Below are positions 1 to 64,000 of a stretch of DNA of 64,000 nt, piece after piece. Both the position numbers and the translations under genes were made by a program. Positions within the stretch are counted from its first letter, which is position 1. Every line of letters starts with the position of its first letter. Source of the DNA: a virus; the IMG/VR virus record IMGVR_UViG_3300017605_000635, positions 1-64,000 of that record; one strand, written 5' to 3'. The notes beneath the pieces are model-generated. The model was not told the DNA's origin, searched no databases, and saw only the letters and a program-made list of their open reading frames with translations.

Positions 1-231
1 CTCCCGGAGCTTGCTCTGGAATGCCTTGACGTCGAAGAGACTGTCGCGTGCAGACTCGATGAACGACTTGACGAGGTCGCAGGACTCCTCGAACGGAAGC
101 TCTCCGGAGCCGACGCACACGCCGGAGAAGAACCCGTAGGCGACGGTGTAGCCGTGCTTCGAGAGCTTTCCCGAGGGAAGCATCTGGAGACGACCGCAGG
201 CTTGGCAGTGACCACGATATTCGGACTTCAT
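1..231 (-). CDS. Partial gene: phage protein with N-terminal Cys-rich motif (3' end off the window)
   Basis: Leftward reading frame of 77 codons starting at ATG 231 and running off the left edge without a stop. The N-terminus has C-x2-C (HCQACGRLQ) followed by a glycine-rich stretch (FFSGVCVGSGELPFEESC) with two more cysteines, so a zinc ribbon is plausible. I recall similar N-termini in uncharacterised phage proteins but cannot name a function. It starts 4 nt after the stop of the upstream gene (236-451), so it belongs to the same leftward operon. Confidence 0.7.
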   Translation of the reverse strand, partial: MKSEYRGHCQACGRLQMLPSGKLSKHGYTVAYGFFSGVCVGSGELPFEESCDLVKSFIESARDSLFDVKAFQSKLRE

Positions 232-235
232 GGCG

Positions 236-451
236 TTACCTCGTGGCGCGAAGAACGGCCTGACGAACCGCATCGCGCTGTTCGGCCGGGAGTTCGTTGA
301 CGAGCTTCGAGAACTCTTCGAGGAGGGAATACCGCAAGGGGTTGCGGATCAACGCCTCGACGATTTCACGCATTCGGCTGTATCGCTCCTGGCCGATAAG
401 CTCGATGACCGCGAGGTCTTCGGGACGGTCGTGCTTGGCGATTTTTACCAT
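236..451 (-). CDS. Small hypothetical protein (71 aa), helical
   Basis: Starts at ATG 451, preceded by AGGAG seven bases upstream on the coding strand, a good ribosome binding site. The 71-residue product is charged and probably all helical, without cysteines or membrane segments. It lies between a tiny membrane protein gene and the truncated gene at the window edge, all read leftward. Function unknown. Confidence 0.7.
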   Translation of the reverse strand: MVKIAKHDRPEDLAVIELIGQERYSRMREIVEALIRNPLRYSLLEEFSKLVNELPAEQRDAVRQAVLRATR

Positions 452-494
452 CGGCGTGCTCCTAAAAGAACTTGCACTCAGTCGGAACGGGCTC

Positions 495-596
495 CTAGAA
501 CCCGAGGAAGAGGATCACCCGGTCGAGCACCAGGATGCTGGAGACGACCGAGAGGAGGAAGAGACCGAACTTGGCGAAATGCAGGATTTTGGTCAT
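495..596 (-). CDS. Tiny membrane protein (33 aa)
   Basis: ATG 596 overlaps the stop of the upstream gene by one base (TAATG), and an AAGGG sequence lies upstream. The 33-residue product begins MTKILHF and is dominated by one hydrophobic helix (about residues 8-30), so it is probably a single-pass inner-membrane peptide. No function can be assigned. Confidence 0.6.
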   Translation of the reverse strand: MTKILHFAKFGLFLLSVVSSILVLDRVILFLGF

Positions 597-760
597 TATC
601 GGATTCCCTTCGAGGCGTCCTGACGAGCTTCTTCGGCCGTGACGAAAGGACCGAACGGTCCTCCGCCAATCGGGCAACCCTTTACGCACCAGTACCAGCC
701 CATCGGGAGCTTGTACACGTCGATTTCCACTTTCGACTCGTTCGCTGCGTTCTTGGTCAT
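596..760 (-). CDS. Small hypothetical protein (54 aa) with WYWCVKGCPIGGGPFGPF motif
   Basis: Starts at ATG 760 and ends in a TAATG overlap with the next gene. The product has an aromatic/glycine motif (YWCVKGCPIGGGPFGPF) followed by TAEEAR, a pattern I associate with short phage proteins of unknown role. There is no Shine-Dalgarno sequence; the bases before the ATG read TCTTCTC, as they do before the gene ending at 47244. A possible -10 box sits only a few bases upstream, so the mRNA may be leaderless. First gene of the leftward early operon. Confidence 0.65.
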   Translation of the reverse strand: MTKNAANESKVEIDVYKLPMGWYWCVKGCPIGGGPFGPFVTAEEARQDASKGIR

Positions 761-880
761 GAGAAGAGTCTACGTCCGATTAAATCGGCCTACAACCACG
801 AACTGGGAGGAAAAGTCAAAAATCTGCCGAATGCCCTGCGAAAGTCCGTAACCTGTTGAAACGAAACGGATTAAATTATC

Positions 881-909
881 TTGACGGAGCCTTCGGGAGG
901 GCGTATCGT
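881..909 (+). promoter_or_regulatory. Sigma70-type promoter, rightward early
   Basis: TTGACG at 881-886, a 17-bp spacer, and TATCGT at 904-909: a near-consensus vegetative promoter reading right toward the primase operon. It lies in the 761-1007 noncoding region between divergent gene blocks. The same -10 hexamer recurs in the leftward promoter at 58682-58710. No other gene was seen in this 247-bp region. Confidence 0.6.
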
Positions 910-1007
910 TTTTATCCGTCCTCGGGGTGGGTCGGCCAGCCCTGCAAGTCGACGCGCCACACCCGGTGGGTCGAGCCCCGACAACGGTTCCAAACGTAGG
1001 GTGTTAC

Positions 1008-1226
1008 GTGCCGATTCCTGATGGGTCGTTCTATTCCTGGGTCCTCGCCCAACGCTCGCAACCCGGTCTCCTCGGAGACACCGCCCGAGACCTCCTCACC
1101 AGCCATCCGGACCTTCCGAGGTCGGCACGGCGGCTGACGGTCTTCCTCCGCTCCTGCAACGGTGATACGGTCCTCCGAGACCGGGTCAAGGTTCTGCACG
1201 CTGCATGGCGGAGGACCGTGCGATGA
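1008..1226 (+). CDS. YozE-like (SAM-like fold) small protein
   Basis: The frame encodes SFYSWVLAQR, GLLGDTARDLL and a terminal AAWRRTVR, matching the pattern of the YozE_SAM_like family (sFY.WL..qr, vGDLA.D, ..AW..Y), a short helical domain found in Bacillus and phage proteins, possibly in nucleic-acid or protein binding. The start is taken as GTG 1008 with TAGGG upstream; an earlier GTG at 927 is open but has no ribosome site. The TGA stop overlaps the primase ATG (ATGA), which indicates translational coupling. Family call is by motif only. Confidence 0.6.
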   Translation: MPIPDGSFYSWVLAQRSQPGLLGDTARDLLTSHPDLPRSARRLTVFLRSCNGDTVLRDRVKVLHAAWRRTVR

Positions 1227-3226
1227 CCACTCGGTTGAAAGCTCCTCGAACGGTCCAGGAGTGGGCCGCTGACTACCTGCGTCGAGGGTTCGAAGTTCTC
1301 CCGCTGATCCCAGGCACGAAGAAGTCTGACAACGAGAAGTGGATGTCCATGACGTTCGCTCCCGAGGACTTCAAGGAGGGCGACAACCTCGGCATCCGTT
1401 CGGTCAAAGGCCTGACGATCATCGACGAAGACTGCCCCGAAGCGGTGGCGTGCGCGGAGACGTTCCTCCCGCCGACTGGCGCGGTCTTCGGTCGAGCCTC
1501 GAAGCCTCGCAGCAAACGCCTCTATCGGTCCTCCTTCGATAAGATCATCGCCTTCAAAGACACCGAGTCAAAGCAGACGTTGATCGAGATACGCGTCAAT
1601 CATCAGGATATGGCGCCGCCATCGGTGCATCCAGACGGAGAACCATTGGAGTGGGACGGCGGATTTGGCGAACCGTCGACGGTCGATGGGCCTGTGTTGT
1701 TACGAGCCGTGCGCTTGGTCGCTACGACCTCGTTGATCTCCCGCTACTACAACCCTCCGGGTGCGCGCCATGATTGGACCCTCGCGTTGTCGGGGTTCCT
1801 GCGGAACCTCGGGTTGACCTTCGAGGAGTGCCTCAAGGTGCTCCAAGCGTCAGCCGCGTGGGCCCGGGACTCGAAGGTCAACGACCGAGAGATTGAAGTC
1901 CGGTCGACGTATAACCGGCCGGATGATGATCCGCTGAAAGGTGCCAAAGAACTCCGCGAGACAATGGAGACAGGCAAGACGTTCCTGTCCTCGCTGAATA
2001 AGATTTGGGGCTCCTCGTCCTCTGCGTTCCTCTACGATGCGAAGGGTGAGAAGATTCTCGCCAACTCCCAAGAGAATATCCGGCGTGCGTTGGTGCGACT
2101 CGACGTGGATGCGAGCTTCGATGCGTTCGCGCAACAGCCGCTCGTCAAGTACAACGGGTATCAAGGACCGTTGAACGACCGGATGGCGACGCATATCTGG
2201 TTGCAGATTGACGAGCGATATCACTTCCGGCCCACGAAGGAGTTTTACCTCGATGTTTTCGTGGACCACTCCGGGAAGCACGAGATTCACCCGGTGCGGA
2301 GTTATCTTGAGAAGCTTGAATGGGATAAGACGCCTCGCATCGATGAGTGGCTCATCCGCTCCGCCAAGGCGGCCAATGCGCCGTTTACACGAGCGGTCTC
2401 GGCGCTGTTCTTCCTTGCCGCCGTTCGACGCGTCATGAAGCCTGGCTGTAAGTTCGATGAAATCCTCGTCCTCGAATCCGGGCAACAAGGGCTCCAGAAG
2501 TCGACGGCATTGAGACTGCTCTGCCCCGATGAGCGCTGGTTCTCGGATGATCTCCCGCTGAACGTCGATACCCAGGAGGTCATCGAGCGGACCTTGGGCA
2601 AGTGGATCATCGAGGCGTCCGACCTCTCGGGGATGTCGCCTGCGAAAATCGAACACCTCAAGGCGATGCTCTCTCGCCAGGTGGATGGTCCAGTGCGGAT
2701 GGCCTACGGTCGAATCGCAACGGAACAGAAGCGCCAATTTGTAATTGTTGGCACCACGAACTCCTACAATTACCTCTCCGACATTACGGGCAACCGTCGA
2801 TTCTTCCCGGTGCGCGTCGAGCAGTTCGACCTCGGGTACATTCGAGAGAACCGCGATCAGTTGTGGGCGGAAGCGGTGGTAAGAGAGAAGGCGGGAGAGT
2901 CTATCCGTCTCGACCCGAATCTGTACGGGTTCGCCGCCATGCAACAGGAGCGGCGCAGAACGGTCGACCCTTGGGAGTCGGTGCTGGAGAGCGCATTCCC
3001 CGAGGAGTATCACCGGCTGGCGCCCAAAGACATCTGGGGAGCCCTCGGGCTCAGCGTGAAGGACCAGACGCCTGGCGCCTCGAAACGGGTGGCCGCGATT
3101 ATGCAGCTGCATGGGTTCCGTTCGATGACGGTCATGGACGACAAAATGAAACGCGTGCGTGGGTGGGGTCGAGGCTCGAAGCTCCTCGAATCGTTTACGG
3201 ACAATGATGAAGGAAAGGACGTGTAG
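1223..3226 (+). CDS. Bifunctional primase-polymerase (PriPol) fused to VirE/D5-type helicase
   Basis: 667 aa replication protein. The N-terminal half resembles the PriPol archaeo-eukaryotic primase domain: acidic DED at residues about 68-70 (after GLTII) and PPSVHPDG at about 132-139. The C-terminal half is VirE-like: P-loop region SGQQGLQKST near residue 420, then EASDLSGM, KIEHLKAMLSR and TGNRRFFPVRV near 522-532. It probably synthesises primers and unwinds DNA at the phage origin. Start chosen at ATG 1223 because GGAGG lies 8 nt upstream and it overlaps the previous stop; ATG 1205 has no ribosome site. The second P-loop glycine is replaced by Gln, which is unusual. Confidence 0.88.
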   Translation: MTTRLKAPRTVQEWAADYLRRGFEVLPLIPGTKKSDNEKWMSMTFAPEDFKEGDNLGIRSVKGLTIIDEDCPEAVACAETFLPPTGAVFGRASKPRSKRLYRSSFDKIIAFKDTESKQTLIEIRVNHQDMAPPSVHPDGEPLEWDGGFGEPSTVDGPVLLRAVRLVATTSLISRYYNPPGARHDWTLALSGFLRNLGLTFEECLKVLQASAAWARDSKVNDREIEVRSTYNRPDDDPLKGAKELRETMETGKTFLSSLNKIWGSSSSAFLYDAKGEKILANSQENIRRALVRLDVDASFDAFAQQPLVKYNGYQGPLNDRMATHIWLQIDERYHFRPTKEFYLDVFVDHSGKHEIHPVRSYLEKLEWDKTPRIDEWLIRSAKAANAPFTRAVSALFFLAAVRRVMKPGCKFDEILVLESGQQGLQKSTALRLLCPDERWFSDDLPLNVDTQEVIERTLGKWIIEASDLSGMSPAKIEHLKAMLSRQVDGPVRMAYGRIATEQKRQFVIVGTTNSYNYLSDITGNRRFFPVRVEQFDLGYIRENRDQLWAEAVVREKAGESIRLDPNLYGFAAMQQERRRTVDPWESVLESAFPEEYHRLAPKDIWGALGLSVKDQTPGASKRVAAIMQLHGFRSMTVMDDKMKRVRGWGRGSKLLESFTDNDEGKDV

Positions 3227-3227
3227 A

Positions 3228-3407
3228 ATGAGAGGCCACATCGCGGGGTTGCTCCCGCCTCGTAGACGCAGCCGCAAGATTCCCCTGTACAAGGGTCGAG
3301 GACCGAGGTGTATGGTGACCGATAAGGGGCACGGAGACCCCTGTAATACTCCGGTCTTCGAGAAGGGCCAGATCAAGTGCTGGATTCATCGCGGAGGTGA
3401 CAAGTGA
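3228..3407 (+). CDS. Small zinc-finger-like protein with CWIHRGG motif (59 aa)
   Basis: Begins at ATG 3228, one base after the primase stop. The 59-residue product is basic at the N-terminus and carries RCMVT, then DPCNTP, then CWIHRGG. This C...C...C-x2-H pattern ending in HxGG resembles the HGG zinc motif in some phage terminase small subunits, including the one at 5362-5943. Its GTGA stop overlaps the next gene. A nucleic-acid-binding role is likely but unproven. Confidence 0.6.
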   Translation: MRGHIAGLLPPRRRSRKIPLYKGRGPRCMVTDKGHGDPCNTPVFEKGQIKCWIHRGGDK

Positions 3408-3637
3408 TCATGGCGTTTCCTTGGACCCCCGAAATCGGCAAGCGTTACGAGGGAGAACTCAGTATCGGCAAAGCCGGTGAGGAACGACTTGTCACGGTTC
3501 CATATGTCGTCCTCCGAGAAGCCACGGCGGAAGAATGGGCGGAGGAACATCGAGACCTCGGAGAGTCCGAGGAGTTCATTCAAGAGAACATCGCCTATCT
3601 CCGGCAATATCCGTTGTATGATGTAGGAGTCGACTGA
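3404..3637 (+). CDS. Hypothetical protein (77 aa)
   Basis: GTG 3404 is chosen over ATG 3410 because it overlaps the previous stop (GTGA) and has GGAGG six bases upstream. The product is acidic with a beta-like first half (RYEGELSIGKAG) and a helical second half. No motif recognised. It ends in TGATG with the next gene, part of the early rightward operon. Confidence 0.65.
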   Translation: MIMAFPWTPEIGKRYEGELSIGKAGEERLVTVPYVVLREATAEEWAEEHRDLGESEEFIQENIAYLRQYPLYDVGVD

Positions 3638-3978
3638 TGAGACTGCGACCCGTAGGAATTGCCCTCACTCTGCTTCTCGCGGGAGCTTCGAGGACAGAGG
3701 CCACCCCTCTCTTCCTCAACGGCATCGAGCTTCCGTGCTACTGCCACGAGGTCTTTGCGCCCTCGAACCCGGATGATGACCTCGTCCAAACGGCGGAGGA
3801 ACGTGCCGCCGACCTCCTCCACGAGCCGGAGCCTGAGATTGTCTGCGAGGTGCCTCCGGTTTCGAGGCCAACCCCTCCCCCGCCTCCCCCGGTCGAGACC
3901 TCCGAGGCGGCAACGCGGTGGCTTCTCGTGGCGGGTCTCGGGATGTTGGTGCTGATGAATCCGAGGAGAGGACGATGA
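3637..3978 (+). CDS. Exported protein: signal peptide, Pro-rich stretch, C-terminal membrane anchor
   Basis: 113 aa. Residues 1-23 form a signal peptide (MRLRPVGIALTLLLAGASRTEA). The mature region has a short Cys pair (CYC), an acidic segment and a polyproline run (PTPPPPPPVE). The C-terminus is a hydrophobic helix (WLLVAGLGMLVLM) followed by the basic tail NPRRGR. This tripartite end resembles sorting or anchor tails such as PEP-CTERM, although no PEP motif is seen. It overlaps both neighbours (TGATG, ATGA). Envelope-directed early phage protein of unknown role. Confidence 0.65.
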   Translation: MRLRPVGIALTLLLAGASRTEATPLFLNGIELPCYCHEVFAPSNPDDDLVQTAEERAADLLHEPEPEIVCEVPPVSRPTPPPPPPVETSEAATRWLLVAGLGMLVLMNPRRGR

Positions 3979-4259
3979 AGAAGACGAAGGACCGAGGCGT
4001 GTTCATGAAGGTGCCGGAACTGGAACGACCGTTGACGAAGAAGCAACTAACCGAGATGGACGACATCGATAACTACGTGAAGGGTGTGCTCAAACCGTTG
4101 ATCCCGGTTCAGTTCACGTTCCCGTCTCCGAAGATGAAGAAGGGCGCACGGATAAAAGCGCTGGAAACGAGGGTGGAACGTCTGCAAACACAGGTCTCGA
4201 CCCTTTCACGTGTTGTCAGGGAGATGATTGAGCGGGAGGAACGGAAGAAGAGACGTTGA
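3975..4259 (+). CDS. Hypothetical coiled-coil protein (94 aa)
   Basis: ATG 3975 overlaps the previous stop (ATGA) and has GGAGAGG upstream. The product is very basic and ends in a heptad-rich coiled coil (IKALETRVERLQTQVSTLSR). No enzymatic motif. Probably a small nucleic-acid- or protein-binding accessory factor. Confidence 0.6.
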   Translation: MKKTKDRGVFMKVPELERPLTKKQLTEMDDIDNYVKGVLKPLIPVQFTFPSPKMKKGARIKALETRVERLQTQVSTLSRVVREMIEREERKKRR

Positions 4260-4318
4260 CGTTGATCCTCTCGGACGTATGGACGATTGCCAGGCAGCAG
4301 AATGAGCGAGGAACGGCT

Positions 4319-4516
4319 ATGGATGAACGAGCGATTGATGACGCACGAACGGACGTGGCGGTGGCGCGGAACAACTTGGCGCGGAAGCTTGCCGACCTCG
4401 AACGGATTTGGAAGGCAAAGGGTGGCGAGGCGGGAGCCTCGCTGTATACGAGGGAGCCGAATGGGCCGATGGACCCGGAGGGCTGCTGCGCGTGCCGTGG
4501 GACTGGGAGGAAGTGA
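4319..4516 (+). CDS. Small helical protein with CxxCxGxG zinc motif (65 aa)
   Basis: Start at ATG 4319, preceded by GAGG seven bases upstream; a TTG at 4256 is open but less convincing. The N-terminal 40 residues are helical and charged; the end carries CCACRGTGRK, a half DnaJ-type CxxCxGxG knuckle. Several short phage proteins in this window share such a motif (for example 45704-45892). Ends TGATG with the next gene. Confidence 0.6.
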   Translation: MDERAIDDARTDVAVARNNLARKLADLERIWKAKGGEAGASLYTREPNGPMDPEGCCACRGTGRK

Positions 4517-4815
4517 TGGCGACGGTCACGCAGAAGCGGCTGACGTTCGAATTCAAGAAGGCGGTGAGGACCGCGCACTATCACGGACCTCGATTGAGCT
4601 ATGCGGAGATGGCGTCTCGTTCGGGGTTCCCGGATGAGAAGTGTTTGACCCAAGCGTTGAACGCTCCTCGTGTGTCCTACTCGGCGCGAACGATTTATCG
4701 ATTCGATGCCTTGGCACGGCTGATTGGGCATCCGACTGAGGACATTTGGATGCCAGTTAACCACCATAAACCCAGGTATAAATCGTGGTTGTATCGGGGG
4801 GAGTCGGGGGAGTAA
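4516..4815 (+). CDS. Putative HTH DNA-binding protein (99 aa)
   Basis: ATG 4516 overlaps the previous stop and follows GGGAGG. Residues about 20-75 fit a helix-turn-helix arrangement (LSYAEMASRSGF, then CLTQALN, then YRFDALARLIGH), like a Cro/C1-type fold in which the SYAEMASRSG helix pair would contact DNA. It is the last gene before the GTAAC repeat region at 4975-5208, so it is a reasonable candidate for the protein binding there. That link is inference. Confidence 0.5.
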   Translation: MATVTQKRLTFEFKKAVRTAHYHGPRLSYAEMASRSGFPDEKCLTQALNAPRVSYSARTIYRFDALARLIGHPTEDIWMPVNHHKPRYKSWLYRGESGE

Positions 4816-4974
4816 GCTCCTCGACGTGTCACGCCGCTTAGCTCTCCCGTCGTCGACCGGTCGAGGGAATCCTGTCCGGTCGACCTTGGGACTCGGGCCT
4901 GACAAAAGGCCATTCGTTCTCCGTCCTTCCTCCGTTTTCCCCACCTCCTCGGTCGAAACGCTCGAAAGCTCATA

Positions 4975-5208
4975 GTAACTTTTGGTAACGTTGAGTAACG
5001 TGTGGCGTAACTTCGTTACGAGTGGCGGAGCCATGGCGTAACGCAGTAACGGAGTAAAACATGGTTCCTAGAGTACTTTTTGGAGCCCTGTGTCCGTTTT
5101 TTCCCTCTAGAGGCTGAGTTACTCCGTTACTGCGTTACTCCGAGGGAATCTCAAGAATTACTAGTTACGTAAAAGTTACTGTTAGGAAAGTCCTGGGAAA
5201 GTGGTAAC
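4975..5208. repeat. Iteron-like cluster: 13 GTAAC/GTTAC copies with a perfect 20-bp inverted repeat
   Basis: In this noncoding stretch GTAAC occurs at 4975, 4985, 4995, 5007, 5038, 5046 and 5204 and its complement GTTAC at 5015, 5118, 5126, 5134, 5164 and 5175. The first three are exactly 10 bp apart and others 8 bp apart. Positions 5038-5057 are the perfect reverse complement of 5119-5138, with a 61-bp loop that contains the palindrome CCTCTAGAGG (5104-5113). The design looks like a multi-site protein-binding region: origin, terminase recognition site or operator. The full gap 4816-5361 contains no convincing gene. Confidence 0.75.
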
Positions 5209-5286
5209 GGACCCAGTTTTTGACCCCATTTCTTCCCCTCGGCTATCGGAAGGAGCGGTGGTCCCGGAGCCCGGTCACGATTTTCC

Positions 5287-5315
5287 TTGACTCAACGGTA
5301 GCCTCCTCGTTTACC
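5287..5315 (+). promoter_or_regulatory. Weak candidate promoter before the late operon
   Basis: TTGACT at 5287-5292, 17-bp spacer, then TTTACC at 5310-5315. The -35 is good and the -10 poor. It is the best-placed candidate to start the structural block because it lies just upstream of the terminase genes, but a phage-encoded activator or another promoter is equally possible. Confidence 0.25.
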
Positions 5316-5361
5316 CTTGAGCCCAGCGGGAGGGCTCCGGCTCTCTCGCTCTGTTCCTACC

Positions 5362-5943
5362 ATGCCAGAAGTTCGCATCAAGGCGACGTGCGCCTCAATA
5401 AACTCCCACGGTGACCATTGTCAACGAGAGGTCGCCAAGTGGGGAGACCTTTGTGGGTCACATAGAACCGATAGACGACGTTGTACCCATGTGTACGCCG
5501 ATGGTCGCCAATGTGACTCCTTACCTATACATGGTGGTGATGTTTGTATCAACCATGGCGGGAGGGCTCCTTCCACTCGCAAAGCCGCCAACATGCGGCT
5601 CCTCGCCATGGTGGAACCCGCGCTCAATTGCCTCGAACGAGCGATGGAGTGCGCTGATTGGCCGGTGGCGACACGAGCGGCCATTGCCATCATGGACCGT
5701 GCAGGGTTCGGACCCTCGATGCGCGTGACCGTGGACGGCTCCTCGACCTCCGAGTATAAAGAGTTGTCTGACGCCGAGTTGGAACAGCGTGCGCTCCAAG
5801 TCCTCGAACGTGTTCGCCAACGTCAGTTGGCGCTCGCAACAAAGCAGTTAGCCGCTGCGCAAGACCAGAATGAACGAACGGATGAGAATGCTTCTCCAGA
5901 TACCCTGGAGGAGGGTTCCTCGACTCCGTATCGTGAACATTGA
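5362..5943 (+). CDS. terS: Putative terminase small subunit (zinc-motif type)
   Basis: 193 aa. The N-terminus has two Cys/His clusters (ATCASINSHGDHC and CDSLPIHGGDVCINHGG), the HGG motif frequent in phage small terminases or their accessory proteins. The middle (LNCLERAMECADWPVATRAAIAIMDRAGFG in shorthand) matches the helical oligomerisation region of such proteins, and the C-terminus is a charged helix. It would recognise the packaging site and direct the large subunit. It lies immediately before the large terminase, overlapping it by about 70 nt. The start is uncertain: ATG 5362 has no clear ribosome site. Confidence 0.6.
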   Translation: MPEVRIKATCASINSHGDHCQREVAKWGDLCGSHRTDRRRCTHVYADGRQCDSLPIHGGDVCINHGGRAPSTRKAANMRLLAMVEPALNCLERAMECADWPVATRAAIAIMDRAGFGPSMRVTVDGSSTSEYKELSDAELEQRALQVLERVRQRQLALATKQLAAAQDQNERTDENASPDTLEEGSSTPYREH

Positions 5944-7438
5944 TCAAATAGCCGACGCTGAAGAAGCGTTTGACTTTGCTTCGGACCTCGAAGAACTCGA
6001 ACATATCGAGGCGGAGCTTGCGCGCCGCAATCTTTTCCTGTTCATCCAAAAGACCTGGCACGTTGTCGAGCCCAAGAAGGAGTTCATCTCCAATTGGCAC
6101 ATCGAGGAGATGTGTCACCAGTTGGAACGTGTAACCAAGGGAGAGACCTCCCGGCTCATCGTCAATGTTCCTCCAGGCACGATGAAGACGTTGTTGATCC
6201 TCGTCTTCTGGCCGGCATGGGAATGGGCGTCTGATCCTTCCCTCCGTTACCTCACCGCGTCATATGCCGCCTCTCGAACGATAGACGCCAACCAGAAGGT
6301 TCGCGACATCGTCAACTCTCCTTGGTATCAGAAGCATTACCCGGAGGTCAAGTTCACTTCCGACCAGAATGCTAAGGAGTTGTTCAAGACCGATCAGAAG
6401 GGGGAACGGCGTGCGACCTCGGTCGGGGGAGAAGGAACGGGTATCCATCCAGACCGGATCATCATCGACGACCCGATCACCGCTGACGATGCGCGGTCTG
6501 ACGAAGTCCGGAAGGGCGTCAACGATTGGTTCGATCAAACGCTCTCGATTCGTGGGGCGATCAGGAAGACCAAGATCATCCTTGTCATGCAGCGGCTGCA
6601 CAAGGAAGACCTTACTGGCCATATCCTAAGCAAGCACTGGAACACCCCAGGGCTCTGGCTACACGTCCGATGGCCGATGCGTTACGTGCCAAGCCGACCA
6701 CCCAGCGAACAGGAGCCTGAGGGGTTCGTCGCTGACCCTCTCGACCCTCGGACGGAGCCCGGACAACTCCTGTGGCCGGAGGCGTTCACCGAGGAGATGG
6801 TGCGCAACCTGGAGTTGACCCTCGGTCCTTACGGAACGGCCGGACAGCTGCAGCAGCAACCCTCGCCTGAGGGAGGCGGTCTCTTCAAGCGTGCGTGGTT
6901 CGGTATCGTGGATATGGTCCCCAAGGGGAAGGTTGTACGACGGTGCAGAGGGTGGGATACAGCGGCCACCGAAGGCTCCGGCGACTGGACCTGTGGTGTC
7001 CTCCTCGCGGAGGTCGACGGGGTTGTGTACGTCGAGGATGTCGTGTATGACCAGTTGGGCCCGGCAGGTGTCGACGAACTGTTCAGGAACACAGCCAAAG
7101 CGGACGGGCGGATGACGATGCAGCGGGAGGAGAAGGAGCCGGCAGCGTCTGGAGTTGCGGTCATCCATGCGCGTGCTCGGCTCCTTCGAGGTTATGACTA
7201 CGCGGGGGTGACGGTCTCCAAGGACAAGGTCACCCGGGCTCGACCCTTCCGGGCGCAGGCCGAAGCACGCAACGTCTTCCTCAAACGGGCTCCGTGGAAC
7301 AACATGTACCTCTCTGCCCTCGTGGACTTCCCAACTGGGACGATGAATCATCCGGTCGACGGTTCCTCCTGTGCGTATAACGCGATTGTTGAGGAGCCAA
7401 TGCCCGTTTCCGCCACGTGGGGTAAGAAGTCCGCATGA
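5870..7438 (+). CDS. terL: Terminase large subunit (packaging ATPase/nuclease)
   Basis: 522 aa motor that translocates DNA into proheads and cuts concatemers. ATPase motifs: Walker A VNVPPGTMKT at about 98-107, an adenine/coupling segment YLTASYAAS, and Walker B RIIIDDP at about 196-202. The RNase H-like nuclease begins RGWDTAATEGSGDWT at about 361. Start uncertain: ATG 5870, 5879 or 5888 all lack a strong ribosome site and overlap terS. The stop overlaps the portal start (ATGA), as usual for terminase-portal pairs. Confidence 0.93.
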   Translation: MNERMRMLLQIPWRRVPRLRIVNIDQIADAEEAFDFASDLEELEHIEAELARRNLFLFIQKTWHVVEPKKEFISNWHIEEMCHQLERVTKGETSRLIVNVPPGTMKTLLILVFWPAWEWASDPSLRYLTASYAASRTIDANQKVRDIVNSPWYQKHYPEVKFTSDQNAKELFKTDQKGERRATSVGGEGTGIHPDRIIIDDPITADDARSDEVRKGVNDWFDQTLSIRGAIRKTKIILVMQRLHKEDLTGHILSKHWNTPGLWLHVRWPMRYVPSRPPSEQEPEGFVADPLDPRTEPGQLLWPEAFTEEMVRNLELTLGPYGTAGQLQQQPSPEGGGLFKRAWFGIVDMVPKGKVVRRCRGWDTAATEGSGDWTCGVLLAEVDGVVYVEDVVYDQLGPAGVDELFRNTAKADGRMTMQREEKEPAASGVAVIHARARLLRGYDYAGVTVSKDKVTRARPFRAQAEARNVFLKRAPWNNMYLSALVDFPTGTMNHPVDGSSCAYNAIVEEPMPVSATWGKKSA

Positions 7439-8931
7439 CTCCAATTACCAAAAGCGGCGTTTCTCTATCGCCCCAAGACATGCGGCAGATGCTTCGGGTG
7501 GCGGAGTCTATTCTCCTCTCTCGGGCCCAATTGGCCGGAGATGGGAAGACCTTCCAAGGCAACCGCGACATGTACATCACGCTGGGCTACCGGCGTGATC
7601 TTCTCTTCGAGCACTATGTCGCTCGGTTCAAGCGCGATGGGCTGGCCCGTCGAGTGGTCAAGGCGATTGCCGATGCGACGTGGAGGGGTGTTGGCGGAGA
7701 GTTAGTCGAGAACGAAGACCCCAACGTGGTGACGCCCTTCGAGGCGGCATGGTTCGAGTTGAGTGACCGGCTCAAGGTTTGGAACGTCTTCCGTCGAGCC
7801 GACATCCTCGCGGGTCTCGGTCGTTACGCCGTCATCCTGATTGGAGCCCCAGGCGACTTAGAGAAAGAACTCCCACCCACGATGAAGCCGGAGGACATCT
7901 TCTTCCTCGAACCCTACGCAGAGCCGTTTGCGGTCATTTCGAAGTATGAGGACAACGTCCAGAACCCGAGGTATGGGAAGCCGACCGAGTACAACGTCAG
8001 CCTCGTGGCCCCCAATAACAAGGTTGGCGCCGGGAACGTCGTTCCAACGGTCTCAAAGCCGGTCCATCACTCGCGGATCATCCACATCGCTGATGGGTTG
8101 GAGAACGTCGTGTTGGGGTCTCCGAGGCTTGAACCCTCGTGGAACTACTTTGACGACTTGGACAAGGTCCGAGGTGGAGGAGCCGAGGCGTTCTGGCAGA
8201 TGGCGAATCCCGCAATGCAATGGGACCTCGACCCGACAGTGACGTTCCAAGAGGGAGAAGAGGACGCGCTGGATGAAGAGGTCGAGAGCTTGATGGACGG
8301 GATGAAGCGCCATATCAAGACGCGTGGGCTCAAAGGAACAAAGTTCGCGTCTGACCCGGCCAACTTTGATAAGAACCTCGACGCGCTCATCTCTCTTATT
8401 GCTGCGAGTTCGGAGATACCCCAACGTATCCTCATGGGCTCGGAGCGTGGTAACCTCGCCTCCGAGGAGGATAGGAACAACTGGGCAGAACGGGTCCAGG
8501 ACCGTCGGCAAGAGTTCGGTGGCCCCATCTGTGTTAAGCCGTTCGTCGACAATGTGCTCATCGCTCGAAAGGTTCTCCCCAAGCCGACGCAGTATGAGGT
8601 CAGTTGGCCGACCCAACACGATGCGTCGGACGAGGAGAAGGTCAAGCTTGCCCTCGCCATGTCCCAGACGAACCAAGCCAATGCGGCTGCGGGCGCTGGC
8701 GTCGTCTTCGCTGGGGACGAGATACGTGACCGAAGCTTCGGGATGGACCCATTGGACCCAAAGGTCCAGGCGGAGATTGACGCACGGAAGCAAGAAGAGA
8801 ACGCGGCCAAGGCTCCGGTCGTCGACCCGAATAAAGACCGCGTGGCCGCTGAGAAACGGCGGTATGCCCTCGTGGTGAGCGTCAAGAGGCGAACATGGTT
8901 GAGGAACAATCGGAGGGCAACAGCAGTATGA
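7435..8931 (+). CDS. Portal protein
   Basis: 498 aa, coupled to the terminase by ATGA. It has features of the DUF1073-type phage portal family: an N-terminal arm, GYRRDLLFEHYVARFKRDGL near residues 47-66, SRIIHIADG, a glycine-rich region and the clip/stem motif SEIPQRILMGSERGNLASEE. It forms the dodecameric ring at the capsid vertex through which DNA passes and to which the terminase docks. The C-terminal about 40 residues are basic and low in complexity. Confidence 0.88.
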   Translation: MTPITKSGVSLSPQDMRQMLRVAESILLSRAQLAGDGKTFQGNRDMYITLGYRRDLLFEHYVARFKRDGLARRVVKAIADATWRGVGGELVENEDPNVVTPFEAAWFELSDRLKVWNVFRRADILAGLGRYAVILIGAPGDLEKELPPTMKPEDIFFLEPYAEPFAVISKYEDNVQNPRYGKPTEYNVSLVAPNNKVGAGNVVPTVSKPVHHSRIIHIADGLENVVLGSPRLEPSWNYFDDLDKVRGGGAEAFWQMANPAMQWDLDPTVTFQEGEEDALDEEVESLMDGMKRHIKTRGLKGTKFASDPANFDKNLDALISLIAASSEIPQRILMGSERGNLASEEDRNNWAERVQDRRQEFGGPICVKPFVDNVLIARKVLPKPTQYEVSWPTQHDASDEEKVKLALAMSQTNQANAAAGAGVVFAGDEIRDRSFGMDPLDPKVQAEIDARKQEENAAKAPVVDPNKDRVAAEKRRYALVVSVKRRTWLRNNRRATAV

Positions 8932-9347
8932 ACCTCCGCATCGAACACCACCACTATCTGCACTATGACCCTCCAATGCTTCGGAAGGTGCTTGAGGAAG
9001 TCTTGGAGACCAAACATCTCACTCAAGCACTAGGGAGACAACTGATGTCGGCAAAAGACGATTTGGCTGCGGCCATTGCGCAGGTGAACGAGAACACGAA
9101 CGAGATGGCGGCATCCCTCGAAGAGGGCCAGACGGAGACCGCGCGCATTGGAACGCTCCTCCAGAGTCTCATCGACCAGTTGGCGAGCGCCAAGGACGGT
9201 CTGACGAAGGAAGAGGCAGCGGACATGCTGACCCAATTGCAGTCGGCTCGGGACTCCCAGCAGACGGTCGAGGACAAGCAGCGTGCGCTCGTGGAAGCGC
9301 TGAAGGCCACCGGAGCCGACGGCACGATCACGCCGGTCAATCTGTAG
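8928..9347 (+). CDS. Hypothetical helical virion-region protein (139 aa)
   Basis: ATG 8928 overlaps the portal stop (ATGA) with GGAGGG ten bases upstream. After a His-rich start (IEHHHYLHYDPP) the rest is predicted continuous helix rich in Gln, Glu and Ala, like a coiled-coil rod. Location just after the portal suggests a head-associated or scaffolding accessory role. Function not recognised. Confidence 0.7.
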   Translation: MNLRIEHHHYLHYDPPMLRKVLEEVLETKHLTQALGRQLMSAKDDLAAAIAQVNENTNEMAASLEEGQTETARIGTLLQSLIDQLASAKDGLTKEEAADMLTQLQSARDSQQTVEDKQRALVEALKATGADGTITPVNL

Positions 9348-9355
9348 GCCATCGA

Positions 9356-9402
9356 GAGCCCCGCATATGGAATACACAAAGCCGTGCCCACGTGCGGGGC
9401 TC
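9356..9402 (+). terminator. Hairpin, 10-bp perfect stem after gene 8928-9347
   Basis: GAGCCCCGCA at 9356-9365 is the exact reverse complement of 9393-9402, with a 27-nt loop. It lies 9 nt after a stop codon and may be a weak terminator, a processing site or an mRNA stabiliser. There is no T tract. Confidence 0.4.
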
Positions 9403-9801
9403 AAACACTGTACGGGAGTCATTCGAGCGTCCAAGGCTTCAGAGTTACGAGTCCGACAATCATGTTGCCGAGGGTGTTCCAACGCGGGTCGCATGGGGAC
9501 TCCGCCCGAAATTGGAATTGTCTCGATGGTGGAACCGGTCGTCGTGGGGCTCCCTCCAATTACTCCCATGGCCCCGTTGCCGTGGCTCCTCGAACGGGTG
9601 CGGAGAGCGAGTCGGAAGCTCAACGTGATCCAACAGGATGTCCATCGTCGACACGCGGGTGGAAATTCTTCGTGGTGGGAATGCTCTCATACGCAGTGTG
9701 TAGCGGCTCGACTCGTTTGTAGTGAACTCGAAGTTAACATTGTCGAAGAGGAATCACATGAAGAACGTGCTACTGATCATCGGACTTCTGCTGTCGCCTA
9801 G
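9367..9801 (+). CDS. Possible zinc-ribbon protein (144 aa), uncertain
   Basis: Open frame filling the otherwise empty 9348-9757 gap. The first 45 residues contain CP, KHC, QSCCRGCSNAGR, a spacing like a small treble-clef zinc ribbon, and the later part has WWECSHTQC. There is no good ribosome site, the start lies inside the 9356-9402 hairpin, and the 3' end overlaps the next gene by 44 nt. Two other frames are also open here, so coding status is doubtful. Confidence 0.35.
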   Translation: MEYTKPCPRAGLKHCTGVIRASKASELRVRQSCCRGCSNAGRMGTPPEIGIVSMVEPVVVGLPPITPMAPLPWLLERVRRASRKLNVIQQDVHRRHAGGNSSWWECSHTQCVAARLVCSELEVNIVEEESHEERATDHRTSAVA

Positions 9802-10264
9802 CCTCGTACAGGCGCAGACGATTGATTGTGACGCTCCGGCGCCAACCGTTCCGACGAACATCACGACTGGTCGACCCTACACCGTTGCCTATTGCATTCC
9901 GTCGACCGTGACGATCACCAATCCCGACTCGACGACCGATGTCGTACAGAACCGGGTGGACGGCTACTTCACGAAGCTCGATACCAACGCGGAGGTGAAC
10001 CTCCCGGTCTCCCAAGTCACGACCGGCACCCCGTCTCCGACGTTGAAATTGATCCCGGTCTCGTTCCGAACGTCCTCGGGCGTTGCGAAGGGCAACCACC
10101 AGATAGCCGTTCAGGCCTACAACTTTCCGCTCAACCCCGATGGAACGCCCAATACAACGGGCACTCCCCAGAGAGCGGCAGCGGTAGTGATCCCTTTCGT
10201 CGCAACTGACGCGGTGCTAACCGGAGCCCCACCGCCCGTTCAGAAAGGCCGGATCATCCGGTGA
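9758..10264 (+). CDS. Exported protein with signal peptide and C-terminal AVLTGAPP tag
   Basis: ATG 9758 has GAGG upstream. Residues 1-19 form a classical Sec signal peptide (MKNVLLIIGLLLSPSLVQA, then Q). The mature 149 residues look all-beta. The C-terminus AVLTGAPPPVQKGRIIR is almost repeated at the end of the next gene's product (AVLTGAPPSVTNGQVVR). Signal peptides are rare in a head-gene block, so a periplasmic or surface role during infection is likely. It ends GTGA with the next gene. Confidence 0.75.
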   Translation: MKNVLLIIGLLLSPSLVQAQTIDCDAPAPTVPTNITTGRPYTVAYCIPSTVTITNPDSTTDVVQNRVDGYFTKLDTNAEVNLPVSQVTTGTPSPTLKLIPVSFRTSSGVAKGNHQIAVQAYNFPLNPDGTPNTTGTPQRAAAVVIPFVATDAVLTGAPPPVQKGRIIR

Positions 10265-10872
10265 GACGGCTCCTCCTCGTCTTGTGGGTCGTCTGGGTGG
10301 CCGGGTGCGCGTCTACGCCTCCGGTGACCCAGGGCCCAACCAGCGACCCAGCCCGAGTTGCGGATGGCTTCCGGGTGACGCCGATGGAGTCTCAGTTGGA
10401 ACATGGTCGGCTGCACGGTGGCGCGGCTTCGGACCAAGTTGCGCGGGTGAACCTTACGGTCGGAGGGGTGACGGTTACACAGACGGTTCCCGCCAATACA
10501 CCGCTTGCCATCGAGTTCGATAGCCAGGATACGAGGTGGGTCGGGCTCCCAGCGGCTGATCGTTGGTATCTCGTAAAGCTCGATGGGGTCCAACAAGCGC
10601 ACGCGGGGGTGCTCGTGGAAACGTCTCCCGCCCATTTTCGAACGCCAACGAATGCGTATGTGTTCCCTCCGGGCTCCCATACGGCGGAGGTCTCCCTCGT
10701 GTATCCGGCATCCCAGGTCGTCGAGTGTGCACCGGGAACCCCGGGATGCGATAACAGTTGCACGGTCGGCCAGGATTGTTACGGCCAACCCACTCCGGTC
10801 TCGGTCCAGGCGACCTCCGCCGTGTTGACTGGGGCTCCGCCCTCGGTTACCAATGGGCAGGTGGTCCGGTAG
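10261..10872 (+). CDS. Lipoprotein paralogous in its C-terminus to the preceding gene
   Basis: 203 aa from GTG 10261 (GTGA overlap). The N-terminus MRRLLLVLWVVWVAGC is a lipoprotein signal with lipobox VAGC, so the mature protein would be lipidated on Cys16. A beta-rich domain follows, then two Cys pairs (VECAPGTPGC, NSCTVGQDC) and the closing tag AVLTGAPPSVTNGQVVR shared with the previous protein. Probable membrane-bound phage protein, perhaps superinfection or envelope related. Function not recognised. Confidence 0.75.
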   Translation: MRRLLLVLWVVWVAGCASTPPVTQGPTSDPARVADGFRVTPMESQLEHGRLHGGAASDQVARVNLTVGGVTVTQTVPANTPLAIEFDSQDTRWVGLPAADRWYLVKLDGVQQAHAGVLVETSPAHFRTPTNAYVFPPGSHTAEVSLVYPASQVVECAPGTPGCDNSCTVGQDCYGQPTPVSVQATSAVLTGAPPSVTNGQVVR

Positions 10873-12417
10873 ATGGCGATTGACGTTCTGCAATTCACCG
10901 GCGCAACGAGGTCGGGGAGCGGAGCTACTCAGGCGTTAGCCTTTGTGAGTAACGTAACGGCCGGGAACCGTCTCGTGGTTTGTGTTGCGCGGTTTCAAGG
11001 CGGAGCCGGTGATGGAACGGTTACGGACTCCCAAGGCAATACGTATACCAAACATATCAGCGAGGTCACTTCCGCGAATCAAACCTCTCAGATATGGAGT
11101 GCTATTGCCGGGGCGTCGGGCGCGTGTACCGTGACGTTGACTCCGCCCTCGGCTACTCGGATGGCGATGGGGATTGCCGAGGTCTCGGGAACGGTCTCGG
11201 TCGGGAATACGGTTCACGAGGCAGGCGGAGGCTCGGCAACGATCACTCCGGGCCAAATCACCGTCGCGCATAACGCAATTCTTTTCGCCACGCTTCGAAA
11301 GTCGACGAGTGCAACGATCAACTGTCAGACCGGGTGGACACAGATTTACGAGGACGAGTCGAGCACCAACGTTTGTAACAATAGCATGTACATGTTAACA
11401 CCTGTTGGGGATACACCGCTATGGGGCGTGTCCGCTGCAGACGCGGGGCATACCTGCGTGGGGGTGGCCTTCGAGAGTAACGACGTTACGCCGACGTTGC
11501 CCTTGACGGGTCTTACGGCCCACTATCGGGCGCAGGTGACCACGGAACTTTTCAAGACATTTGATAGTAGTGGCATTCATACGGGAACTCCTGTTGATGG
11601 AGATGCGGTCCAAGTTTGGGATAATTTCGCAGGCACTGGGAGTCTTACCCAGATGCTGCGTTATCATTCTAGCACGACCACGTCTCCTCTCTTCCGGAGT
11701 ACAACCCCGTTGATGCTCCATAGCTGTCTCGATTTCAACGGCTCCCGTCGGCAAAGCACGTTTAACCAGACAGCCGGAGCGACACGCGTTCTTAGTAGTT
11801 ACATTAACAACAACGCGTTCACGCTCATTGTCGCCGTCTACCCGCAGGGGATCACGACAACCAACGCGAACGTCTACAACACGGAGCCTGTGATCGCAGA
11901 CGTAGGCCAGTTCTGGGGGTTGTTCTTCCGCCTCGTCTCCGGGGTGCCGAAGGTTGCTGGGTACAATTGGGACGGAACCGAAGACGTGATCACGATGACG
12001 ATCACGACCGGGCATACGTGGATTGTCGTCTTCCAACATACCGGGGGCAACCTCAAGCTTTCGTTGATTGATGAGAACGGCGTAGAGACCTCGGCGACAA
12101 ACGTTGCAAGCGGGAACACGACGACGCTCACCAATCAGATTTCGCTCGGTCAAATATTGACGGCGTTCGGGAACTTTAGAATTGGGGAGTTTGCTATTTG
12201 GAATACGGACCTTTCTGGCGGATCAGACCTCGCAAACGCTAAGGCCTGGTTCAAAGATAATTGGTTGGACTTCTCAAAGGGAAAGCCGGTCAAACCGGGG
12301 GATAGTGGAGGAAAGAAAGATCCTCCAGGTCTATCTAAGAAGGACAACCCGAGAGGTCGAGAACGACGGGAACTACAGTCCAAACTCTCTCGACCCTATG
12401 ACCCGTTCTTTGGATAG
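10873..12417 (+). CDS. Large surface/virion protein with LamG-like lectin domain
   Basis: 514 aa, starting directly after the previous stop. Residues about 1-200 form a repeating beta domain (TAGNRLVVCVARFQGG, IAEVSGTV) typical of phage adhesion proteins. Residues about 215-470 resemble a concanavalin A/LamG-like jelly roll (LTGLTAHYRA, VQVWDNFAGTG, FRIGEFAIWNTDLS). The last 45 residues are basic and disordered. Such domains bind carbohydrates; a head decoration or receptor-binding role is likely. Its position between portal and protease is unusual for a fibre. Confidence 0.65.
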   Translation: MAIDVLQFTGATRSGSGATQALAFVSNVTAGNRLVVCVARFQGGAGDGTVTDSQGNTYTKHISEVTSANQTSQIWSAIAGASGACTVTLTPPSATRMAMGIAEVSGTVSVGNTVHEAGGGSATITPGQITVAHNAILFATLRKSTSATINCQTGWTQIYEDESSTNVCNNSMYMLTPVGDTPLWGVSAADAGHTCVGVAFESNDVTPTLPLTGLTAHYRAQVTTELFKTFDSSGIHTGTPVDGDAVQVWDNFAGTGSLTQMLRYHSSTTTSPLFRSTTPLMLHSCLDFNGSRRQSTFNQTAGATRVLSSYINNNAFTLIVAVYPQGITTTNANVYNTEPVIADVGQFWGLFFRLVSGVPKVAGYNWDGTEDVITMTITTGHTWIVVFQHTGGNLKLSLIDENGVETSATNVASGNTTTLTNQISLGQILTAFGNFRIGEFAIWNTDLSGGSDLANAKAWFKDNWLDFSKGKPVKPGDSGGKKDPPGLSKKDNPRGRERRELQSKLSRPYDPFFG

Positions 12418-12425
12418 GAGTCCCA

Positions 12426-12890
12426 GTGTCCGCTAACCGATGCCGTATCTACAAGGAGACCGAGATTGCATGTGCAGCCGCAACAACGGCAAAGACCATG
12501 CTTATGGTCACGGCTGCGGCGAATATTGCGTTGACCATCCTTGATTGGTGCATCTCGTTCGACGGTACATCCTCGACAGGTGAACCCATCCTCGTGGAGT
12601 TGGCGAAGTTCACGAGCAACGGAACATCGACCGGTAGTGCACGTGTCTCAAAGGTCAATGGACGGTCGGAGACGCCGCAGTTCACGACAGGATACAACTT
12701 CACCGCAGAGCCCTCGATTGATAACGATAACATCTGGGACGTGCAGGAAATCCATCCACAGACGGGTGTTGAGTTCCGGTTCCCGGTGGACTTCATTCTC
12801 GCAGGGTCAGAACGTCTTGGTATCCGGGTCACCATCCCCTCGGGCGGCACGGTCGTGAACTGTCGTCCTCGGATGACGGTCGAGGAGTAA
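12426..12890 (+). CDS. Conserved virion-region protein (154 aa)
   Basis: GTG 12426 with AGGAG five bases upstream. The product begins SANRCRIYKETEIACAAATT and is beta-rich afterwards, with a closing GIRVTIPSGGTV segment. I recall similar proteins as uncharacterised structural proteins in phage genomes; capsid decoration or adhesion is plausible. No catalytic motif. Confidence 0.65.
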   Translation: MSANRCRIYKETEIACAAATTAKTMLMVTAAANIALTILDWCISFDGTSSTGEPILVELAKFTSNGTSTGSARVSKVNGRSETPQFTTGYNFTAEPSIDNDNIWDVQEIHPQTGVEFRFPVDFILAGSERLGIRVTIPSGGTVVNCRPRMTVEE

Positions 12891-13796
12891 ATGCCCAGTC
12901 CTGGTTACGGTACACGGCGACTTTCGAAACGATGGGGGCCCATCGCGGGAGCCCTTGTCATCATTTCGATGTCGGCGGAGGCTGGCGCCTATACATTCAC
13001 CGGGAGCAACGCCACTCTTCGCGTTACGCGGAAGATCACGGCCAACTCGGGCTCCTACACCCTTACGGGCTCCTCGACAGGCCTACGGGTGTCAAGGCGC
13101 GTGGCGGCCAACTCGGGCTCCTACACCCTTACGGGCTCCGCCTCGGGGCTGCGGGTGAGCCGGAAGGTCTCGGCGGGAGCCGGGAGCTATACACTGATCG
13201 GGTCGACCGTCGAGTTCACGCGGTCTGGCCGGTTGATTGCCTCTTCGGGCTCCTACAATTTTGCAGGGTCGGATGTTCGGCTGCTTCGGTCGTATCGGCT
13301 TGTAGCGGAGGCGGGAGCCTACAACGCAACGGGTTCGAATGTATCCTTCCGGTTTGGCGTTACGCTCCAAGCGGCTCCGGGCTCTTACAGTGTGGCCGGG
13401 TCGGATGCCGACCTCTTGGTCCAGCGTCGACTTGGGGCGGAGAGCGGAGAATACACCCTCACCGGTCGACCTGTGAGCCTCATAGCAACCCGAGGGGTTC
13501 AAGCCGGAGCCGGAGCCTATCTCCTCACCGGTTCAGATGCGGGATTGGTGCACAATCAGCGACTCGACGCAGAACCGGGAGCGTATCTCTTCACCGGTCC
13601 CGACATCGTCATCGAGATTGGATGGCCTCCCGTTCCTGTTGTGGTCGTGGTTCCCCCGTCAGATACGGTAGTCATAACGGCTCCCTCGGAAACGCTTGAT
13701 GTTGTACCTCCTGCCGACGATACGACCGTCCAGGCTCCTGCGGACGATACGACCGTGCTTGCGGAGGAAGAGTCTTTGACCATCGTCGCAGAGTAA
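12891..13796 (+). CDS. Repeat protein with about nine AGSYTLTGS-type repeats
   Basis: 301 aa. After a short hydrophobic N-terminus (ALVIISMSAEA), about nine repeats of roughly 22-24 residues follow the pattern A.aGsYtltGs.a.Lrv.Rrv, which would form a beta-solenoid or beta-rich rod. A 34-nt block of the second repeat (13040-13073) is identical at 13106-13139, a recent duplication. The tail is Pro/Val/Thr-rich with two copies of PADDTTV. Probably a virion surface appendage or decoration protein. Confidence 0.7.
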   Translation: MPSPGYGTRRLSKRWGPIAGALVIISMSAEAGAYTFTGSNATLRVTRKITANSGSYTLTGSSTGLRVSRRVAANSGSYTLTGSASGLRVSRKVSAGAGSYTLIGSTVEFTRSGRLIASSGSYNFAGSDVRLLRSYRLVAEAGAYNATGSNVSFRFGVTLQAAPGSYSVAGSDADLLVQRRLGAESGEYTLTGRPVSLIATRGVQAGAGAYLLTGSDAGLVHNQRLDAEPGAYLFTGPDIVIEIGWPPVPVVVVVPPSDTVVITAPSETLDVVPPADDTTVQAPADDTTVLAEEESLTIVAE

Positions 13797-13805
13797 AGGA
13801 TCAAC

Positions 13806-14243
13806 ATGGCGTCTTTCAACAAATTCAACCAATTCATCGAGGACTTCGGCAATAAGGTCCACGACCTTGTTGGAACGGCCGGGAGCGGAGCCGACACGCT
13901 CAAGATTCTTTTGACCAACGCGACTCCCAACGCGGCCACATGGGCCGTGCGTGCGGATGCTTCGGAGTTGAGCACGGCAAACGGTTACACCTCGGGCGGA
14001 GTGAGTATCGCCAATGTCGGGTCGAGGTCGGGCGGAGTCCTGACGGTCGTCGGAACGGATGTCGTGATCACCGCCTCGGGCGGACAGATTGGACCGTTCC
14101 GGTATGCGGTGCTCTACAACGACACGCCCACGTCGCCTGCCGACCCGTTGATTGGCTGGTGGGATAAGGGCTCGGCGGTCACGCTCGACGACGGTGAGAT
14201 TTTCACGGTGGACTTCGGCACGGAAGTCTTTACGCATCAATGA
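13806..14243 (+). CDS. Conserved structural protein (145 aa)
   Basis: ATG 13806 with AAGGA upstream. Beta-rich protein beginning MASFNKFNQFIEDFGNKVHDL; the core (TLKILLTNATPN, GPFRYAVLYND, PLIGWWDKGS, DDGEIFTVDF) matches a conserved phage virion protein pattern of unresolved function, perhaps a head or tail decoration protein. It ends ATGA with the next gene. Confidence 0.7.
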   Translation: MASFNKFNQFIEDFGNKVHDLVGTAGSGADTLKILLTNATPNAATWAVRADASELSTANGYTSGGVSIANVGSRSGGVLTVVGTDVVITASGGQIGPFRYAVLYNDTPTSPADPLIGWWDKGSAVTLDDGEIFTVDFGTEVFTHQ

Positions 14244-14575
14244 GCACCGTTACCGTTTCACCGGGCGATCAGGTTACGAAGGACCCATTTGATTGGGTCG
14301 TCTACGTCTTCGACTGGGACACACTGTTGCCCACCTCGACGACGTTGGACGACGTGGGGACTTTTACGATCACGGTTGCCGGGCTCTTGCCGGAAGACCC
14401 GATCACGTTGGAGTTGGACCAACAGACGCGGTTGACTGGGAATCGCAAGGTGCAGTTCCGGGTCAAGGGTGGAGCCGAGGACATCGTGTACAACGTCGCC
14501 CACGCGGTCTCGTTCAACTCGAACCCGGCACAGAAACGGGAAGAGAGTTTTAACATCTGGGTGACACAGAAATGA
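14240..14575 (+). CDS. Conserved structural protein (111 aa)
   Basis: Overlaps both neighbours by 4 nt. All-beta small protein (VTVSPGDQVTKDPFDWVVYVFDW, then GTFTITVAGL) with no catalytic motif. Its place in the run 13806-14575 suggests it works with the preceding 145-aa protein in the virion. Function not recognised. Confidence 0.65.
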   Translation: MSTVTVSPGDQVTKDPFDWVVYVFDWDTLLPTSTTLDDVGTFTITVAGLLPEDPITLELDQQTRLTGNRKVQFRVKGGAEDIVYNVAHAVSFNSNPAQKREESFNIWVTQK

Positions 14576-16140
14576 CCCAAGAGCTTCGCTACTTCACCGT
14601 CTTGGCCGAGACCTCGGGGGCACGGCTGGCGGTGTATCAGGGCTCCGACCACTACGTCATCCCAGTGGTGATGTTGGTCGAGGGTGTAGTTAACGCGGCA
14701 AATGGCCCTGGGCCGGAGCTTGTCCTGGCGAGCGAATATGGTTCATGTCCCTCGGGATGGAACGGGAGACCGGTCTGCGGCGGACATCCGAAGATCAACG
14801 GAGAGTTCGTTTCCGCCAATTCTCCCTCGGTCCTCGAACGAGAATCGTTTGGACAAATTTTTAACGCGGAGGTTGACTCCGAAGAGCAGTTGGTCGGAGA
14901 AGCGTGGATCAACATCGCGGCCGCAGAGAAGAACGACGTTGGGATCAGCGTCCTTCGACGAATCAAGGAGAAGACGCCGATTGAAATCTCGGTCGGCGCC
15001 ATGATCAGTCGGGAGAAGACCTCAGGCAAATACAAGGGAGCCAACTACGTCAGCATCTGGCGTGATCCGGTTCCCGATCACTTGGCCCTTCTCGAAGAGG
15101 GGTCAGAGGGGGCATGTAGCCTCAAGATGGGGTGCGGCGCATTGCGCGCAGCGGAGGGAGCAATGACCGAGAAGGAAACACCCGGGCTGCGAGAGCGGTT
15201 GTCCGCATTTCTCAAGAGCCTCGGGCTCAACGTCTCCCGCGAGGAGATGACCAATGGGCAGATTGAGCAAGCACTCGACGCAGCTGCTCGGGCGAAAATC
15301 CCTGGGTATGGATGGATTGCCTCGTTCCAACCGTTCCAGAAGACGGTTGTATGCGTGGTAATGCCGGAAGACCGGATGTACCTCCTGCAGTATTCGTACA
15401 AGATTGCGCCTGACGGCACCGCTTCTCTCGGAGACGAGGGCACGGAGGTCGAGCCCGTCACGCGTTACGAGCCTGTTGCGGCCCAAGGGGTAAAGCCGCC
15501 AGCGGAAGACCGACCAACCCCAACAATAGCAGCCGCATCATGTGGCTGTGCCAAACAAGGAGAGAATGCAATGACGAAGGCGCAGCGCATTGACGCGCTC
15601 ATCGCAGCTGGCCGGTTTGTGAAGAAGGATTCCGCGTGGTTGGAGCACGTGCCCGACGAACGGCTCACCGAACTCCTCCACGAGACGGCCACCGCTCCGG
15701 CTCCGGTCTCGGCTCCCCCGGCACCTCCCGCTGTGGCAGCGGCTCCGGCCCAGGCTCCGGCCCAGGCTCCGGCTCCGATTGCGGCTCCGGTGGCACCGGT
15801 GGCCCAGCCGGTGGCTGCGTCGGCTCGGACGGTCGAACAGGTCTTCGCGGAGGTCGGAGACCCGGTGGTCCGCGAGGAACTCAAGGCTGCGCACACGGCG
15901 ATGGTGGCCGCTCGCACGGCCAAGATCACCGCGCTCAAGGCGACCAATCGCTGCAAGTTCTCCGATGAAGAACTCGGGAATTTCTCCGCAGCGCAGTTGG
16001 ACCGTCTCCTCGAACTGTCGGCGGTGCCGGCTCCGGTTCCGTCGTATGCGGGTGCCTCAGGGGTTCCCGTCGTTGCCGCCTCGGACGACAATATCCCGGA
16101 GGCTCGGTCTATCACGGAAGCGTTCCCCCGGTCGGCGTAG
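14572..16140 (+). CDS. Prohead protease fused to scaffolding domain
   Basis: 522 aa. The N-terminal about 190 residues resemble DUF2213-type prohead proteases (PVCGGHPKINGEFVSANSPS, WRDPVPDHLALLEEGSEGAC). The middle is variable, and from residue 334 a charged scaffold-like region contains an Ala/Pro-rich linker (about 370-420) and a helical C-terminus. The protease would clear the internal scaffold before packaging. Two in-frame internal ATGs with strong ribosome sites (15163 and 15571) suggest the scaffold is also made alone, as with lambda C and Nu3. Confidence 0.8.
   Translation: MTQELRYFTVLAETSGARLAVYQGSDHYVIPVVMLVEGVVNAANGPGPELVLASEYGSCPSGWNGRPVCGGHPKINGEFVSANSPSVLERESFGQIFNAEVDSEEQLVGEAWINIAAAEKNDVGISVLRRIKEKTPIEISVGAMISREKTSGKYKGANYVSIWRDPVPDHLALLEEGSEGACSLKMGCGALRAAEGAMTEKETPGLRERLSAFLKSLGLNVSREEMTNGQIEQALDAAARAKIPGYGWIASFQPFQKTVVCVVMPEDRMYLLQYSYKIAPDGTASLGDEGTEVEPVTRYEPVAAQGVKPPAEDRPTPTIAAASCGCAKQGENAMTKAQRIDALIAAGRFVKKDSAWLEHVPDERLTELLHETATAPAPVSAPPAPPAVAAAPAQAPAQAPAPIAAPVAPVAQPVAASARTVEQVFAEVGDPVVREELKAAHTAMVAARTAKITALKATNRCKFSDEELGNFSAAQLDRLLELSAVPAPVPSYAGASGVPVVAASDDNIPEARSITEAFPRSA
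15571..16140 (+). CDS. Nested in-frame scaffolding protein (internal start)
   Basis: ATG 15571 is preceded by AAGGAGAG at six-base spacing, a stronger ribosome site than that of the full gene. Initiation here would give a 189-residue scaffold alone, beginning MTKAQRIDALIAAGRF, with the Ala/Pro linker and helical C-terminus. The arrangement copies the nested protease/scaffold of lambda and many siphoviruses. The product is inferred, not observed. Confidence 0.55.
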   Translation: MTKAQRIDALIAAGRFVKKDSAWLEHVPDERLTELLHETATAPAPVSAPPAPPAVAAAPAQAPAQAPAPIAAPVAPVAQPVAASARTVEQVFAEVGDPVVREELKAAHTAMVAARTAKITALKATNRCKFSDEELGNFSAAQLDRLLELSAVPAPVPSYAGASGVPVVAASDDNIPEARSITEAFPRSA

Positions 16141-16185
16141 TAGGCCCAGTCAGCACAGATCAACTGCATTACAAGGAGAGACCAG

Positions 16186-16605
16186 ATGGCGAAGCGTATC
16201 ATCAAGCTGCTGGGCGAGCCGGTTCAGGATGAGGACCGTCAGGCCGCAGTAGCCATCACGCCGGGCATGTTGCTCGACATCGACAGCAACGGAGACCTCA
16301 TCCCCGCCAATTCGGCGGGAGGCTACTTCGAGCGCATGTTCGCGCTCGAACGGGAAGAGATGGGCAACGACATTGACGAGGTCTATGCAATCGGAGACAC
16401 CGTCAAGGCTGGTCGGTTCCCTCCCGGCACTCGTGTTCTCGTCCTGATTCCCTCGGGGCAGAACATCCAGGATGGCGAGTATCTCGAAGCAGGCGCCACG
16501 GCAGGAATGCTCCGTGCGTATGCGGCGGGCACTCGCATCGCTCGTTCGCTCGAAGACGTAGGCGCGGTCATTTCGACCACGCGCCTGCGTGCCGTCGTCG
16601 TGTAG
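16186..16605 (+). CDS. Putative capsid decoration/cement protein (139 aa)
   Basis: Separate gene with AAGGAGAG before ATG 16186, directly before the major capsid gene, the usual place for a head-stabilising protein. The product is beta-rich (TPGMLLDIDSNGDLIPA, RVLVLIPSGQNIQDGEYLEAG), as are gpD-like cement proteins. Assignment rests on position, size and fold impression. Confidence 0.6.
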   Translation: MAKRIIKLLGEPVQDEDRQAAVAITPGMLLDIDSNGDLIPANSAGGYFERMFALEREEMGNDIDEVYAIGDTVKAGRFPPGTRVLVLIPSGQNIQDGEYLEAGATAGMLRAYAAGTRIARSLEDVGAVISTTRLRAVVV

Positions 16606-16647
16606 TCAGGGCTCAACTCGGTTCACGAACTTTCAAGGAGAACAGAT

Positions 16648-17676
16648 ATGGGAATGCAGGCACTGAGCTCTGCGCCGCTCGACAACGGCAATAGCTTCAT
16701 GCGGGGAGCCGTTGGCAAGTGGGCGGGAGAGCGTTTCTTGGCGGCCTTCAAGGCTGGCCGTCCGATGAGCCCCAAGGAGCTTCGGACCAATGACCTCCTC
16801 CGCAAGGATGAGTTCCTCTTCTTCGACAAGGAACTCATCGAGGAAGCCAAGATCAGGCTCCGAGGCGTCGCAGACCTTCTCGCTGCCGGACTCGTCAAGC
16901 GTGTCCCAAACGGACTCGCCAAGACGGTGTACGAGTGGACGAAGGTCACGGACATGGACCCGGCCACGGTCTCGCTGGACGCGGTGACGCGCAGTGAGAA
17001 CGACCGGGTTGAGTTCGAACTCGACGGATTGCCCCTGCCGATCACGCACAAGGACTTCTATCTCAACATCCGCGAACTCGAAGCCAGCAAGACGATGGGC
17101 TTCGAGGCGTTGGATACGGTCCACGTGCGCGTCGCAGGTCGCAAGGTTGCCGAGACGACCGAGGACATGCTCTTCAACGGCGGGAAGACATTCGCAGGTC
17201 GGACCATCTACGGCTACACGACGCATCCTGACCGGCTCACGGTCGGATTCGGAACGGGCGGCAACTGGGGCGCTGGCGGCAAGACCGGAGAGCAGATGCT
17301 CACCGACATCCAGACGGCCATTTCCCTCCTCGAAGCCAACCGCATGTATGGCCCATACTGGGCCTATGTCGGAGCGGATGCGTCCGTTCCGCTCGGCAGC
17401 GATTTCAAGGCGCAGTCCGACAAGACCATCCGGGCTCGACTCCTCGAAGTCGACGGACTTCAGCGCATCCGCGTAGCGGACAAGCTGGCCGACGGCAACC
17501 TCATCGTTGTCCAGGCAACCTCCGACGTGGTCTCCATGGTCGAGGGTGAACCGCTTCAGACGGTCCAGTGGGACCTGTACGGTGGAATGCAGATCAACTT
17601 CAAGGCATTCCAGATTCTCGTTCCGATGATCCGTGTCGATGCGCAGGGACGCAGCGGCATCGTCCACATGTCGTAG
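16648..17676 (+). CDS. Major capsid protein, encapsulin/linocin-like HK97 fold
   Basis: 342 aa with AAGGAG upstream. The pattern SENDRVEFELDGLPLPITHKDF, NIRELEAS, ETTEDMLFNGGKTFAG and YGYTTHPDR resembles the linocin/encapsulin family, whose members share the HK97 capsid fold. The basic N-arm and E-loop region fit residues about 20-110. It should form the icosahedral shell. Position after protease and decoration genes supports the call. Confidence 0.85.
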   Translation: MGMQALSSAPLDNGNSFMRGAVGKWAGERFLAAFKAGRPMSPKELRTNDLLRKDEFLFFDKELIEEAKIRLRGVADLLAAGLVKRVPNGLAKTVYEWTKVTDMDPATVSLDAVTRSENDRVEFELDGLPLPITHKDFYLNIRELEASKTMGFEALDTVHVRVAGRKVAETTEDMLFNGGKTFAGRTIYGYTTHPDRLTVGFGTGGNWGAGGKTGEQMLTDIQTAISLLEANRMYGPYWAYVGADASVPLGSDFKAQSDKTIRARLLEVDGLQRIRVADKLADGNLIVVQATSDVVSMVEGEPLQTVQWDLYGGMQINFKAFQILVPMIRVDAQGRSGIVHMS

Positions 17677-17730
17677 TTCGTCGAGGGTCGAGGCGGAAAC
17701 GTCTCGACCTTTCCTCGAAGGGAGAGTGCA

Positions 17731-18057
17731 ATGCCAGCTCAGAAAGCGTATCTTGTGAAAGAAGGGAAGACTCACTATACCCGCGAGGAGGGTGTCCTCG
17801 TGGCACACGGTCCTGGCGACCCGGTCATGCTGACCGAGGCGCAATTCAACGTCTGGAAGGACAAGTTCGAGGACCCATCCGCCGAAGCAGTGCGGCAGGA
17901 CCGTCAGCGAGCCCGGCAGGCCAAGGCGGATGAGGCCGCAGCGGCCGCAGCCGGCAAACCGGCGTCCACCACCGGTCTCGCACAAGACGAGAAGGCGAAG
18001 ACTCCGGCGCACGCGAACCCGGAGAAGGCGGAAGCTCCGAACCTCAAGAAGACGTAA
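17731..18057 (+). CDS. Hypothetical head-region protein (108 aa)
   Basis: ATG 17731 with GGGAGAG upstream. The first 50 residues are folded (KAYLVKEGKTHYTREEGV); the rest is an Ala/Lys/Glu-rich disordered tail. Lies between the capsid gene and the connector gene. May be a head-associated or tail-joining accessory factor; not recognised. Confidence 0.65.
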   Translation: MPAQKAYLVKEGKTHYTREEGVLVAHGPGDPVMLTEAQFNVWKDKFEDPSAEAVRQDRQRARQAKADEAAAAAAGKPASTTGLAQDEKAKTPAHANPEKAEAPNLKKT

Positions 18058-18077
18058 CAGAAGGACTCCCGGTCACT

Positions 18078-18470
18078 ATGGCAACCTACACCTACACGGC
18101 GTCAATCCCGACGGACAAAGACTTCGTGCGCCTCTGGGCGGGTGACCGGGACATTTCTGGCGGAGCGACAACGGCCGTTCTGTCAGACCAAGAGATTGCG
18201 GCGATACTCGCGGAAGCCTCGGGCAAGTGGTGTGCAGCGGCTGACGCCATCGAGATGATGCGGTCGAAGCTCGCACTGAACCAGGCTGCAGGCGGTCTCC
18301 TCATTGAGAAGCAAGTGGAAGACCTCCGCGAACGGTTTTCGGATGCGGGTGTTTCGGGAGAGAATGCCGACAAAGCACTGGCTGCATATGTTATCTATCT
18401 GCGGACTCGATGCGCTCGGCTCTCTTCGAAACGACCCTACATGTTTCGAGTGATGCGGCGGAGACCCTAG
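18078..18470 (+). CDS. Head-tail connector (adaptor) protein
   Basis: 130 aa, mostly helical after a short beta start (ATYTYTASIPTDKDFVRLWAGD). The helices SDQEIAAILAEASGKWCAAADAIEMM and ADKALAAYVIYLRTRC in shorthand match the gp6/gp15-like adaptor ring that binds under the portal. Position after the capsid gene and before the head-closure gene agrees. Stop overlaps the next start (TAGTG). Confidence 0.65.
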   Translation: MATYTYTASIPTDKDFVRLWAGDRDISGGATTAVLSDQEIAAILAEASGKWCAAADAIEMMRSKLALNQAAGGLLIEKQVEDLRERFSDAGVSGENADKALAAYVIYLRTRCARLSSKRPYMFRVMRRRP

Positions 18471-18835
18471 TGGCAGGCTCTCTCATTCCAACGCTCCTCG
18501 ATTTTTTCCCCGACACCGTGGTCGTGGAGAAATGGCTGTCGAGCGATGACAACGGAACGGATACGTGGGATGTTGCGCACCCAATCAACGTTCCCGCCCG
18601 GGTCACGCTGAGCATGCGAACGGAGCGAGGAGCCGGAGGTGATGAACATACGGTTCGAGACCTCCACTTTGTAACGGCAGGCGTGTACAACCTCGACTCA
18701 AAGGACCGATTCACGCTCCCGGTGCGGTTCTCCCTCGACAAGTCGGGTTCCCTTGCGTCGCGTCAACCTCGGGCTCGAAGCGTGACGCAGAAGTCGGATG
18801 AGAACGGCCCTCATCACGAGAAGGTATATTTTTGA
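18470..18835 (+). CDS. Putative head-closure protein
   Basis: 121 aa from GTG 18470, which overlaps the previous stop; a longer frame start at 18410 would overlap needlessly. Beta-rich (TVVVEKWLSSDDNGTDTW, VPARVTLSMRTERG), ending DENGPHHEKVYF, as in stopper proteins that seal the portal after packaging. The final TGA overlaps the TTG start of the sugar aminotransferase (TTGA), linking the glycan genes to the head operon. Confidence 0.6.
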   Translation: MAGSLIPTLLDFFPDTVVVEKWLSSDDNGTDTWDVAHPINVPARVTLSMRTERGAGGDEHTVRDLHFVTAGVYNLDSKDRFTLPVRFSLDKSGSLASRQPRARSVTQKSDENGPHHEKVYF

Positions 18836-19911
18836 TCCATCTCTCCTCTCCCTCGTTGGTTGGCCGAGAGCGTGAATACGTTCTCGATTGCCTCGACCGA
18901 GAGGAACTGTCCTCTGTCGGGTGTTATGTCTCCCGATTTGAGAAGGAGTTCGCCAAGTTCACGGATTCAACGTATGCTGTCGCGTGTTGCAATGGGACCG
19001 CTGCGCTCCATCTTGCGATTCTTTCAACGGGAATCCGCCCGGGGGACAAGGTTCTTCTCCCAGCGTTGACCTACGTGGCGACGGCAAACGCGGTGCGATA
19101 TTGTGGGGGAATCCCCATATTTTGTGACGTAGACCCCAAAACGTGGTGTTTAGACCCAAACGATGTGGTTCGACACCTCAAATCCGGGGTCAAAGCCTCA
19201 ATCATTCTCCCGGTGCATCTCTACGGGGTTGTCTGTGATATGACGGCTCTCGGGCGGATTGCGAAAGCCTACGGGTGTTTCTTAGTCGAGGACGCTGCCG
19301 AGGCACACGGAGCGGAGTGGGAGGGACATCGTGTTGGTGGTATATCCGACCTCGGAGTGTTCTCCTTCTATGGGAACAAGCTCGTGTCCTCCGGAGAAGG
19401 AGGCATGGTTGTTACAGACTCGGTGGGCGCCAATGAAGTTATGCGGCTCCATCGAGGTCAGGGTGTTTCCGCCGGGAATCGTTACTATCACTCCGTCATC
19501 GGGTACAACTATCGACTTACGAACATCCAGGCCGCCATTGCGCTTGGGCAGCTAGAGACGTTGGGCCAACGACTCGTTGCCCATCGACGGGTAGCCGACT
19601 ATTATCGGGCTCGACTCTCCGAGTTCGAGACCCAGGACACGTACGAGAATACCACGCGGGTCGACTGGTTGTTTGCCCTCCTCGTGCCCGAGGGCGTGGA
19701 CCGAGACCGGGTGGCGGAGCGGATGAAGGAGAAGGGAATCGAGACCCGACCGGTGTTCATCCCGATGACCCAACTCCCGATGTATATGGCTCCCACGCCG
19801 GAGAACGCGCAGCGGATAGCCTCCAGAGGGTTGTGTTTGCCGACGCACGCAGGCTTGTCAGAGGAAGACATTGAAACGGTAGTGTCAGGATTCCAAGAGG
19901 TGGTGCAGTGA
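18832..19911 (+). CDS. DegT/DnrJ/EryC1/StrS-type sugar aminotransferase (perosamine synthase-like)
   Basis: 359 aa PLP enzyme of fold type I. Motifs: NGTAALHLAILSTGIRPGDKV, LPVHLYGVVCDM, LVEDAAEAHGAEW and FSFYGNKLVSSGEGGM, where Lys in GNK would form the Schiff base. The overall pattern is closest to GDP-perosamine synthases (RfbE), which convert GDP-4-keto-6-deoxy-mannose to an amino-sugar. The keto-sugar would come from the host, since no dehydratase gene is in the window. TTG start with TTGA overlap; followed by a GTGA overlap. Specific substrate is inference. Confidence 0.85.
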   Translation: MIHLSSPSLVGREREYVLDCLDREELSSVGCYVSRFEKEFAKFTDSTYAVACCNGTAALHLAILSTGIRPGDKVLLPALTYVATANAVRYCGGIPIFCDVDPKTWCLDPNDVVRHLKSGVKASIILPVHLYGVVCDMTALGRIAKAYGCFLVEDAAEAHGAEWEGHRVGGISDLGVFSFYGNKLVSSGEGGMVVTDSVGANEVMRLHRGQGVSAGNRYYHSVIGYNYRLTNIQAAIALGQLETLGQRLVAHRRVADYYRARLSEFETQDTYENTTRVDWLFALLVPEGVDRDRVAERMKEKGIETRPVFIPMTQLPMYMAPTPENAQRIASRGLCLPTHAGLSEEDIETVVSGFQEVVQ

Positions 19912-20453
19912 TGTCAGTATCTTCCGAGCAGCACGATTTGTACGTCAAATTCGCAAATAGGAATTACGGGCAACCGGGAGAGCCTGAACTCCATCAACCA
20001 ATTGTGATGCTTCGAGACTGGATGATTAAGATTGACCCTACGTCTCGGGTCGATGCGTTCACGAAGCTCGAAGGCGGAGAAGGAATCACGATTGGCCGTT
20101 ACGTTCATATTGCGTCGTTTGCCCACATCAACATCGGCGGAGGTCGAACGATTATCGGAGACTACTGTAACGTTTCGAGCGGAGGAAAGATCATCAGCGG
20201 GAGTAACAAACCTGCGGGTAAGAGTCTTTCAGCGATGGCTCCTGCAGACATGCAAGTCATCGAACGGAAGACGACAACGCTTGAACCGTATTCATGCGTG
20301 TTCACCGGCGCCACCGTTCTTCCTGGGGTGACTTTAGGTGAGGGAGCGGTCTTAGGCGCGATGTCTCTTGCTACTCATGATATTCCTCCGTGGGAGATTT
20401 GGGCGGGGGTTCCGGCTCGAAAGATTCGGACAAGAACTCGACCATGCGAATAG
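19908..20453 (+). CDS. Left-handed beta-helix (hexapeptide) acyltransferase
   Basis: 181 aa. Isoleucine-patch repeats (ITIGRYVHIASFAHINIGGG, TIIGDYCNVSSGGKI, VLPGVTLGEGAVLGAMSLA) end in the typical WEIWAGVPARKIR of WbbJ/maltose-type acetyltransferases. Beside an aminotransferase it would most simply N-acetylate the new amino-sugar, giving an N-acyl-perosamine-like product. The start is GTG 19908 (GAGG seven bases upstream) or ATG 19911. It overlaps the next gene by 10 nt. Confidence 0.82.
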   Translation: MMSVSSEQHDLYVKFANRNYGQPGEPELHQPIVMLRDWMIKIDPTSRVDAFTKLEGGEGITIGRYVHIASFAHINIGGGRTIIGDYCNVSSGGKIISGSNKPAGKSLSAMAPADMQVIERKTTTLEPYSCVFTGATVLPGVTLGEGAVLGAMSLATHDIPPWEIWAGVPARKIRTRTRPCE

Positions 20454-21142
20454 CCTTTGGCGGAATCTGGCGCGACTCCGCTGGGGGCCAAGTTGCCCGT
20501 TACTTTTCTCAAGTAGCGGCATTCCGAACGCATTTGACGGGTGACCATTATGTTCGGGTCATTGCCGTCGAGGGAGATAGCAAGGACGATACGTGGGGTG
20601 ATCTCGAACGAACAGCGGCACGTCTTCAAATACCGCTCGAACTCATAAAGTGTGACCATGGAAAGCCGAACTATGGAAGCTCTGAACTTCCTGACCGGCT
20701 CGAAGGTTGCCAGATGGTGATGCATTGCGTATATGACCATGTAAAGCCAGACGATGAGATTGTTGTTTTCGTCGAAACGGACCTTATTTGGGACCCGCAC
20801 ACGATTGGGACCCTCGTCGACGTGATTGATCGCCGTGAGACGGATGTGGTGGCTCCGTTTGTGATGGTTGGCCCGAACTTTTACGATATTTGGGCCTACC
20901 GGAAAGATGGAGAACGGTTTGGGCCATTCCCGCCTTACCATAAGGACTTGAAGCCAACGGGGATGACGGATGTCGACTCGGTTGGGTCCTGCGTTATCTG
21001 TCATGGAGAGGTCGCACGAACGTGCCGTGTTGCGCCGGATGCGCCGTGGGACCGTTCGTGCCTCGTTGGGTTTTGCGATACTGCCCGGTCGAAAGGCTAC
21101 CGGGTCTCAGTAATGCCAGAATGGAAGATTCGACACCCATGA
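20444..21142 (+). CDS. Putative GT-A-fold glycosyltransferase
   Basis: 232 aa from ATG 20444. It shows a nucleotide-sugar transferase pattern: MRIAFGGIWRDS start, a central VVFVETDLIWDPHTI with an acidic E-x-D that could bind metal, and later VVAPFVMVGPNFYDIWAYR. The style recalls GT62/Anp1-like enzymes. It probably transfers sugar onto a protein or glycan in the cytoplasm. Overlaps both neighbours and is embedded in the glycan cassette. Confidence 0.65.
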   Translation: MRIAFGGIWRDSAGGQVARYFSQVAAFRTHLTGDHYVRVIAVEGDSKDDTWGDLERTAARLQIPLELIKCDHGKPNYGSSELPDRLEGCQMVMHCVYDHVKPDDEIVVFVETDLIWDPHTIGTLVDVIDRRETDVVAPFVMVGPNFYDIWAYRKDGERFGPFPPYHKDLKPTGMTDVDSVGSCVICHGEVARTCRVAPDAPWDRSCLVGFCDTARSKGYRVSVMPEWKIRHP

Positions 21143-21312
21143 ACGTTCTCGACCGATTGAACGCATTCGCGGGGGAGCTTCGACGACTCGGGCTCCGGCA
21201 CCCCGTCCTCGACGGGGTGGAGCCGGAGAACGTTCCTGGAGCGGTGGCGGACCAGATTGAGTTGATCCTTTCGGGATTGGCTCCGGAGACGGTAACGGGA
21301 GAACCGGCGTGA
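21139..21312 (+). CDS. Small helical protein in glycosyltransferase cassette (57 aa)
   Basis: ATG 21139 overlaps the previous stop (ATGA) and the stop overlaps the next GTG (GTGA). The product (MNVLDRLNAFAGELRRLGL, then VADQIELILSGLAPETVTG) is a two-helix peptide without known motif. Tight coupling on both sides supports reality; perhaps an adaptor for the transferases. Confidence 0.55.
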   Translation: MNVLDRLNAFAGELRRLGLRHPVLDGVEPENVPGAVADQIELILSGLAPETVTGEPA

Positions 21313-22163
21313 AGGTCTTCGTTGAACCAGTGCCCGCCTCGTTGAGCCTCGCCATGTGGCGAGTTGCGAAGGCATTGAAGTCGTATGCCCCGGAGGGAAT
21401 CGAGATCACCACAAACGCCTCAGAAGCGGACCTCCAGGTGTTGCATGTAATCGGTCTAGATAGCATGGACGTTCTCAAAGCGCCACGCTACGCCGTGATC
21501 CAGTATTGCCTTTACAGCGCAAACGGGGATCATTCCGCGTGGAATCCCATCTGGAACGATTCGGTTCTCAACTGGAGCTACTATGACCTACGTGCGCCGA
21601 GGTTCTATCGCAGCCCTCTTGGGGCAGACGAGACCTTTGTGTCCTATCATGCGAATGGACACCGGCGTGACGTCGGGGTGGTCACGAGCGGCTATGTTAG
21701 TGGGCCGGGAGCAGAAGCGATTGAAGATGTTGCGATTGCGGCGTCTCTCGCGGGTCTTACCACTGCCCACCTTGGCCCTCGTCCGGTCGGCATGACCCAA
21801 TACCCGAGGGGATGGACGTTGAAATTCGGGATTGACGATAATCAACTCTCCGACCTCTACGGAAGTGCGCGTTGGGTGAGTGGTCTCCGGCACGTCGAGG
21901 GGTTCGAGCTTCCGTGCGTCGAGGGGTTGATGTGCGGGGCTCGTCCCATCGTCTTCGACCGTCCGGATATGCGTCGGTGGTATGAGGGGCACGCGGTCTT
22001 TGTTCCTGAGTCGAGTGGACCTTCATTGGTCAAGGAGTTGTTGAACGTTCTCCAATTCGAGCCGGAGCCGGTCTCGCGGGAAGAGTCAGAAGAAGTCAGA
22101 GCAAAGTTTGATTGGGGTCGGATTGTGTCAGGATTTTGGTCAGGAGTGTTAGCCAATGCGTAA
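21309..22163 (+). CDS. Putative GT-B-like glycosyltransferase
   Basis: 284 aa. The C-terminal half has GT4-like features: GSARWVSGLRHVEGFELPCVEGLMCGARPIVFDR in shorthand, where the E-G-F-x-L-P-x-x-E pattern normally binds the nucleotide-sugar phosphate, followed by MRRWYEGHAVFVPE. The N-terminal half is shorter than in full GT4 enzymes. GTGA overlap at the start; overlaps the next gene by 8 nt. Confidence 0.7.
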   Translation: MKVFVEPVPASLSLAMWRVAKALKSYAPEGIEITTNASEADLQVLHVIGLDSMDVLKAPRYAVIQYCLYSANGDHSAWNPIWNDSVLNWSYYDLRAPRFYRSPLGADETFVSYHANGHRRDVGVVTSGYVSGPGAEAIEDVAIAASLAGLTTAHLGPRPVGMTQYPRGWTLKFGIDDNQLSDLYGSARWVSGLRHVEGFELPCVEGLMCGARPIVFDRPDMRRWYEGHAVFVPESSGPSLVKELLNVLQFEPEPVSREESEEVRAKFDWGRIVSGFWSGVLANA

Positions 22164-23361
22164 GCTACTCTGGATTGGAGATGCGGGGTGTGAGACGGGG
22201 TTCGCTAAGGCGACCCACTACATCCTCGATACGTTGCGTCACTACTGGGAGGTGACCGTCCTTGGGCTGAATTACTACGGGCACCCAGCGGCCAAGCGCA
22301 AATACCCGTATGACATCTATCCGGCGCATACGGGCACAGACTTCTTCGGGGTCAAGCAGATTCCCGCCCTCTGGGAGGAAGTTCACCCGGATGTCGTCGT
22401 GATCCAGAATGACCCTTGGAACTTTCCGGCCTATCTCTATCGGCTGAAGGGTGTGCCGGTCGTCGGAGGGGTGGCGGTCGACGGGTTGAACTGCCAAGGC
22501 CAATCACTCAACGGGTTGAGTCTTGCGGTCTTTTGGACCGAGTTCGGACGCTATGAGGCGAGTCTCGGAGGCTATCGTGGCCCCAGCGCGGTGATTCCCC
22601 TCGGAGTCGACCGAACCATCTACAAACCGTTGGACCGTCAGCAGTGCCGTCGAGAGATGGGCATTCTCCCTCGGTTCCAAGATGCCTTCATCGTCATGGC
22701 GGTCGGACGGAACCAACTTCGGAAACGACTCGATTTGACCATCCGCTACTTTGCCGCGTGGGTGAAGAAGTATCAGCCCGACAACGCAGTGCTTTACCTC
22801 CACGCGGCTCCGACCGGTGAGCAGGCCGTGGACCTGCACCAACTCGGAGGCTACTATGGCGTCATGAACCAGATGATCGTCGCAGAGCCCGAGGCGTTCC
22901 ACGGTATGACGGAGGAACGGCTCCCGGTTCTCTACAATTGTGCCGACCTCGGGTTCAGCACCTCGCAAGGAGAGGGGATGGGGCTCCCGGCGCTGGAGAT
23001 GATGGCGTGCGGCGTGACGTCGATTCTCCCAGCGAACGCAGCCTATTCAGATTGGGCGCCAGACGGGGCTCTCCTCGTTCCGTGTACGTCGACCTCGATC
23101 ACGGTTCCTTCCGCCTCTCCAATCAACGTGATCGGCTCGATCATGGACGAAGATATGGCGGTGGAGACGTTACAAGCGGCTTACTCCAATAAGGCCAAGC
23201 TCTCTGATTGGTCGATGCGAGCGTTTGAGCTTGCTTCTGACCCTCGGTTCGATTGGCGTGTCATCGGAGAGAAGTGGAACGTTGGAATCAACGAGGCCAT
23301 CCAACTCCGTGAGATGTTCAAGAAGAAACAAGAAGCTCGGGAGGCAGCGGCCAATGCCTAA
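22156..23361 (+). CDS. GT4-family glycosyltransferase (GT-B fold)
   Basis: 401 aa. N-terminal Rossmann half (KLLWIGDAGCETGFAKATHY) and C-terminal half with VMAVGRNQLRKRLDL, YNCADLGFSTSQGEGMGLPALEMMACG, the canonical donor-binding E-x7-E region of GT4 transferases. A retaining glycosyltransferase using a nucleotide-sugar is expected. It closes the glycan cassette and overlaps the HK97-gp10-like gene by 8 nt, so it is co-transcribed with tail assembly genes. Confidence 0.85.
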   Translation: MRKLLWIGDAGCETGFAKATHYILDTLRHYWEVTVLGLNYYGHPAAKRKYPYDIYPAHTGTDFFGVKQIPALWEEVHPDVVVIQNDPWNFPAYLYRLKGVPVVGGVAVDGLNCQGQSLNGLSLAVFWTEFGRYEASLGGYRGPSAVIPLGVDRTIYKPLDRQQCRREMGILPRFQDAFIVMAVGRNQLRKRLDLTIRYFAAWVKKYQPDNAVLYLHAAPTGEQAVDLHQLGGYYGVMNQMIVAEPEAFHGMTEERLPVLYNCADLGFSTSQGEGMGLPALEMMACGVTSILPANAAYSDWAPDGALLVPCTSTSITVPSASPINVIGSIMDEDMAVETLQAAYSNKAKLSDWSMRAFELASDPRFDWRVIGEKWNVGINEAIQLREMFKKKQEAREAAANA

Positions 23362-23746
23362 GAGTGGCATCACGTGGGATTCGACCGAGATGACGGTCAA
23401 GTGCGCTTCCATTCGGAGCAAAATCCCGGATGTCGCAGGTCGAGCCCTCTACGATGAATTGGAGGAGGTCGAAGTCCCGGAGTGTCAGGCGGAGGTTCCG
23501 TATTTGACAGGAGCCCTCCACGATACGATTCGGGTTGAAGGTCCGTTCTTCAACCATGGGTGGATTTCGGCCAACATCGTCGCAGGAGACGACACTGTCA
23601 ACTACGCGATTCCGGTTCACGAAGACCTCGACCGGTTTCACCCGCACGGCAAGGCGAAGTTCATCCAAGACCCTCTCTTTGCGAGCCGACCGTTCATTGG
23701 GGCTCGGATTGCGGAACGTATGCACTTCTCGACGTGGAGCATCTAA
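23354..23746 (+). CDS. HK97 gp10-like neck/tail-completion protein
   Basis: 130 aa. The segment PYLTGALHDTIRVEGPF, then NYAIPVHEDLDRFHPHGKAKFIQDPL matches the gp10 family signature (g.Lr.Si, Y...vh.....H..G..kFl..a). This protein joins head and tail. It ends TAATG with the next gene, showing the head-tail series resumes right after the glycan genes. Confidence 0.75.
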   Translation: MPKSGITWDSTEMTVKCASIRSKIPDVAGRALYDELEEVEVPECQAEVPYLTGALHDTIRVEGPFFNHGWISANIVAGDDTVNYAIPVHEDLDRFHPHGKAKFIQDPLFASRPFIGARIAERMHFSTWSI

Positions 23747-24159
23747 TGCCGTGGTTGGATGATCTCAAGACCGTCCTCTCAACGGCTCTCGTCCTCGGGA
23801 GTTCGTCCATCCTCAAATCGACTGAGGCGGACATCCCCTCGGATGCACGGTCGTACATTATGATTCGGGCAACAGCGGGAGCCGGGAACGAGCGCACGCA
23901 CAATAGTGCGCCGCAACCGGCCTACGAATACCCGGGAGCCCAATTGACCTTCGGAGCGAGCACCTCACCGGCAGCAGAGCTATTAGCACAGTCAGCAAAA
24001 CGTGCGTTCCATGCGATACGCGATCAGGTCATTGGTTCGACCTACATTCGTGAGATTCGAGCGTTGCAGGAACCTTTTGACGGAGGTTCGGACAAGAATC
24101 AACGACCGACGTACAAACTCAATGTGATCGGCTGTCGCAGGCCGGAAGGAGTCTCCTAA
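23746..24159 (+). CDS. Putative tail terminator / minor capsid protein
   Basis: 137 aa, TAATG-coupled on both sides. Starts MPWLDDLKTVLSTALVLG; the core YIMIRATAGAGNERTHNSAPQPAYEYPGAQLTFG in shorthand and PTYKLNVIGCRRP resemble the small terminator proteins that cap the tail tube. Position between the gp10-like protein and tail tube gene supports this. Confidence 0.65.
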   Translation: MPWLDDLKTVLSTALVLGSSSILKSTEADIPSDARSYIMIRATAGAGNERTHNSAPQPAYEYPGAQLTFGASTSPAAELLAQSAKRAFHAIRDQVIGSTYIREIRALQEPFDGGSDKNQRPTYKLNVIGCRRPEGVS

Positions 24160-24614
24160 TGGGCGTAAATGCCAAGAGTTCACACGGAACACTAATCGAC
24201 GTTCAGCTCACGCCGGGTGGGGCGTTCACCGTCATTTCCGAAATCGGGGACATCGACAACATCGGAACGATGAGGAACGAGACCGATGTCACGGTGCACA
24301 ACGAGGACATCGACACGTACATCCTCGGAGTCATGCGCCGCGCAGCGGCTGGGTTCCCGGTCAACTGGGTGGCCGCAGACCCGTCGCACCAGGGTATGTT
24401 GACCCTGCACTACAACAACACCGTCACCGGCTGGCGCGTGCGTCATCCGGACGGTCGAGTCCTCATCTTCTCGGGCGGCATCGCGAACATGGGCGAGCCG
24501 GCACCGGTCGATGGCGCGATTCGCCGCAACGTCTCGATTCGACCCTCGGGGCTCTTCAGTTACAACGGAGCCATCGTTGGTCAGGTCGGCACGCCGTTCG
24601 TCTACCCGGTGTAG
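24159..24614 (+). CDS. Major tail tube protein
   Basis: 151 aa. Beta-rich protein with typical tube features: FTVISEIGDIDNIGTMRNETDVTVHN, VNWVAADPSHQGMLTLHYNNTVTGWRV. It would polymerise around the tape measure. Order terminator, tube, chaperones, tape measure is the standard siphovirus arrangement. Confidence 0.78.
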   Translation: MGVNAKSSHGTLIDVQLTPGGAFTVISEIGDIDNIGTMRNETDVTVHNEDIDTYILGVMRRAAAGFPVNWVAADPSHQGMLTLHYNNTVTGWRVRHPDGRVLIFSGGIANMGEPAPVDGAIRRNVSIRPSGLFSYNGAIVGQVGTPFVYPV

Positions 24615-24645
24615 TTGGACCTTCGGTTCCAGTCAGAGAAGTCAG

Positions 24646-24891
24646 ATGGGTCAGTATCGTTTCGTGTTTTCCGCGATTGGCGGTGACGGGTGTAGGCCAG
24701 ATCAGGGAGACGGTTCTCGTGTCTTTGGTTGTGGCCTACGCTCGTGCCCCGATTGTGAGATGAGAGCGTTCGTGCAGACAATGCGGGTGATGGGTCAGCG
24801 CGTCCAAGAGGCGTTGCTGATCCATTCACCCGGACAGCCGGATCAGGTGATTGATAATCTTCTGACCCGGATTCGGAACGGCAACCCGTAG
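24646..24891 (+). CDS. Small hypothetical Cys-containing protein (81 aa)
   Basis: ATG 24646 without a strong ribosome site. Contains FGCGLRSCPDCE, a C-x4-C-x2-C cluster that may bind metal, followed by helices. Lies between tail tube and chaperone genes, where a small tail-associated or assembly factor is sometimes found. Not recognised. Confidence 0.5.
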   Translation: MGQYRFVFSAIGGDGCRPDQGDGSRVFGCGLRSCPDCEMRAFVQTMRVMGQRVQEALLIHSPGQPDQVIDNLLTRIRNGNP

Positions 24892-24904
24892 CAGGAGGTC
24901 AGTG

Positions 24905-25450
24905 ATGTCAGAATCGCAGGCAGTTACTACCGAAGACTTGAAAGCTATTCCCGTCCCCAAGGAGCTTCCCGGAGGTCCACCCATCGGAGAGCTTCCCAGA
25001 CCTATTCTGGTTGGACCGCCGGAGACCGAACTCGAAACGCTCTCCCTCGACGAACTGTTTGCCGTCAAGGATGTCCGGTTCGAGACGTTCACCTGCGGGC
25101 TCTGGCCTAAGCCGGTGACCATCGGGAGCTTGTCCTCCCGGCTCCTCAACGAGTTGATGGCGGAGCGAGACCGGATGGGTGACGGCCACGAGGAACGTCG
25201 CAAGATGTTCGGTTACAAGGCCATCGCCCACTCGTGGATTCAGCCCGATGGCAAGCGTATCCCCGAAGAGAAGATTGGGGTTGTAGCGGAGTTGTTCCGA
25301 GAGAAAGACTCCAAGCACGTTGACGCCCTCGCAGAACGAGTCATGGAACTCAACGGCGTGAACGTCAAGAACGACCTCATAAAAAACGTCTCCAGCGGGA
25401 TGACACTCGCCGGTTCGCGTTCAAGCTGGCAGCCCACTTCCGGGAAATAG
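24905..25450 (+). CDS. Tail assembly chaperone (G-like), upstream frame
   Basis: 181 aa from ATG 24905 with AGGAGG at six-base spacing. The middle LWPKPVTIGSLSSRLLNELMAERD and KIGVVAELFREKDSKHVDALAERVMELNG in shorthand resemble tail assembly chaperones that bind the tape measure. Near its 3' end the slippery heptamer A-AAA-AAC (25381-25387) lets ribosomes shift to -1 and make the longer G-T product. Located directly before the tape measure, as expected. Confidence 0.8.
   Translation: MSESQAVTTEDLKAIPVPKELPGGPPIGELPRPILVGPPETELETLSLDELFAVKDVRFETFTCGLWPKPVTIGSLSSRLLNELMAERDRMGDGHEERRKMFGYKAIAHSWIQPDGKRIPEEKIGVVAELFREKDSKHVDALAERVMELNGVNVKNDLIKNVSSGMTLAGSRSSWQPTSGK
25381..25387 (+). promoter_or_regulatory. 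Programmed -1 frameshift site (A AAA AAC)
   Basis: In the chaperone frame the codons are ATA AAA AAC, giving the classic slippery heptamer. The -1 frame is open from CGT at 25387 through to 25800, encoding 137 residues after the slip (RLQRDDTRRFAFKLAAHF...). The fused product would be 298 residues. Confidence 0.8.
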
Positions 25451-25800
25451 ACCCGGATGCGATGATGGAGCGGATGACTCCGCTCCTTTTTCGCGAATGG
25501 ATAGCCTACTCGGAGATTGAACGCTTTGGAGAAGACCGGGCGGATGTTCGTCTCGCACAACTCGAAGCTACTGTCTGGAACCTCGTTCGAGACTCGAAGA
25601 AACACCCGACTCCGTTCAAGTTCGAGCCGTATCTGAACGAGTTCTTGATCGACATGAAGGAGAGGAAACGACACCGACAAACGGATGACCAAAAGTTCGA
25701 CCTCCTGACCGAGATGCTTTTGACCTCGGTCGGAGCCTCGCAAGGTGAAGTCGTCAAACGACCGAAGGTTCAGGAGCCTACGCTCCCGATGGTAACGTAA
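25387..25800 (+). CDS. Tail assembly chaperone T-domain (made by -1 frameshift)
   Basis: This frame continues the upstream chaperone after the slip at 25381-25387. The segment FREIDPDAMMERMTPLLFREWIAYSEIERFGEDRADVR in shorthand is a known pattern of the downstream chaperone domain. An ATG at 25462 lacks a good ribosome site, which supports expression only as a fusion. The stop TAA abuts the tape measure ATG. Confidence 0.75.
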   Translation, partial: RLQRDDTRRFAFKLAAHFREIDPDAMMERMTPLLFREWIAYSEIERFGEDRADVRLAQLEATVWNLVRDSKKHPTPFKFEPYLNEFLIDMKERKRHRQTDDQKFDLLTEMLLTSVGASQGEVVKRPKVQEPTLPMVT

Positions 25801-28800
25801 ATGCCTATTCCGTCTGGTGGGTCTGGTCTTAGCATTGGAACGCTCTCGGGCTCGATTGAGCTTGAGGACAATGCAAGTCGAGAACTTGAACAGTTCGAAC
25901 GTCGAGTCAAATCGACCTCGACCACCCTTGGTCTCCTCGGGGATGGGCTGACGTTTGCGGGAGCGGGGCTCTCGGTCGTCGGAACGGCATTCATTGGTAT
26001 TGCGAAGGAATCCGTTTCAGCCGTTACAGAACTGAACGAAGGCATCGCCAACGTTTCGACCAACGTCGAAGGAAAGCTTGGCCCGTCGATGACGGCCATC
26101 ACGACGTTGATGAAGAAGGAAGTCCAGTCCATCGCCATCGAGACCGGGAAGTCCACCAAGGACATTACCAAGGGGTTGTACGAGGTCACCTCGGTCCTCG
26201 GGTACACCGGAGATACGTTCAAGCAGCTCAAAATCGCCGCGATGGCGGGCACGGCTGGGCTTTCAACGACCTCCGAGGCGTTTACCTTTCTCAACGCGGT
26301 CACCCGAGGCTACGGGGACACCTCCGAGGCGGCAACGAAGAAGGTGGCCAATCTCGGGTTCGAGGCGGTGCGTCTCGGCAAGACTACGTTCCCAGAATTG
26401 TCGTCAGCCGTCGGCAAGATGATCCCCATTGCCCATCTTGCGGGTGTCTCCCTCGAAGAGGTCTTTGGGGTCATTGCGACAGCGACCGGGGTGACCGGGA
26501 ATACGTCGCAAGTCGTCACCCAAATGGTCTCGGCAATGAATGCGTTCCTCAAACCGGGAGCCGCGATGAAGCGGCTGTTCGAGGAACAGAAGGTTGCGAG
26601 TGGAGAGGCACTGATCGCAGAGAAGGGTCTCGTTGGGTCTCTCCAGTTAGTGGCGGAGTTCAGCGAGCGGACGAAGACTCCAATGATGGAGCTTCTGAAG
26701 CGCAAGGAGGCGTTTGTCCTCGCAGCTGGACTCGCAGGCGGAGCCGCAGACTCGTTCTCAACAAAGATGATTTCAATGGGCAAGGCCGGACAGGCGTCCT
26801 CGACGGCATTGCTTGACGCCTATGAGAAGCAGACGAAGGGCGTGAACCAAGCAGGCTTTGCCTGGAAGCAGTTCCGGGTCGAGGTCGAAGTGGCGATGCA
26901 AGAACTGGGAGATGTCGTTCTTCCGGTCGTGATGAAAATTGGGCATGCGCTCCGCCCATTGTGGGAAGACATTAAAACCACAATGCATTGGTTTGAGCAG
27001 TTGCCGACGCCGATTCAAGTCATCCCCATTCTTATCGGTCCAGCCCTCGTGACGGCCGGGACTCTGATCCGCGTGTTTAGCAAGAACATGGCGACGATCA
27101 TCGAGACCGGGAAGCTTGGGTGGACGTTCTTGACGGCACAGATTAACACCAACACCGAGGCGTTGGTGGCGAATGCGGCTGCACAGAAGGCTGCGGCTCT
27201 CGGGGTTCCGTTCTCCGCTCGAAGTTCGACGGCACAAGTTGCGTCGATGGAGGCGTGGAAGGCGGGCAGCAGCGCCGAACTCCTCGGAGCCGGAGTCGTG
27301 GCGGAAGCCACTGCCTCGAAGGTCGGCATCCTCACGAAGGCGATGACCGGGCTCCGCCTCGCGGGAACAGCCGTCCTCGAAGTCTTAACTGGCCCCGTAG
27401 GGATCACCATTGCCCTCGTAACGGGCGCAGCCCTCTTGACTGGCTACGCGATTGGGTGGGATAACGTTTGGAGCGGAGTTACGAAGGTTGTGGGTGTCCT
27501 CAAGGATGCCGCCTCGTGGATAGGGGAAGTTACCGGCCTGACAACGGTTTTCAACGGGCTCTGGAAGGATACGAAGGATACGCTGGGGCTCCTCGGACAG
27601 ACGTTGGGGAACGTCGCGAGCACGATGAAGAATCAGTTCATCGCCTCTTGGTTCGACTTCAAGACGATTGTCTTTGGCGTTTCAACGAGCCTCCGAGACG
27701 AACTGATCCTCAATCTCTCCATCGCAGGAGCGATGTTCGAGAAATTGACGGGAACGATGAAGGGTTCGTTCCTCGCAGGACTCTCGGCCATTGCGGTCGA
27801 GGTTTTGACGATCAATACACCGCTTCGAGACTTCCTCGCCATTTTGGCGCTCCTCGAAAGCAAGCTCCCGGCGTGGGCGAAGAACTCCCAGGCTGCAGCG
27901 GATAGTAGTGACAAGTTGGCCGTGCAAGCGGGTCTCGCCTATGGTGCTCTCCGGCTCCAATACGAGGGGTTCAACGCTTCGGGCGCAGGACTTTCCTTCT
28001 ACGATGCACAGACGAAGAAAGTCATCACGTCCGTTTCCACCTGGGACTCGATACTCCAGAAGAACCAGTTCACCCTCAACGACGCACAGACTGGCTATCG
28101 TCAATTCGGAGCTGCTGTTAAGAAGGCGGGTGATGAGATTCCCTCGCTCACGGAGAAGCTGAAGGAATACGAGGACGAACTCAAGACCCTCGGGAAGGAC
28201 GGAAAGCCGACCGCAGCACAACTGACCCAGGCGATTCAGAGCCATGCGTTCAACCCGAAGGAGCTTGCGACTTTTGCGCAAATTTCGGAGGGTGCGCTCC
28301 GTCTCTTCGAGAATCGGTTGTCGACGACAACTGCCGCCGGAAAGAAGTCCGCGACAGCGCTCAAAGAACTAAATGGAGCGATGGACGAACTGACCGAGAC
28401 GCAGAAGCGTCAGGTCCAGTCCGACCTCCAGCACGGAGCCTCGGTCGAGAAAATATCTAACGCTTATCATCTCAATCAGATTGCTGTTCGGAATTACGCC
28501 GACGAACTCAAGGAACTCAAGACTGCGACGGATGATGTCTACAAGGTCTCGACGAAGTTGGCTGCTCTCGAAGACGCCCAGGACAAGGACTTCACCGTCA
28601 ACTTCGTGAGGTCGAGCATCGCGAACGTCGAGAGCCGGGTCAATACCATCGGGAAGATTTCATCCGACCTCGACGAACGCATCCTGCAATCTCGGATGAC
28701 GACCTCTCAGAAGGCTATTCGGCAACTCGAACTCGAACGAGACGAGGCGGTCAACAACATCGGAGACGTAGGGAGTGCGTATGACCGGCTGAAGGGCAAT

Positions 28801-31230
28801 ATCACAAGTTATTATGACTTCCTCATCCAGAAGGAACGCGATGACGAATCGTTCCGACTGAAGATGCAGAAGTTCGAGATTGTGGGGAATGCGTTCCGGA
28901 AGTTGAGCCAGTTGGCGGGCAATACGACGTTCGGGAAGATTTTTGGAGGACTGGCGGAGGGTATTGACGCGTTCCAGAACCTTTCGGCGGAAACGAAGAG
29001 ATTCCAAGACCTGCAGAAGCTTGCCGCGCAGAACCACGAGAGCGTTTGGAAGACCTCGTTTGCCGGAGTTGCCAGCTACGCAGTGACTTCGTTTGCGACG
29101 ATGTACGGTGCCGCTCAGATGGGTATCGACATCATCAGAAAGCTGAAGGACACGCTCACTGGTCCAGTCTACCAGGCGGCCATCAACCAGCGAGGCGGAG
29201 CCGGGCAAATTCGGACGAATGCCGCTCTCGCAGGGTTCAATCCGGCTCCGCTCCTCAATGCCACGACGAATAAGCAATTCCAACAACAGCTGGCGTTGTT
29301 TGACGCCGCAATTTCTGCGAGCAACGACCGTCTCCAGAAGTATGGGCTAACATGGAAGGACTTCAATAGCCAGATTCAGAAGGCGAATATCTCTCAGACC
29401 GTTCGAGACCTTGTCAAGGACTTCAATCAGCTGAAGTTCACCGGAGCGAATCCCCAGAGCATTATCCGGGGGATGAGCGGAGACTTGAGTCAGCTGGTCG
29501 TTGACGCGGTCTCGACGGGGCAGAAGATTCCGGTTGCGCTCCAACCGATGATTGAGACGTTGATCCGCAGCGGGAACCTTTCGCAAGACGCCGCACGCGC
29601 ACTTCTCGGGATGGGAACCGAGGCGGTGCCGACGTTCGCGGAGGTCGAGGCAGCGGCAGGTCGTTACGGGATCAAGCTCGATTCTCTTGGACCTAAAATC
29701 AAGGCACTCGAACTCGGAGAGACGGCAACCAAGATTGCCGCCGATTGGAAGACCCTCATCAGCGCAGGCGGAGACGTCAACGCCGTGATGGTGGGGATGT
29801 CCGGCTCCGTGCAGACAATCATCAACGATGCGGCAACGGCAGGCGTGAAGATTCCCGCCAGTCTCCGGCCGATTATTGAGCAGATGGCCAAGGCTGGATT
29901 GCTCACGGATGGCTTCGGGAACAAGCTCACGGATGCATCTCAGCTTGACTTCGAAACACCACTCAGTGAACAGTTCGATACCCTGATCTCGAAGCTCCAG
30001 GAACTCATCGACAAGTTCAGCAAGGTGGGCACGGCGGCTGAGGAGGGGTTCGGACGAGCCCGCACCGCAGCCGGAGGCGTCCTCACTGGAGAGGTCGGCG
30101 TGCCTCGGAATCCGACCGGGACTCCGGCTCCGGCTCCGGCTCCGGCTCCGACTCCGGCTCCGGCTCCGGCTCCTGGGGCTCCTAGGGCTCCGGCACCCAC
30201 TCCGGCGCCAACGCCGACTCCGCCCCAGGGGAACCCCCAGCCCACCCCGGCTCCGCCACCCGTAGCGGCACCGCGCCGGCCAACGTCCACGGTTCTCCCG
30301 GGTCCGGAGAATGCCGACCCACGGATGCGGTTCGCAACGGGTGGGATGGTCACGCCGTTGTACCTCGCAGCGGGCAGCACCTCGGTCGGAGCCCCAACGG
30401 GTTCCCTCGGCACGACCTCTGGCCGCACGCGCACCGATTCTCCGTGGATCACGCCGATTGCGACCGGCACACGGTCTGCTCCGCCCGGAAGCGTGTCAAC
30501 GTATCGCGGAGGACCAGTTGGCTCCGATACGGTCAACGCGTGGCTGACGCCAAAGGAGGGCGTGGTCACGGTCGAGGGGATGAAAGAACTGACCGAGTCC
30601 AATCTGAACCTTCTCAACACAAAACCGGGAGCCTTCACCACGAAGGTTCGAATGGAAGGTGAAGAGGCATATTCGGCAAAGGTTCTTCCGTTCATTAAGC
30701 AACAGCAGGAACAGATCACCGAAACGAAAGCACAGCTCACCCAGGTGGGTCGACTGATCCAGTCACTCCTCGAAGGGTTCAAGGGAGTGATCAGTGCGGC
30801 CGCTTCCGGGCTCCCAGACATTCCTCCCGGTGCGCAACCGAACGTTCTCCCGGGAGATGTGATCACGAGGCCAAAGCCTCCCGGAAGCTCACCCATCGTA
30901 GTTTCGGATTCTGGAGAAGTTCAAACACCGCCAGGTTGGCGCCCTGGGCAAGTTCCCGAGGGTGCTGACCCACGCTTTAGGTATAGCACTGGAGGAGTCG
31001 TTGGAGAGCCCGTTCAGACGGCTCCGGCCGTTCGAGAGAACCAGTGGGCCGGACAATACCAAGGCCCACAAGCGGAGGTCCACAACCACTACGCGAATAT
31101 GTTCCAGGGGATGACGGTGACGATGGAAGCTCTCCCGGCCTTCATGGAGCGTTTGGCTGACGTTCTCGACATTGACGGAGACCTCCGATTGCGGATGCGT
31201 AACGCGCTACAGGTGAAGAAGAGTGCTTAG
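25801..31230 (+). CDS. Tail tape measure protein
   Basis: 1,809 aa, the largest gene in the window; it sets tail length. The N-terminal third fits TP901-type tape measures (ELNEGIANVSTNVEGKLGPS, KDITKGLYEVTSVLGYTG, VSLEEVFGVIATATGVTGN). Hydrophobic segments near residues 520-545 fit the membrane-channel region. Long helical stretches follow, then a Pro/Ala-rich linker at about 1440-1500 and a C-terminal region with two FATGGMV/YSTGGVV-type segments. It follows the frameshifted chaperones directly (TAA ATG). Confidence 0.95.
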   Translation: MPIPSGGSGLSIGTLSGSIELEDNASRELEQFERRVKSTSTTLGLLGDGLTFAGAGLSVVGTAFIGIAKESVSAVTELNEGIANVSTNVEGKLGPSMTAITTLMKKEVQSIAIETGKSTKDITKGLYEVTSVLGYTGDTFKQLKIAAMAGTAGLSTTSEAFTFLNAVTRGYGDTSEAATKKVANLGFEAVRLGKTTFPELSSAVGKMIPIAHLAGVSLEEVFGVIATATGVTGNTSQVVTQMVSAMNAFLKPGAAMKRLFEEQKVASGEALIAEKGLVGSLQLVAEFSERTKTPMMELLKRKEAFVLAAGLAGGAADSFSTKMISMGKAGQASSTALLDAYEKQTKGVNQAGFAWKQFRVEVEVAMQELGDVVLPVVMKIGHALRPLWEDIKTTMHWFEQLPTPIQVIPILIGPALVTAGTLIRVFSKNMATIIETGKLGWTFLTAQINTNTEALVANAAAQKAAALGVPFSARSSTAQVASMEAWKAGSSAELLGAGVVAEATASKVGILTKAMTGLRLAGTAVLEVLTGPVGITIALVTGAALLTGYAIGWDNVWSGVTKVVGVLKDAASWIGEVTGLTTVFNGLWKDTKDTLGLLGQTLGNVASTMKNQFIASWFDFKTIVFGVSTSLRDELILNLSIAGAMFEKLTGTMKGSFLAGLSAIAVEVLTINTPLRDFLAILALLESKLPAWAKNSQAAADSSDKLAVQAGLAYGALRLQYEGFNASGAGLSFYDAQTKKVITSVSTWDSILQKNQFTLNDAQTGYRQFGAAVKKAGDEIPSLTEKLKEYEDELKTLGKDGKPTAAQLTQAIQSHAFNPKELATFAQISEGALRLFENRLSTTTAAGKKSATALKELNGAMDELTETQKRQVQSDLQHGASVEKISNAYHLNQIAVRNYADELKELKTATDDVYKVSTKLAALEDAQDKDFTVNFVRSSIANVESRVNTIGKISSDLDERILQSRMTTSQKAIRQLELERDEAVNNIGDVGSAYDRLKGNITSYYDFLIQKERDDESFRLKMQKFEIVGNAFRKLSQLAGNTTFGKIFGGLAEGIDAFQNLSAETKRFQDLQKLAAQNHESVWKTSFAGVASYAVTSFATMYGAAQMGIDIIRKLKDTLTGPVYQAAINQRGGAGQIRTNAALAGFNPAPLLNATTNKQFQQQLALFDAAISASNDRLQKYGLTWKDFNSQIQKANISQTVRDLVKDFNQLKFTGANPQSIIRGMSGDLSQLVVDAVSTGQKIPVALQPMIETLIRSGNLSQDAARALLGMGTEAVPTFAEVEAAAGRYGIKLDSLGPKIKALELGETATKIAADWKTLISAGGDVNAVMVGMSGSVQTIINDAATAGVKIPASLRPIIEQMAKAGLLTDGFGNKLTDASQLDFETPLSEQFDTLISKLQELIDKFSKVGTAAEEGFGRARTAAGGVLTGEVGVPRNPTGTPAPAPAPAPTPAPAPAPGAPRAPAPTPAPTPTPPQGNPQPTPAPPPVAAPRRPTSTVLPGPENADPRMRFATGGMVTPLYLAAGSTSVGAPTGSLGTTSGRTRTDSPWITPIATGTRSAPPGSVSTYRGGPVGSDTVNAWLTPKEGVVTVEGMKELTESNLNLLNTKPGAFTTKVRMEGEEAYSAKVLPFIKQQQEQITETKAQLTQVGRLIQSLLEGFKGVISAAASGLPDIPPGAQPNVLPGDVITRPKPPGSSPIVVSDSGEVQTPPGWRPGQVPEGADPRFRYSTGGVVGEPVQTAPAVRENQWAGQYQGPQAEVHNHYANMFQGMTVTMEALPAFMERLADVLDIDGDLRLRMRNALQVKKSA

Positions 31231-31903
31231 AATCGTGCGACCCGACAAGCGTGTGCTTCCCGGGAGCGTTGCCGGAGCCCCAGACACGAACTTTCAAGCC
31301 GTTTGGCTGATCGACGGTCGTCCAAGTTACCCCTACAAGAAGACCGGGGGCATCAGCGTGACAGTTACGCCGGATGTTGCTCGCACGTATGACGTCATCG
31401 GGGTGACGCGGCATCTCGTTCCTGCAGCGGGAACCGTTACGGTCAACGGCCACGTCGTGACGATGCCGGCCTATGGGGGTGACGGGCTCTCGCGTGCCGG
31501 CTCCCTCGTGATCACGCCGGAGTCGACCGGAGCAAGTTTCGCGGTCTCGACCTCGGGCACCACCATCGGAGACCTCTGGGTGGGGGAGTCGTTCACGTTG
31601 AATGATTTCCAAATGCGTCGAACGTTGGCCCCCAGCGAACTCGTTCCATGGGAAGCGGCCCTAGGTCCGTATATCGATGGTTACTCCGAGATTCAAACGG
31701 TGTCGGGTCTCATCTCTTGTACCAACGCGCAGTTCGCACAAGTCGTCGCGTGGAGCGAGAGCACCCGGAAGGGTGCGTTGCCCTCCCTCGTGATCTTCGA
31801 CGAAGGCACGTGGCTGTGCCTCATGAAGTGGACCGAGGCACATTGGGAGAACCAGCACGGCGTACAGTTGACGCTCGTGAAGTTCCCGGATACGGACTGG
31901 TAA
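31223..31903 (+). CDS. Distal tail-like protein (226 aa)
   Basis: GTG 31223, overlapping the tape measure end by 8 nt. Beta-rich protein (GGISVTVTPDVARTYDVIGVTRH, TVTVNGHVVTMPAYGG) ending HGVQLTLVKFPDTDW. Size and place directly after the tape measure fit a distal tail or hub-proximal protein. No catalytic motif. Confidence 0.6.
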   Translation: MLRIVRPDKRVLPGSVAGAPDTNFQAVWLIDGRPSYPYKKTGGISVTVTPDVARTYDVIGVTRHLVPAAGTVTVNGHVVTMPAYGGDGLSRAGSLVITPESTGASFAVSTSGTTIGDLWVGESFTLNDFQMRRTLAPSELVPWEAALGPYIDGYSEIQTVSGLISCTNAQFAQVVAWSESTRKGALPSLVIFDEGTWLCLMKWTEAHWENQHGVQLTLVKFPDTDW

Positions 31904-33385
31904 ATGCCGACACCGACGAACATTACCATCGACACGGCAATGCTCCTCGACTATGGGGATACAACCATTGATGTATCTGGGTTGGGTGCTCCGCAGGAGA
32001 CGTGGTACAAGTATCTGGGGAAGTCCGGAGAGGTCATTCTCGGAGTATGGGCTCACGTTCTCCAAGCGAGTAATTTCAATCCTCTCATTCGAGCCTATAT
32101 CGGACCCACGACCGCTCCCGATAACTTCATGTCAACGGGCAACAACCGTCCGATTGAAGTCCCGATTATTTCTGGAGAATATATTTATTTCAAGGTAACC
32201 AATACAGGAGTGGGTGTCCCCGATGCACCATTGGTGATGAAACTTCGTCAGGCACCAAATGGTGTATTGTCCCCCGAGGGGAGCCTTGTCATCCCAGACA
32301 CCTCGGTAGCCTACGGGACAACCACGTGGCCGTGGGTGGTAATCAATGCGACGACGGGCGAAATCCTTGGCTACCGAACGGGGCCAGCCGGAGAATCGGG
32401 GGTCATGGTTGCGAGTGGCGTCTCCGCCTTCGAGGATTCAGACGCAAATAATATCAAGACCTTTTCTCCGACCCTCGTACAAACAGGGACCACGAGTCTC
32501 GACCTAAATGGGAACGGACAAATTTCAACGAACTATGTCGACAAATTCTACATTGGTCGGAATGTTGTAGCCGCGAACGCAACAATTACAAAGACAGGTC
32601 TAACGGGAGCGGTCCTTACGACCTGGACCCTTCCAGCAATCGGGCTCGTTGGGTTAGCCATTTCCCCCGATGAAACGATTGCCTACTACACCCAGAATCA
32701 AACGGCAAATCAGCCGGTCAAACGATACGACCTCGTTGGAAGTGCGGCAATGTCCGACCTTGCTGCCGGCATCTCGGGTTCGACGTTCGTTCGAGACTTG
32801 GTAACTCTCGGTGACGGGAGTGTACTTGTTACGTATCGCCCTTCATCCGGTGCAATGTTCATCAAGCGGTATAGCGCAGCAGGTGCGACCCTTAACACAT
32901 ACACGTTTAGTGTTCCCGCTACGAAGACCATTCAACACGCGATTCGAGGCATTGACTCGGGAACGTTTTGGGTATGGGAACAGGATGGGAACACACATTA
33001 TCTTAGCCTTATTCGAGCGAGTGATGGCGTAGTTCTGGCAGGTCCGCTGACGGTGCCGGTAACAGTCGACGGAGAGATTCAACAAACGCCCTCGGACAGT
33101 ATGTCGTTTTTTGGCGCTTCATGGTCGTGTCCGACGGTTGTTGCACGAACTTCACTTGTAATCCCTCCAATTTCAGAAACACCCGTTGGCCCTCCGCCCG
33201 TCGTGATTCCGCCCTCGACCGAGACCCCAACGGATTGCTGCGTAAAGCCTGTAGGACCGCAGGAGCCTCCACCCCCAGCGGAGCCTCCACCTGAGGTTCC
33301 CCCGTTTGAAGAGGAGTGTGGTTTTGGCGGTCTAATGGGTGACGGGAACCTTGTCACGTTTGCGGAGGACTGGCGTGTCGCGTAA
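31904..33385 (+). CDS. Tail protein, beta-propeller-like with Pro-rich tail (493 aa)
   Basis: Starts at ATG right after the previous stop. Residues about 1-110 look like a bacterial pre-peptidase-type beta sandwich (YFKVTNTGVGVPDAPLVMK); residues about 150-410 contain repeated blades (LVGLAISPDETIAYYTQNQT, LVTLGDGSVLVTYRP). The last 80 residues are Pro-rich with several Cys. Probably a tail tip or fibre component. Function not recognised beyond the fold impression. Confidence 0.6.
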   Translation: MPTPTNITIDTAMLLDYGDTTIDVSGLGAPQETWYKYLGKSGEVILGVWAHVLQASNFNPLIRAYIGPTTAPDNFMSTGNNRPIEVPIISGEYIYFKVTNTGVGVPDAPLVMKLRQAPNGVLSPEGSLVIPDTSVAYGTTTWPWVVINATTGEILGYRTGPAGESGVMVASGVSAFEDSDANNIKTFSPTLVQTGTTSLDLNGNGQISTNYVDKFYIGRNVVAANATITKTGLTGAVLTTWTLPAIGLVGLAISPDETIAYYTQNQTANQPVKRYDLVGSAAMSDLAAGISGSTFVRDLVTLGDGSVLVTYRPSSGAMFIKRYSAAGATLNTYTFSVPATKTIQHAIRGIDSGTFWVWEQDGNTHYLSLIRASDGVVLAGPLTVPVTVDGEIQQTPSDSMSFFGASWSCPTVVARTSLVIPPISETPVGPPPVVIPPSTETPTDCCVKPVGPQEPPPPAEPPPEVPPFEEECGFGGLMGDGNLVTFAEDWRVA

Positions 33386-35645
33386 GACACCTGATTTCTG
33401 GTTCGAGGTCGATATCAAAGACTTCCCGCCCGATACGATCACCACGTATCGTCTTGCCCAAAAGGGCATGATCTATCCGACGTTCATCGATGGTCGAGTC
33501 AAGCAGGGTGGATGGAGTGAGTTCACGCTTGCGTTGAGTAGCCTCCGAGGCGGAGACTCCGCAGCCGTTCTTACGGTCGACCTCGAAGACGCAGATGCGG
33601 TTTGGCGGCAAATCGGGCTCGACATGGGACGGTCGTTGTACGCAAAAGCGTTCACCCGATTCATGTTTCTGTCCAGAACCGGTCGAGTGGCGAACCTCGA
33701 CCCACGTGTGGTCCATCGAGGTTTCCTCCAAAAGCGACCGCAAGCTCGGGGGAAGCGGAAGGCCCAGCTGACCTCGACGGATGCAACGGGTAGCACATGG
33801 TTCTCGTTGAACCCCGAGGTCTTACTCCAAAAGTTCGTCCTTACCCAGGAGTGGTTGGACGGAGCCGGGATCATCAATTCTCCGACCGACATTCTCAAGA
33901 CAAAGATCAAAGTGTATCTCGGAGAGTTTTCCGACTCAGCCAAAGATCATCCCATCGGGGTTCGACCGTCGACCTACATTGGGGACAAAGTCTACACGAA
34001 CGTTGGGACCACGCCGACTGGCCCTAGAACCATCGTCGAGGTTCCTCCGCCCGTCCTGACATCGTTCACGGTCGTCGGCACCCCGGGCTCCCAACACTAC
34101 GTTGCGGCCGCTGTCGCGCAGTTCGATAACGGGCTCCGAACGGCATTGAGTAACGTTCTAACGATGGACAATGGACCTGACGTCCTCGACGGGACCAACT
34201 ACACCGTTCGAACGTATCAGGCTCCCCCGGGTTGGGAAGCCTACTATGAAGCTCATCTGACTGGTATCTACCAGGTTGGACGGAGTAGCACCGACACGTA
34301 TCTCGACATCGGCCGGCACGCGTTGAACGGAGACGGACTCCCGGATTGGACGACCGGAGGCTTGGCTGATGGAGAGTATCACGACGACCAAGACTCCGAC
34401 GATGAGAAGATTCTCCCCCAAATTCGAACCGCCATTGTCGTTACTGAGGACGGAACCCCCACGACCGTTACCGAGGATGTATTGGTTGGAGTGTGGGTCG
34501 TCGGATTGGGGTGGTCCGAGATTCACGCATTGTTTGGACCCTCGCGGGAGGAACAAACGGAGTCACGTCGTGTCCAGATTTCGTTTAGTGACCCGGAAGT
34601 TACCGTCCCAAGCTCGTGGGTTGAGATGGGACCAGCCGATGATCTTGTTCGGTTGACCGTCCACTATGCCACTGGGTATCTCCGGTCCAAGGCCATAAAC
34701 GGTGACGTGAGCTTTGCCACAAACGGATGCGGTTGGACCGACACCGGAGGAACGGATGGCACCCCAATCACGGAGGCGGATGAGGCGTTTATCGCCATCT
34801 ACAACGAACTTGTCCTCAAGAACGCCGGGAAAGGCTACCGCAACGGAACGTTCGGCCCCATTGAGGAGTATCCGGATGGGGTCTCAGTCCTCAATACCGA
34901 TGTCATCCGTGCCTGGCATGATACCACCATCAATGACCTCCGCCCTCGTGGACTCCAGTTCCAACTGGTCATCGAGGGAACCGAAACGCTCCGATGGTTC
35001 GACCAGCAGTTCATGGATACGTTCTTCGCCCAACCCGGGCCCATGGACACCGGCCAAATTGGCGTATGGAGCCTCGCGCAATTCACCGCCCTCGATAAGC
35101 TTGGGCTCTCCCGGTATCGGTACAAGATTGAAATCCCGGGAGGACTCCCGGATGTCGAGGATTCCCAAGGAGAGGTCGAGAACCTTCTCCGGGTGAAGTT
35201 CGCGTACAACCCAGACCTCCAAGAGTTCGAGAGTAAGCTCCGAACGTTCAAGGATGACGACTCGATCAAGATGTATGGGCAGCGGCTCATTGCCCCCGAG
35301 GGAGAGGCAGCGGAAGCTCGGTGTACGCGAGACCCGGCCACGATTGACTATGCCTACGGATGGCGTTTGTATTTCAATAAGATAGAACCGGTGTATCAAT
35401 GGGTTCCAACGGACCTTATTGGCGCTGAGCAACAAATGGGAACGGTCTTTTGTCTTTCGCATCCAGATGGACCGTATGTCGATGAGGCGTTCTTCCTCGA
35501 CCGGAAAACGTTACGAGCGAATCTCCCGAATCCAGGGTATTCTCTCCGGGGGAGGAGCCTCGAACGGACGGTGCTCGACATCACCGAGTCGAGCATCCTC
35601 GGACTCGGCACGACCATCCCCTTCACGGTTGGAGTAAGCATCTAA
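33375..35645 (+). CDS. Tail hub/baseplate-like structural protein (756 aa)
   Basis: GTG 33375 with GGAGG six bases upstream; the start overlaps the previous stop by 11 nt. The N-terminus DFWFEVDIKDFPPDTITTYRL and segments such as FMFLSRTGRVANLDPRVVHRGFL resemble hub proteins of long-tailed phages. The middle has a fibronectin-like region (LTSFTVVGTPGSQHYVAAAVAQF). It likely forms the tail tip scaffold. Confidence 0.65.
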   Translation: MSRKTPDFWFEVDIKDFPPDTITTYRLAQKGMIYPTFIDGRVKQGGWSEFTLALSSLRGGDSAAVLTVDLEDADAVWRQIGLDMGRSLYAKAFTRFMFLSRTGRVANLDPRVVHRGFLQKRPQARGKRKAQLTSTDATGSTWFSLNPEVLLQKFVLTQEWLDGAGIINSPTDILKTKIKVYLGEFSDSAKDHPIGVRPSTYIGDKVYTNVGTTPTGPRTIVEVPPPVLTSFTVVGTPGSQHYVAAAVAQFDNGLRTALSNVLTMDNGPDVLDGTNYTVRTYQAPPGWEAYYEAHLTGIYQVGRSSTDTYLDIGRHALNGDGLPDWTTGGLADGEYHDDQDSDDEKILPQIRTAIVVTEDGTPTTVTEDVLVGVWVVGLGWSEIHALFGPSREEQTESRRVQISFSDPEVTVPSSWVEMGPADDLVRLTVHYATGYLRSKAINGDVSFATNGCGWTDTGGTDGTPITEADEAFIAIYNELVLKNAGKGYRNGTFGPIEEYPDGVSVLNTDVIRAWHDTTINDLRPRGLQFQLVIEGTETLRWFDQQFMDTFFAQPGPMDTGQIGVWSLAQFTALDKLGLSRYRYKIEIPGGLPDVEDSQGEVENLLRVKFAYNPDLQEFESKLRTFKDDDSIKMYGQRLIAPEGEAAEARCTRDPATIDYAYGWRLYFNKIEPVYQWVPTDLIGAEQQMGTVFCLSHPDGPYVDEAFFLDRKTLRANLPNPGYSLRGRSLERTVLDITESSILGLGTTIPFTVGVSI

Positions 35646-36299
35646 ATGGCTCAAACAACGATCAATGGCGGTGGACCGGGCGGGAGCTTCGTGGATGGTG
35701 TCTCGATTGTCGATGCGACCGTCATGGAAGCGTTGCGAGGGAATATCCCGGATGCCGAGAGCCGGTTGGCTGCGTTGGAGACGGTAGTTCCGTCTGGAAC
35801 AGCAACGATATACAAAACTACCGTTACCCTTAATAACACTCAGATCAAGGCTCTCCCGACAACGCCAATTACATTGATCGCGGCTCCGGGCGCTGGGCTT
35901 GCTATTGCTCTGCTTCGAGCCTCTGTCTACAGTAAGACAAATGCCGGAGCGTATACAAATATCAACGCGGCGGGAGTCCTTGGGGTCCGGTTTGCCACAA
36001 GCCTAGGCACTGGGCTAAGTTGGATTCCGAACGATGCTGCAATCACAAACGGGTCGACTACCCTCTTATCTGACCTCCTCGGAACGACAACAAACCGGCG
36101 TGCGACATTGACCCCTAACCAAGGCACCGAGGGTCGTGATGACTGGGGCGCAGTTCCATTCGTGGAAGACGTTGCAGCGTTTACGAACTTGGCTCTACAA
36201 GTCGACGTAGATAACAATGGCGGCGGAGATTTCACCGGAGGCAATGCAGCCAACAGCCTTGTCTTCGTCGTTTACTTCCTAAAGGAGATTGTTCCATGA
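35646..36299 (+). CDS. Probable tail fibre/tip protein (217 aa)
   Basis: Starts directly after the previous stop. Helical start, then a beta-rich body (ATIYKTTVTLNNTQIKALPTTPITLIAAPGAGL in shorthand) of a kind common in phage receptor-binding tips. No enzymatic motif. Ends ATGA with a tiny membrane protein gene, at the junction with the lysis genes. Confidence 0.55.
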   Translation: MAQTTINGGGPGGSFVDGVSIVDATVMEALRGNIPDAESRLAALETVVPSGTATIYKTTVTLNNTQIKALPTTPITLIAAPGAGLAIALLRASVYSKTNAGAYTNINAAGVLGVRFATSLGTGLSWIPNDAAITNGSTTLLSDLLGTTTNRRATLTPNQGTEGRDDWGAVPFVEDVAAFTNLALQVDVDNNGGGDFTGGNAANSLVFVVYFLKEIVP

Positions 36300-36463
36300 C
36301 ATCACCACCCTTTTGGTACACGCTCACGTGGATGGGGCTCTCGTTCTGGTATTTCGCATATTGGGATAAGTATCCCTCGTACACCGTTCTATTCAAGTGG
36401 GGCGGGAGCGGTCTTCTTCTCTTGTCGCTCTTGAATGGTCTCGGAGTCCTGCACAATTTCTGA
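36296..36463 (+). CDS. Tiny two-helix membrane protein (55 aa)
   Basis: ATG 36296 overlaps the previous stop (ATGA) after AAAGGAG. The product MTSPPFWYTLTWMGL... has two hydrophobic aromatic segments (about 5-24 and 35-53) split by a charged turn. Size, topology and position just before an endolysin make it a holin candidate, though tail-associated membrane peptides cannot be excluded. Confidence 0.55.
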   Translation: MTSPPFWYTLTWMGLSFWYFAYWDKYPSYTVLFKWGGSGLLLLSLLNGLGVLHNF

Positions 36464-36474
36464 AGGAGCGTTCC

Positions 36475-36888
36475 ATGGGGACAGCCCTTGCGTTCGAACC
36501 CCGGGAGGAACCTGAAGCCATGACTGCAAAACGAATTGCACCGCTCGACGCAGCCACCGTTGACGCCCTCAAGGACGAAATTCGAAACGAAGTGCGAGAA
36601 CTGTTCCCACGGCGTGCCCCTCGGAACGACTGGTCCCGATTGTGGCAGGCGATGAGCGTGGTCATGAGCGTTGCAGCCCTGGTCTTTGCGGCCGGAGGCG
36701 GGTGGATGAAGATGTCGTCGTTGGAGTCTCGCGTCAATGCCGTCGAGATAGCCGTCCAACAGCTGGTGAAGCAACAAGCCGACCAGAAGACCGACAATGC
36801 CGTGATGATGCAAAAGCTCGATCAGGTCTCCTCGACCGTCTCTGAAATCAAGGGGCAGATGCAGCGCCCGATTGCGACACCTCGATGA
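36475..36888 (+). CDS. Membrane protein with coiled coil (137 aa), lysis-region
   Basis: ATG 36475 has AAGGAG at seven-base spacing. A cytoplasmic helix (about 20-45) is followed by a membrane segment (about residues 60-80, SVVMSVAALVFAAGGGWM) and a heptad coiled coil (LESRVNAVEIAVQQLVKQQ) to the end. The layout resembles an inner-membrane spanin or a holin accessory protein. ATGA-coupled to the M15 peptidase, so a lysis function is likely. Confidence 0.6.
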   Translation: MGTALAFEPREEPEAMTAKRIAPLDAATVDALKDEIRNEVRELFPRRAPRNDWSRLWQAMSVVMSVAALVFAAGGGWMKMSSLESRVNAVEIAVQQLVKQQADQKTDNAVMMQKLDQVSSTVSEIKGQMQRPIATPR

Positions 36889-37286
36889 GTAACCGGTCTT
36901 CGAAGCTTGAGGGTGTCCACCCGGAGTTGATTGTGCGAGGGACAAAGATTCTCGCCATGATGGTCGCCTTTGGGGCTCCGATGCTCATCACGGACGGGCT
37001 CCGGACGGATTTGGACCAACACGACCTCTGGCTCAAGGGTCGAGACCCGGAACACCCTGGGCCCATCGTTACCGAGAAGGACGGCTACATCAAACGCTCG
37101 AACCATCAAGCCAAGCCAGACGGCTATGGCCATGCCATTGATTGTTGTTTCCTCGTGAACGGAGTCGCCTCGTGGGATGAGCGGCTCCCTTGGGACGTGT
37201 ATGGGTTCATTGCCGTAAAGCTTGGGCTCATTTGGGGCGGCAATTGGAAGACGTTTGTCGATAAACCACACGTGGAGTTACCCTAG
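36885..37286 (+). CDS. Endolysin: M15-family peptidoglycan peptidase
   Basis: 133 aa. Zinc ligands of the VanY/L-Ala-D-Glu peptidase fold are visible: SNHQAKPDGYGHAID (His74 and Asp86) and DKPHVEL (His129). The enzyme would cleave stem peptides in the cell wall at lysis. No signal peptide, so export would need a holin. Coupled by ATGA upstream and TAGTG downstream. Confidence 0.85.
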   Translation: MSNRSSKLEGVHPELIVRGTKILAMMVAFGAPMLITDGLRTDLDQHDLWLKGRDPEHPGPIVTEKDGYIKRSNHQAKPDGYGHAIDCCFLVNGVASWDERLPWDVYGFIAVKLGLIWGGNWKTFVDKPHVELP

Positions 37287-38956
37287 TGCCTCGTATCAAC
37301 GAACTCGGGTGGGTGCTCTCGGGCAAGGCAGGTCCGGTCTCGGTCGACGGTCGAATCCTCGCTCCGAGGGGGACATGCGCGCAATGGTGGAACAAGTACT
37401 ATGCGGTCTACCAACGTCGAGTTCAGGACATCCCGTTCGAGGTCTGGGACCTTACCCTTCAAGACGTGCGCGATGGAACCATCACCCAACTCTCTCCCTT
37501 CAACGCGGACTTCCTTGCGGCCTGGCAGGGGAACTGGGCCGCGTGGAACGGAGTGATTGGGCTGTTTGGTTCGGTCGAGCCCTCGACCCTCGCGGGAATC
37601 GCGCCGACCGAGACCGATAACCGAGGTGCTATCGCAAAGAACGGCACCATTGGGCTCAAGGCGAGTTACCAAAGCACTGGCCCGATTGAGTTGGTTCCTC
37701 CGTGGCGGAAGCTCGGAGACTCGTTGAACGTTCGGATCAATCCATCGCCGTATGGACTTTGCATCTTGAATGAATTCCAAGCGGTGTGGAACGGCGGAGG
37801 CTCCGTAGGCTTCGCCTCCCCACCCACGTTCCTCCCGGGAGCCCGGAACATTCGGTGGGCCGCGTCAGGCTCCGGCACGGACTGGTGGGCCTATTGGGTC
37901 GACGGGTTGGGGCTGGTCGCGCATCGCACCGGATCACTCCCGAATGGCTATCTATTGTCCCGGGAGGATGCCTTCCATCACGACCTCGTGACGTCCGAGA
38001 CCGGTCGATTGCTCGCGTGTTGGTCCGTCGATTCTGCCGAGAACCCCGATGGATTTCGGAAAGTTGATGTTTGGAATCTTCCAATCATTAACCTCGTCGA
38101 CCTCCTGACCAAGCCCATCCCTCCGGTCGACCGGACCATGTGGATGGTTTGGTTCGAGCATGCAGTGCCTCCGGTGCAACCTCCCGGGAACGGGGTCATC
38201 AACGCCTCGGACCTTCTTGTCCGAACGTTCGACGGCACCCCGATTGCCTCATACATTGCGCCCGAGGCGGAAGGGAATACGATTGAGGCGTATAGCCGTG
38301 CGCTCATCAGAGCACGAGCCCTCAACCCGAACCTCCCAGTGGTCTCCTATTGGCCGCGACAACTCCATGGACCGGATGGGTTCATCCCGCCCGGAGACAT
38401 CATCGCTCCCGAGGCGTATGTCCTTGCGGGAGAACCGCTCGACCTTGCGGAACGGCGTATCCGAAACCTCGTGCGACGAGTGACCCGGGCTGCACTCGTC
38501 ATGCAGTGTTACGATACGAATGCGAGTCTTACAACTGACCTCGACTCGTTGATCCCGATGTATGCGCGCATCTGTCACGAGGAGCTTAACATAGGGATGG
38601 GCATGGCGTTTAGCGATTGGGGTCGGAACATCCCCAACTCGAATCCTCCGCGTGGAGGGCTCCAAGTCCATCCTGAACTCCGGCCACGTTGGACGCAGTT
38701 CTCTTCGACCATTCGAACACCCCCGGTTCCACCGCCACCGCCACCGCCGGAGGATGATGTGCAAGTTCCGAAAGTCGACATCAAAGACCCGATTCCGCCG
38801 TTCTCTGCAGACGGGTTCAAACTCGAAGTTCACGACCCGAGGAATGATCAAGACTTCATTGTCACGACCAAGAACGGGTCGTGGTTCGTCGAGATCAAGA
38901 CTCCCGCAGGCTCCGACAAGAGCGTCAAACCACGACCGGTAATAATCAAGGGGTGA
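37286..38956 (+). CDS. Tail-associated protein with TIM-barrel-like domain (556 aa)
   Basis: GTG start overlapping the endolysin stop (TAGTG). The N-terminal half carries aromatic motifs (AQWWNKYYAVYQRRV, FLAAWQGNWAAW). The middle (MWMVWFEHAVPP, LPVVSYWPRQLHG, DIIAPEAYVLAG, GMGMAFSDWGR) has alternating strands and helices like a glycoside-hydrolase barrel. A polyproline linker (near residue 480) precedes a small C-terminal beta domain. Possibly a depolymerase; catalytic residues not certain. Confidence 0.5.
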   Translation: MPRINELGWVLSGKAGPVSVDGRILAPRGTCAQWWNKYYAVYQRRVQDIPFEVWDLTLQDVRDGTITQLSPFNADFLAAWQGNWAAWNGVIGLFGSVEPSTLAGIAPTETDNRGAIAKNGTIGLKASYQSTGPIELVPPWRKLGDSLNVRINPSPYGLCILNEFQAVWNGGGSVGFASPPTFLPGARNIRWAASGSGTDWWAYWVDGLGLVAHRTGSLPNGYLLSREDAFHHDLVTSETGRLLACWSVDSAENPDGFRKVDVWNLPIINLVDLLTKPIPPVDRTMWMVWFEHAVPPVQPPGNGVINASDLLVRTFDGTPIASYIAPEAEGNTIEAYSRALIRARALNPNLPVVSYWPRQLHGPDGFIPPGDIIAPEAYVLAGEPLDLAERRIRNLVRRVTRAALVMQCYDTNASLTTDLDSLIPMYARICHEELNIGMGMAFSDWGRNIPNSNPPRGGLQVHPELRPRWTQFSSTIRTPPVPPPPPPPEDDVQVPKVDIKDPIPPFSADGFKLEVHDPRNDQDFIVTTKNGSWFVEIKTPAGSDKSVKPRPVIIKG

Positions 38957-38959
38957 GTG

Positions 38960-39256
38960 ATGTCAGAACTTTGGCCAGATGATAAGTTCCAATCCGCGTG
39001 TCGAGAAGCAGCAACCATCGTCTGCAGTCCTCCGGACGCGTGGCCGTTGAAGCCGATTGACGTCGAGCAGGGAGCCCGGGAGCTTGGCGATGAAATGCGC
39101 CGACCGCTCTCCGAGGGTGGAACCGCAGAACGGAATCCGACCGCCATGGAGTTGTGTCTCGGGTATGCGCTCCGGAGCGGTGGGAAGGTTCCCCACGAGC
39201 GGTTTGTGGCGAAGCTCCCGGCCATTGCCGAGTTCCAGGTGCGTCTTCGGCCCTGA
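38960..39256 (+). CDS. Hypothetical protein (98 aa)
   Basis: ATG 38960 with AAGGGG upstream (GTG 38957 also possible). Mostly helical, no motif recognised. The next gene's likely start lies inside it. Confidence 0.55.
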   Translation: MSELWPDDKFQSACREAATIVCSPPDAWPLKPIDVEQGARELGDEMRRPLSEGGTAERNPTAMELCLGYALRSGGKVPHERFVAKLPAIAEFQVRLRP

Positions 39257-40274
39257 CCCAGATGCGGAGTCGCACATCTCCGCGCTCCACGTCGATGGGC
39301 CCATCTTTCGGAACCTCGAAGGGTTGCCCATCCGCATTCGGGGGTTCTCTGCGTTCCCGTTCCCGGCTCTCTTCCGAGACGGGATGGACCTCAAGCCATT
39401 GATCGCGTTCTTCCGAGAACGAGGGGCCAATTGCGCTCGTGTATGGCCGTATGTTCGGTTTCCGGACGGCACCGGCTGGGAGACTCCGGACAACGAGACG
39501 ATCATTGCCCTCGTGCGATTCCTCCGGGCGCAAGGGTTGTACACGTATCTCACGTTGTTCACCGATAGCCAACCGCCAGAGGGCGGAGCCCCCAACCGTA
39601 TCGAATGGGCGAAACGGTTGGTCAACGACTGTGCTGCCGCCGGTCTCGATTCCCTTCTCTTCGAGATTGGAAACGAGCCGCAGATCAACAAGCACATCGA
39701 CACGCACCAACTCAAGGCGACACTTGATGCCTCGGGGTTCCTCTACACGAATGGGGAGTACAACGACTCTCGGGAGTGGTTTGGGCGTTTCGGAGATCAA
39801 CATCCTCCGAGGGAGAACAAGTGGCCGCGCTGTTCACACGACCTCTATGAGTTCTACAACGGCGGTGGACCGTCGTATCCCGAGGAGCCGGCAACGCACG
39901 TGCCGTGGATAGCGGGAGAGCCGATCAAGCCCAACCAGATGCCTCGGGCTCCCGAGACGGATGAACAGACGCACGAGCCGATTGACCACGTCGAGGATTG
40001 TACGACGTTCACGGCCAGCGTGGGGCTCCTCGGAGCCGGTGCGATATTTCACTATGAGGGAGGCAAGTGGGGTCGGATGCCCGATGCGGACGAGTCCGCA
40101 TGCGCTGACGCGTGGTTCCGAGGTCTTCGAGCGTTCCCGGAAGACGCGTGGTTTGCGGGTCCATACGAGAGAATCGACGAACATGGGGAGACCCTTCGCA
40201 CGTACAAACGTGGTCCGTATGTCGTGCGTATTCGGCCGGTGAGCGGACCTATCCTCCAAGGAGAGTTGTCATGA
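39165..40274 (+). CDS. Putative clan GH-A (cellulase-like) glycoside hydrolase
   Basis: About 350-370 aa. A (beta/alpha)8 hydrolase pattern: IRIRGFSAFPFPALF, GANCARVWPYVRF, SLLFEIGNEP with the acid/base Glu of the NEP motif, and HVPWIAGEP as candidate nucleophile. Likely degrades a host capsule or other polysaccharide as part of the tail or after release. Start unclear: ATG 39165 has no ribosome site and TTG 39225 is an alternative; both overlap the upstream gene. Coupled by ATGA to a lipoprotein gene. Confidence 0.6.
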   Translation: MRSGAVGRFPTSGLWRSSRPLPSSRCVFGPDPDAESHISALHVDGPIFRNLEGLPIRIRGFSAFPFPALFRDGMDLKPLIAFFRERGANCARVWPYVRFPDGTGWETPDNETIIALVRFLRAQGLYTYLTLFTDSQPPEGGAPNRIEWAKRLVNDCAAAGLDSLLFEIGNEPQINKHIDTHQLKATLDASGFLYTNGEYNDSREWFGRFGDQHPPRENKWPRCSHDLYEFYNGGGPSYPEEPATHVPWIAGEPIKPNQMPRAPETDEQTHEPIDHVEDCTTFTASVGLLGAGAIFHYEGGKWGRMPDADESACADAWFRGLRAFPEDAWFAGPYERIDEHGETLRTYKRGPYVVRIRPVSGPILQGELS

Positions 40275-40693
40275 CAAGTCAGGTGCGTCGGTTTTATCTC
40301 GCATGCTTCGCGGCATACGTGCTGATCTTCCTCGGGTTCCTCGCAGCCGGGTGCGCGTCCTCGAATCAGGCTCTTGTTCAGGCGGACACGACCATCCACA
40401 GCGCGCTGGCCTCCCTCGACGACAAGGCCCACGCGTTCTGCAAGGCCAACGAGCAGTTCAAGGTCCAGTGCGCCGACTTGAACCCGGTGATGGTGAGTCT
40501 CCTCAAGGCCGGAGATACGTTCAATCGAGGGGTGGCCAACCAAACACCCGCAGGGCTCCTCGACCTCGCCTCAGCGGGAACGGCCGTGTACAAGGAGCTT
40601 CAGAAGCTCCCGAGTAGTGCGACCGTCGAAATGTTCAAGGAACTCGCTCGTGCGCTTGCCTCGGCGGCAGCGCTTTCAGGAGGTGCGAAGTGA
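40271..40693 (+). CDS. Lipoprotein, helical (140 aa)
   Basis: ATG 40271 with AAGGAGAG upstream. Residues 1-27 are a lipoprotein signal with lipobox LAAGC, then a helical mature region with two further cysteines and an Ala-rich C-terminus. Near lysis genes it could act as outer-membrane spanin, although it is longer than most. Overlaps the next GTG. Confidence 0.65.
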   Translation: MTSQVRRFYLACFAAYVLIFLGFLAAGCASSNQALVQADTTIHSALASLDDKAHAFCKANEQFKVQCADLNPVMVSLLKAGDTFNRGVANQTPAGLLDLASAGTAVYKELQKLPSSATVEMFKELARALASAAALSGGAK

Positions 40694-40860
40694 CCCAAGC
40701 AGCTGCAATCTACGCGCTCATTGAGGCCATCTACGGGTCTCAGCTGGCCAAGGACATCCTTGGGCTCTTTGTCAAGAACAAGGAACTCACCGAGGAGCAA
40801 GCGGCACTGATCCAGTCTAACCACGAGGACTATCAGCGACGCATTCAGGCTCGAAGCTGA
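40690..40860 (+). CDS. Small helical protein (56 aa)
   Basis: GTG 40690 (GTGA overlap) to TGA 40860 (TGATG overlap). Product MTQAAAIYALIEAIYGSQL... is amphipathic and charged. Tight coupling to the lipoprotein and holin-like genes suggests a lysis or tail accessory. Not recognised. Confidence 0.55.
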   Translation: MTQAAAIYALIEAIYGSQLAKDILGLFVKNKELTEEQAALIQSNHEDYQRRIQARS

Positions 40861-41258
40861 TGACGAAGATTCCGACCATGGTCCAATCCGCCCTCGTGGC
40901 GGTCGTGATGAGCCTCTTCTGGATTGGGGCCCACTGGCTCGTGGATCACCGGGTCTGGTCACAGGAGGCGGCAGAACTCTACGTCCCTGCGGCCGCTACG
41001 TGGTGCGTCCTCGAAGGCTGGAACTACGTCCAGCGGAGGAAGAAGAACGTTGAGGTGAACACGGCGCTGGCCCTCCCGCCTGGGTCGACGCGAGATGACG
41101 TCAAGGCGACCATCGCCCGAGGCGATGCGCCACCCTCGAACGTTCCGACCGACAGGGCTCCGTATCTGAAGGGAGATGTCGAGGCGAAGAAACAGGCCTA
41201 CACCGATCAGGCCTTTCGAACGGGCACCGGAGACGGCTCTCCGCCTCCGGCTGCATAG
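40860..41258 (+). CDS. Holin-like membrane protein (132 aa)
   Basis: TGATG-coupled. Two hydrophobic segments (about residues 7-27 and 41-58, with WVLEGW-like aromatic boundary) followed by a basic YVQRRKKN and a long polar tail. The topology fits a holin or membrane accessory. It is the last gene of the rightward block, followed by the inverted repeat at 41263-41339. Confidence 0.6.
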   Translation: MTKIPTMVQSALVAVVMSLFWIGAHWLVDHRVWSQEAAELYVPAAATWCVLEGWNYVQRRKKNVEVNTALALPPGSTRDDVKATIARGDAPPSNVPTDRAPYLKGDVEAKKQAYTDQAFRTGTGDGSPPPAA

Positions 41259-41262
41259 AGGT

Positions 41263-41339
41263 TCAACGGCTCCGGGAACCCGAGACTGGGAACGTTGGCC
41301 GCCCCAGGCTGACGCGTGGAGGAGACCCGGAGCCGTTGA
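41263..41339. terminator. 14-bp perfect inverted repeat at the convergence of the two gene blocks
   Basis: Positions 41263-41276 and 41326-41339 are exact reverse complements (core CAACGGCTCCGGG) with a 49-nt loop. The rightward late block ends at 41258 and the leftward block ends at 41343, so a bidirectional terminator is the simplest reading. No T run is present on either side. Confidence 0.5.
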
Positions 41340-41342
41340 TCG

Positions 41343-41588
41343 TTACTCGAACCGGAGATGCTTCCCGATAAAGGTCAAGAGAGATTGGATGACTCTCGGT
41401 TCGAGCACGATGCGGTTCGTCTCCCTCACCCCGTCCGAGGTCGTGAGGACGATGGCCCAGCCGAGAGATTGGATGACTCTCGGTTCGAGCACGATGCGGT
41501 TCGTCTCCCTCACCCCGTCCGAGGTCGTGAGGACGATGGCCCAGCCGGTGAAGTCGACATACACTCCGTCTCCGAGATAGGTCTTCAT
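41343..41588 (-). CDS. Small phage protein with exact internal 28-residue duplication (81 aa)
   Basis: ATG 41588 with GAGGAGG upstream. Starts MKTYLGDGVYVDFTG, a pattern I associate with a short phage family of about 50 residues. Here the segment GWAIVLTTSDGVRETNRIVL...VIQSL occurs twice, back to back, because of an 84-bp in-frame tandem duplication (41381-41548). The last gene of the leftward operon. Function of the family unknown. Confidence 0.75.
   Translation of the reverse strand: MKTYLGDGVYVDFTGWAIVLTTSDGVRETNRIVLEPRVIQSLGWAIVLTTSDGVRETNRIVLEPRVIQSLLTFIGKHLRFE
41381..41548. repeat. 84-bp tandem duplication, two copies, nearly perfect
   Basis: Copies 41381-41464 and 41465-41548 are identical apart from the last base (28 codons each). 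The duplicated unit lies wholly inside the 41343-41588 gene and keeps the frame. The absence of divergence indicates a recent event or strong gene conversion. Confidence 0.92.
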
Positions 41589-41833
41589 TTCGCCTCCTCG
41601 TAAAAGCCGCTTGCCCACCCGTTGATCTCGCGCATCGCCAGTTCCCAAAGTCGTCGATTGCCCTTGGGCATCGAGAGGAGGAAGACCTCCGCATCCTCCT
41701 CGGAGGTCGTGTAGCGGGGGAGCCTATCCGGGCCCACGAGGTTCGACGGAGGAGCCTCCGCCGAGACCGGGTGGACCTCGGGCTGGGGCTCCTCGAACGA
41801 GAGCCCGAGTTGACGGCTAGGTGGTTTTTTCAC
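41585..41833 (-). CDS. Hypothetical protein (82 aa)
   Basis: GTG 41833 overlaps the upstream stop (GTGA) and follows GAGGG. N-terminal 40 residues are Pro-rich and probably disordered; the C-terminal half (SEEDAEVFLLSMPKGNRRLWELAMREINGW in shorthand) is helical. No known motif. Confidence 0.65.
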   Translation of the reverse strand: MKKPPSRQLGLSFEEPQPEVHPVSAEAPPSNLVGPDRLPRYTTSEEDAEVFLLSMPKGNRRLWELAMREINGWASGFYEEAK

Positions 41834-42237
41834 TGGGCCCTCACCGCCACCACGAAGCCTCCCTTGCCGAGGCTTCGAGCGTATTTCTGCGTCCAGCACC
41901 CTCCACTCCCGATGTGCCGCTCTCGGCAGTGCTTGCAGGTGTAGAGGCTTTCAAGCGTGACGCAGAGGACGATGTCTGCGAGCGTTGCGATTTGGATGTT
42001 GCGAGGCTTGTAGCCGGAAGCCCAGCAATGGTCCCGAGGAGGGAACGGGCGGAACGGGAGCCCGGCATCCTCCGCTTCCTCCCGGGCGAAAATGTCGACA
42101 CCACCTCGGGGGCATTCCCCCGAGGTGACGCCTGCGAATCGTTTCGTTTGCAGCCACGCTCGAATAACGTTGCGGGCTCTCCGTTCCGTGATGGCGGTCC
42201 ACGCTCGTGCTTCTGGTCCGACGATTCCGAGGATCAT
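41830..42237 (-). CDS. SLOG-superfamily-like nucleotide-binding protein (135 aa)
   Basis: ATG 42237 is inside an ATGA overlap. MILGIVGPEARAWT, then SGECPRGGVDIFAREEAEDAG, then IATLADIVLCV follows the Rossmann pattern of DprA/YspA-like SLOG proteins, which bind nucleotides or nucleotide signals. A Cys/His cluster (YTCKHCRERHIGSGGCWT) is inserted near the C-terminus. Substrate unknown; SLOG proteins in phages and defence islands often handle signalling nucleotides. Confidence 0.6.
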   Translation of the reverse strand: MILGIVGPEARAWTAITERRARNVIRAWLQTKRFAGVTSGECPRGGVDIFAREEAEDAGLPFRPFPPRDHCWASGYKPRNIQIATLADIVLCVTLESLYTCKHCRERHIGSGGCWTQKYARSLGKGGFVVAVRAQ

Positions 42238-42416
42238 CGCACTACCGCCTTCTTCTGACACAGCCGGCAGGTCACGTGGGTCTTCTCGGTCGTGGCCTTT
42301 GTAAAGTCGCAAACGGTTCCGCACGCCGTCTGGTGCTTCTCCCTCGTGCGAGCCGTAGGGCTCGACCGCATCCAGCTGCGGTCGTAGACGCCGATGCTGA
42401 GGTGGGTCTTCTTCAT
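42234..42416 (-). CDS. Small zinc-finger protein (60 aa)
   Basis: ATG 42416 with GGAGGG upstream. Carries TACGTVCDF and HVTCRLCQKKA, giving two Cys pairs of a short zinc ribbon. Similar T.CG..C...VTC..C patterns recur in this cluster (for example 46089-46433). Role unknown, perhaps host takeover. Confidence 0.65.
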   Translation of the reverse strand: MKKTHLSIGVYDRSWMRSSPTARTREKHQTACGTVCDFTKATTEKTHVTCRLCQKKAVVR

Positions 42417-42598
42417 TTCACCCTCCAAACGTATCCACACGCGTTGCAGGTCTTGTAGCGGAGTTCGACGAAGACGTCATCACGCCGGGTCTTCTCGTCC
42501 ACGGTGAGTTCGTGGACCGAGGGGGAGCCGCACGACCGGCAGTTGTGGGCTCTCCGCCGATTGCGTTCGCGGAGGTTGTCGCGTTCTTCGGGGGTCAT
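42413..42598 (-). CDS. Small zinc-ribbon protein (61 aa)
   Basis: ATG 42598 with GAGGAGG upstream. CRSCGSPSVHEL and YKTCNACGYVWRVK form two C-x2-C knuckles, a compact zinc ribbon. Overlaps both neighbours by 4 nt. No further function recognised. Confidence 0.65.
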   Translation of the reverse strand: MTPEERDNLRERNRRRAHNCRSCGSPSVHELTVDEKTRRDDVFVELRYKTCNACGYVWRVK

Positions 42599-42870
42599 GA
42601 GGGTTCCTCCTCTGGGTGACAGACATCGCATTCCGGGTCGTCGCACGGTTCGATTCCGAGGGAGACCCGTTCGAACGCATCCGCGTAGAGGTCGGAGAGC
42701 GGCGTGCCATCCGCTCCGGCGCAAACCAGCTGGTGGACACCGCTCGACCGGAAGACGTATCCGGCCGGTGCGTCCACAAGCACTTCGTGTTCGAGGCGTT
42801 CTCGGTCTCGATGAACGGTGAGCGTTCCTCGAACCTTACAGACGGCAGTCACGAGGGAACCGTAAGTCAC
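42595..42870 (-). CDS. Hypothetical protein (91 aa) with C-terminal CDVCH motif
   Basis: GTG 42870 with GGAGGG upstream and GTGA overlap. Beta-rich first half (VTAVCKVRGTLTVHRDRERL) and C-terminal CDDPECDVCHPEEE, a likely metal knuckle. Unknown role. Confidence 0.65.
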   Translation of the reverse strand: MTYGSLVTAVCKVRGTLTVHRDRERLEHEVLVDAPAGYVFRSSGVHQLVCAGADGTPLSDLYADAFERVSLGIEPCDDPECDVCHPEEEPS

Positions 42871-43283
42871 TGCACCCTCCAGACCTGCCGCACGTGGACT
42901 CCCGGTTTTCGATACCGGGCCAAGGGCAGCGGATAGACCGAACGGTTGTCGCAGACCTCGACGGAGCCTCCCTCGACCCGGGCCACGACGTAGTGCCCGG
43001 TGACGAAGAGGAGGTACACGCCAGAGTAGCCAGCGCTGGCCTTCTCCGTGAGCACGTCGCGCATCGAGCGGTGGGTGGCTGTAGGAAGCTCCACGAGACC
43101 GAGACCGTGCCGGAGAATCGCAAAGCGGAGGTCGGCAGGCCGCACGCCGTAGATGGCACGCTTTCCGGTGACGACCCGGAGGGTGCGTGCCGCCTCGTCC
43201 GTGGTGATCCCGAGGAGGCACGCCATCGCGGCAGGTCCGCAGTAGCGGTTCTTGCCGATGGCCGGGTGCAGAGTGGGGGTCAT
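42867..43283 (-). CDS. Papain-like (C39-type fold) cysteine peptidase-like protein
   Basis: 138 aa from ATG 43283 with GGAG upstream. The N-terminus GKNRYCGPAAMACLLGI places Cys15 as nucleophile, and FVTGHYVVARVEGG gives His97, followed by VCDNRS (Asp112/Asn113): the Cys-His-Asx triad of papain-like or bacteriocin-processing peptidases. It could cleave a host or phage protein early in infection. Catalysis not shown. Confidence 0.65.
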   Translation of the reverse strand: MTPTLHPAIGKNRYCGPAAMACLLGITTDEAARTLRVVTGKRAIYGVRPADLRFAILRHGLGLVELPTATHRSMRDVLTEKASAGYSGVYLLFVTGHYVVARVEGGSVEVCDNRSVYPLPLARYRKPGVHVRQVWRVQ

Positions 43284-43284
43284 G

Positions 43285-43530
43285 CTACTTCTCCTCTGCC
43301 TTGATCCTGACGGTTCGGAGAACGGTCTCCAGCATCTCAACCTTCGAGGCGATGCAGGAGAACTCCGCTGCCCGGGCTCCGAGGTTGTGCCCGAGGTGGG
43401 TGGAAACGCGCTGCCCGTCGTTCGAGTCGTTCTTGAGCATCGCAATCGTGCGGTCGAGGAGGAACTTGTACGACTCGCGTTCCATCGCAATCGCGGCTTC
43501 GAGTTGCTCGATAAATTTCTGGATGTCCAT
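43285..43530 (-). CDS. Small helical protein (81 aa)
   Basis: ATG 43530 with AGGAG upstream. Entirely helical, probably a coiled coil (DIQKFIEQLEAAIAMERESY). Two cysteine/histidine positions but no clear zinc site. Unknown role. Confidence 0.6.
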   Translation of the reverse strand: MDIQKFIEQLEAAIAMERESYKFLLDRTIAMLKNDSNDGQRVSTHLGHNLGARAAEFSCIASKVEMLETVLRTVRIKAEEK

Positions 43531-43540
43531 GGCTAGGCTC

Positions 43541-43681
43541 CTATCGGGAGACGTGGGCGTGACGCCGACGGTCGTTGCGATGTTCCTCGTGGGCCGGGTG
43601 CAAGTCGCCGTGGAACGCGAGGGCCAGCTGGGCGAGGAGCACGAGAGCCTTGAAAACATCGCGTCGGAGGAGGGTCTTCAC
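43541..43681 (-). CDS. Small protein (46 aa), first gene of a leftward operon
   Basis: GTG 43681 with GGAAGGA nine bases upstream. Hydrophobic helix (FKALVLLAQLALAF) and a His/Arg-rich tail (HGDLHPAHEEHRNDRRRHAH). It follows the promoter at 43732-43760 and its leader closely resembles that of the 51539 gene. Function unknown. Confidence 0.5.
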   Translation of the reverse strand: MKTLLRRDVFKALVLLAQLALAFHGDLHPAHEEHRNDRRRHAHVSR

Positions 43682-43731
43682 GTCGTTCGTCCTTCCGTTC
43701 ATCGCGGCCGGTATTGGCGGCGACAAGGACG

Positions 43732-43760
43732 ATCATACGGCCTAGACCGGATGGAGTCAA
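43732..43760 (-). promoter_or_regulatory. Strong sigma70-type promoter, leftward
   Basis: On the minus strand TTGACT (43760-43755), 17-bp spacer, TATGAT (43737-43732): near consensus. It drives the leftward cluster 43681 to 41343. A GCCTAGAC element, close to the GTCTAGAC palindrome found at 47294 and 51591, lies within the spacer. Confidence 0.75.
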
Positions 43761-43876
43761 GCGCAAACGTGAACTTTTTGCTCCCACTTCGCAGAAAGGT
43801 TCAAAGCCCTTTATCCGCTGGGACTTACGGACTCCGCCTCCGAGGAGCCGCATAAACGCCCTAGGAATGATCCGAA

Positions 43877-43906
43877 GGGTGGGCCAGCCTAGGGGCCAGC
43901 CCACCC
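43877..43906 (-). terminator. Hairpin after the Toprim gene
   Basis: GGGTGGGC (43877-43884) pairs with 43899-43906 around a 14-nt loop. It lies downstream of the 43962 stop in the leftward direction and upstream of the next promoter, so it probably ends that transcript. The rest of 43761-43961 holds no gene. Confidence 0.5.
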
Positions 43907-43961
43907 GCCTCCGTCCACCCTCCGCCACAGGGAGGTGGCCAAAAATTCCCAGCAAATCCGT

Positions 43962-44864
43962 TTACTCCTCTGCGAGGAACCTCGAAACCTCGTGCCACCG
44001 GTCAGAGGCTATCGAGAGGTCACGCCGGTGTCCCTCCTCGACGGCAACGGCATCGTCCCACTTCGTCTCGTTCCGCAGCGATTCGATTTCGCTCCGGACG
44101 AGACCCGCTAGCACCATTGGTTCCAGCGCGTCAAGCTCCCACGACTCGTCTCCGAACTCTCGGATGTACGCCACCGCCCGGGAATCCGTCACCTTGGCCG
44201 GGTTCGGAGGCGGGTTGTACTCGTTGACTTGCGGCATGTTCAGCGCGAGTCGACGAACTTCCATCCCACCCATGAAGGTCTGCAACCGTTCGGTGATATC
44301 CCGGGTCATGTCCATCCCGCTGGGGTCGTGGTCTCCGAAGTGCAGGATGATCGGAATCTGCCGGTGATCCGCGTAACGACGGAGCCGCATCGCACCGCTC
44401 CACATCTCGGATTGCGAGGTGTAGCCTCGGCAGGAGAAGAAGGGCACGTCAAGCTCCTCGCAGACTCCCTCGATGACGCCCACCAGCGCGTCCTTCTCAA
44501 TCCAGACCTCCGGGCGGAAGGGCTGACCGTGCCACTTGTCAATCCGGAACCCAGCCGCAGCCGACCGCATGATGTCGGCCGGAGAGTCCCAGTGGGAGAC
44601 GGAGCGGAGGTTGCGCGTGCGGTCGATGATGGCGTGCCAGTCGATGAAACCGCACATCCGCCCGTCGTTGATCGCGTCTCCGAGTCGTTTGTACTCCTTG
44701 TCGGAGTTCTTGATGAGGTCTCGGGCCACGAACTGGTAGTACAACTGCCGGAGCGTCAACGTGAACCCGAGGAGCCGGTATTCGTCGATGATCTTGTTGG
44801 CAATCTGAATCGTCGCAAGACGTTCAACGCCGAGGGTCTTTTGCATGTACGAGATTTTGGGCAT
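43962..44864 (-). CDS. Toprim-domain protein, topoisomerase VI A/Spo11-like
   Basis: 300 aa from ATG 44864 (GGAGAAGG upstream). The N-terminal helical/winged part contains LTLRQLYYQFVARDL, similar to the start of Top6A-like proteins. The Toprim domain shows RPEVWIEKDALVGV (Glu123) and FGDHDPSGMDM (Asp178, Asp180), the metal-binding acid set. Phages carry such stand-alone proteins; a DNA nicking, topoisomerase-like or nuclease role is plausible. No subunit B was seen. Confidence 0.75.
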   Translation of the reverse strand: MPKISYMQKTLGVERLATIQIANKIIDEYRLLGFTLTLRQLYYQFVARDLIKNSDKEYKRLGDAINDGRMCGFIDWHAIIDRTRNLRSVSHWDSPADIMRSAAAGFRIDKWHGQPFRPEVWIEKDALVGVIEGVCEELDVPFFSCRGYTSQSEMWSGAMRLRRYADHRQIPIILHFGDHDPSGMDMTRDITERLQTFMGGMEVRRLALNMPQVNEYNPPPNPAKVTDSRAVAYIREFGDESWELDALEPMVLAGLVRSEIESLRNETKWDDAVAVEEGHRRDLSIASDRWHEVSRFLAEE

Positions 44865-45015
44865 CGTCCTTCTCCACATTCGGGCTGATGATGTAGGTGA
44901 CGGGATACGGATTCCCGCTCATGATTTCGAGGAGTCGTTGAAGACCCTCCTCGGTGACGAGGTGCAGCGCACCCCGAGGTCTCCGTGTGAGCTTGTCGAA
45001 GATTTGGACTCTCAC
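44824..45015 (-). CDS. Small hypothetical protein (63 aa)
   Basis: GTG 45015 has GAGGAGG upstream and overlaps the previous stop (GTGA). Mixed alpha/beta peptide (MRVQIFDKLTRRPRGALHLV). Its 3' end overlaps the Toprim gene by 41 nt. Not recognised. Confidence 0.6.
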   Translation of the reverse strand: MRVQIFDKLTRRPRGALHLVTEEGLQRLLEIMSGNPYPVTYIISPNVEKDDAQNLVHAKDPRR

Positions 45016-45230
45016 TTTACCTCCTCGGTCTGTCGAGCACTGAAGACCGCGCACGCTCTCCCGAGGGAAGAAGATGCGCCGGCAATCTGCACGAGATAAA
45101 CGGGTGTTGGCTCTTCGCCGTCTCCGTTGACGTCTGCGCTCGACGGCCATTGCACAACGCCCCAACCGACGACGTGTCCGACCTCGTGGCTGTAGAGGCT
45201 GCGAACTTTTGTGAGGTAAGGAAACGTCAC
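45012..45230 (-). CDS. Hypothetical protein (72 aa)
   Basis: GTG 45230 with GGAGG upstream. The text LYSHEVGHVVGWGVVQW has a HExxH-like look but reads H-E-V-G-H: a possible zinc-binding HEVGH. The rest is beta-rich. Such a short protein is unlikely to be a complete protease; role unknown. Confidence 0.6.
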   Translation of the reverse strand: MTFPYLTKVRSLYSHEVGHVVGWGVVQWPSSADVNGDGEEPTPVYLVQIAGASSSLGRACAVFSARQTEEVK

Positions 45231-45442
45231 TTCACGCCTCCGCTCTCTCCGAACATCCGCAACGGCGGCATCAGGTCGTCGGGTTCCGGGCGAATCGGTT
45301 TTGCGAGGGCTCGAAGGTTCCGGCGCACGAGGCGCATCTCCTTCTCCACGGCCTTGATCTCTCGACGGAGCCGACTGCGCTTGTTCGAGAGCCGTTGCAG
45401 CCTGCGAGCTTCGAGGATGATCATTCGTTCGTTGGTTGGCAT
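45227..45442 (-). CDS. Small basic coiled-coil protein (71 aa)
   Basis: ATG 45442 with AAGGAG upstream. Highly basic helix (EARRLQRLSNKRSRLRREIK), likely nucleic-acid associated. GTGA-type overlap with the next gene. Function unknown. Confidence 0.6.
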   Translation of the reverse strand: MPTNERMIILEARRLQRLSNKRSRLRREIKAVEKEMRLVRRNLRALAKPIRPEPDDLMPPLRMFGESGGVK

Positions 45443-45444
45443 CG

Positions 45445-45717
45445 TTAGGCTCCTTCCACCTTTGCCATTCGAATCAATTCCATTTCGATTCCGTGCGGAG
45501 TCTGCCCCCACTCGCCATACCACTGCATCAGGTCGAGGACTTCTGCGACCTGTTTCAGTCGGATCATCTCGTCTCGACGCTGCGTGCGCGTCTTGTCTTT
45601 GGGGATGCCTCCGACGGTCATCGTGCCGGGCTCCAGCGCGAACTTCGCCAGGAGCACTCCTCGACGGACAACCCGTTCGATCATGTCGTCGGGTTCCAAT
45701 CGTTTACGAGTCGCCAT
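45445..45717 (-). CDS. Hypothetical protein (90 aa)
   Basis: ATG 45717 chosen (AGGAGG at six bases); ATG 45720 is equally open. Basic and helical, with a central VGGIPKDKTRTQRRDEM. Overlaps the upstream gene by 14 nt. No motif recognised. Confidence 0.6.
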   Translation of the reverse strand: MATRKRLEPDDMIERVVRRGVLLAKFALEPGTMTVGGIPKDKTRTQRRDEMIRLKQVAEVLDLMQWYGEWGQTPHGIEMELIRMAKVEGA

Positions 45718-45892
45718 CATTCCCCTCCTCGAAGTATTCGGCCGGAGTCATCACGCACGTGCAGATTTCACGTCGACACCGGTCTGGGTTGTTGTTCCCG
45801 GAGACCTCGACGTATCCGGCTCCGTCGCACTCCTTACAGTTGGGGTCTGCCTCGGAGCGGAGGAGACGTTCGAGGATAGTGCGTTCGTTCAT
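45704..45892 (-). CDS. Small zinc-knuckle protein (62 aa)
   Basis: ATG 45892 overlaps the upstream stop (ATGA). Contains CKECDGAGYVEV and CRREICTC, half of a DnaJ-type CxxCxGxG zinc centre. Role unknown. Confidence 0.6.
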   Translation of the reverse strand: MNERTILERLLRSEADPNCKECDGAGYVEVSGNNNPDRCRREICTCVMTPAEYFEEGNDGDS

Positions 45893-46092
45893 TCGAGCCC
45901 CCATGAGGTTGTATCCGGCCAAATCTCTCGGCGTGCGACGTTCTTGCCGCTCCGCTCCCGTTCGAAAACCTTGATACCAGGACTTGTTAACGCTTCGATT
46001 TTTGCCTCGGTGAGTGCGAACTCTCGACTGGTTGTTTCAACGATTACAATTCCTCGACCGACAACCATGTAGGGCGTGATTTTGGGTTTCAT
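45889..46092 (-). CDS. Hypothetical protein (67 aa)
   Basis: ATG 46092 with GGAGG upstream. Beta-rich (ITPYMVVGRGIVIVETT) followed by a basic segment. Overlaps both neighbours. Not recognised. Confidence 0.6.
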   Translation of the reverse strand: MKPKITPYMVVGRGIVIVETTSREFALTEAKIEALTSPGIKVFERERSGKNVARREIWPDTTSWGLE

Positions 46093-46433
46093 GAGTTCCT
46101 CCGCGTGATCTCGGGAACGGGATTGATCTCAACGGCATCGTGGTCGTTGGTCGTCGAGGCGGGCAGCGCCATCCGGAGGTTTTCCGCCTCGACCCTCGTG
46201 AAAGGACCGTAGACTGCGAGGATACGTCCGGTGGCGTAGTCTGTCGTGACAACCACGTGGGTCTTGAGTTCGCGCTGCTTCGTTCGGCAGGTCGTGCACG
46301 TTACGAGGTGGCTTTTGGTCGTCGTGTGCTCCTGGGGAACGGAGCGGCCACACAACGTCGTTGGGGTGTAGCTTGGGTTGAAGAGAGCCTTGTCCTGGGG
46401 TCGAGACGGGTTCGAGTCGAAGTGGGTTTTCAT
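46089..46433 (-). CDS. Zinc-finger-like phage protein (114 aa)
   Basis: ATG 46433 with GGAGG upstream. TTLCGRSVP and LVTCTTCRTKQ form a C-x..C / C-x2-C pair; the C-terminal half (HVVVTTDYATGRILAVYGPFTRVEAENLR in shorthand) is a small alpha/beta domain with a YGPFTRVEAE pattern seen in other short phage proteins, including the 596-760 gene. Role unknown. Confidence 0.6.
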   Translation of the reverse strand: MKTHFDSNPSRPQDKALFNPSYTPTTLCGRSVPQEHTTTKSHLVTCTTCRTKQRELKTHVVVTTDYATGRILAVYGPFTRVEAENLRMALPASTTNDHDAVEINPVPEITRRNS

Positions 46434-46639
46434 GACTTCCTCCCTCGTGGAATCCAGTTCAACTTGTCGAGCCGCTTTCCGTCTTCGACCCGGAGCGGAG
46501 TGACCACGACGGTCCACTGGTTCCGGCAGGACGGTCGTGGGCAGGTTCGAGAGATGACTTGCGTTGCAGCGTCCATCGCCTCGACCTTGCGGAGGGAGGT
46601 CTCGCAGCAGGGGCAGAGAAGACGGAGACGGAGAGTCAC
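46430..46639 (-). CDS. Small zinc-ribbon protein (69 aa)
   Basis: GTG 46639 with GAGGGG upstream and a GTGA overlap with the preceding membrane peptide. LLCPCCETSLRK and RTCPRPSCRNQW provide two cysteine knuckles. Similar to transcription-factor-like ribbons; function unknown. Confidence 0.6.
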   Translation of the reverse strand: MTLRLRLLCPCCETSLRKVEAMDAATQVISRTCPRPSCRNQWTVVVTPLRVEDGKRLDKLNWIPRGRKS

Positions 46640-46725
46640 TTGCCCCTCGGAGCGAAGCTCCGGATGAACGAGACGTAGACGAGAACCTGGACCACGATGA
46701 GAGCGAGGTAAATGCCGTCCATCAT
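46636..46725 (-). CDS. Tiny membrane peptide (29 aa)
   Basis: ATG 46725 (or 46722) with GAGG upstream. MMDGIYLALIVVQVLVYVSF is a single membrane helix ending RGK. The TGA overlaps the next GTG. Likely a membrane micropeptide; no function known. Confidence 0.5.
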   Translation of the reverse strand: MMDGIYLALIVVQVLVYVSFIRSFAPRGK

Positions 46726-46862
46726 AGCACCTCTTCAATCGAGAGAATCGACCGAGACGGGTACATCCGCTTGCAGTAGACTCGGACTTGCGTCTCATCG
46801 AGGAGTGCGAGGAGGATGGTTCCGGGTCTCGGTCGACCGAATGTAACGCGGAAGAGTCTCAC
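46722..46862 (-). CDS. Hypothetical small protein (46 aa)
   Basis: GTG 46862, AGGAG eight bases upstream; GTG 46868 is also open. Short beta-rich peptide (MRLFRVTFGRPRPGTILLAL). Its 3' end overlaps the membrane peptide start by 4 nt. Not recognised. Confidence 0.45.
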   Translation of the reverse strand: MRLFRVTFGRPRPGTILLALLDETQVRVYCKRMYPSRSILSIEEVL

Positions 46863-46867
46863 AGCCA

Positions 46868-47026
46868 CTACTCCTTGTCGAGGTTCCGGTTGATCGTCGA
46901 GACCATCTTGCAGGCCAGGTAACGGCTCTGGAGGCTGACGAGAACTTCTCCGGTCTGGGCGACCTTGACTTCCCACTCGGTCGTTTCGGGGTTCTGCTTC
47001 GCGGTGACTCGGTTCGAGTTCGCCAT
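46868..47026 (-). CDS. Hypothetical small protein (52 aa)
   Basis: ATG 47026 overlaps the upstream stop (TGATG) and has GAGGAG upstream. Probable beta hairpin followed by a helix (EWEVKVAQTGEVLVSLQSRYLACKM in shorthand). No function recognised. Confidence 0.55.
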   Translation of the reverse strand: MANSNRVTAKQNPETTEWEVKVAQTGEVLVSLQSRYLACKMVSTINRNLDKE

Positions 47027-47244
47027 CACGCACACTCCTCGACTGCGCCGAGGCGGAGAGCCTTCGTCCAGTCGGACAACGGAACCCACTGGGAACCCGA
47101 TTCCTTGGCGTAGAGGCGGATGCCCCACGCCTCGGGCGATTCGGGAGAGGACTTCGGAAGGAGCCCGAGGGCCACGACTTCGACCCGCATGCCCTGCAAG
47201 CGGTAGGTTCTTCCGAGGAGGTCATCGGCGGTCAACGTCTTCAT
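47026..47244 (-). CDS. Hypothetical protein (72 aa), first gene after a leftward promoter
   Basis: ATG 47244 has no Shine-Dalgarno; the preceding bases TCTTCTC match those of the 596-760 gene. The promoter at 47253-47280 predicts a transcript starting within a few bases of the ATG, so a leaderless mRNA is likely. The product is alpha/beta (MRVEVVALGLLPKSSPESPEAWGIRLY in shorthand). Unknown function. Confidence 0.6.
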   Translation of the reverse strand: MKTLTADDLLGRTYRLQGMRVEVVALGLLPKSSPESPEAWGIRLYAKESGSQWVPLSDWTKALRLGAVEECA

Positions 47245-47252
47245 GAGAAGAG

Positions 47253-47280
47253 ATTAAATCCGGGCTGGACCTCCGGTCAA
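47253..47280 (-). promoter_or_regulatory. Sigma70-type promoter, leftward
   Basis: TTGACC (47280-47275), 16-bp spacer, TTTAAT (47258-47253) on the minus strand. A GTCTAGAC palindrome (47294-47301, within CGGTCTAGACGG 47292-47303) lies 12 bp upstream of the -35 and may be an operator. Confidence 0.6.
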
Positions 47281-47333
47281 CCAAAAACGTGCGGTCTAGA
47301 CGGTTTATTTTTGAGCCCTTTAGAATCAACCAG

Positions 47334-47744
47334 TTAGGCCTGGGCGTCAGGAGGGAGGAACTGAAGATACTCCTTCAACGGTCGAAACCTTCCAGCCCGA
47401 GGGACGGGAACTCGATATATTGCCCACCCTAGCTGGGTTAGTCGTTCGTCTCTCCGTCGATCACGTGCGGGTTCAGCCCCGATTCTATGGTAAGGACCGT
47501 CAACCTCTACGCAAATTTTCAATATCGGATGGGCGTAGTCCAGTCGATAAAAGGAACCGGCAGAATCAAATTTTACCATATATTCTGCGGTATACCCAGA
47601 GGATTCCAAACGTTTTCGGATTTCGAAGAGGATGGGATGTTCCCAAAGTTTCCGTCTCAGGACGAGAGACCTCACCGGCCTGATCACCGGTCTCCGGAGC
47701 TTCCGGGGAAGCTTGTGGAATTGAAAGAAAAGACGTTTAACCAT
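47334..47744 (-). CDS. DUF559/Vsr-like PD-(D/E)xK endonuclease-like protein (136 aa)
   Basis: The C-terminal half YRLDYAHPILKICVEVDGPYH then RDERLTQLGWAIYRVP matches the Vsr/DUF559 fold with D, E-V-D and later basic residues. Basic N-terminus. Start at ATG 47744 with GAGG upstream. Such small nucleases occur as homing-like or repair enzymes in phages. It stands alone between two operons, after the hairpin of the next unit, which suggests an independent acquisition. Confidence 0.65.
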   Translation of the reverse strand: MVKRLFFQFHKLPRKLRRPVIRPVRSLVLRRKLWEHPILFEIRKRLESSGYTAEYMVKFDSAGSFYRLDYAHPILKICVEVDGPYHRIGAEPARDRRRDERLTQLGWAIYRVPVPRAGRFRPLKEYLQFLPPDAQA

Positions 47745-47772
47745 TAGGAGCCTCTAGAACTCCACCCGCCCA

Positions 47773-47802
47773 CCGGCCCAGCCTCGGGGGTGGCTGGGCC
47801 GG
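47773..47802 (-). terminator. Strong G+C hairpin after the 47825-48673 gene
   Basis: CCGGCCCAGCC (47773-47783) and 47792-47802 are perfect reverse complements (11 bp) around an 8-nt loop. It follows the leftward stop at 47825 directly. A long T run is absent. Confidence 0.65.
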
Positions 47803-47824
47803 GGTGCGTCGCCGGGAGGAATCG

Positions 47825-48673
47825 CTACATGGCCGGAGCGCCACTCTCCTCGGGGTTGGCCGCCATCGAGTCGTCGGGCTCCTCGTCGACCCGGTTCACG
47901 ACGATGGTCTTGCCGGTCAGGGACTTTGCGAAGCTCCCGGCATACTCGTACAGCGCACGCTCCTGCAACCGGTCGAGGTCTCGGAACTTGTACACGCCGT
48001 AGGTGCCCTTGTCGTTCGAGGCGGTTGCGCTCTCGACGGTGTAGAGACGGGAGAAGATGGAACCTCGACGCGTGTTGATGAACGTCGTCAAGTCCTTGGC
48101 CGCAGCGCGCTGCTGCTTGTTCGTGGTCTTGATCGAGATGACGATGGGCTCCGGCTGACGGTCAGCGTGCAGGAGAATCGCGGCGAACTCGACGAAGACC
48201 GTGGCGAGCGGAGGAATCCACTTGCCGGTCTCTTCGTCCTTCGTGCCCTGCAACCGAGGGTCATCCGGCGGCACGTTCGAGTCGATCAGGCCACCGCCCT
48301 CGGACCTCGGACGGAACTGCACACGTGACACGCTCCGCTGCGCCGCGATGAAGTACAGCGGACCCTTGCCGTAGATTTCACCGGTGACGTCGTTGAAGAG
48401 GTCGAACATCTTCAAGTCTTCCATGAACTCCGGTTTCCCGGGAGTCATCTGGGGAGAAAGACCCTGCGCGATGGCGAGGCGGGGGAACCGCATCTCATCG
48501 CGGCTGACTCCACCCTTGCCGGTCTGGTCGTCGAGGTCCATCCAGTCGGGCGCTGCGTCTGTCGGACCCACGAGAGCGGCCGTGGACTTCTGGAGTGCGA
48601 GCCCGGTGGCCTTCTCCTCGACAATCTCCGCGTTCACGGTTTTGATCGTTGCAGGAACTTGACTCTTTGCCAT
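47825..48673 (-). CDS. Conserved phage protein (282 aa), possible DNA-metabolism accessory
   Basis: ATG 48673 with GGAGA upstream. The core DEMRFPRLAIAQGLSPQMTPGKP, MFDLFNDVTGEIYGKGPLYFIAAQRSVSRVQFR in shorthand is a recurrent phage family I cannot name precisely; it is often found near replication and recombination genes. Beta-rich middle, charged C-terminus (NPEESGAPAM). A single-strand DNA-binding role would fit but is not proven. Confidence 0.55.
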   Translation of the reverse strand: MAKSQVPATIKTVNAEIVEEKATGLALQKSTAALVGPTDAAPDWMDLDDQTGKGGVSRDEMRFPRLAIAQGLSPQMTPGKPEFMEDLKMFDLFNDVTGEIYGKGPLYFIAAQRSVSRVQFRPRSEGGGLIDSNVPPDDPRLQGTKDEETGKWIPPLATVFVEFAAILLHADRQPEPIVISIKTTNKQQRAAAKDLTTFINTRRGSIFSRLYTVESATASNDKGTYGVYKFRDLDRLQERALYEYAGSFAKSLTGKTIVVNRVDEEPDDSMAANPEESGAPAM

Positions 48674-48728
48674 CTGTGTTCTCCGATTCTTGATTCTTGA
48701 TTCTTGGTTTGGGTCGTGCTCGTTCATC

Positions 48729-48938
48729 CTACATTTCCGGTCCACCCTTCGGCAACACCTCCATCTTCTTGGGTTCGGGCTCCTCGGTCTTCACCCAGTG
48801 GATCACCGTCACGTCGTAGAACGTTCGTGCCTTCTCCTTTGCATGGGCCTGATCGCGGCACCCTGCGAAGTTCGTGGTCACCTCTCGCAGAGAACCGTCT
48901 CCGTTGCGGAGCGTCATCTTGACTCTATAGACCGGCAT
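48729..48938 (-). CDS. Hypothetical protein (69 aa)
   Basis: ATG 48938 overlaps the preceding gene by 14 nt. Alpha/beta peptide (VYRVKMTLRNGDGSLREVTT, then AHAKEKARTFYDVTVIHWV). Weak ribosome site. Function unknown. Confidence 0.55.
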   Translation of the reverse strand: MPVYRVKMTLRNGDGSLREVTTNFAGCRDQAHAKEKARTFYDVTVIHWVKTEEPEPKKMEVLPKGGPEM

Positions 48939-49224
48939 CGGTCTGCCGCCTATGCATCCGCGTATCGGGAGAGACCCGGAGGTGATACTGCTGTTCGGTC
49001 TCGGTGCGACGGTCCTTCGAAGGAATGAACGCGGGTTCCTCCTCGGACGACTCGGTGTGAATGTGGAACCGGAGCCCGGTCAGCCGTTCGAGGAACTGCT
49101 CGGTGACGATGATTACTTCGGCTTCCTCCCTCGAAATGGGGTTGGGCTCCTTGTCGAGTCCGACAATGTGCGCGAGAGTCTTCGCACCGCTCTTGACGGT
49201 GAGCGTGAATCGGGTCTTCGTCAT
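48925..49224 (-). CDS. Hypothetical protein (99 aa)
   Basis: ATG 49224 with GGAGG upstream. Beta start (RFTLTVKSGAKTLAHIVGL), then acidic and basic segments with predicted disorder. No motif recognised. Confidence 0.6.
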   Translation of the reverse strand: MTKTRFTLTVKSGAKTLAHIVGLDKEPNPISREEAEVIIVTEQFLERLTGLRFHIHTESSEEEPAFIPSKDRRTETEQQYHLRVSPDTRMHRRQTDAGL

Positions 49225-49772
49225 TCTTCGTCCTCCGTGATATCGTCCTCGTTGCCCTTCTCCCCCGGGGTGAAGACCGGTTTGACGAGAGCCCAAACCT
49301 TCGTTCCGGCCGGGAGGTCTTCGCCTTCCAGCAGCAACTCCTTTCCGGTGACGTTCAACTTCTGCCACCCCAACGACATCGACCGTTCGAACCCGTTCTC
49401 CAGCGCCCAGAGCCGGTTCTCTTCCGCGTTGATGACGCTGAAATACGGCTCCTCCTGGATTCGCACGCCGTCACCGTTCACGAGTTCAATCGAGGTCGTG
49501 CCCTCGACCTCCCGCATCTGTACGTCCATCAACTGCGTGACCGCGTCGAGGCGGAGTTGAATCTCCTTGAGCTCACGCTTCTTGCGGTTCTTCTCCCTCC
49601 GCAGCGCGATGTAGGCCTGCGAGAGCGCAACGGCGGAGCGGATGTACCCGGGCTCCGATTGGATGCGCTTCTTGAGTTCGTTGACCTTGTCCGCCTTCTT
49701 TGCCGCCTCGGCTCCGTAGAACTTCGGGAGGAGAGGGGTGAGGTGGGCGTATTTGCCTGGCTTCTTCGCCAT
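49221..49772 (-). CDS. Coiled-coil protein with C-terminal beta domain (183 aa)
   Basis: ATG 49772 overlaps the upstream stop (TGATG). Residues about 20-105 are basic coiled coil (LKKRIQSEPGYIRSAVALSQ, REKNRKKRELKEIQLRLDA), followed by a small beta domain (GKELLLEGEDLPAGTKVWALV) and an acidic tail. Looks like a nucleic-acid-binding accessory next to the helicase gene; not recognised. Confidence 0.6.
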   Translation of the reverse strand: MAKKPGKYAHLTPLLPKFYGAEAAKKADKVNELKKRIQSEPGYIRSAVALSQAYIALRREKNRKKRELKEIQLRLDAVTQLMDVQMREVEGTTSIELVNGDGVRIQEEPYFSVINAEENRLWALENGFERSMSLGWQKLNVTGKELLLEGEDLPAGTKVWALVKPVFTPGEKGNEDDITEDEE

Positions 49773-49963
49773 CAGAGAGCCATCCTCAAATCCCGCAACT
49801 GGGACTCGTATTCTCGTGCCTTCTCCGTATGCCTGGCTTCTGCTTCCCGGTCTCCGGCCTGACGGGCATCTCCCGCTGCATCCCACTCCTGATCGGCCTT
49901 GCGGCGGAGTCGTTGCCCCTCGGGTCCCAAGCCATCGGCGGAGCGGTCTCGTAAACGTCCCAT
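49772..49963 (-). CDS. Small helical charged protein (63 aa)
   Basis: ATG 49963 after AAAGGACGAACGGACC. Very charged, helical (RRKADQEWDAAGDARQAGDR). Adjacent to the hairpin at 49984. Function unknown. Confidence 0.5.
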   Translation of the reverse strand: MGRLRDRSADGLGPEGQRLRRKADQEWDAAGDARQAGDREAEARHTEKAREYESQLRDLRMAL

Positions 49964-49983
49964 GGTCCGTTCGTCCTTTCATC

Positions 49984-50008
49984 GGCCGGGAGAGTATGTC
50001 TCCCGGCC
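49984..50008 (-). terminator. Perfect 10-bp hairpin after the SF1 helicase gene
   Basis: GGCCGGGAGA (49984-49993), loop GTATG, TCTCCCGGCC (49999-50008). It sits 13 nt after the leftward stop at 50022. Stable stem without a clear T run. Confidence 0.7.
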
Positions 50009-50021
50009 ACCTAGCCGTTCG

Positions 50022-51539
50022 CTACGCCTGGTAGGCGGAGCCGACCCATACAAGGGTCTTGATTGCGCGGGTGATCGCGACGTATTGAATATTGCGCTCC
50101 TCCTGGTTGTGTTCGCGGAGGGTGTTCCGGAGAACGAATACACGGTCAGCCTCAAGACCCTTCGAGCGATGCACCGAGGAGCACGTGATGACGCCCTTCT
50201 GGCCCAGCCCGTCGTCGGTGAAGAGGGCATCGATGTTCTGGCTGATTGCGTCTACGCTCTTGGCGTCTGCCGCGAGTTCGAGAAGCATTCCGGCCTGGTC
50301 CGCAATGAACTCAAGCTTGGCTTCGAGCGAAGCCTTGCGCTTGGGGTTCTCTGCGAGCATCGCCCGGGTGCGCTCCGTCTCTCGGGATTCCCACGTGCCC
50401 ACGCGCTGCAGGAAGACGGGAACCGAGGACTTGGCGGCACCGGTCGCAAGCTTCCGGACGAGACCCTTCAGTCCGGAGCCGATGTCCCGGCCGGCAATCC
50501 GCGCACGCTTCCCGCTTCGCAGGAGCGACATCGCAACGGAGACGAGGGGAGCGTTGGCCCGGGAGAGGATGAAGTCTCCGAGGGCTGCGGAGGCGGTCAG
50601 CTTGTCGGCGGGAATCGCCTCGATGGAACCAGGGTTGTTCTGTGGTGCCGCCTCGAAGGAGGGAACGAACTGCTGCGCAAGTTCGACGATAGCCTTGCCG
50701 CAGCGGTAGGTGACCGTGAGCCCGAGTTCGGTGGCGTGCAGTTCGTTCTTGAGACGGTCGAGGCTGTTGGAGTCCGCTCCTCGGAAAGCGTAGATGGCCT
50801 GGTGGTTGTCGCCCACGACTCCGATTCTTCCTCGGCAAATCCCCTGCGCGATTTCGAGTTGCGCAACCGTCATGTCCTGCGCTTCGTCGACGACCACGAG
50901 GTCATACTGCTTCGTGAGCCAGCCGTTTCGAACCGGGAGGAAGATCATGTCGGAACCGTCGATGGCCATCGGACGAACCGTGGCGGCCAGGTCCATCGCG
51001 GCTACCGCCTTCGAGGTGACGTAGTGGATGTCGAAGTTCGAACCGGTCCAGGAGTCGTCGGGCACGCACTCGAACTGGATGGCGAGGTCTTCGAGTTCTT
51101 CCGGCCGGGTGGCGTGCGGGGTGATCTCTCGACCCTTGGTGTGGAGCTTCGAAACGAGCCGCTTGATCGCATCCGGAGCGGTGACGCCGCAAACCTTCTC
51201 TGCGAGTGCGTCTGCCCGGGCTCCGGAGAAGTCCACGCCGACCTTCTCCCAGAACCGCTTCACCGCTGCGAGTCCGAGAGCGTGCAGGGTCTTGACTTCG
51301 ACGTTGAAGCCGACGAAACGGGTGACGAGTTCTTCGGCAATCCGCTTATTGAAGGCGCACACGACGACACGCTTGCCGGGGTTGACGGCGCACCACCGCT
51401 TGACCGCCTCGACGATGGTCGTGGTCTTCCCGGTTCCCGCGAGGGCTCGAACGACCAGGTGGCCGTCTGCGTTGACGAAGAAATCGAAGATTCCGAGTTG
51501 CTGCGAGGACCAGTTCCGAGCGGTTTCGAGGGTCTGCAT
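50022..51539 (-). CDS. UvrD/Rep-like superfamily 1 DNA helicase
   Basis: 505 aa. Walker A ALAGTGKTTT at residues about 32-41, motif Ia CAFNKRIAEE, Walker B VVVDEAQD at 215-222, motif III GDNHQAIYAFRGA, motif V/VI CSSVHRSKGLEADRVF and YVAITRAIKTLVWVG. It unwinds DNA in replication or repair. The ribosome site GGAAGGA is within the leader shared with the 43681 gene. No nuclease domain is attached, and length is shorter than UvrD. Confidence 0.9.
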   Translation of the reverse strand: MQTLETARNWSSQQLGIFDFFVNADGHLVVRALAGTGKTTTIVEAVKRWCAVNPGKRVVVCAFNKRIAEELVTRFVGFNVEVKTLHALGLAAVKRFWEKVGVDFSGARADALAEKVCGVTAPDAIKRLVSKLHTKGREITPHATRPEELEDLAIQFECVPDDSWTGSNFDIHYVTSKAVAAMDLAATVRPMAIDGSDMIFLPVRNGWLTKQYDLVVVDEAQDMTVAQLEIAQGICRGRIGVVGDNHQAIYAFRGADSNSLDRLKNELHATELGLTVTYRCGKAIVELAQQFVPSFEAAPQNNPGSIEAIPADKLTASAALGDFILSRANAPLVSVAMSLLRSGKRARIAGRDIGSGLKGLVRKLATGAAKSSVPVFLQRVGTWESRETERTRAMLAENPKRKASLEAKLEFIADQAGMLLELAADAKSVDAISQNIDALFTDDGLGQKGVITCSSVHRSKGLEADRVFVLRNTLREHNQEERNIQYVAITRAIKTLVWVGSAYQA

Positions 51540-51664
51540 TTTCGTTCGTCCTTCCGTCGTGGCGGCCAGTATTGGCGACCAACGAGTAGAGTCTAGACCG
51601 ATTTAATCCTCGGCGTCTACCATTATTTTCATCCACCCTAAGTTCTTCGTTTCGTGGGGGTTAG
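51540..51664 (-). promoter_or_regulatory. Intergenic leader with GTCTAGAC palindrome and shared 5' element
   Basis: The 125-bp region holds GATTTAATC followed by GTCTAGAC (51591-51598), read leftward as a possible TAGACT -10. Positions 51542-51577 resemble 43683-43719: 16 identical bases covering the ribosome site and 15 of 16 bases of GCGGCC(A/G)GTATTGGCG. Probably the promoter and common leader of the helicase gene. Confidence 0.45.
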
Positions 51665-53293
51665 CTACTCCTCCTGCAACGCTCGAATCCACGCCGATGA
51701 CGTCAGGTCTGCGAGGTTCCGCTTTCCTTGGCGCGCCTTGAAGACGACGTGGTCAATCGTCTTCTGGCCCTTTGGCCCGGTCGCAAGCAGATGGTAGTAC
51801 GACACCGCCTCGACCTGCCCAGGCCGATGCACGCGGTCTTGCGACTGCAGATCATCCTTCAAGTTGTAGTCCTCGGAGAGGTTGAAGACCGTATGCGCGG
51901 CCGTGAGGTTGAGCCCCATGGAGCCGGTCTTCTTGATCCCCACGACCACTGCCGGTCGATCACGTGGAGCCGTCCTCGGGTCGAGGAGCCGTAGCGTGCG
52001 ATCACGCTCCGCCTTTTTCTGCCCTCCTCGAAGCTCCGCCACTTCCATCCCCGCGTATCGCTCCCGCAGCGCCGCAACCGTTCGCTCGACCTCCGGAACG
52101 AACCGAGACCAGACGAGGAGCTTGAGTGTCGGGTCTTTATAGAGGGTCAGGTCCATCCACTGGAGGAAGAAATCGAGCTTTTCACGGCTGATCTCCTGAA
52201 CCGGAGCCGTTGCACTCCGCGCCACGGTGCTCAACGTGGGCGTGGGGTCTTCGTCCTCGATGTCAAAGATCATCCAATCGGGAATCGTCTCTGCCTTGAT
52301 GTTCGAGAGGTCTTGCTGCATCTCGATGCCCGGAGCTTCGAGCCCTCCGAGGAACCCGGAGGTGATCTGCGCGAGGCGCATGACCTTCGTGATTGCTTGT
52401 TGCGCAACCGAGATGGTCGACTCTGAGAGCCACGCCACGAGTTCGTCTCGCATCTCTCGATACAGCTTCCACGTCGAGGCATCCATCGGAACGGTAAAGA
52501 TGACGGGCGGAAGCTTCTCCGGGAGGTCGAGACATTCGGCCTTGAGTCGACGAATGACGTAGGGTGCGAGCCGTTGTTGAAGGTCGTCGAGGTTGACCCA
52601 ACCGACGATTTGCCGATTCTCGAAGCCTCCGAGAATCGCGTATTTGGATTTGAACTGTGTGTACGTCGGGAGCCCGATGATCCGAGGGTCGAGGAGGAGC
52701 CCTTGGGCAAAGAGGTCTCCGGGGTTGTTCGGCACCGGCGTGCCGTTCAGGAGCCACGACCAACCGCATCGCTTCCGGAGTTCTCGGCACGCTCTAAACT
52801 GCTGGCTCTGCGAGTTCTTGACGAGGCTCGACTCATCGAGGATGATGACCGTTTTTGGGCCGCAGAAGTTGAACAGCTGCTTGTAGACGGTTCTGTCTCG
52901 GATGTATTCGTAGTTCGTAATGACCCACTTGAGCGATTGCTTTGTCTTCCCCTCGAAGAACCACTGGTTAGGTCTCGACCGGAACTCCGTGATCACTGAT
53001 CCAAAGCCATCCCACAAGTGCTTTCGAAGTTCTCCAAGCTCCGACTCGAACCAGACTGGGCGCACTCCATTCGGGCAGACGACCAATGCTCGATCAACCA
53101 TCCCCTCGTAGGCGAGGACTTGCGCCGCATCGATCACCTGTTTCGTCTTCGCCACGCCCATCTCATCGAAGAGACCGAAGCACCGAGGGAAGATACGCCC
53201 TCGGGCGGGGTCAATCTCCTTGATCAACTCCTCGACGCCAACCACTTGGTGGGCGTAGGGCGGGAGCCGAGTGTATTGGCGGAAGTCGATCAT
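51665..53293 (-). CDS. SNF2/DEAD-like superfamily 2 helicase
   Basis: 542 aa. Motif I is LFDEMGVAKTKQ (43-52), with Ala where most SNF2 proteins have Gly (GLGKT). Motif II VIILDESS (149-156) uses DESS instead of DEAH; motif III WLLNGTPVPN; motif V/VI GSMGLNLTAAHTVF and QSQDRVHRPGQ (ending about 493). It would remodel or unwind DNA during phage replication. ATG 53293 overlaps the exonuclease stop (ATGA). Confidence 0.88.
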   Translation of the reverse strand: MIDFRQYTRLPPYAHQVVGVEELIKEIDPARGRIFPRCFGLFDEMGVAKTKQVIDAAQVLAYEGMVDRALVVCPNGVRPVWFESELGELRKHLWDGFGSVITEFRSRPNQWFFEGKTKQSLKWVITNYEYIRDRTVYKQLFNFCGPKTVIILDESSLVKNSQSQQFRACRELRKRCGWSWLLNGTPVPNNPGDLFAQGLLLDPRIIGLPTYTQFKSKYAILGGFENRQIVGWVNLDDLQQRLAPYVIRRLKAECLDLPEKLPPVIFTVPMDASTWKLYREMRDELVAWLSESTISVAQQAITKVMRLAQITSGFLGGLEAPGIEMQQDLSNIKAETIPDWMIFDIEDEDPTPTLSTVARSATAPVQEISREKLDFFLQWMDLTLYKDPTLKLLVWSRFVPEVERTVAALRERYAGMEVAELRGGQKKAERDRTLRLLDPRTAPRDRPAVVVGIKKTGSMGLNLTAAHTVFNLSEDYNLKDDLQSQDRVHRPGQVEAVSYYHLLATGPKGQKTIDHVVFKARQGKRNLADLTSSAWIRALQEE

Positions 53294-54081
53294 CGGGTGG
53301 GATACTTTCCCTTGAGCGCATTCGCACAGATGACCTTTACGTCATCGGCAAAATCGTTCTTGATTATCCATTCGAGATACCCTGTCTCAACCATCCGGAG
53401 CGGTTTCCCTCGGTGTTTCCCTCCAAAGTTGACGACCACTTCTCCGTTGGCCCAGATGAACTTCCCGCCCTTGTCGACGGCTCCGGCCGGAGTGGGGAAG
53501 CAGAACGCGGCAAGCTCCGGGATGGTCCGAGGAACGTGGTCCCAGCCCTCGACCTGGGCGGCCAGAACCTTCTCCGTAGCGGCCACGTCTGCCCCCGCGT
53601 CATGGGCGTCCTCGAAGCCTCCCGGGTCGACGAACTCTTTGTATGCAGCTTGCAGGTTCCGAGGGAAGAGAATCTGAAAGAGGCGAAGCGCATCGACCAC
53701 GTGGCTTTCGTTCTTCTCCCAGTCCCATTCGACGTGCGCTCGACGCATCTCCGCCCGGAGCACCTTGAGGTCGTAGGTGACGTTGAACCCAGCCCAATCG
53801 ACCTTCACGAGGGTCTTCACGAGGACGGGCGCCATCTCATTGAACTTGTGCGGCTTTTCGAGGCCAATCCGTTCGTTAACGGCGGCATGGTCCTTCGTCG
53901 CCTCGGCGGGAACCTCGATGGTCGGGTCCACGAGCGAGACCCATCTGACCGGGTCTTTGTCGGGATAGTGCTTAGTGATTGCTATCTGCCAGATGCGGGC
54001 TGTCGCTGGGTCGAGACCGGTGGTTTCAAGATCAAGCACCGCCAACGGCCGTTCCAGCTTCAACACGCGGGCAAGATTCAC
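53290..54081 (-). CDS. DnaQ-like DEDDh 3'-5' exonuclease
   Basis: 263 aa from GTG 54081. Exo I VLDLETTGLDP (Asp17, Glu19), Exo II FNVTYDLKVL (Asp104), Exo III AHDAGADVAAT (His160, Asp165): complete acidic set. A proofreading or nucleic-acid-trimming enzyme. The C-terminal 70 residues carry extra beta structure that may add specificity. Coupled to the SF2 helicase and the cold-shock gene. Confidence 0.88.
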   Translation of the reverse strand: MNLARVLKLERPLAVLDLETTGLDPATARIWQIAITKHYPDKDPVRWVSLVDPTIEVPAEATKDHAAVNERIGLEKPHKFNEMAPVLVKTLVKVDWAGFNVTYDLKVLRAEMRRAHVEWDWEKNESHVVDALRLFQILFPRNLQAAYKEFVDPGGFEDAHDAGADVAATEKVLAAQVEGWDHVPRTIPELAAFCFPTPAGAVDKGGKFIWANGEVVVNFGGKHRGKPLRMVETGYLEWIIKNDFADDVKVICANALKGKYPTR

Positions 54082-54293
54082 TTCCTCACCCTCAACACTT
54101 CGACCTCGGAGGCACGGAGCCCGTTCTCATGGATGATCGGCGTGAACTGGACGGGCTCTCCCTCCTGGAGTTGCTCGAACAAGGTCTGGTCTCCGAGGAA
54201 CCCGGAGATGTGGAAGAATCGGGAGTGCCCGTCTTCATCGAGGATGAACCCAAACCCTTTTGTAGCATGGACGCGGATGATCGAGCCTTTCAT
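54078..54293 (-). CDS. Cold-shock-domain protein
   Basis: 71 aa from ATG 54293 (GAGGG upstream). MKGSIIRVHATKGFGFILDEDG has the RNP1-like KGFGFI and RFFHIS the RNP2-like motif: an OB-fold RNA/ssDNA-binding chaperone. GTGA overlap to the exonuclease. Presumably modulates RNA structure or antitermination. Confidence 0.85.
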   Translation of the reverse strand: MKGSIIRVHATKGFGFILDEDGHSRFFHISGFLGDQTLFEQLQEGEPVQFTPIIHENGLRASEVEVLRVRK

Positions 54294-54799
54294 GATTGCC
54301 CTCGGGAGTCGATTTCGGATTGGAGATACCACAACGCTTTCCGGAGGTCTTCGAGGCTATCGGCTCCCGGCTTTCGGCCGGCACGACAGATGTACTTCGT
54401 GGCGTTGCCGAGGCGGTAATTGAGCTTCCACGCGTCGACCACCTTGATGTGTTCGTAGAGGTCAGCGGCTCCGCCGTAGTGGGCTGGGTGGTTGACGCGT
54501 TCCTCCTCGACCGGAGAGAGGTCTTGGATTTGGTCCTCGGGAATCTGAGTCACCGGAGTTCGATGGAGGAGCCCGACTCCATCCTGGTAGCCCATCCGCC
54601 CTTCACCGTGTATCGGGCAATCCGTCGAGGGAGATTTGCCCGCCAGGCAAATACAGTTGGGGTGACGCTTCTTCGGTCGAGGCACGCCGTGGATGGGGCA
54701 CTGCGGGTCGACCTCCAAGCTATCCTCAATCGCTCCGGGCGGACAGATACACTTGGGCCCCATCTTCTCCTCAGGCACGTAATGATTCTCCTCGCTCAT
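54290..54799 (-). CDS. DUF3310 protein with N-terminal Cys repeats (169 aa)
   Basis: ATG 54799 with GGAGG upstream. The C-terminal 75 residues match DUF3310 (VNHPAHYGG, WKLNYRLGNATKYICRAG, EDLRKALWYLQSEI), a phage family of uncertain nucleotide or DNA-linked function. The N-terminal 80 residues contain repeated CICPPG/CPIHG units, a likely metal-binding extension. ATGA-coupled to both neighbours, including the thymidylate synthase homologue. Confidence 0.75.
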   Translation of the reverse strand: MSEENHYVPEEKMGPKCICPPGAIEDSLEVDPQCPIHGVPRPKKRHPNCICLAGKSPSTDCPIHGEGRMGYQDGVGLLHRTPVTQIPEDQIQDLSPVEEERVNHPAHYGGAADLYEHIKVVDAWKLNYRLGNATKYICRAGRKPGADSLEDLRKALWYLQSEIDSRGQS

Positions 54800-55848
54800 G
54801 ATTTCGCCTCCCACGCAGTCTTCCGTCGTTCTATCCATTCGATGCCGGCACAACACCAATCGACGTGACAGAACGGTTTAAGAACGTCGATTGCTCGATT
54901 GAACCGCTCCGGAGCCGGAGTGCCCTTGTAGACACAGTGAGCAAAGAGCATCGACCAAACGATATGCCCCCAGACTTCGTTCCAGTCCTCCTTGTTTGGG
55001 ATTTGGAGGACGAGGAGTTGAAAATCCGTGTCGGCGTCTTCGAGGATGCTCTGAATGATTTTGTCGTTCCCCTCGTGCGTATTCAATTGCATTGAGTGTG
55101 TGTAGATGGTTCCGTCTTCGTAGGGGTTGGGAATCGGCTCCGGCGTCGCATACAACGGCTCTCGAAGGAGCGGCAGCGTCCGCTCGAACACCTCGACATA
55201 CGCGTGGTAGTTGACGGAGACCTGCCGATAGACGCCCATCGGGACGCCTATCCAGTTGGCCATGTATTCAAGGAGGAACGAGAAGTGGACGGCGTTGGCG
55301 CCGTAAGCTCCCCAGATGATATCGTTCGACCGGTTAAAGACGGTCAACTCCAGCTTACCCTCGGTGTTGATCTGGAAGGTGGCTTCGAGGTTGCAAGGGA
55401 GGTCTTTGCCCTGGCGCCCGAGATCAGCCTCCACATCCCACATCTGGAGAACCTGACGACGGTCCTCGGGATTTCGCTTGAGTGCTTCGGCAATGAGCTC
55501 AAGTTGGTCGATGTCGAAATGTCTCCGCCATCGGAACCCGTAGGCTCCCCAGAGCAGACTTCCGTCGTCGGAGTAGGCCGCCATCTGCTTCGCATAGCGG
55601 AGCAACGGCACCACATCATTCCTCCCGGCCAACATCCACAACGACTCGTACAGATGGAAGAACGGGTTGGCATCTCGCTCCGGCCAGAACAGGACTCGTT
55701 CCCACGGTCGTTCGTAGACAGTACACACAGGCCACGGTGCCTGGAGGACTGGACCGTTACGGCTCTCTCGACGGATGCCGTGCTCCTTGAGGAGCCGGAG
55801 CCCGAGGGGAAGTGCCTCGTGAACATTGCGTGCCTCGATGACTTTCAT
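54796..55848 (-). CDS. Thymidylate synthase-family protein, candidate dUMP hydroxymethylase
   Basis: 350 aa from ATG 55848 (GAGGGG upstream). Catalytic Cys152 in DLPCNLEATF, RSND at 173-176, GAYGANAVHFSFL and HAYVEV: the folate-dependent pyrimidine C5 transferase fold. Normal TS has PCH; PCN and the GAYGAN variant are found in the phage branch that includes hydroxymethylases. Next to kinase and transferase genes it most likely makes 5-hydroxymethyl-dUMP for DNA hypermodification. True methyl versus hydroxymethyl transfer cannot be seen from sequence. Confidence 0.8.
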   Translation of the reverse strand: MKVIEARNVHEALPLGLRLLKEHGIRRESRNGPVLQAPWPVCTVYERPWERVLFWPERDANPFFHLYESLWMLAGRNDVVPLLRYAKQMAAYSDDGSLLWGAYGFRWRRHFDIDQLELIAEALKRNPEDRRQVLQMWDVEADLGRQGKDLPCNLEATFQINTEGKLELTVFNRSNDIIWGAYGANAVHFSFLLEYMANWIGVPMGVYRQVSVNYHAYVEVFERTLPLLREPLYATPEPIPNPYEDGTIYTHSMQLNTHEGNDKIIQSILEDADTDFQLLVLQIPNKEDWNEVWGHIVWSMLFAHCVYKGTPAPERFNRAIDVLKPFCHVDWCCAGIEWIERRKTAWEAKS

Positions 55849-55976
55849 CTTCCCCTCGCTAAGGTTTCGAGAGCCGTAGCAATCCGGAGGAGACTTGTGT
55901 TCATGACGAGGAGACCTCCGAGGAGTGCTCCTGCAATGAGTGAAAGGGATACGTTGATGAGAAAGTTTTCCTTCAT
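55845..55976 (-). CDS. Small membrane protein (43 aa) ahead of the TS-like gene
   Basis: ATG 55976 with AAAGG upstream; TGA overlaps the TS start (ATGA). MKENFLINVSLSLIAGALLGGLLVM is one hydrophobic helix with a short charged tail. Translational coupling to the TS-like enzyme suggests co-function or membrane association. Too short for recognised families. Confidence 0.55.
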   Translation of the reverse strand: MKENFLINVSLSLIAGALLGGLLVMNTSLLRIATALETLARGR

Positions 55977-55997
55977 CCTTTAATCCTTTCGTCGAAC

Positions 55998-56027
55998 CCC
56001 GAGGGAACCCCCACGTGCCCCCTCGGG
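55998..56027 (-). terminator. Hairpin after the secreted-protein gene
   Basis: CCCGAGGG (55998-56005) and 56020-56027 pair around 14 nt, 16 nt past the stop at 56043. It likely separates the secreted-protein unit from the TS operon. No T run. Confidence 0.45.
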
Positions 56028-56042
56028 TATCCGTGTTAGAGG

Positions 56043-57080
56043 TTACTGAACTGACGAGAGAAATACGTCGTACACCCGACGTTCCCGCGTGCGGTCGGCA
56101 TCGAGTCCGTTTTTGCCGGGAGCCGTTCGTGTAAGCAAAGTTCCTTGGAACCGATACCGATTGCCGTTCCCGTCTCGACGATAGCTCTCCACCCACGAGG
56201 TCAAGAGCCCGGCATAGTTCGTGAGGAACGGAGACCGCTCCGACGACTCTGCGACGCCATTGTGGTTACGGTCGTGCCACCATTCGAGCTTCGCTCCGAG
56301 TGGTTGTGTCGAGTCAATGACGGCGACAGCCACCCCGCCATTCAGAGACATATTGATCTTCTGAGCAGCATCGAATCCGTTCACGGCTCCGGCAATAGTC
56401 CAGTTCCCAAGTAGATTTCTGCCGCAGACTTGTCCCGAGGTCGGGAGGTCGTAGGTTAAGAAGGCGACATCACTGTTCACCTCCGTCCACGAGGTCATCT
56501 TCTTCGTGCCGTCACAGTTGAAGTCGAACATGACTCCGTCCTCTGGGCGCGTGAACTTCACGTTCTGGCTCCCTCCGGTATTCGCAACGATGGGACTCTG
56601 ACACTGCCAGTTGCTTGCGTAGTAATTCCATTCGTATTCGCAGTAGTTGTCGGGTGGCGGAGGGGGGCAATTTGCCTGCACGTTGATGAACGATGGACCG
56701 GGCTCAACCCAAATACCAGGATGGAACGGATCAGGCATGTATGACCCTCTTGCCCCAGCCGCAACCGCCGCTCCACAAGCCCACCATTCCGCCTGGGCCA
56801 CCGAATCTTCAAGAGTGTATTCATCGTGGTCCGTGCAGTGACTGGTTTCGCTGTCCCAGTAACTCCCGCCTGTGCACATTGCCATAGCTCCCGGGAACCA
56901 GACTTCGATTTGGGTGCCGGCACAGTCGCCCGGGCGTTGCATCGCAAATGCCCGTATGATATTTGTACTGCTTGCGTCGGCTAGTACAAACGCTCCCGGA
57001 GTACAGTTCTGCGCTTGCGCCTCTCTCGACAAACCCAACACCCCGAGGGACATGAGCATCACGATTCCTACGCTTCTCAT
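56043..57080 (-). CDS. Secreted Cys-rich protein with calcium-binding-like domain (345 aa)
   Basis: ATG 57080 with AAAGGAGGG upstream, a strong site. Signal peptide MRSVGIVMLMSLGVLGLSREAQA. Cys-rich first half (TDHDEYTLEDS, CPPPPPDNYCEYEW). The second half contains FDFNCDGTKKMTSW, VAFLTYDLPTSGQVCGRNLLGNW, WWHDRNHNGVAESSERSPFL and YRRDGNGNRYRFQG, resembling D-x-D/N-x-D-G calcium-binding modules of secreted RTX-type and related proteins. A secreted protein within a DNA-modification operon is unexpected. Could be a moron gene. Confidence 0.7.
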   Translation of the reverse strand: MRSVGIVMLMSLGVLGLSREAQAQNCTPGAFVLADASSTNIIRAFAMQRPGDCAGTQIEVWFPGAMAMCTGGSYWDSETSHCTDHDEYTLEDSVAQAEWWACGAAVAAGARGSYMPDPFHPGIWVEPGPSFINVQANCPPPPPDNYCEYEWNYYASNWQCQSPIVANTGGSQNVKFTRPEDGVMFDFNCDGTKKMTSWTEVNSDVAFLTYDLPTSGQVCGRNLLGNWTIAGAVNGFDAAQKINMSLNGGVAVAVIDSTQPLGAKLEWWHDRNHNGVAESSERSPFLTNYAGLLTSWVESYRRDGNGNRYRFQGTLLTRTAPGKNGLDADRTRERRVYDVFLSSVQ

Positions 57081-57124
57081 CTTGCTACCCTCCTTTGACG
57101 GTTGCCCTGGGTTGGTACGACGAC

Positions 57125-58000
57125 TTACACGGCTCCTGGATACTTGGACCTCGGCTCACCCTCTCCGAACTTCACCCGGCAATACTTATCGAACTCGCAG
57201 AGGCTATGTTCGATTTCGCGCATCTCCAGGTCTGGAACATGATCCTCTCGAACCTTTCCCCATGGGGAATCGCTCGCATACCGGTTGTCACTGATATCGA
57301 GGAGCATCTTCATCGAGCGGATAGCCTCTTCCCGAGGTTTGTGTTTAAGTTCGAGCCGTCGCAGTCCTCGAATCGCCCCAGGCCCGGGGTTGGCCCACGT
57401 CATGATGTCGGTCGCATCGTTCAGGAGAACGGTCCACCGCATATCCGAGACCATCTCATAGCCCATGAAACCGCCGACACCCTTGACAGTCTGAAGGAGG
57501 TCGAACGTCTTCTCCAGGCTCCTCGTTCCACGTGCCGTCTCGGCAAGCTTGAAACGGAGGTCGAATAGCCTGGAGCAGTAGCTCACAATGGCGTCGACCT
57601 TCGGGATACCCGGTTCACTCCACACGATGTGTGCGCCGGTGAAGACCTGTTCCCCCTCGGAGAGCCGCTGTTCCAACAGCGCTTCGATGTCGGCTCCTCG
57701 CCAATCGGTCTTCCAGCCTAGAACCTCTGCCGTGCCCGTCCAGTTGAACATCCGATACCAACAGATGTTGAAGGCAATCTCTTCGAACGGCGCATCGCGG
57801 TGCGGGTCGAGGAAGTTCTTGGTCAGCCAGACAGTGCCGGCATCGAGTTGCCGAAAGGCATTGGTGAACTTGTAGTCGCGGAGAATCGGATCAGCGGTCC
57901 ACGGCTTGGGCTCCCCCGCCATCCGCTTCAGGTAGATGCGATGTCGCTCATTGATCCAATAGAAGAAGAGGTCAATGGGCGCGGTCTGGAGGTCTTTCAT
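57125..58000 (-). CDS. 5-hmdU DNA kinase helical-domain (HMUDK_hel-like) protein
   Basis: 291 aa. The N-terminal signature DLFFYWINERHRIYLKR, then PKPWTADPILRDYKFTNAFRQLD and the later QTVKGVGGFMGYEMVSDM match the helical domain described for the phage 5-hydroxymethyl-dU DNA kinase family, which shares helix-hairpin-helix features with DNA glycosylases. It should position DNA bases for the kinase. Here no P-loop is present; a separate kinase gene lies 26 nt upstream (58027). The call is from motif memory. Confidence 0.7.
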   Translation of the reverse strand: MKDLQTAPIDLFFYWINERHRIYLKRMAGEPKPWTADPILRDYKFTNAFRQLDAGTVWLTKNFLDPHRDAPFEEIAFNICWYRMFNWTGTAEVLGWKTDWRGADIEALLEQRLSEGEQVFTGAHIVWSEPGIPKVDAIVSYCSRLFDLRFKLAETARGTRSLEKTFDLLQTVKGVGGFMGYEMVSDMRWTVLLNDATDIMTWANPGPGAIRGLRRLELKHKPREEAIRSMKMLLDISDNRYASDSPWGKVREDHVPDLEMREIEHSLCEFDKYCRVKFGEGEPRSKYPGAV

Positions 58001-58026
58001 TCGTTCATCCGTCCTTTCCGAAGTTG

Positions 58027-58599
58027 TTAGATAAGTCGGAGTCGTTTCAACGTCTCCTGCAACGCCTCTTCCCGGGAGAGCTTCATCACCTCCACTCCCG
58101 CATCTTTCAATCGAGGGAGGATGGACGTCATGAGTCGACGGTTGCGGCTCTCGGTGTTCTTTGGGCTCAGTGGACGGTCGTCTCCGCGTTCATCGCGTCG
58201 AGCTTGAATTCCCTTGAGACACTCGTCGATGGGGGTGGTCAACGCGAGGACGAGGAGCGGAAAGGAGCGGTGGAGAGCAATCGTGCGCGTGACGTCGTCT
58301 TGACTGATGATGCCCTCGAAGAGGACATCGTGGCCGGGAAGACCTTCGGCGTGGTCGCGCACGGAGTCGAAGACATCGCCCGGGCTCTTGAGCGTATCGC
58401 CTCCGCCGCACGCGGTTTCGTAGTGACCAACCACCCAAAGCGGAGGACGGAGCCCCGTCGAGTCCCATTCGAGGACATACCCATAGGGCTGTTTGCGCCC
58501 GTCGATGAATTTGGGAGTCTTGCGATGGTAGCGGTCCATCACCGCTCGAACGAGCGTTGACTTGCCGGAGCCGCCAGTGCCACGGATGTTCACAATCAT
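58027..58599 (-). CDS. P-loop nucleotide/DNA kinase, candidate 5-hmdU DNA kinase
   Basis: 190 aa from ATG 58599 after AAAGGACGAAGG. Walker A IRGTGGSGKST (residues 5-15), then a kinase-like VLFEGIISQDD with an acidic Walker B-like region and ARRDERGDDRP lid. With the helical-domain protein next to it, it most likely phosphorylates 5-hydroxymethyl-dU in DNA, activating it for amino-acid transfer. In known phages (M6, ViI) these parts are usually described as one kinase. Confidence 0.7.
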   Translation of the reverse strand: MIVNIRGTGGSGKSTLVRAVMDRYHRKTPKFIDGRKQPYGYVLEWDSTGLRPPLWVVGHYETACGGGDTLKSPGDVFDSVRDHAEGLPGHDVLFEGIISQDDVTRTIALHRSFPLLVLALTTPIDECLKGIQARRDERGDDRPLSPKNTESRNRRLMTSILPRLKDAGVEVMKLSREEALQETLKRLRLI

Positions 58600-58625
58600 T
58601 CCTTCGTCCTTTCATTCGTCAAAAG

Positions 58626-58657
58626 GAGGTCGAGAAGGGCATGAACTTCTCGACCTC
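58626..58657 (-). terminator. 12-bp perfect hairpin before the kinase gene
   Basis: 58626-58637 and 58646-58657 are exact reverse complements with an 8-nt loop. Reading leftward the stem is followed by CTTTTG (58625-58620), so it resembles an intrinsic terminator or attenuator placed 26 nt before the kinase start. Confidence 0.7.
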
Positions 58658-58681
58658 TAACCGCGAGAGTCCGAAAGCGAA

Positions 58682-58710
58682 ACGATACCGGAGTCGGAGC
58701 GGAGTTACAA
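58682..58710 (-). promoter_or_regulatory. Sigma70-type promoter upstream of the kinase unit
   Basis: TTGTAA (58710-58705), 17-bp spacer, TATCGT (58687-58682) read leftward. The -10 equals that of the 881-909 promoter. The attenuator-like hairpin lies about 25 bp downstream. Confidence 0.45.
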
Positions 58711-58742
58711 CACCCTTCTCCGCCCGTCTCCGAGGACTCCCG

Positions 58743-58778
58743 GAGGGAGGCTGGCCCGAGGGCCAGGGCTCCTCCCTC
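58743..58778 (-). terminator. Nested hairpin after the HD-domain gene
   Basis: GAGGGAGG (58743-58750) pairs with 58771-58778, and an inner stem CTGGCC/GGCCAG (58751-58756 with 58761-58766) forms within. It is 10 nt after the 58788 stop. The 188-bp gap 58600-58787 thus holds two hairpins and a promoter. Confidence 0.6.
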
Positions 58779-58787
58779 GGGTCGTTT

Positions 58788-59453
58788 CTACGTGGCCCGG
58801 GCCATGTCCTTCCGGGCTCTCCGGTCTCGGAGGTCTTCGAGCCGATGGGTGAGGAACTCGTGGGTTCGGAGGTATTCCATTTCGGCATACCGCCAATCCC
58901 ACGGTTGCCATCCGAGACGTATCTTGATTCGGTCCCACTCCTTGTCGGTGATGGCCGGGTAGTCAGGCTCCCGGATGACGAAGTCTCGACCGAAGCTGAA
59001 TGCCCCCTCGAAGCGGACCATGAGCTTATCGGCTTCGAGGACGGGCGGAGACATCACTGTCGAGAGCCCCCAGTGACGATAGAGCATCGTTTGCGCCCGG
59101 TCTTCCGCCTCGCAGTATGCCTTCATTGGCGGAGACTCCTTCAACCACTTGGTGACGTCTCCGAGGATGTACTCCGAGTCGTCGTGGTGGAGCCCTTGCA
59201 GACTCACGAGGAGCAACAACTCTCTCCACTGGGAGTCGTCAATGGGGGTGTACCCTTGATTCGCAAGCAATGCTGCAAGCTTTGAGACGTACACCGCGTG
59301 CTGCGCCGTCGACAACGGCTCCCTCGACGCTCCGGCCCACCGGTTCTGAATTGCCAGGTGATGGGCCACGTCTTCGAGGACAATGTCCTCCGGGCGGAGG
59401 TCGAGTGGATTGACCTTCTTGCGTGACGGATAGGTTGTGATGAATGGGTCCAC
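58788..59453 (-). CDS. HD-domain phosphohydrolase (YfbR-like nucleotidase)
   Basis: 221 aa from GTG 59453. His in PLSTAQHAVYVSKL, HHDDSEYILGDVTKWLK as the HD motif with Glu and Asp, and LEADKLMVRFEGAF with the last Asp: full HD set of the 5'-deoxynucleotidase/dNTPase type. In a hypermodification operon it could remove unwanted dNMP or dNTP (for example unmodified thymidine nucleotides); that is inference. GTG start follows GAAAGGACGAGAG. Confidence 0.75.
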   Translation of the reverse strand: MDPFITTYPSRKKVNPLDLRPEDIVLEDVAHHLAIQNRWAGASREPLSTAQHAVYVSKLAALLANQGYTPIDDSQWRELLLLVSLQGLHHDDSEYILGDVTKWLKESPPMKAYCEAEDRAQTMLYRHWGLSTVMSPPVLEADKLMVRFEGAFSFGRDFVIREPDYPAITDKEWDRIKIRLGWQPWDWRYAEMEYLRTHEFLTHRLEDLRDRRARKDMARAT

Positions 59454-59470
59454 GGTCTCTCGTCCTTTCG

Positions 59471-60889
59471 TTAGACAACTTCAAGGCGGATGACGCTTTT
59501 GGGTTTGTCCCAAGGGTTCCGGAGATCAGGGAGCCGCAGCGCTTTTGCCGCTGTTAAGACCTCGGAGCCACAGAGCGATTGTTCGTGCCCATCGCCACAA
59601 CGCAAGCACCCCGAGGGTGGGCACTCCTCCATCGGTTCGAAGTGATATCCGCGTTCACCGGTCGTGAGATTCCCAGTATCAACACGCCGGTGCATGGGCA
59701 CCATATGGCCGTGGCACTGGTCGGCCGTCAAGAACTCGGGGCCCATCGACTTCCACATCACCGAGTTGACCCGCGTGTATTCGTAGCAGAGCGAGTAGGT
59801 CATCCCGAGTTGCTTGGCCCGGGCGCTGTAGAGCGTATGCCCCTCCCGTCGATACTCCTCGACAATCGTCTTCTGTCCACCGCACTGGTTCTCGGTGAAC
59901 AGTTCCGCGAACCTCCGAGACCGCTCGTCAGGGAACTTCTTCGTGATCCGCTCGACCATCGCCCGGGCCCACGCGTGTCCCGCCTCGACGAACTTCACGA
60001 TGACGTGGTCGGCTCCCGCCTCTGCGAGTCGTTCGAAGAGGTGGAGCACGTCGTCGTGGGAGACGACTCCGGGGATGATCGGATTGCATTGGATGGAGAC
60101 GTAGATGCCCTGAGCGTGCAACTCCCGTATTTCGTCGAGATGCTCAGCGAGGGAGACCGCTCCCGGAGAAAGGCGATGCCACGTGTCCTGGTCCGGGGTG
60201 TTGAGAGACTTTTGCGCATAGCTGTACTTGTTCTGCCTCAGGATGTCGAACGCCCACGATGGGTAGTGGAGGCGAGAGAGGAAGAAGACAGGGAGCCCTG
60301 CGTCTGTAAAAGCTTGCGCGCCTTCTTGAGTGTTGTGGTAATACTCCTCGATTGGGAGGAACGGGTCCGTGAACGAGGAGAAGTAGCCGGCAGCGGAAAC
60401 CTGCATGGATTTAAGTTGTTTTCGGACGTGAGCCCCGTATCCGAGAGGAACAGTAACAAGTCCACTGCCACGGTATCCTCGGGCGCCACTGTTGATGTAG
60501 CAAAATTGGCAACCAACCGAACACCATCCGCCGTATGGCTGAGTGAGAATGGCATCAGTCTCACACGGGCGGTCTCGTTGCCCGTTTTCGAGTCCATCAC
60601 CTTTACTCGAATACCAACCCTGTAAATCCTTTCCCTTGTCTTGGCGGATGTGCGGAAACGGGTCGAGGAAGACCGTGACGTCTTTGAGGTTCTCTTCTTT
60701 TGCACCGCGCACCATCCCTATCTTTGCCCACCGCTGCTTCATCACCCGGCCGGTAACGTCGTCGTGCTTCTCCTCGATAGGTCCGAGGATGTCGCGCATT
60801 TCCGGGTCGACCTTCATGAAATACTGGTAGGCTTTCCGCGTAGTTGACTCTTCGTCGAGATTGGCGAGGAAGTCTGTTTCACTTTGCAT
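59471..60889 (-). CDS. Radical SAM enzyme of the thymidine hypermodification cluster
   Basis: 472 aa from ATG 60889 (AGGAG upstream). Radical SAM motif GGWCSVGCQFCYINSG with Cys123, Cys127 and Cys130; later FFSSFTDPFLP and NPIIPGVVSHDD are typical barrel parts. Four C-terminal cysteines (423, 428, 431, 440: CPPSGCLRC ... SLC) suggest a second cluster. In phage M6 a radical SAM protein rearranges glycyl-thymidine toward an aminoethyl base; this is the likely counterpart. Related folds include spore photoproduct lyase, so substrate is unproven. Confidence 0.82.
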   Translation of the reverse strand: MQSETDFLANLDEESTTRKAYQYFMKVDPEMRDILGPIEEKHDDVTGRVMKQRWAKIGMVRGAKEENLKDVTVFLDPFPHIRQDKGKDLQGWYSSKGDGLENGQRDRPCETDAILTQPYGGWCSVGCQFCYINSGARGYRGSGLVTVPLGYGAHVRKQLKSMQVSAAGYFSSFTDPFLPIEEYYHNTQEGAQAFTDAGLPVFFLSRLHYPSWAFDILRQNKYSYAQKSLNTPDQDTWHRLSPGAVSLAEHLDEIRELHAQGIYVSIQCNPIIPGVVSHDDVLHLFERLAEAGADHVIVKFVEAGHAWARAMVERITKKFPDERSRRFAELFTENQCGGQKTIVEEYRREGHTLYSARAKQLGMTYSLCYEYTRVNSVMWKSMGPEFLTADQCHGHMVPMHRRVDTGNLTTGERGYHFEPMEECPPSGCLRCGDGHEQSLCGSEVLTAAKALRLPDLRNPWDKPKSVIRLEVV

Positions 60890-60891
60890 GG

Positions 60892-61158
60892 TTATCTCCT
60901 GGAATCTCCCCCGGGGTCCAACGCGATCAAGAGGATGACCGTCCAAACCACGAGACCGATGCCGATGATCGCTGCGGCGGTGTACGTTCCGTATTCGCTG
61001 TTGAGCCCATAGCCTGCATACGCGAACAAGACCACGGCCAGGTAAAACGGAATCGAGAGAAACACCACCCTCTGCGTAAAGCTCGTCATGTCATTCATCC
61101 TTTCAGGAGGTTCGTTGTGAATCTTCTTCCAAACGTCGTAGTTGTACTTAGGATACAC
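60892..61158 (-). CDS. Two-helix membrane protein (88 aa) in the modification operon
   Basis: GTG 61158 with GGAG at six bases. Helices about residues 30-48 and 58-80 (VVFLSIPFYLAVVLFAYAGY, AAAIIGIGLVVWTVILLIAL). Starts one base after the PLP gene stop and ends two bases before the radical SAM start, so it is firmly inside the unit. No known link to base modification. Confidence 0.65.
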   Translation of the reverse strand: MYPKYNYDVWKKIHNEPPERMNDMTSFTQRVVFLSIPFYLAVVLFAYAGYGLNSEYGTYTAAAIIGIGLVVWTVILLIALDPGGDSRR

Positions 61159-61159
61159 G

Positions 61160-61981
61160 CTACGCTCCGATATTCCACATCAGCACCGGCTGACGTAACG
61201 TCTCCATCACTCCAGGCGTATGCATCCACGCCCAGGCGCGAACTTCGTAGTGCGCATGCGCCGGGAACGGCGGCAACCGCTCTGCCCGGTTTTCGTAGTA
61301 GTCACACATCGACGTCACGACCCGGAGCCGGTTCTGGATGCACGGACCGAGACCCGCCATCCGCTCGACCTCCCTCCGGAACCGCTGCTCCTCTCTCGCA
61401 TACCCCTGCACCGCGATGACGTGCCCCTCGAAGCCTCGGAGGACACCCGCGAGGTGGGTTCCCGTTCCCGTCGGCACCACGACGCACCCGGGGTTGGCCT
61501 CTCCTACAGCCTCCCGAGTCTCTGCCTCTACGGCCGCAACCGTCTCCGGAAGGCGGAGCCCGGTGGGGAAGAGGAACCACGGCTCATAGACCTGCTGAAT
61601 CAGGTGGTTCGCCATCTCGTAACGCATTGTGAACTGTCGGCCTGCCACGAGGGGCACGAGGGGAACCCCAAGAGACCGCACCGCCAGACACGGCCCGGGA
61701 ATTGCCTCCGGGTCGCCAACGTATTGCGGGTATCCGACCAGCACCTTGCGCCCGAGGGTCAACCCGATGGTCGCCACGAGTTGCCCGTTCAAGCTCCGGC
61801 CGGTATCGACCACGGCCATCACCCGGACATCCGGTCGAGCCTCCATCGCCGCATAGACACCCCTTGCCTTCGAGAGCGGAGGGAATGGCCAACAGAGGTC
61901 TTCACGCTTGACGAGAACTTCGACATCGTGGACCTTGTACCCCTCGATGGGCGTCTTGGAGAGCGTAGCAACGGTGGTCAC
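61160..61981 (-). CDS. Fold-type II PLP-dependent enzyme
   Basis: 273 aa from GTG 61981 (GAGG six bases upstream, GTGA overlap). EVLVKREDLCWPFPPLSKARG places Lys38 as the Schiff-base residue, MAVVDTGRSLNGQLVATIGL is the substrate loop, and VVPTGTGTHLAGVLRGF the phosphate-binding loop, as in threonine synthase, ACC deaminase and D-cysteine desulfhydrase relatives. In ViI/M6-type pathways a PLP enzyme decarboxylates the DNA-linked amino acid; this is the likely role here. Confidence 0.78.
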   Translation of the reverse strand: MTTVATLSKTPIEGYKVHDVEVLVKREDLCWPFPPLSKARGVYAAMEARPDVRVMAVVDTGRSLNGQLVATIGLTLGRKVLVGYPQYVGDPEAIPGPCLAVRSLGVPLVPLVAGRQFTMRYEMANHLIQQVYEPWFLFPTGLRLPETVAAVEAETREAVGEANPGCVVVPTGTGTHLAGVLRGFEGHVIAVQGYAREEQRFRREVERMAGLGPCIQNRLRVVTSMCDYYENRAERLPPFPAHAHYEVRAWAWMHTPGVMETLRQPVLMWNIGA

Positions 61982-62211
61982 AGAAGACCTCGAATCAACC
62001 GCCAGACCTCCGCTCCAATCCACCCCAGCGCAATAACCGCTACCCAACAGAACACCGCGAGGAGAACCACCACGAGCCCTTTGAACGGGAGGCTGGGCTC
62101 CATCTCCGGCTCCTCGGGAGCGGATAGCACGTCCTCGAAGTGACGGCGGGTGTTTTCGGCGGCGCCTGTGGCCTTCTCGAACGGGTCTCGACCTTGGGGA
62201 CTATACGCCAT
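61978..62211 (-). CDS. Single-pass membrane protein (77 aa) in the modification operon
   Basis: ATG 62211 with GGAGG upstream, overlapping the transferase stop by 11 nt. Acidic cytoplasmic part (about 1-42), then PFKGLVVVLLAVFCWVAVIA membrane helix. GTGA coupling to the PLP gene. Not recognised; may anchor the modification complex or be unrelated. Confidence 0.65.
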   Translation of the reverse strand: MAYSPQGRDPFEKATGAAENTRRHFEDVLSAPEEPEMEPSLPFKGLVVVLLAVFCWVAVIALGWIGAEVWRLIRGLL

Positions 62212-63043
62212 GGGCCATTTCCTCCTTCATCATCCACGCGTGCATGTTGTAGGCGGTCGGTGAAACGTTAATCCACGGTTCGAGGGCGTGCTTCAGTTCC
62301 TTTGTGTCGATGCCGACCGGATAGATGCCGTTGACGTGGGCCTTCCACTTGCAGAGGATGGTCTCGAACTCCTGGAGCCCGAGGGAACGGTTGTTGGTTG
62401 GGGGAGCCTTGAGGTCAGAGAGATTCAGTTGAAGATGATCTACAGCCACGGTGTTCCAACCGTCTCGCCCATAGGATGAAATGGTTGACTTTTCTGCCCA
62501 CATCTTTGCGGCTTCCGACGGAGAATCATAGAACATGTCCGCCTTCGAGAACTGCACTGGCACGTCGAACAACCGCTCCAACATGTCGGCTACCTTGAAG
62601 GCTATCCAAGGACCGAACTGGGGCCATACGGTGACGGCGTTTTTGACGTGCTGGTAGGTGACGGGCTCTTTCAACGATTCAAGGAGGAACACCGGCCGTT
62701 CGGGCTCGCTGTAGTAGGCTCGCATGAACCAGTCGACTGCCGCCACCGCTTTGTCCCCTCGAAAGTGTCGCCGCTCTCGACCTCGGGGCCACCGTCCTCC
62801 GACCGGGCTCTCACTCGTATTGTACGCGAACTGAAGCATGGGCCCCCAAAAATCGGGCTGCTCAGAAATCCACGAGGCAAGACCCGCGTGGTAGCACATC
62901 CAGTAGGCTAGGCACCAACGGCGGAGTTGATCGCGGTCCATTCCTGCGGCGTGGACCACGTTGTAGACCGGATCAAGGTCTCCGGCTTCGATCAGTTTCC
63001 GCCCGAACGTTTCGAGCGGTAGCACGTCATACTTGGGCGTCAT
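62201..63043 (-). CDS. Amino acid:DNA transferase-like (ADDT) protein
   Basis: 280 aa from ATG 63043 after AAAGGACGAACG. DPVYNVVHAAGMDRDQLRRW, WMCYHAGLASWISEQPDFW, then FMRAYYSEPERPVFLLESL fits the family first called aGPT-pyrophosphorylase and later amino acid:DNA transferase, which displaces the phosphate of the activated base with an amino acid. It would join an amino acid (glycine in M6, serine in ViI) to phosphorylated 5-hmdU. Amino-acid choice here unknown. Motif match by memory. Confidence 0.65.
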   Translation of the reverse strand: MTPKYDVLPLETFGRKLIEAGDLDPVYNVVHAAGMDRDQLRRWCLAYWMCYHAGLASWISEQPDFWGPMLQFAYNTSESPVGGRWPRGRERRHFRGDKAVAAVDWFMRAYYSEPERPVFLLESLKEPVTYQHVKNAVTVWPQFGPWIAFKVADMLERLFDVPVQFSKADMFYDSPSEAAKMWAEKSTISSYGRDGWNTVAVDHLQLNLSDLKAPPTNNRSLGLQEFETILCKWKAHVNGIYPVGIDTKELKHALEPWINVSPTAYNMHAWMMKEEMAHGV

Positions 63044-63203
63044 TCGTTCGTCCTTTCTTTCGTTCGTTTATCAGTTGATCGATTATCTTCCCCAACGTCA
63101 ATTCCTCGGGGCATTTCTTGCAGGGAACTCGATGCCCCCCGAGGCAATGAGGGTCTGGGCACTTGTTGAGACGGTTGCAGTCATTACATCGTTGCCAATG
63201 CAT
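63027..63203 (-). CDS. Small Cys/His-rich zinc protein (58 aa)
   Basis: ATG 63203 with GGAG upstream, one base after the RHH stop. CNDCNRLNKCPDPHCLGGH and CKKCPEE offer enough ligands for one or two zinc ions. The 3' end overlaps the transferase gene by 17 nt. Unknown function. Confidence 0.55.
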   Translation of the reverse strand: MHWQRCNDCNRLNKCPDPHCLGGHRVPCKKCPEELTLGKIIDQLINERKKGRTNDAQV

Positions 63204-63204
63204 G

Positions 63205-63432
63205 TTACTTCTCCGTCACCACCAGCGTCTTCTCTTCGAACGGCAGCGGGTCTCCTCGGTTTTCCTCCGAGGTCGAAAGCTTCACCCCCGAGGTCTCAAG
63301 CTCCCCCGCCAGGAGCTTCCGGAGAATATCCGACATTGGCACGTTCCGCTCTCGGGCCAAGTCCTTCAGCGCTTGCTTCTCCTCTCGGGAGACCGTGAAC
63401 CCGATGAATTCGTCGCCGGCATAGCTTGTCAT
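63205..63432 (-). CDS. Ribbon-helix-helix-like regulator (75 aa)
   Basis: ATG 63432 with GGAG upstream. DEFIGFTVSREEKQALKDLARERNVPMSDILRKLL in shorthand has the strand-helix-helix pattern of CopG/Arc-type DNA binders; the acidic tail follows. Being just upstream of the modification genes, it may regulate them. Confidence 0.6.
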   Translation of the reverse strand: MTSYAGDEFIGFTVSREEKQALKDLARERNVPMSDILRKLLAGELETSGVKLSTSEENRGDPLPFEEKTLVVTEK

Positions 63433-63848
63433 CTGAATATCTCCACTTGATGTGTCATCGCAATCGTCTCGACGACTCCGTTGAAATCGAACCCTCGACT
63501 GACCCAGAGGAACGGATACTTGTCCCACTCCTTGATCCCCATCGGTGGAATGATCCGGGTCGACGTTCTGTCCGGGTCTCGGGCATCAAAGATGATGTAG
63601 TAGGCTCGATGGCACTGGGCGGAGAGCCGCTTCATCGTGAGTTCTTGAATCCCCGGGGATTCAAAATCTGGGTCGGCGTATTTGAACTCCCAAATGCTCG
63701 TGACGTTGTTCCCGGTGACCCAGAGGTCAGGGATACCGCTTTTGAACCGGTCTTGGAATGGGAGCCAGACCCACGAGGGTTGCGCCTGGCGTCCGAGTTC
63801 GATGACCTTGGCCTTGAGCTTGTTCTCGTTCCAGCGTGTGCGTCTCAT
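63429..63848 (-). CDS. VRR-NUC-like PD-(D/E)xK nuclease (139 aa)
   Basis: ATG 63848, GGAGG upstream. FQDRFKSGIPDLWVTGNNVTSIWEFKYAD in shorthand contains G-x-P-D...E-x-K, the VRR-NUC active-site set (Asp, Glu, Lys). Likely a structure-specific nuclease for DNA processing. ATGA overlaps with both neighbours. Confidence 0.72.
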   Translation of the reverse strand: MRRTRWNENKLKAKVIELGRQAQPSWVWLPFQDRFKSGIPDLWVTGNNVTSIWEFKYADPDFESPGIQELTMKRLSAQCHRAYYIIFDARDPDRTSTRIIPPMGIKEWDKYPFLWVSRGFDFNGVVETIAMTHQVEIFR

Positions 63849-64000
63849 TCATTCCTCCGGTCAATCGTTCTTTGAGTCACGCGTGCCCACGGTCTCGGAA
63901 TCGAGGAGTATGCCGACCAGAGGTTCAGTCGACCATCGTCATTCCAATAGACCATTGGCTTATGATCCTCGGAGAGACAGACACCGCACCCGTCTCCGGG
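63845..64000 (-). CDS. Partial gene (C-terminal 51 residues) at right edge
   Basis: Open frame from the edge to a TGA that overlaps the next ATG. GCGVCLSEDHKPMVYWNDDGRLNLW looks like folded coding sequence with a C-x2-C pair. The N-terminus is outside the window. Unknown function. Confidence 0.6.
   Translation of the reverse strand, partial: PGDGCGVCLSEDHKPMVYWNDDGRLNLWSAYSSIPRPWARVTQRTIDRRNE

Follow-up and report, generated by a model that had tools for sequence, protein, structure and literature searches.

The GTAAC repeat array at positions 4975-5208 is very probably an iteron-type replication origin for the phage's own initiator, a Prim-Pol/VapE-type protein encoded at 1205-3226. The window analysed here covers bases 1-64,000 of an IMG/VR virus record with a total length of 69,749 bases. 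Its features around the array are:

1205-3226, plus strand: initiator with Prim-Pol, VapE-like SF3/AAA+ helicase and C-terminal winged helix (predicted), 673 aa
3227-4815, plus strand: small ORFs separating the array from the initiator gene, without clear family
4975-5050, plus orientation: left iteron set, six GTAAC (+) at 4975, 4985, 4995, 5007, 5038 and 5046, one (-) at 5015
5035-5057: left arm of the inverted repeat, exact part 5038-5057, iterons at 8-bp spacing
5051-5117, 67 bp: spacer between the sets and candidate melting site, with T-runs and CCTAGAG/CTCTAGAGG
5118-5208, minus orientation: right iteron set, five GTTAC at 5118, 5126, 5134, 5164 and 5175, one GTAAC (+) at 5204
5119-5141: right arm of the inverted repeat, exact part 5119-5138
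5317-5943, plus strand: protein in the usual small-terminase position, weak match to a PHROG of unknown function only
5870-7438, plus strand: terminase large subunit (TerL), phrog_38, 4.5e-79

Exact counting found 13 copies of GTAAC/GTTAC within the 234 bp, as a preliminary description of this DNA had stated, with start-to-start distances of 10, 10, 12, 8, 23, 8, 72, 8, 8, 30, 11 and 29 bp, many of them 8-12 bp. Its assertion that such a cluster cannot be due to chance holds as well: 60 first-order Markov shuffles of the whole window gave top counts of 6-8 for any 5-mer per 234 bp, and GTAAC did not exceed five copies in any of 20,000 shuffles of the array. Across the window GTAAC/GTTAC is about twofold over-represented (95 versus 53 expected), and no second cluster of it was found elsewhere in the 64 kb. 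The copies form two sets of opposite orientation (left ++++-++, right -----+) around a spacer with a mild AT bias (0.54 versus 0.41 in the surrounding 14 kb). This corresponds to the layout of PICI origins, where an AT-rich region invariably lies between two sets of iterons (PMC6092414). No mismatch occurs in the 20-bp inverted repeat reported earlier (5038-5057/5119-5138), and with one mismatch (96%) the arms can be lengthened to 23 nt (5035-5057/5119-5141), enclosing a 61-nt loop. Each arm reads GTAAC-N3-GTAAC-N3-GTAA, with 3-nt spacers that match between the arms. The inverted repeat is not independent of the GTAAC repeats, since it is made of repeat units 8 bp apart. DNA similarity of the region 4000-6400 to known phages was not detected. 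The GC-skew shift proposed as a check did not mark a sharp origin; the cumulative minimum lies at 1564 and is confounded by gene direction.

The protein encoded at 1205-3226 matches the VapE-like helicase family PF05272 (4.3e-63) and, in its N-terminal part, the Prim-Pol family PF09250 (1.4e-5). In a sequence comparison with the PDB it matched 7pds best (E 1.9e-33), an entry entitled 'The structure of PriRep1 with dsDNA'; we take this PriRep1 to be the SaPI1 protein. An AlphaFold2 model built from 48 sequences reached a mean pLDDT of 91, and in it residues 589-656 (about) show the helix-helix-helix and two-stranded wing order of a winged helix. In fold comparison 7pds was again top, with Z 32.5 over 383 residues (271-662) including the C-terminal domain, followed by NrS-1 with Z 14.4, while the N-terminal part matched the pRN1 Prim-Pol (Z 12.2). 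Judged by sequence and predicted fold, the protein is a homologue of SaPI PriRep1 that resembles it in structure, so that a VapE/Rep-type self-loading helicase is encoded on the same element as the array. The preliminary description had drawn no link between the array and this gene 1.75 kb upstream.

The element itself is not built like a PICI, which lacks capsid and tail genes of its own: besides TerL, it encodes a portal protein downstream of the array and a tail tape-measure homologue. These structural genes identify it as a tailed phage and not a satellite. It also encodes a family-A DNA polymerase with exonuclease, a thymidylate synthase and an SNF2-type helicase. The SNF2-type helicase, thymidylate synthase and polymerase (3'-5' exonuclease) genes lie on the minus strand, at 51665-56196 and within the final 6 kb of the record (L004:1239-3233). 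Next to the array, the gene at 5317-5943 does lie where the preliminary description placed a small terminase, a name assigned by position only. Both this gene and that of TerL are neighbours of the array; TerL is not part of the origin, and the protein in the small-terminase position is not assigned to it. On the other side, the product of 4516-4815, described earlier as an HTH protein, has no family match and yielded an unusable lone structure prediction (pLDDT 43). Exact-peptide scans of IMG/VR returned no relatives of either the 5317-5943 or the 4516-4815 protein.

VapE relatives were gathered from viral contigs and bacterial genomes, near-duplicates were removed, and each locus was searched blind for two-orientation clusters of any 5-8-mer, a cluster being strict when stronger than every Markov null; a fragment of an APSE phage (L342) was left out and served as VapE context only. 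Strict clusters occurred at 96 of 190 VapE loci versus 4 of 55 loci of TerL relatives without VapE, array counts near the threshold being approximate because the repeat finder relies on Markov-null calibration and a rough score. Most clusters at VapE loci begin no more than about 100 bp after the VapE stop codon. In a separate comparison with the remaining 450-bp segments of each locus, the one at the VapE 3' end was the most repeat-rich in 109 of 180 non-redundant loci (7.6 expected); 99 of these 180 segments scored above the 99th percentile of the control segments, compared with 2 of 166 segments immediately preceding the gene. A TerL homologue was present in the examined flank of only 5 of the 119 array-bearing VapE loci. 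As the arrays sit at the VapE 3' end and TerL is rarely near, they belong to the initiator, and the terminase neighbourhood in the window is incidental. Of the functions originally offered for the region, this comparative evidence favours the replication origin, tying arrays of this architecture to the VapE-type initiator gene; it speaks against a switch for late transcription.

The rarity of TerL also bears on the proposal that the array is a packaging site (pac/cos), where the small terminase would bind the repeats and the terminase complex would cut to start packaging. The array is indeed located directly upstream of the gene in the small-terminase position and terL, and arrays near TerL were found in L007 (648 bp) and L012 (874 bp); however, both of these loci also encode an initiator helicase upstream. 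Three further TerL relatives carry inverted iteron arrays upstream of TerL with no VapE domain found, namely L015:4582-4700 (TAGTCAC), L020:3438-3729 (TACTAGGA) and L063:237-391 (GTTAAGTA). These contigs may be fragments, and the initiator may lie outside them or be another one. Conversely, 51 of the 55 TerL relatives without VapE have no array above the strict threshold, nor does L017, which encodes a homologue of the protein in the small-terminase position. We consider a packaging site very unlikely, and the two candidates for binding that the preliminary description had named, the 4516-4815 product and the small terminase, are probably not the binding proteins.

The repeat word itself recurs among the nearest relatives of the initiator, where a search for the motif had been suggested. 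At least seven GTAAC/GTAAT per 300 bp were present in 8 of the 16 nearest VapE relatives, whereas the remaining loci reached this density in 16 of 173 cases (Fisher p = 1.4e-4). A terminase does not usually lie close to the arrays of these relatives. The same core appears in close relatives as TGTAAC (L182, L198), GGTAAC (L183, L187, L188), a TGTAAT/GTAAC mix (L189) and TGTAAT (L178), and a different word, GGTACTCA, in the close relative L086. Over the 119 arrays, word similarity climbs with the similarity of the C-terminal domains, the mean cosine being 0.05 for the less similar half of the pairs and 0.33 for the top 3%. With helicase-domain similarity taken into account, the partial rank correlation was 0.10 (0 of 500 permutations), which is positive but weak. 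Repeat words differ between loci: those clustered after VapE or between VapE and the terminase genes include, besides that of L086, TAGTTGC (L088), TGAACA (L090), GTTAA (L007) and ATCTGGTC (L012).

With regard to position, the array of the window is separated from the upstream initiator gene by 1752 bp containing small ORFs, whereas the arrays of most relatives lie within about 100 bp. As it is not immediately 3' of the initiator gene, we claim its membership in the SaPI/PICI type as a displaced form, and this displaced position is the window's own peculiarity. In near relatives the distance between the VapE gene and an array downstream of it varies from about 10 bp to 2.5 kb, the arrays of L180, L187, L189 and L198 being likewise displaced by 0.5-2.5 kb. 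In L178, whose VapE gene shares 51% identity with that of the window, a TGTAAT array (1326-1542) precedes this gene by 4.4 kb; here the array moved and the word stayed similar.

The spacers of the surveyed arrays were more AT-rich than their locus in 95 of 119 cases, and the arms had opposite majority orientation in 87 of 119. A search for a conserved second element in the spacers brought out AT-rich words only, such as TATAAAAA and TCTATA; the latter was enriched in the arrays of relatives (28 versus 5 controls), and the CTAGAG motif of the window was not (9 versus 7).

Known systems provide the framework for this reading. The Rep protein of SaPIs recognises, through its C-terminal domain, iterons directly downstream of its own gene (PMC7581432), and the iteron sequence of SaPIs and PICIs is element-specific (PMC6092414, PMC7581432). 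The window shares with them the homologous VapE-type initiator and a candidate origin downstream of its gene. It differs in that the array resides in a 69.7-kb tailed-phage record with genes for terminase, portal and tail and a DNA polymerase of its own, is separated from the gene by 1.75 kb with small ORFs, has a spacer of mild AT bias and belongs to an initiator whose Prim-Pol is fused to the helicase. In satellite phage P4, the alpha protein is a primase-helicase whose C-terminal winged helix binds the origin repeats and which unwinds and primes (PMC4234260). The initiator of the window is likewise a primase-helicase with a predicted C-terminal winged helix; however, the P4 alpha primase is of the bacterial Toprim type, whereas the N-terminal domain here is an AEP-type Prim-Pol (PF09250, with the pRN1 primase fold). 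In SCCmec, the C-terminal domain of the initiator helicase Cch2 also binds short repeats 3' of its gene, and its helicase activity requires the iteron (PMC7581432). That system differs in having three AAGTG iterons only, a helicase of the Primase_Cterm/D5_N family and a separate A-family primase-polymerase.

By analogy with the SaPI, SCC and P4 work, the initiator would bind the GTAAC repeats through its C-terminal winged helix, with one hexamer assembling per mirror-image repeat set. The two hexamers would melt the relatively AT-rich spacer and then unwind outwards, the Prim-Pol domain would lay primers, and the family-A DNA polymerase of the phage, or that of the host, would extend them. Both initiator binding and origin activity at 4975-5208 are thus proposed from sequence and from these precedents. 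Weighing against an origin are the distance of 1752 bp, the mild AT bias of the spacer, the weak covariation of word and C-terminal domain, the deviating word of L086, the arrays of L015, L020 and L063 with no VapE found, the lack of a sharp GC-skew signal and the about 40-50% of VapE loci in which the repeat finder detected no clear array, for example those of phages Haddon, BT12 and BV283P2.

A further possibility is that the long hairpin (23-bp stem, 61-nt loop) and not the individual repeats is functional, as in the stem-loop origins of pRN1 and BIP-1. The replicons of pRN1 (ORF904) and Bordetella phage BIP-1 share with the window the combination of AEP Prim-Pol, SF3 helicase and winged helix and an origin downstream of the gene, and the pRN1 origin, 3' of the related Prim-Pol/SF3/winged-helix gene, has stem and loop lengths (21 nt and 58 nt; PMC4234260) close to those found here. 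Moreover, the array folds far better as a single strand than its shuffles (z -5.2), the 3-nt spacers of both arms mirror each other, and the arms of the window are among the five longest in the 119 arrays. pRN1 and BIP-1 have been described as having a stem-loop without an iteron origin, whereas the long stem-loop downstream of the replication gene in the window is built of iterons and located 1.75 kb away. However, the repeats outside the hairpin would be left unexplained, and inverted arms of at least 16 nt occur in only 44 of the 119 arrays, many of which consist of scattered repeats without a long hairpin. This implies that the iterons are the common denominator, and we regard a purely stem-loop origin as highly improbable, although within an iteron origin the inverted repeat could additionally function as a hairpin, in analogy to what has been proposed for pRN1 and BIP-1.

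A role of the array as an operator, or as a switch for late transcription, to which the small 4516-4815 protein would bind is scarcely credible: the gene adjoins the array and the predicted helix order of its product is loosely HTH-like (in a model of very low confidence), but no relative of this protein was found in the array-bearing loci checked or in the viral-contig scan, arrays occur without it, a simple operator would be unusual in having 13 sites arranged as mirror-image sets with a spacer between them, and about half of the tested loci show the same architecture after VapE.

The origin type as such is already known from SaPIs and PICIs and resembles that of P4, and a 2018 paper called it exclusive to phage satellites. 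The survey extends it to phages and prophages, named sequenced ones included. A gap of about 280 bp directly after the VapE gene contains seven copies of GGGTGACC in Marinobacter phage PS3 (L337), six copies of AAGGGACG in Staphylococcus phage 2638A (L339) and ten copies of GTCAAC in Paenibacillus phage Pd_22F. No report of arrays after VapE in phages was found in the literature searched, which covered a minority of subscription journals. On balance, we favour the view that the PICI/SaPI-type origin is no satellite speciality and is standard for a large class of tailed phages and prophages with VapE-type initiators, and that iteron words diversify with the winged helix of the initiator, so defining many mutually blind replication-specificity groups among phages and satellites.

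For a phage known from metagenomes only, the analysis provides a testable candidate origin and initiator, and a simple rule, inspection of the DNA immediately behind the VapE gene, is sufficient to find a candidate origin in about half of the tested VapE loci. We further argue that phage 'virulence-associated protein E' genes are replication initiators rather than genes for virulence or auxiliary functions, the labels that some annotations give them. In the published annotation of phage PS3 the PF05272 domain was treated as an auxiliary/virulence feature (PMC8424206); the GGGTGACC iteron array that directly follows this gene points to a replication initiator.

Some loci showed additional features. 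L012 carries, at 3177-3450, a two-orientation array of ten ATCTGGTC copies. It is flanked by a Prim-Pol/DUF5906 helicase gene on one side and, on the other, by the gene for a homologue of the protein that occupies the small-terminase position in the window. The helicase matches PF19263 (1.8e-21), with a VapE match just below the cut-off, and the arrangement suggests that origins of this type also exist in a further SF3 helicase family; a search for relatives of this DUF5906-type initiator returned L012 alone. In phage 2638A, another 350-bp stretch of the examined locus has an even higher score for word repetition (19.3) than the AAGGGACG/AAGGCACG array that follows the VapE gene. L015 contains about seven tandem CAACCGTA repeats in an inter-ORF gap at 1505-1660, apart from its TAGTCAC array.
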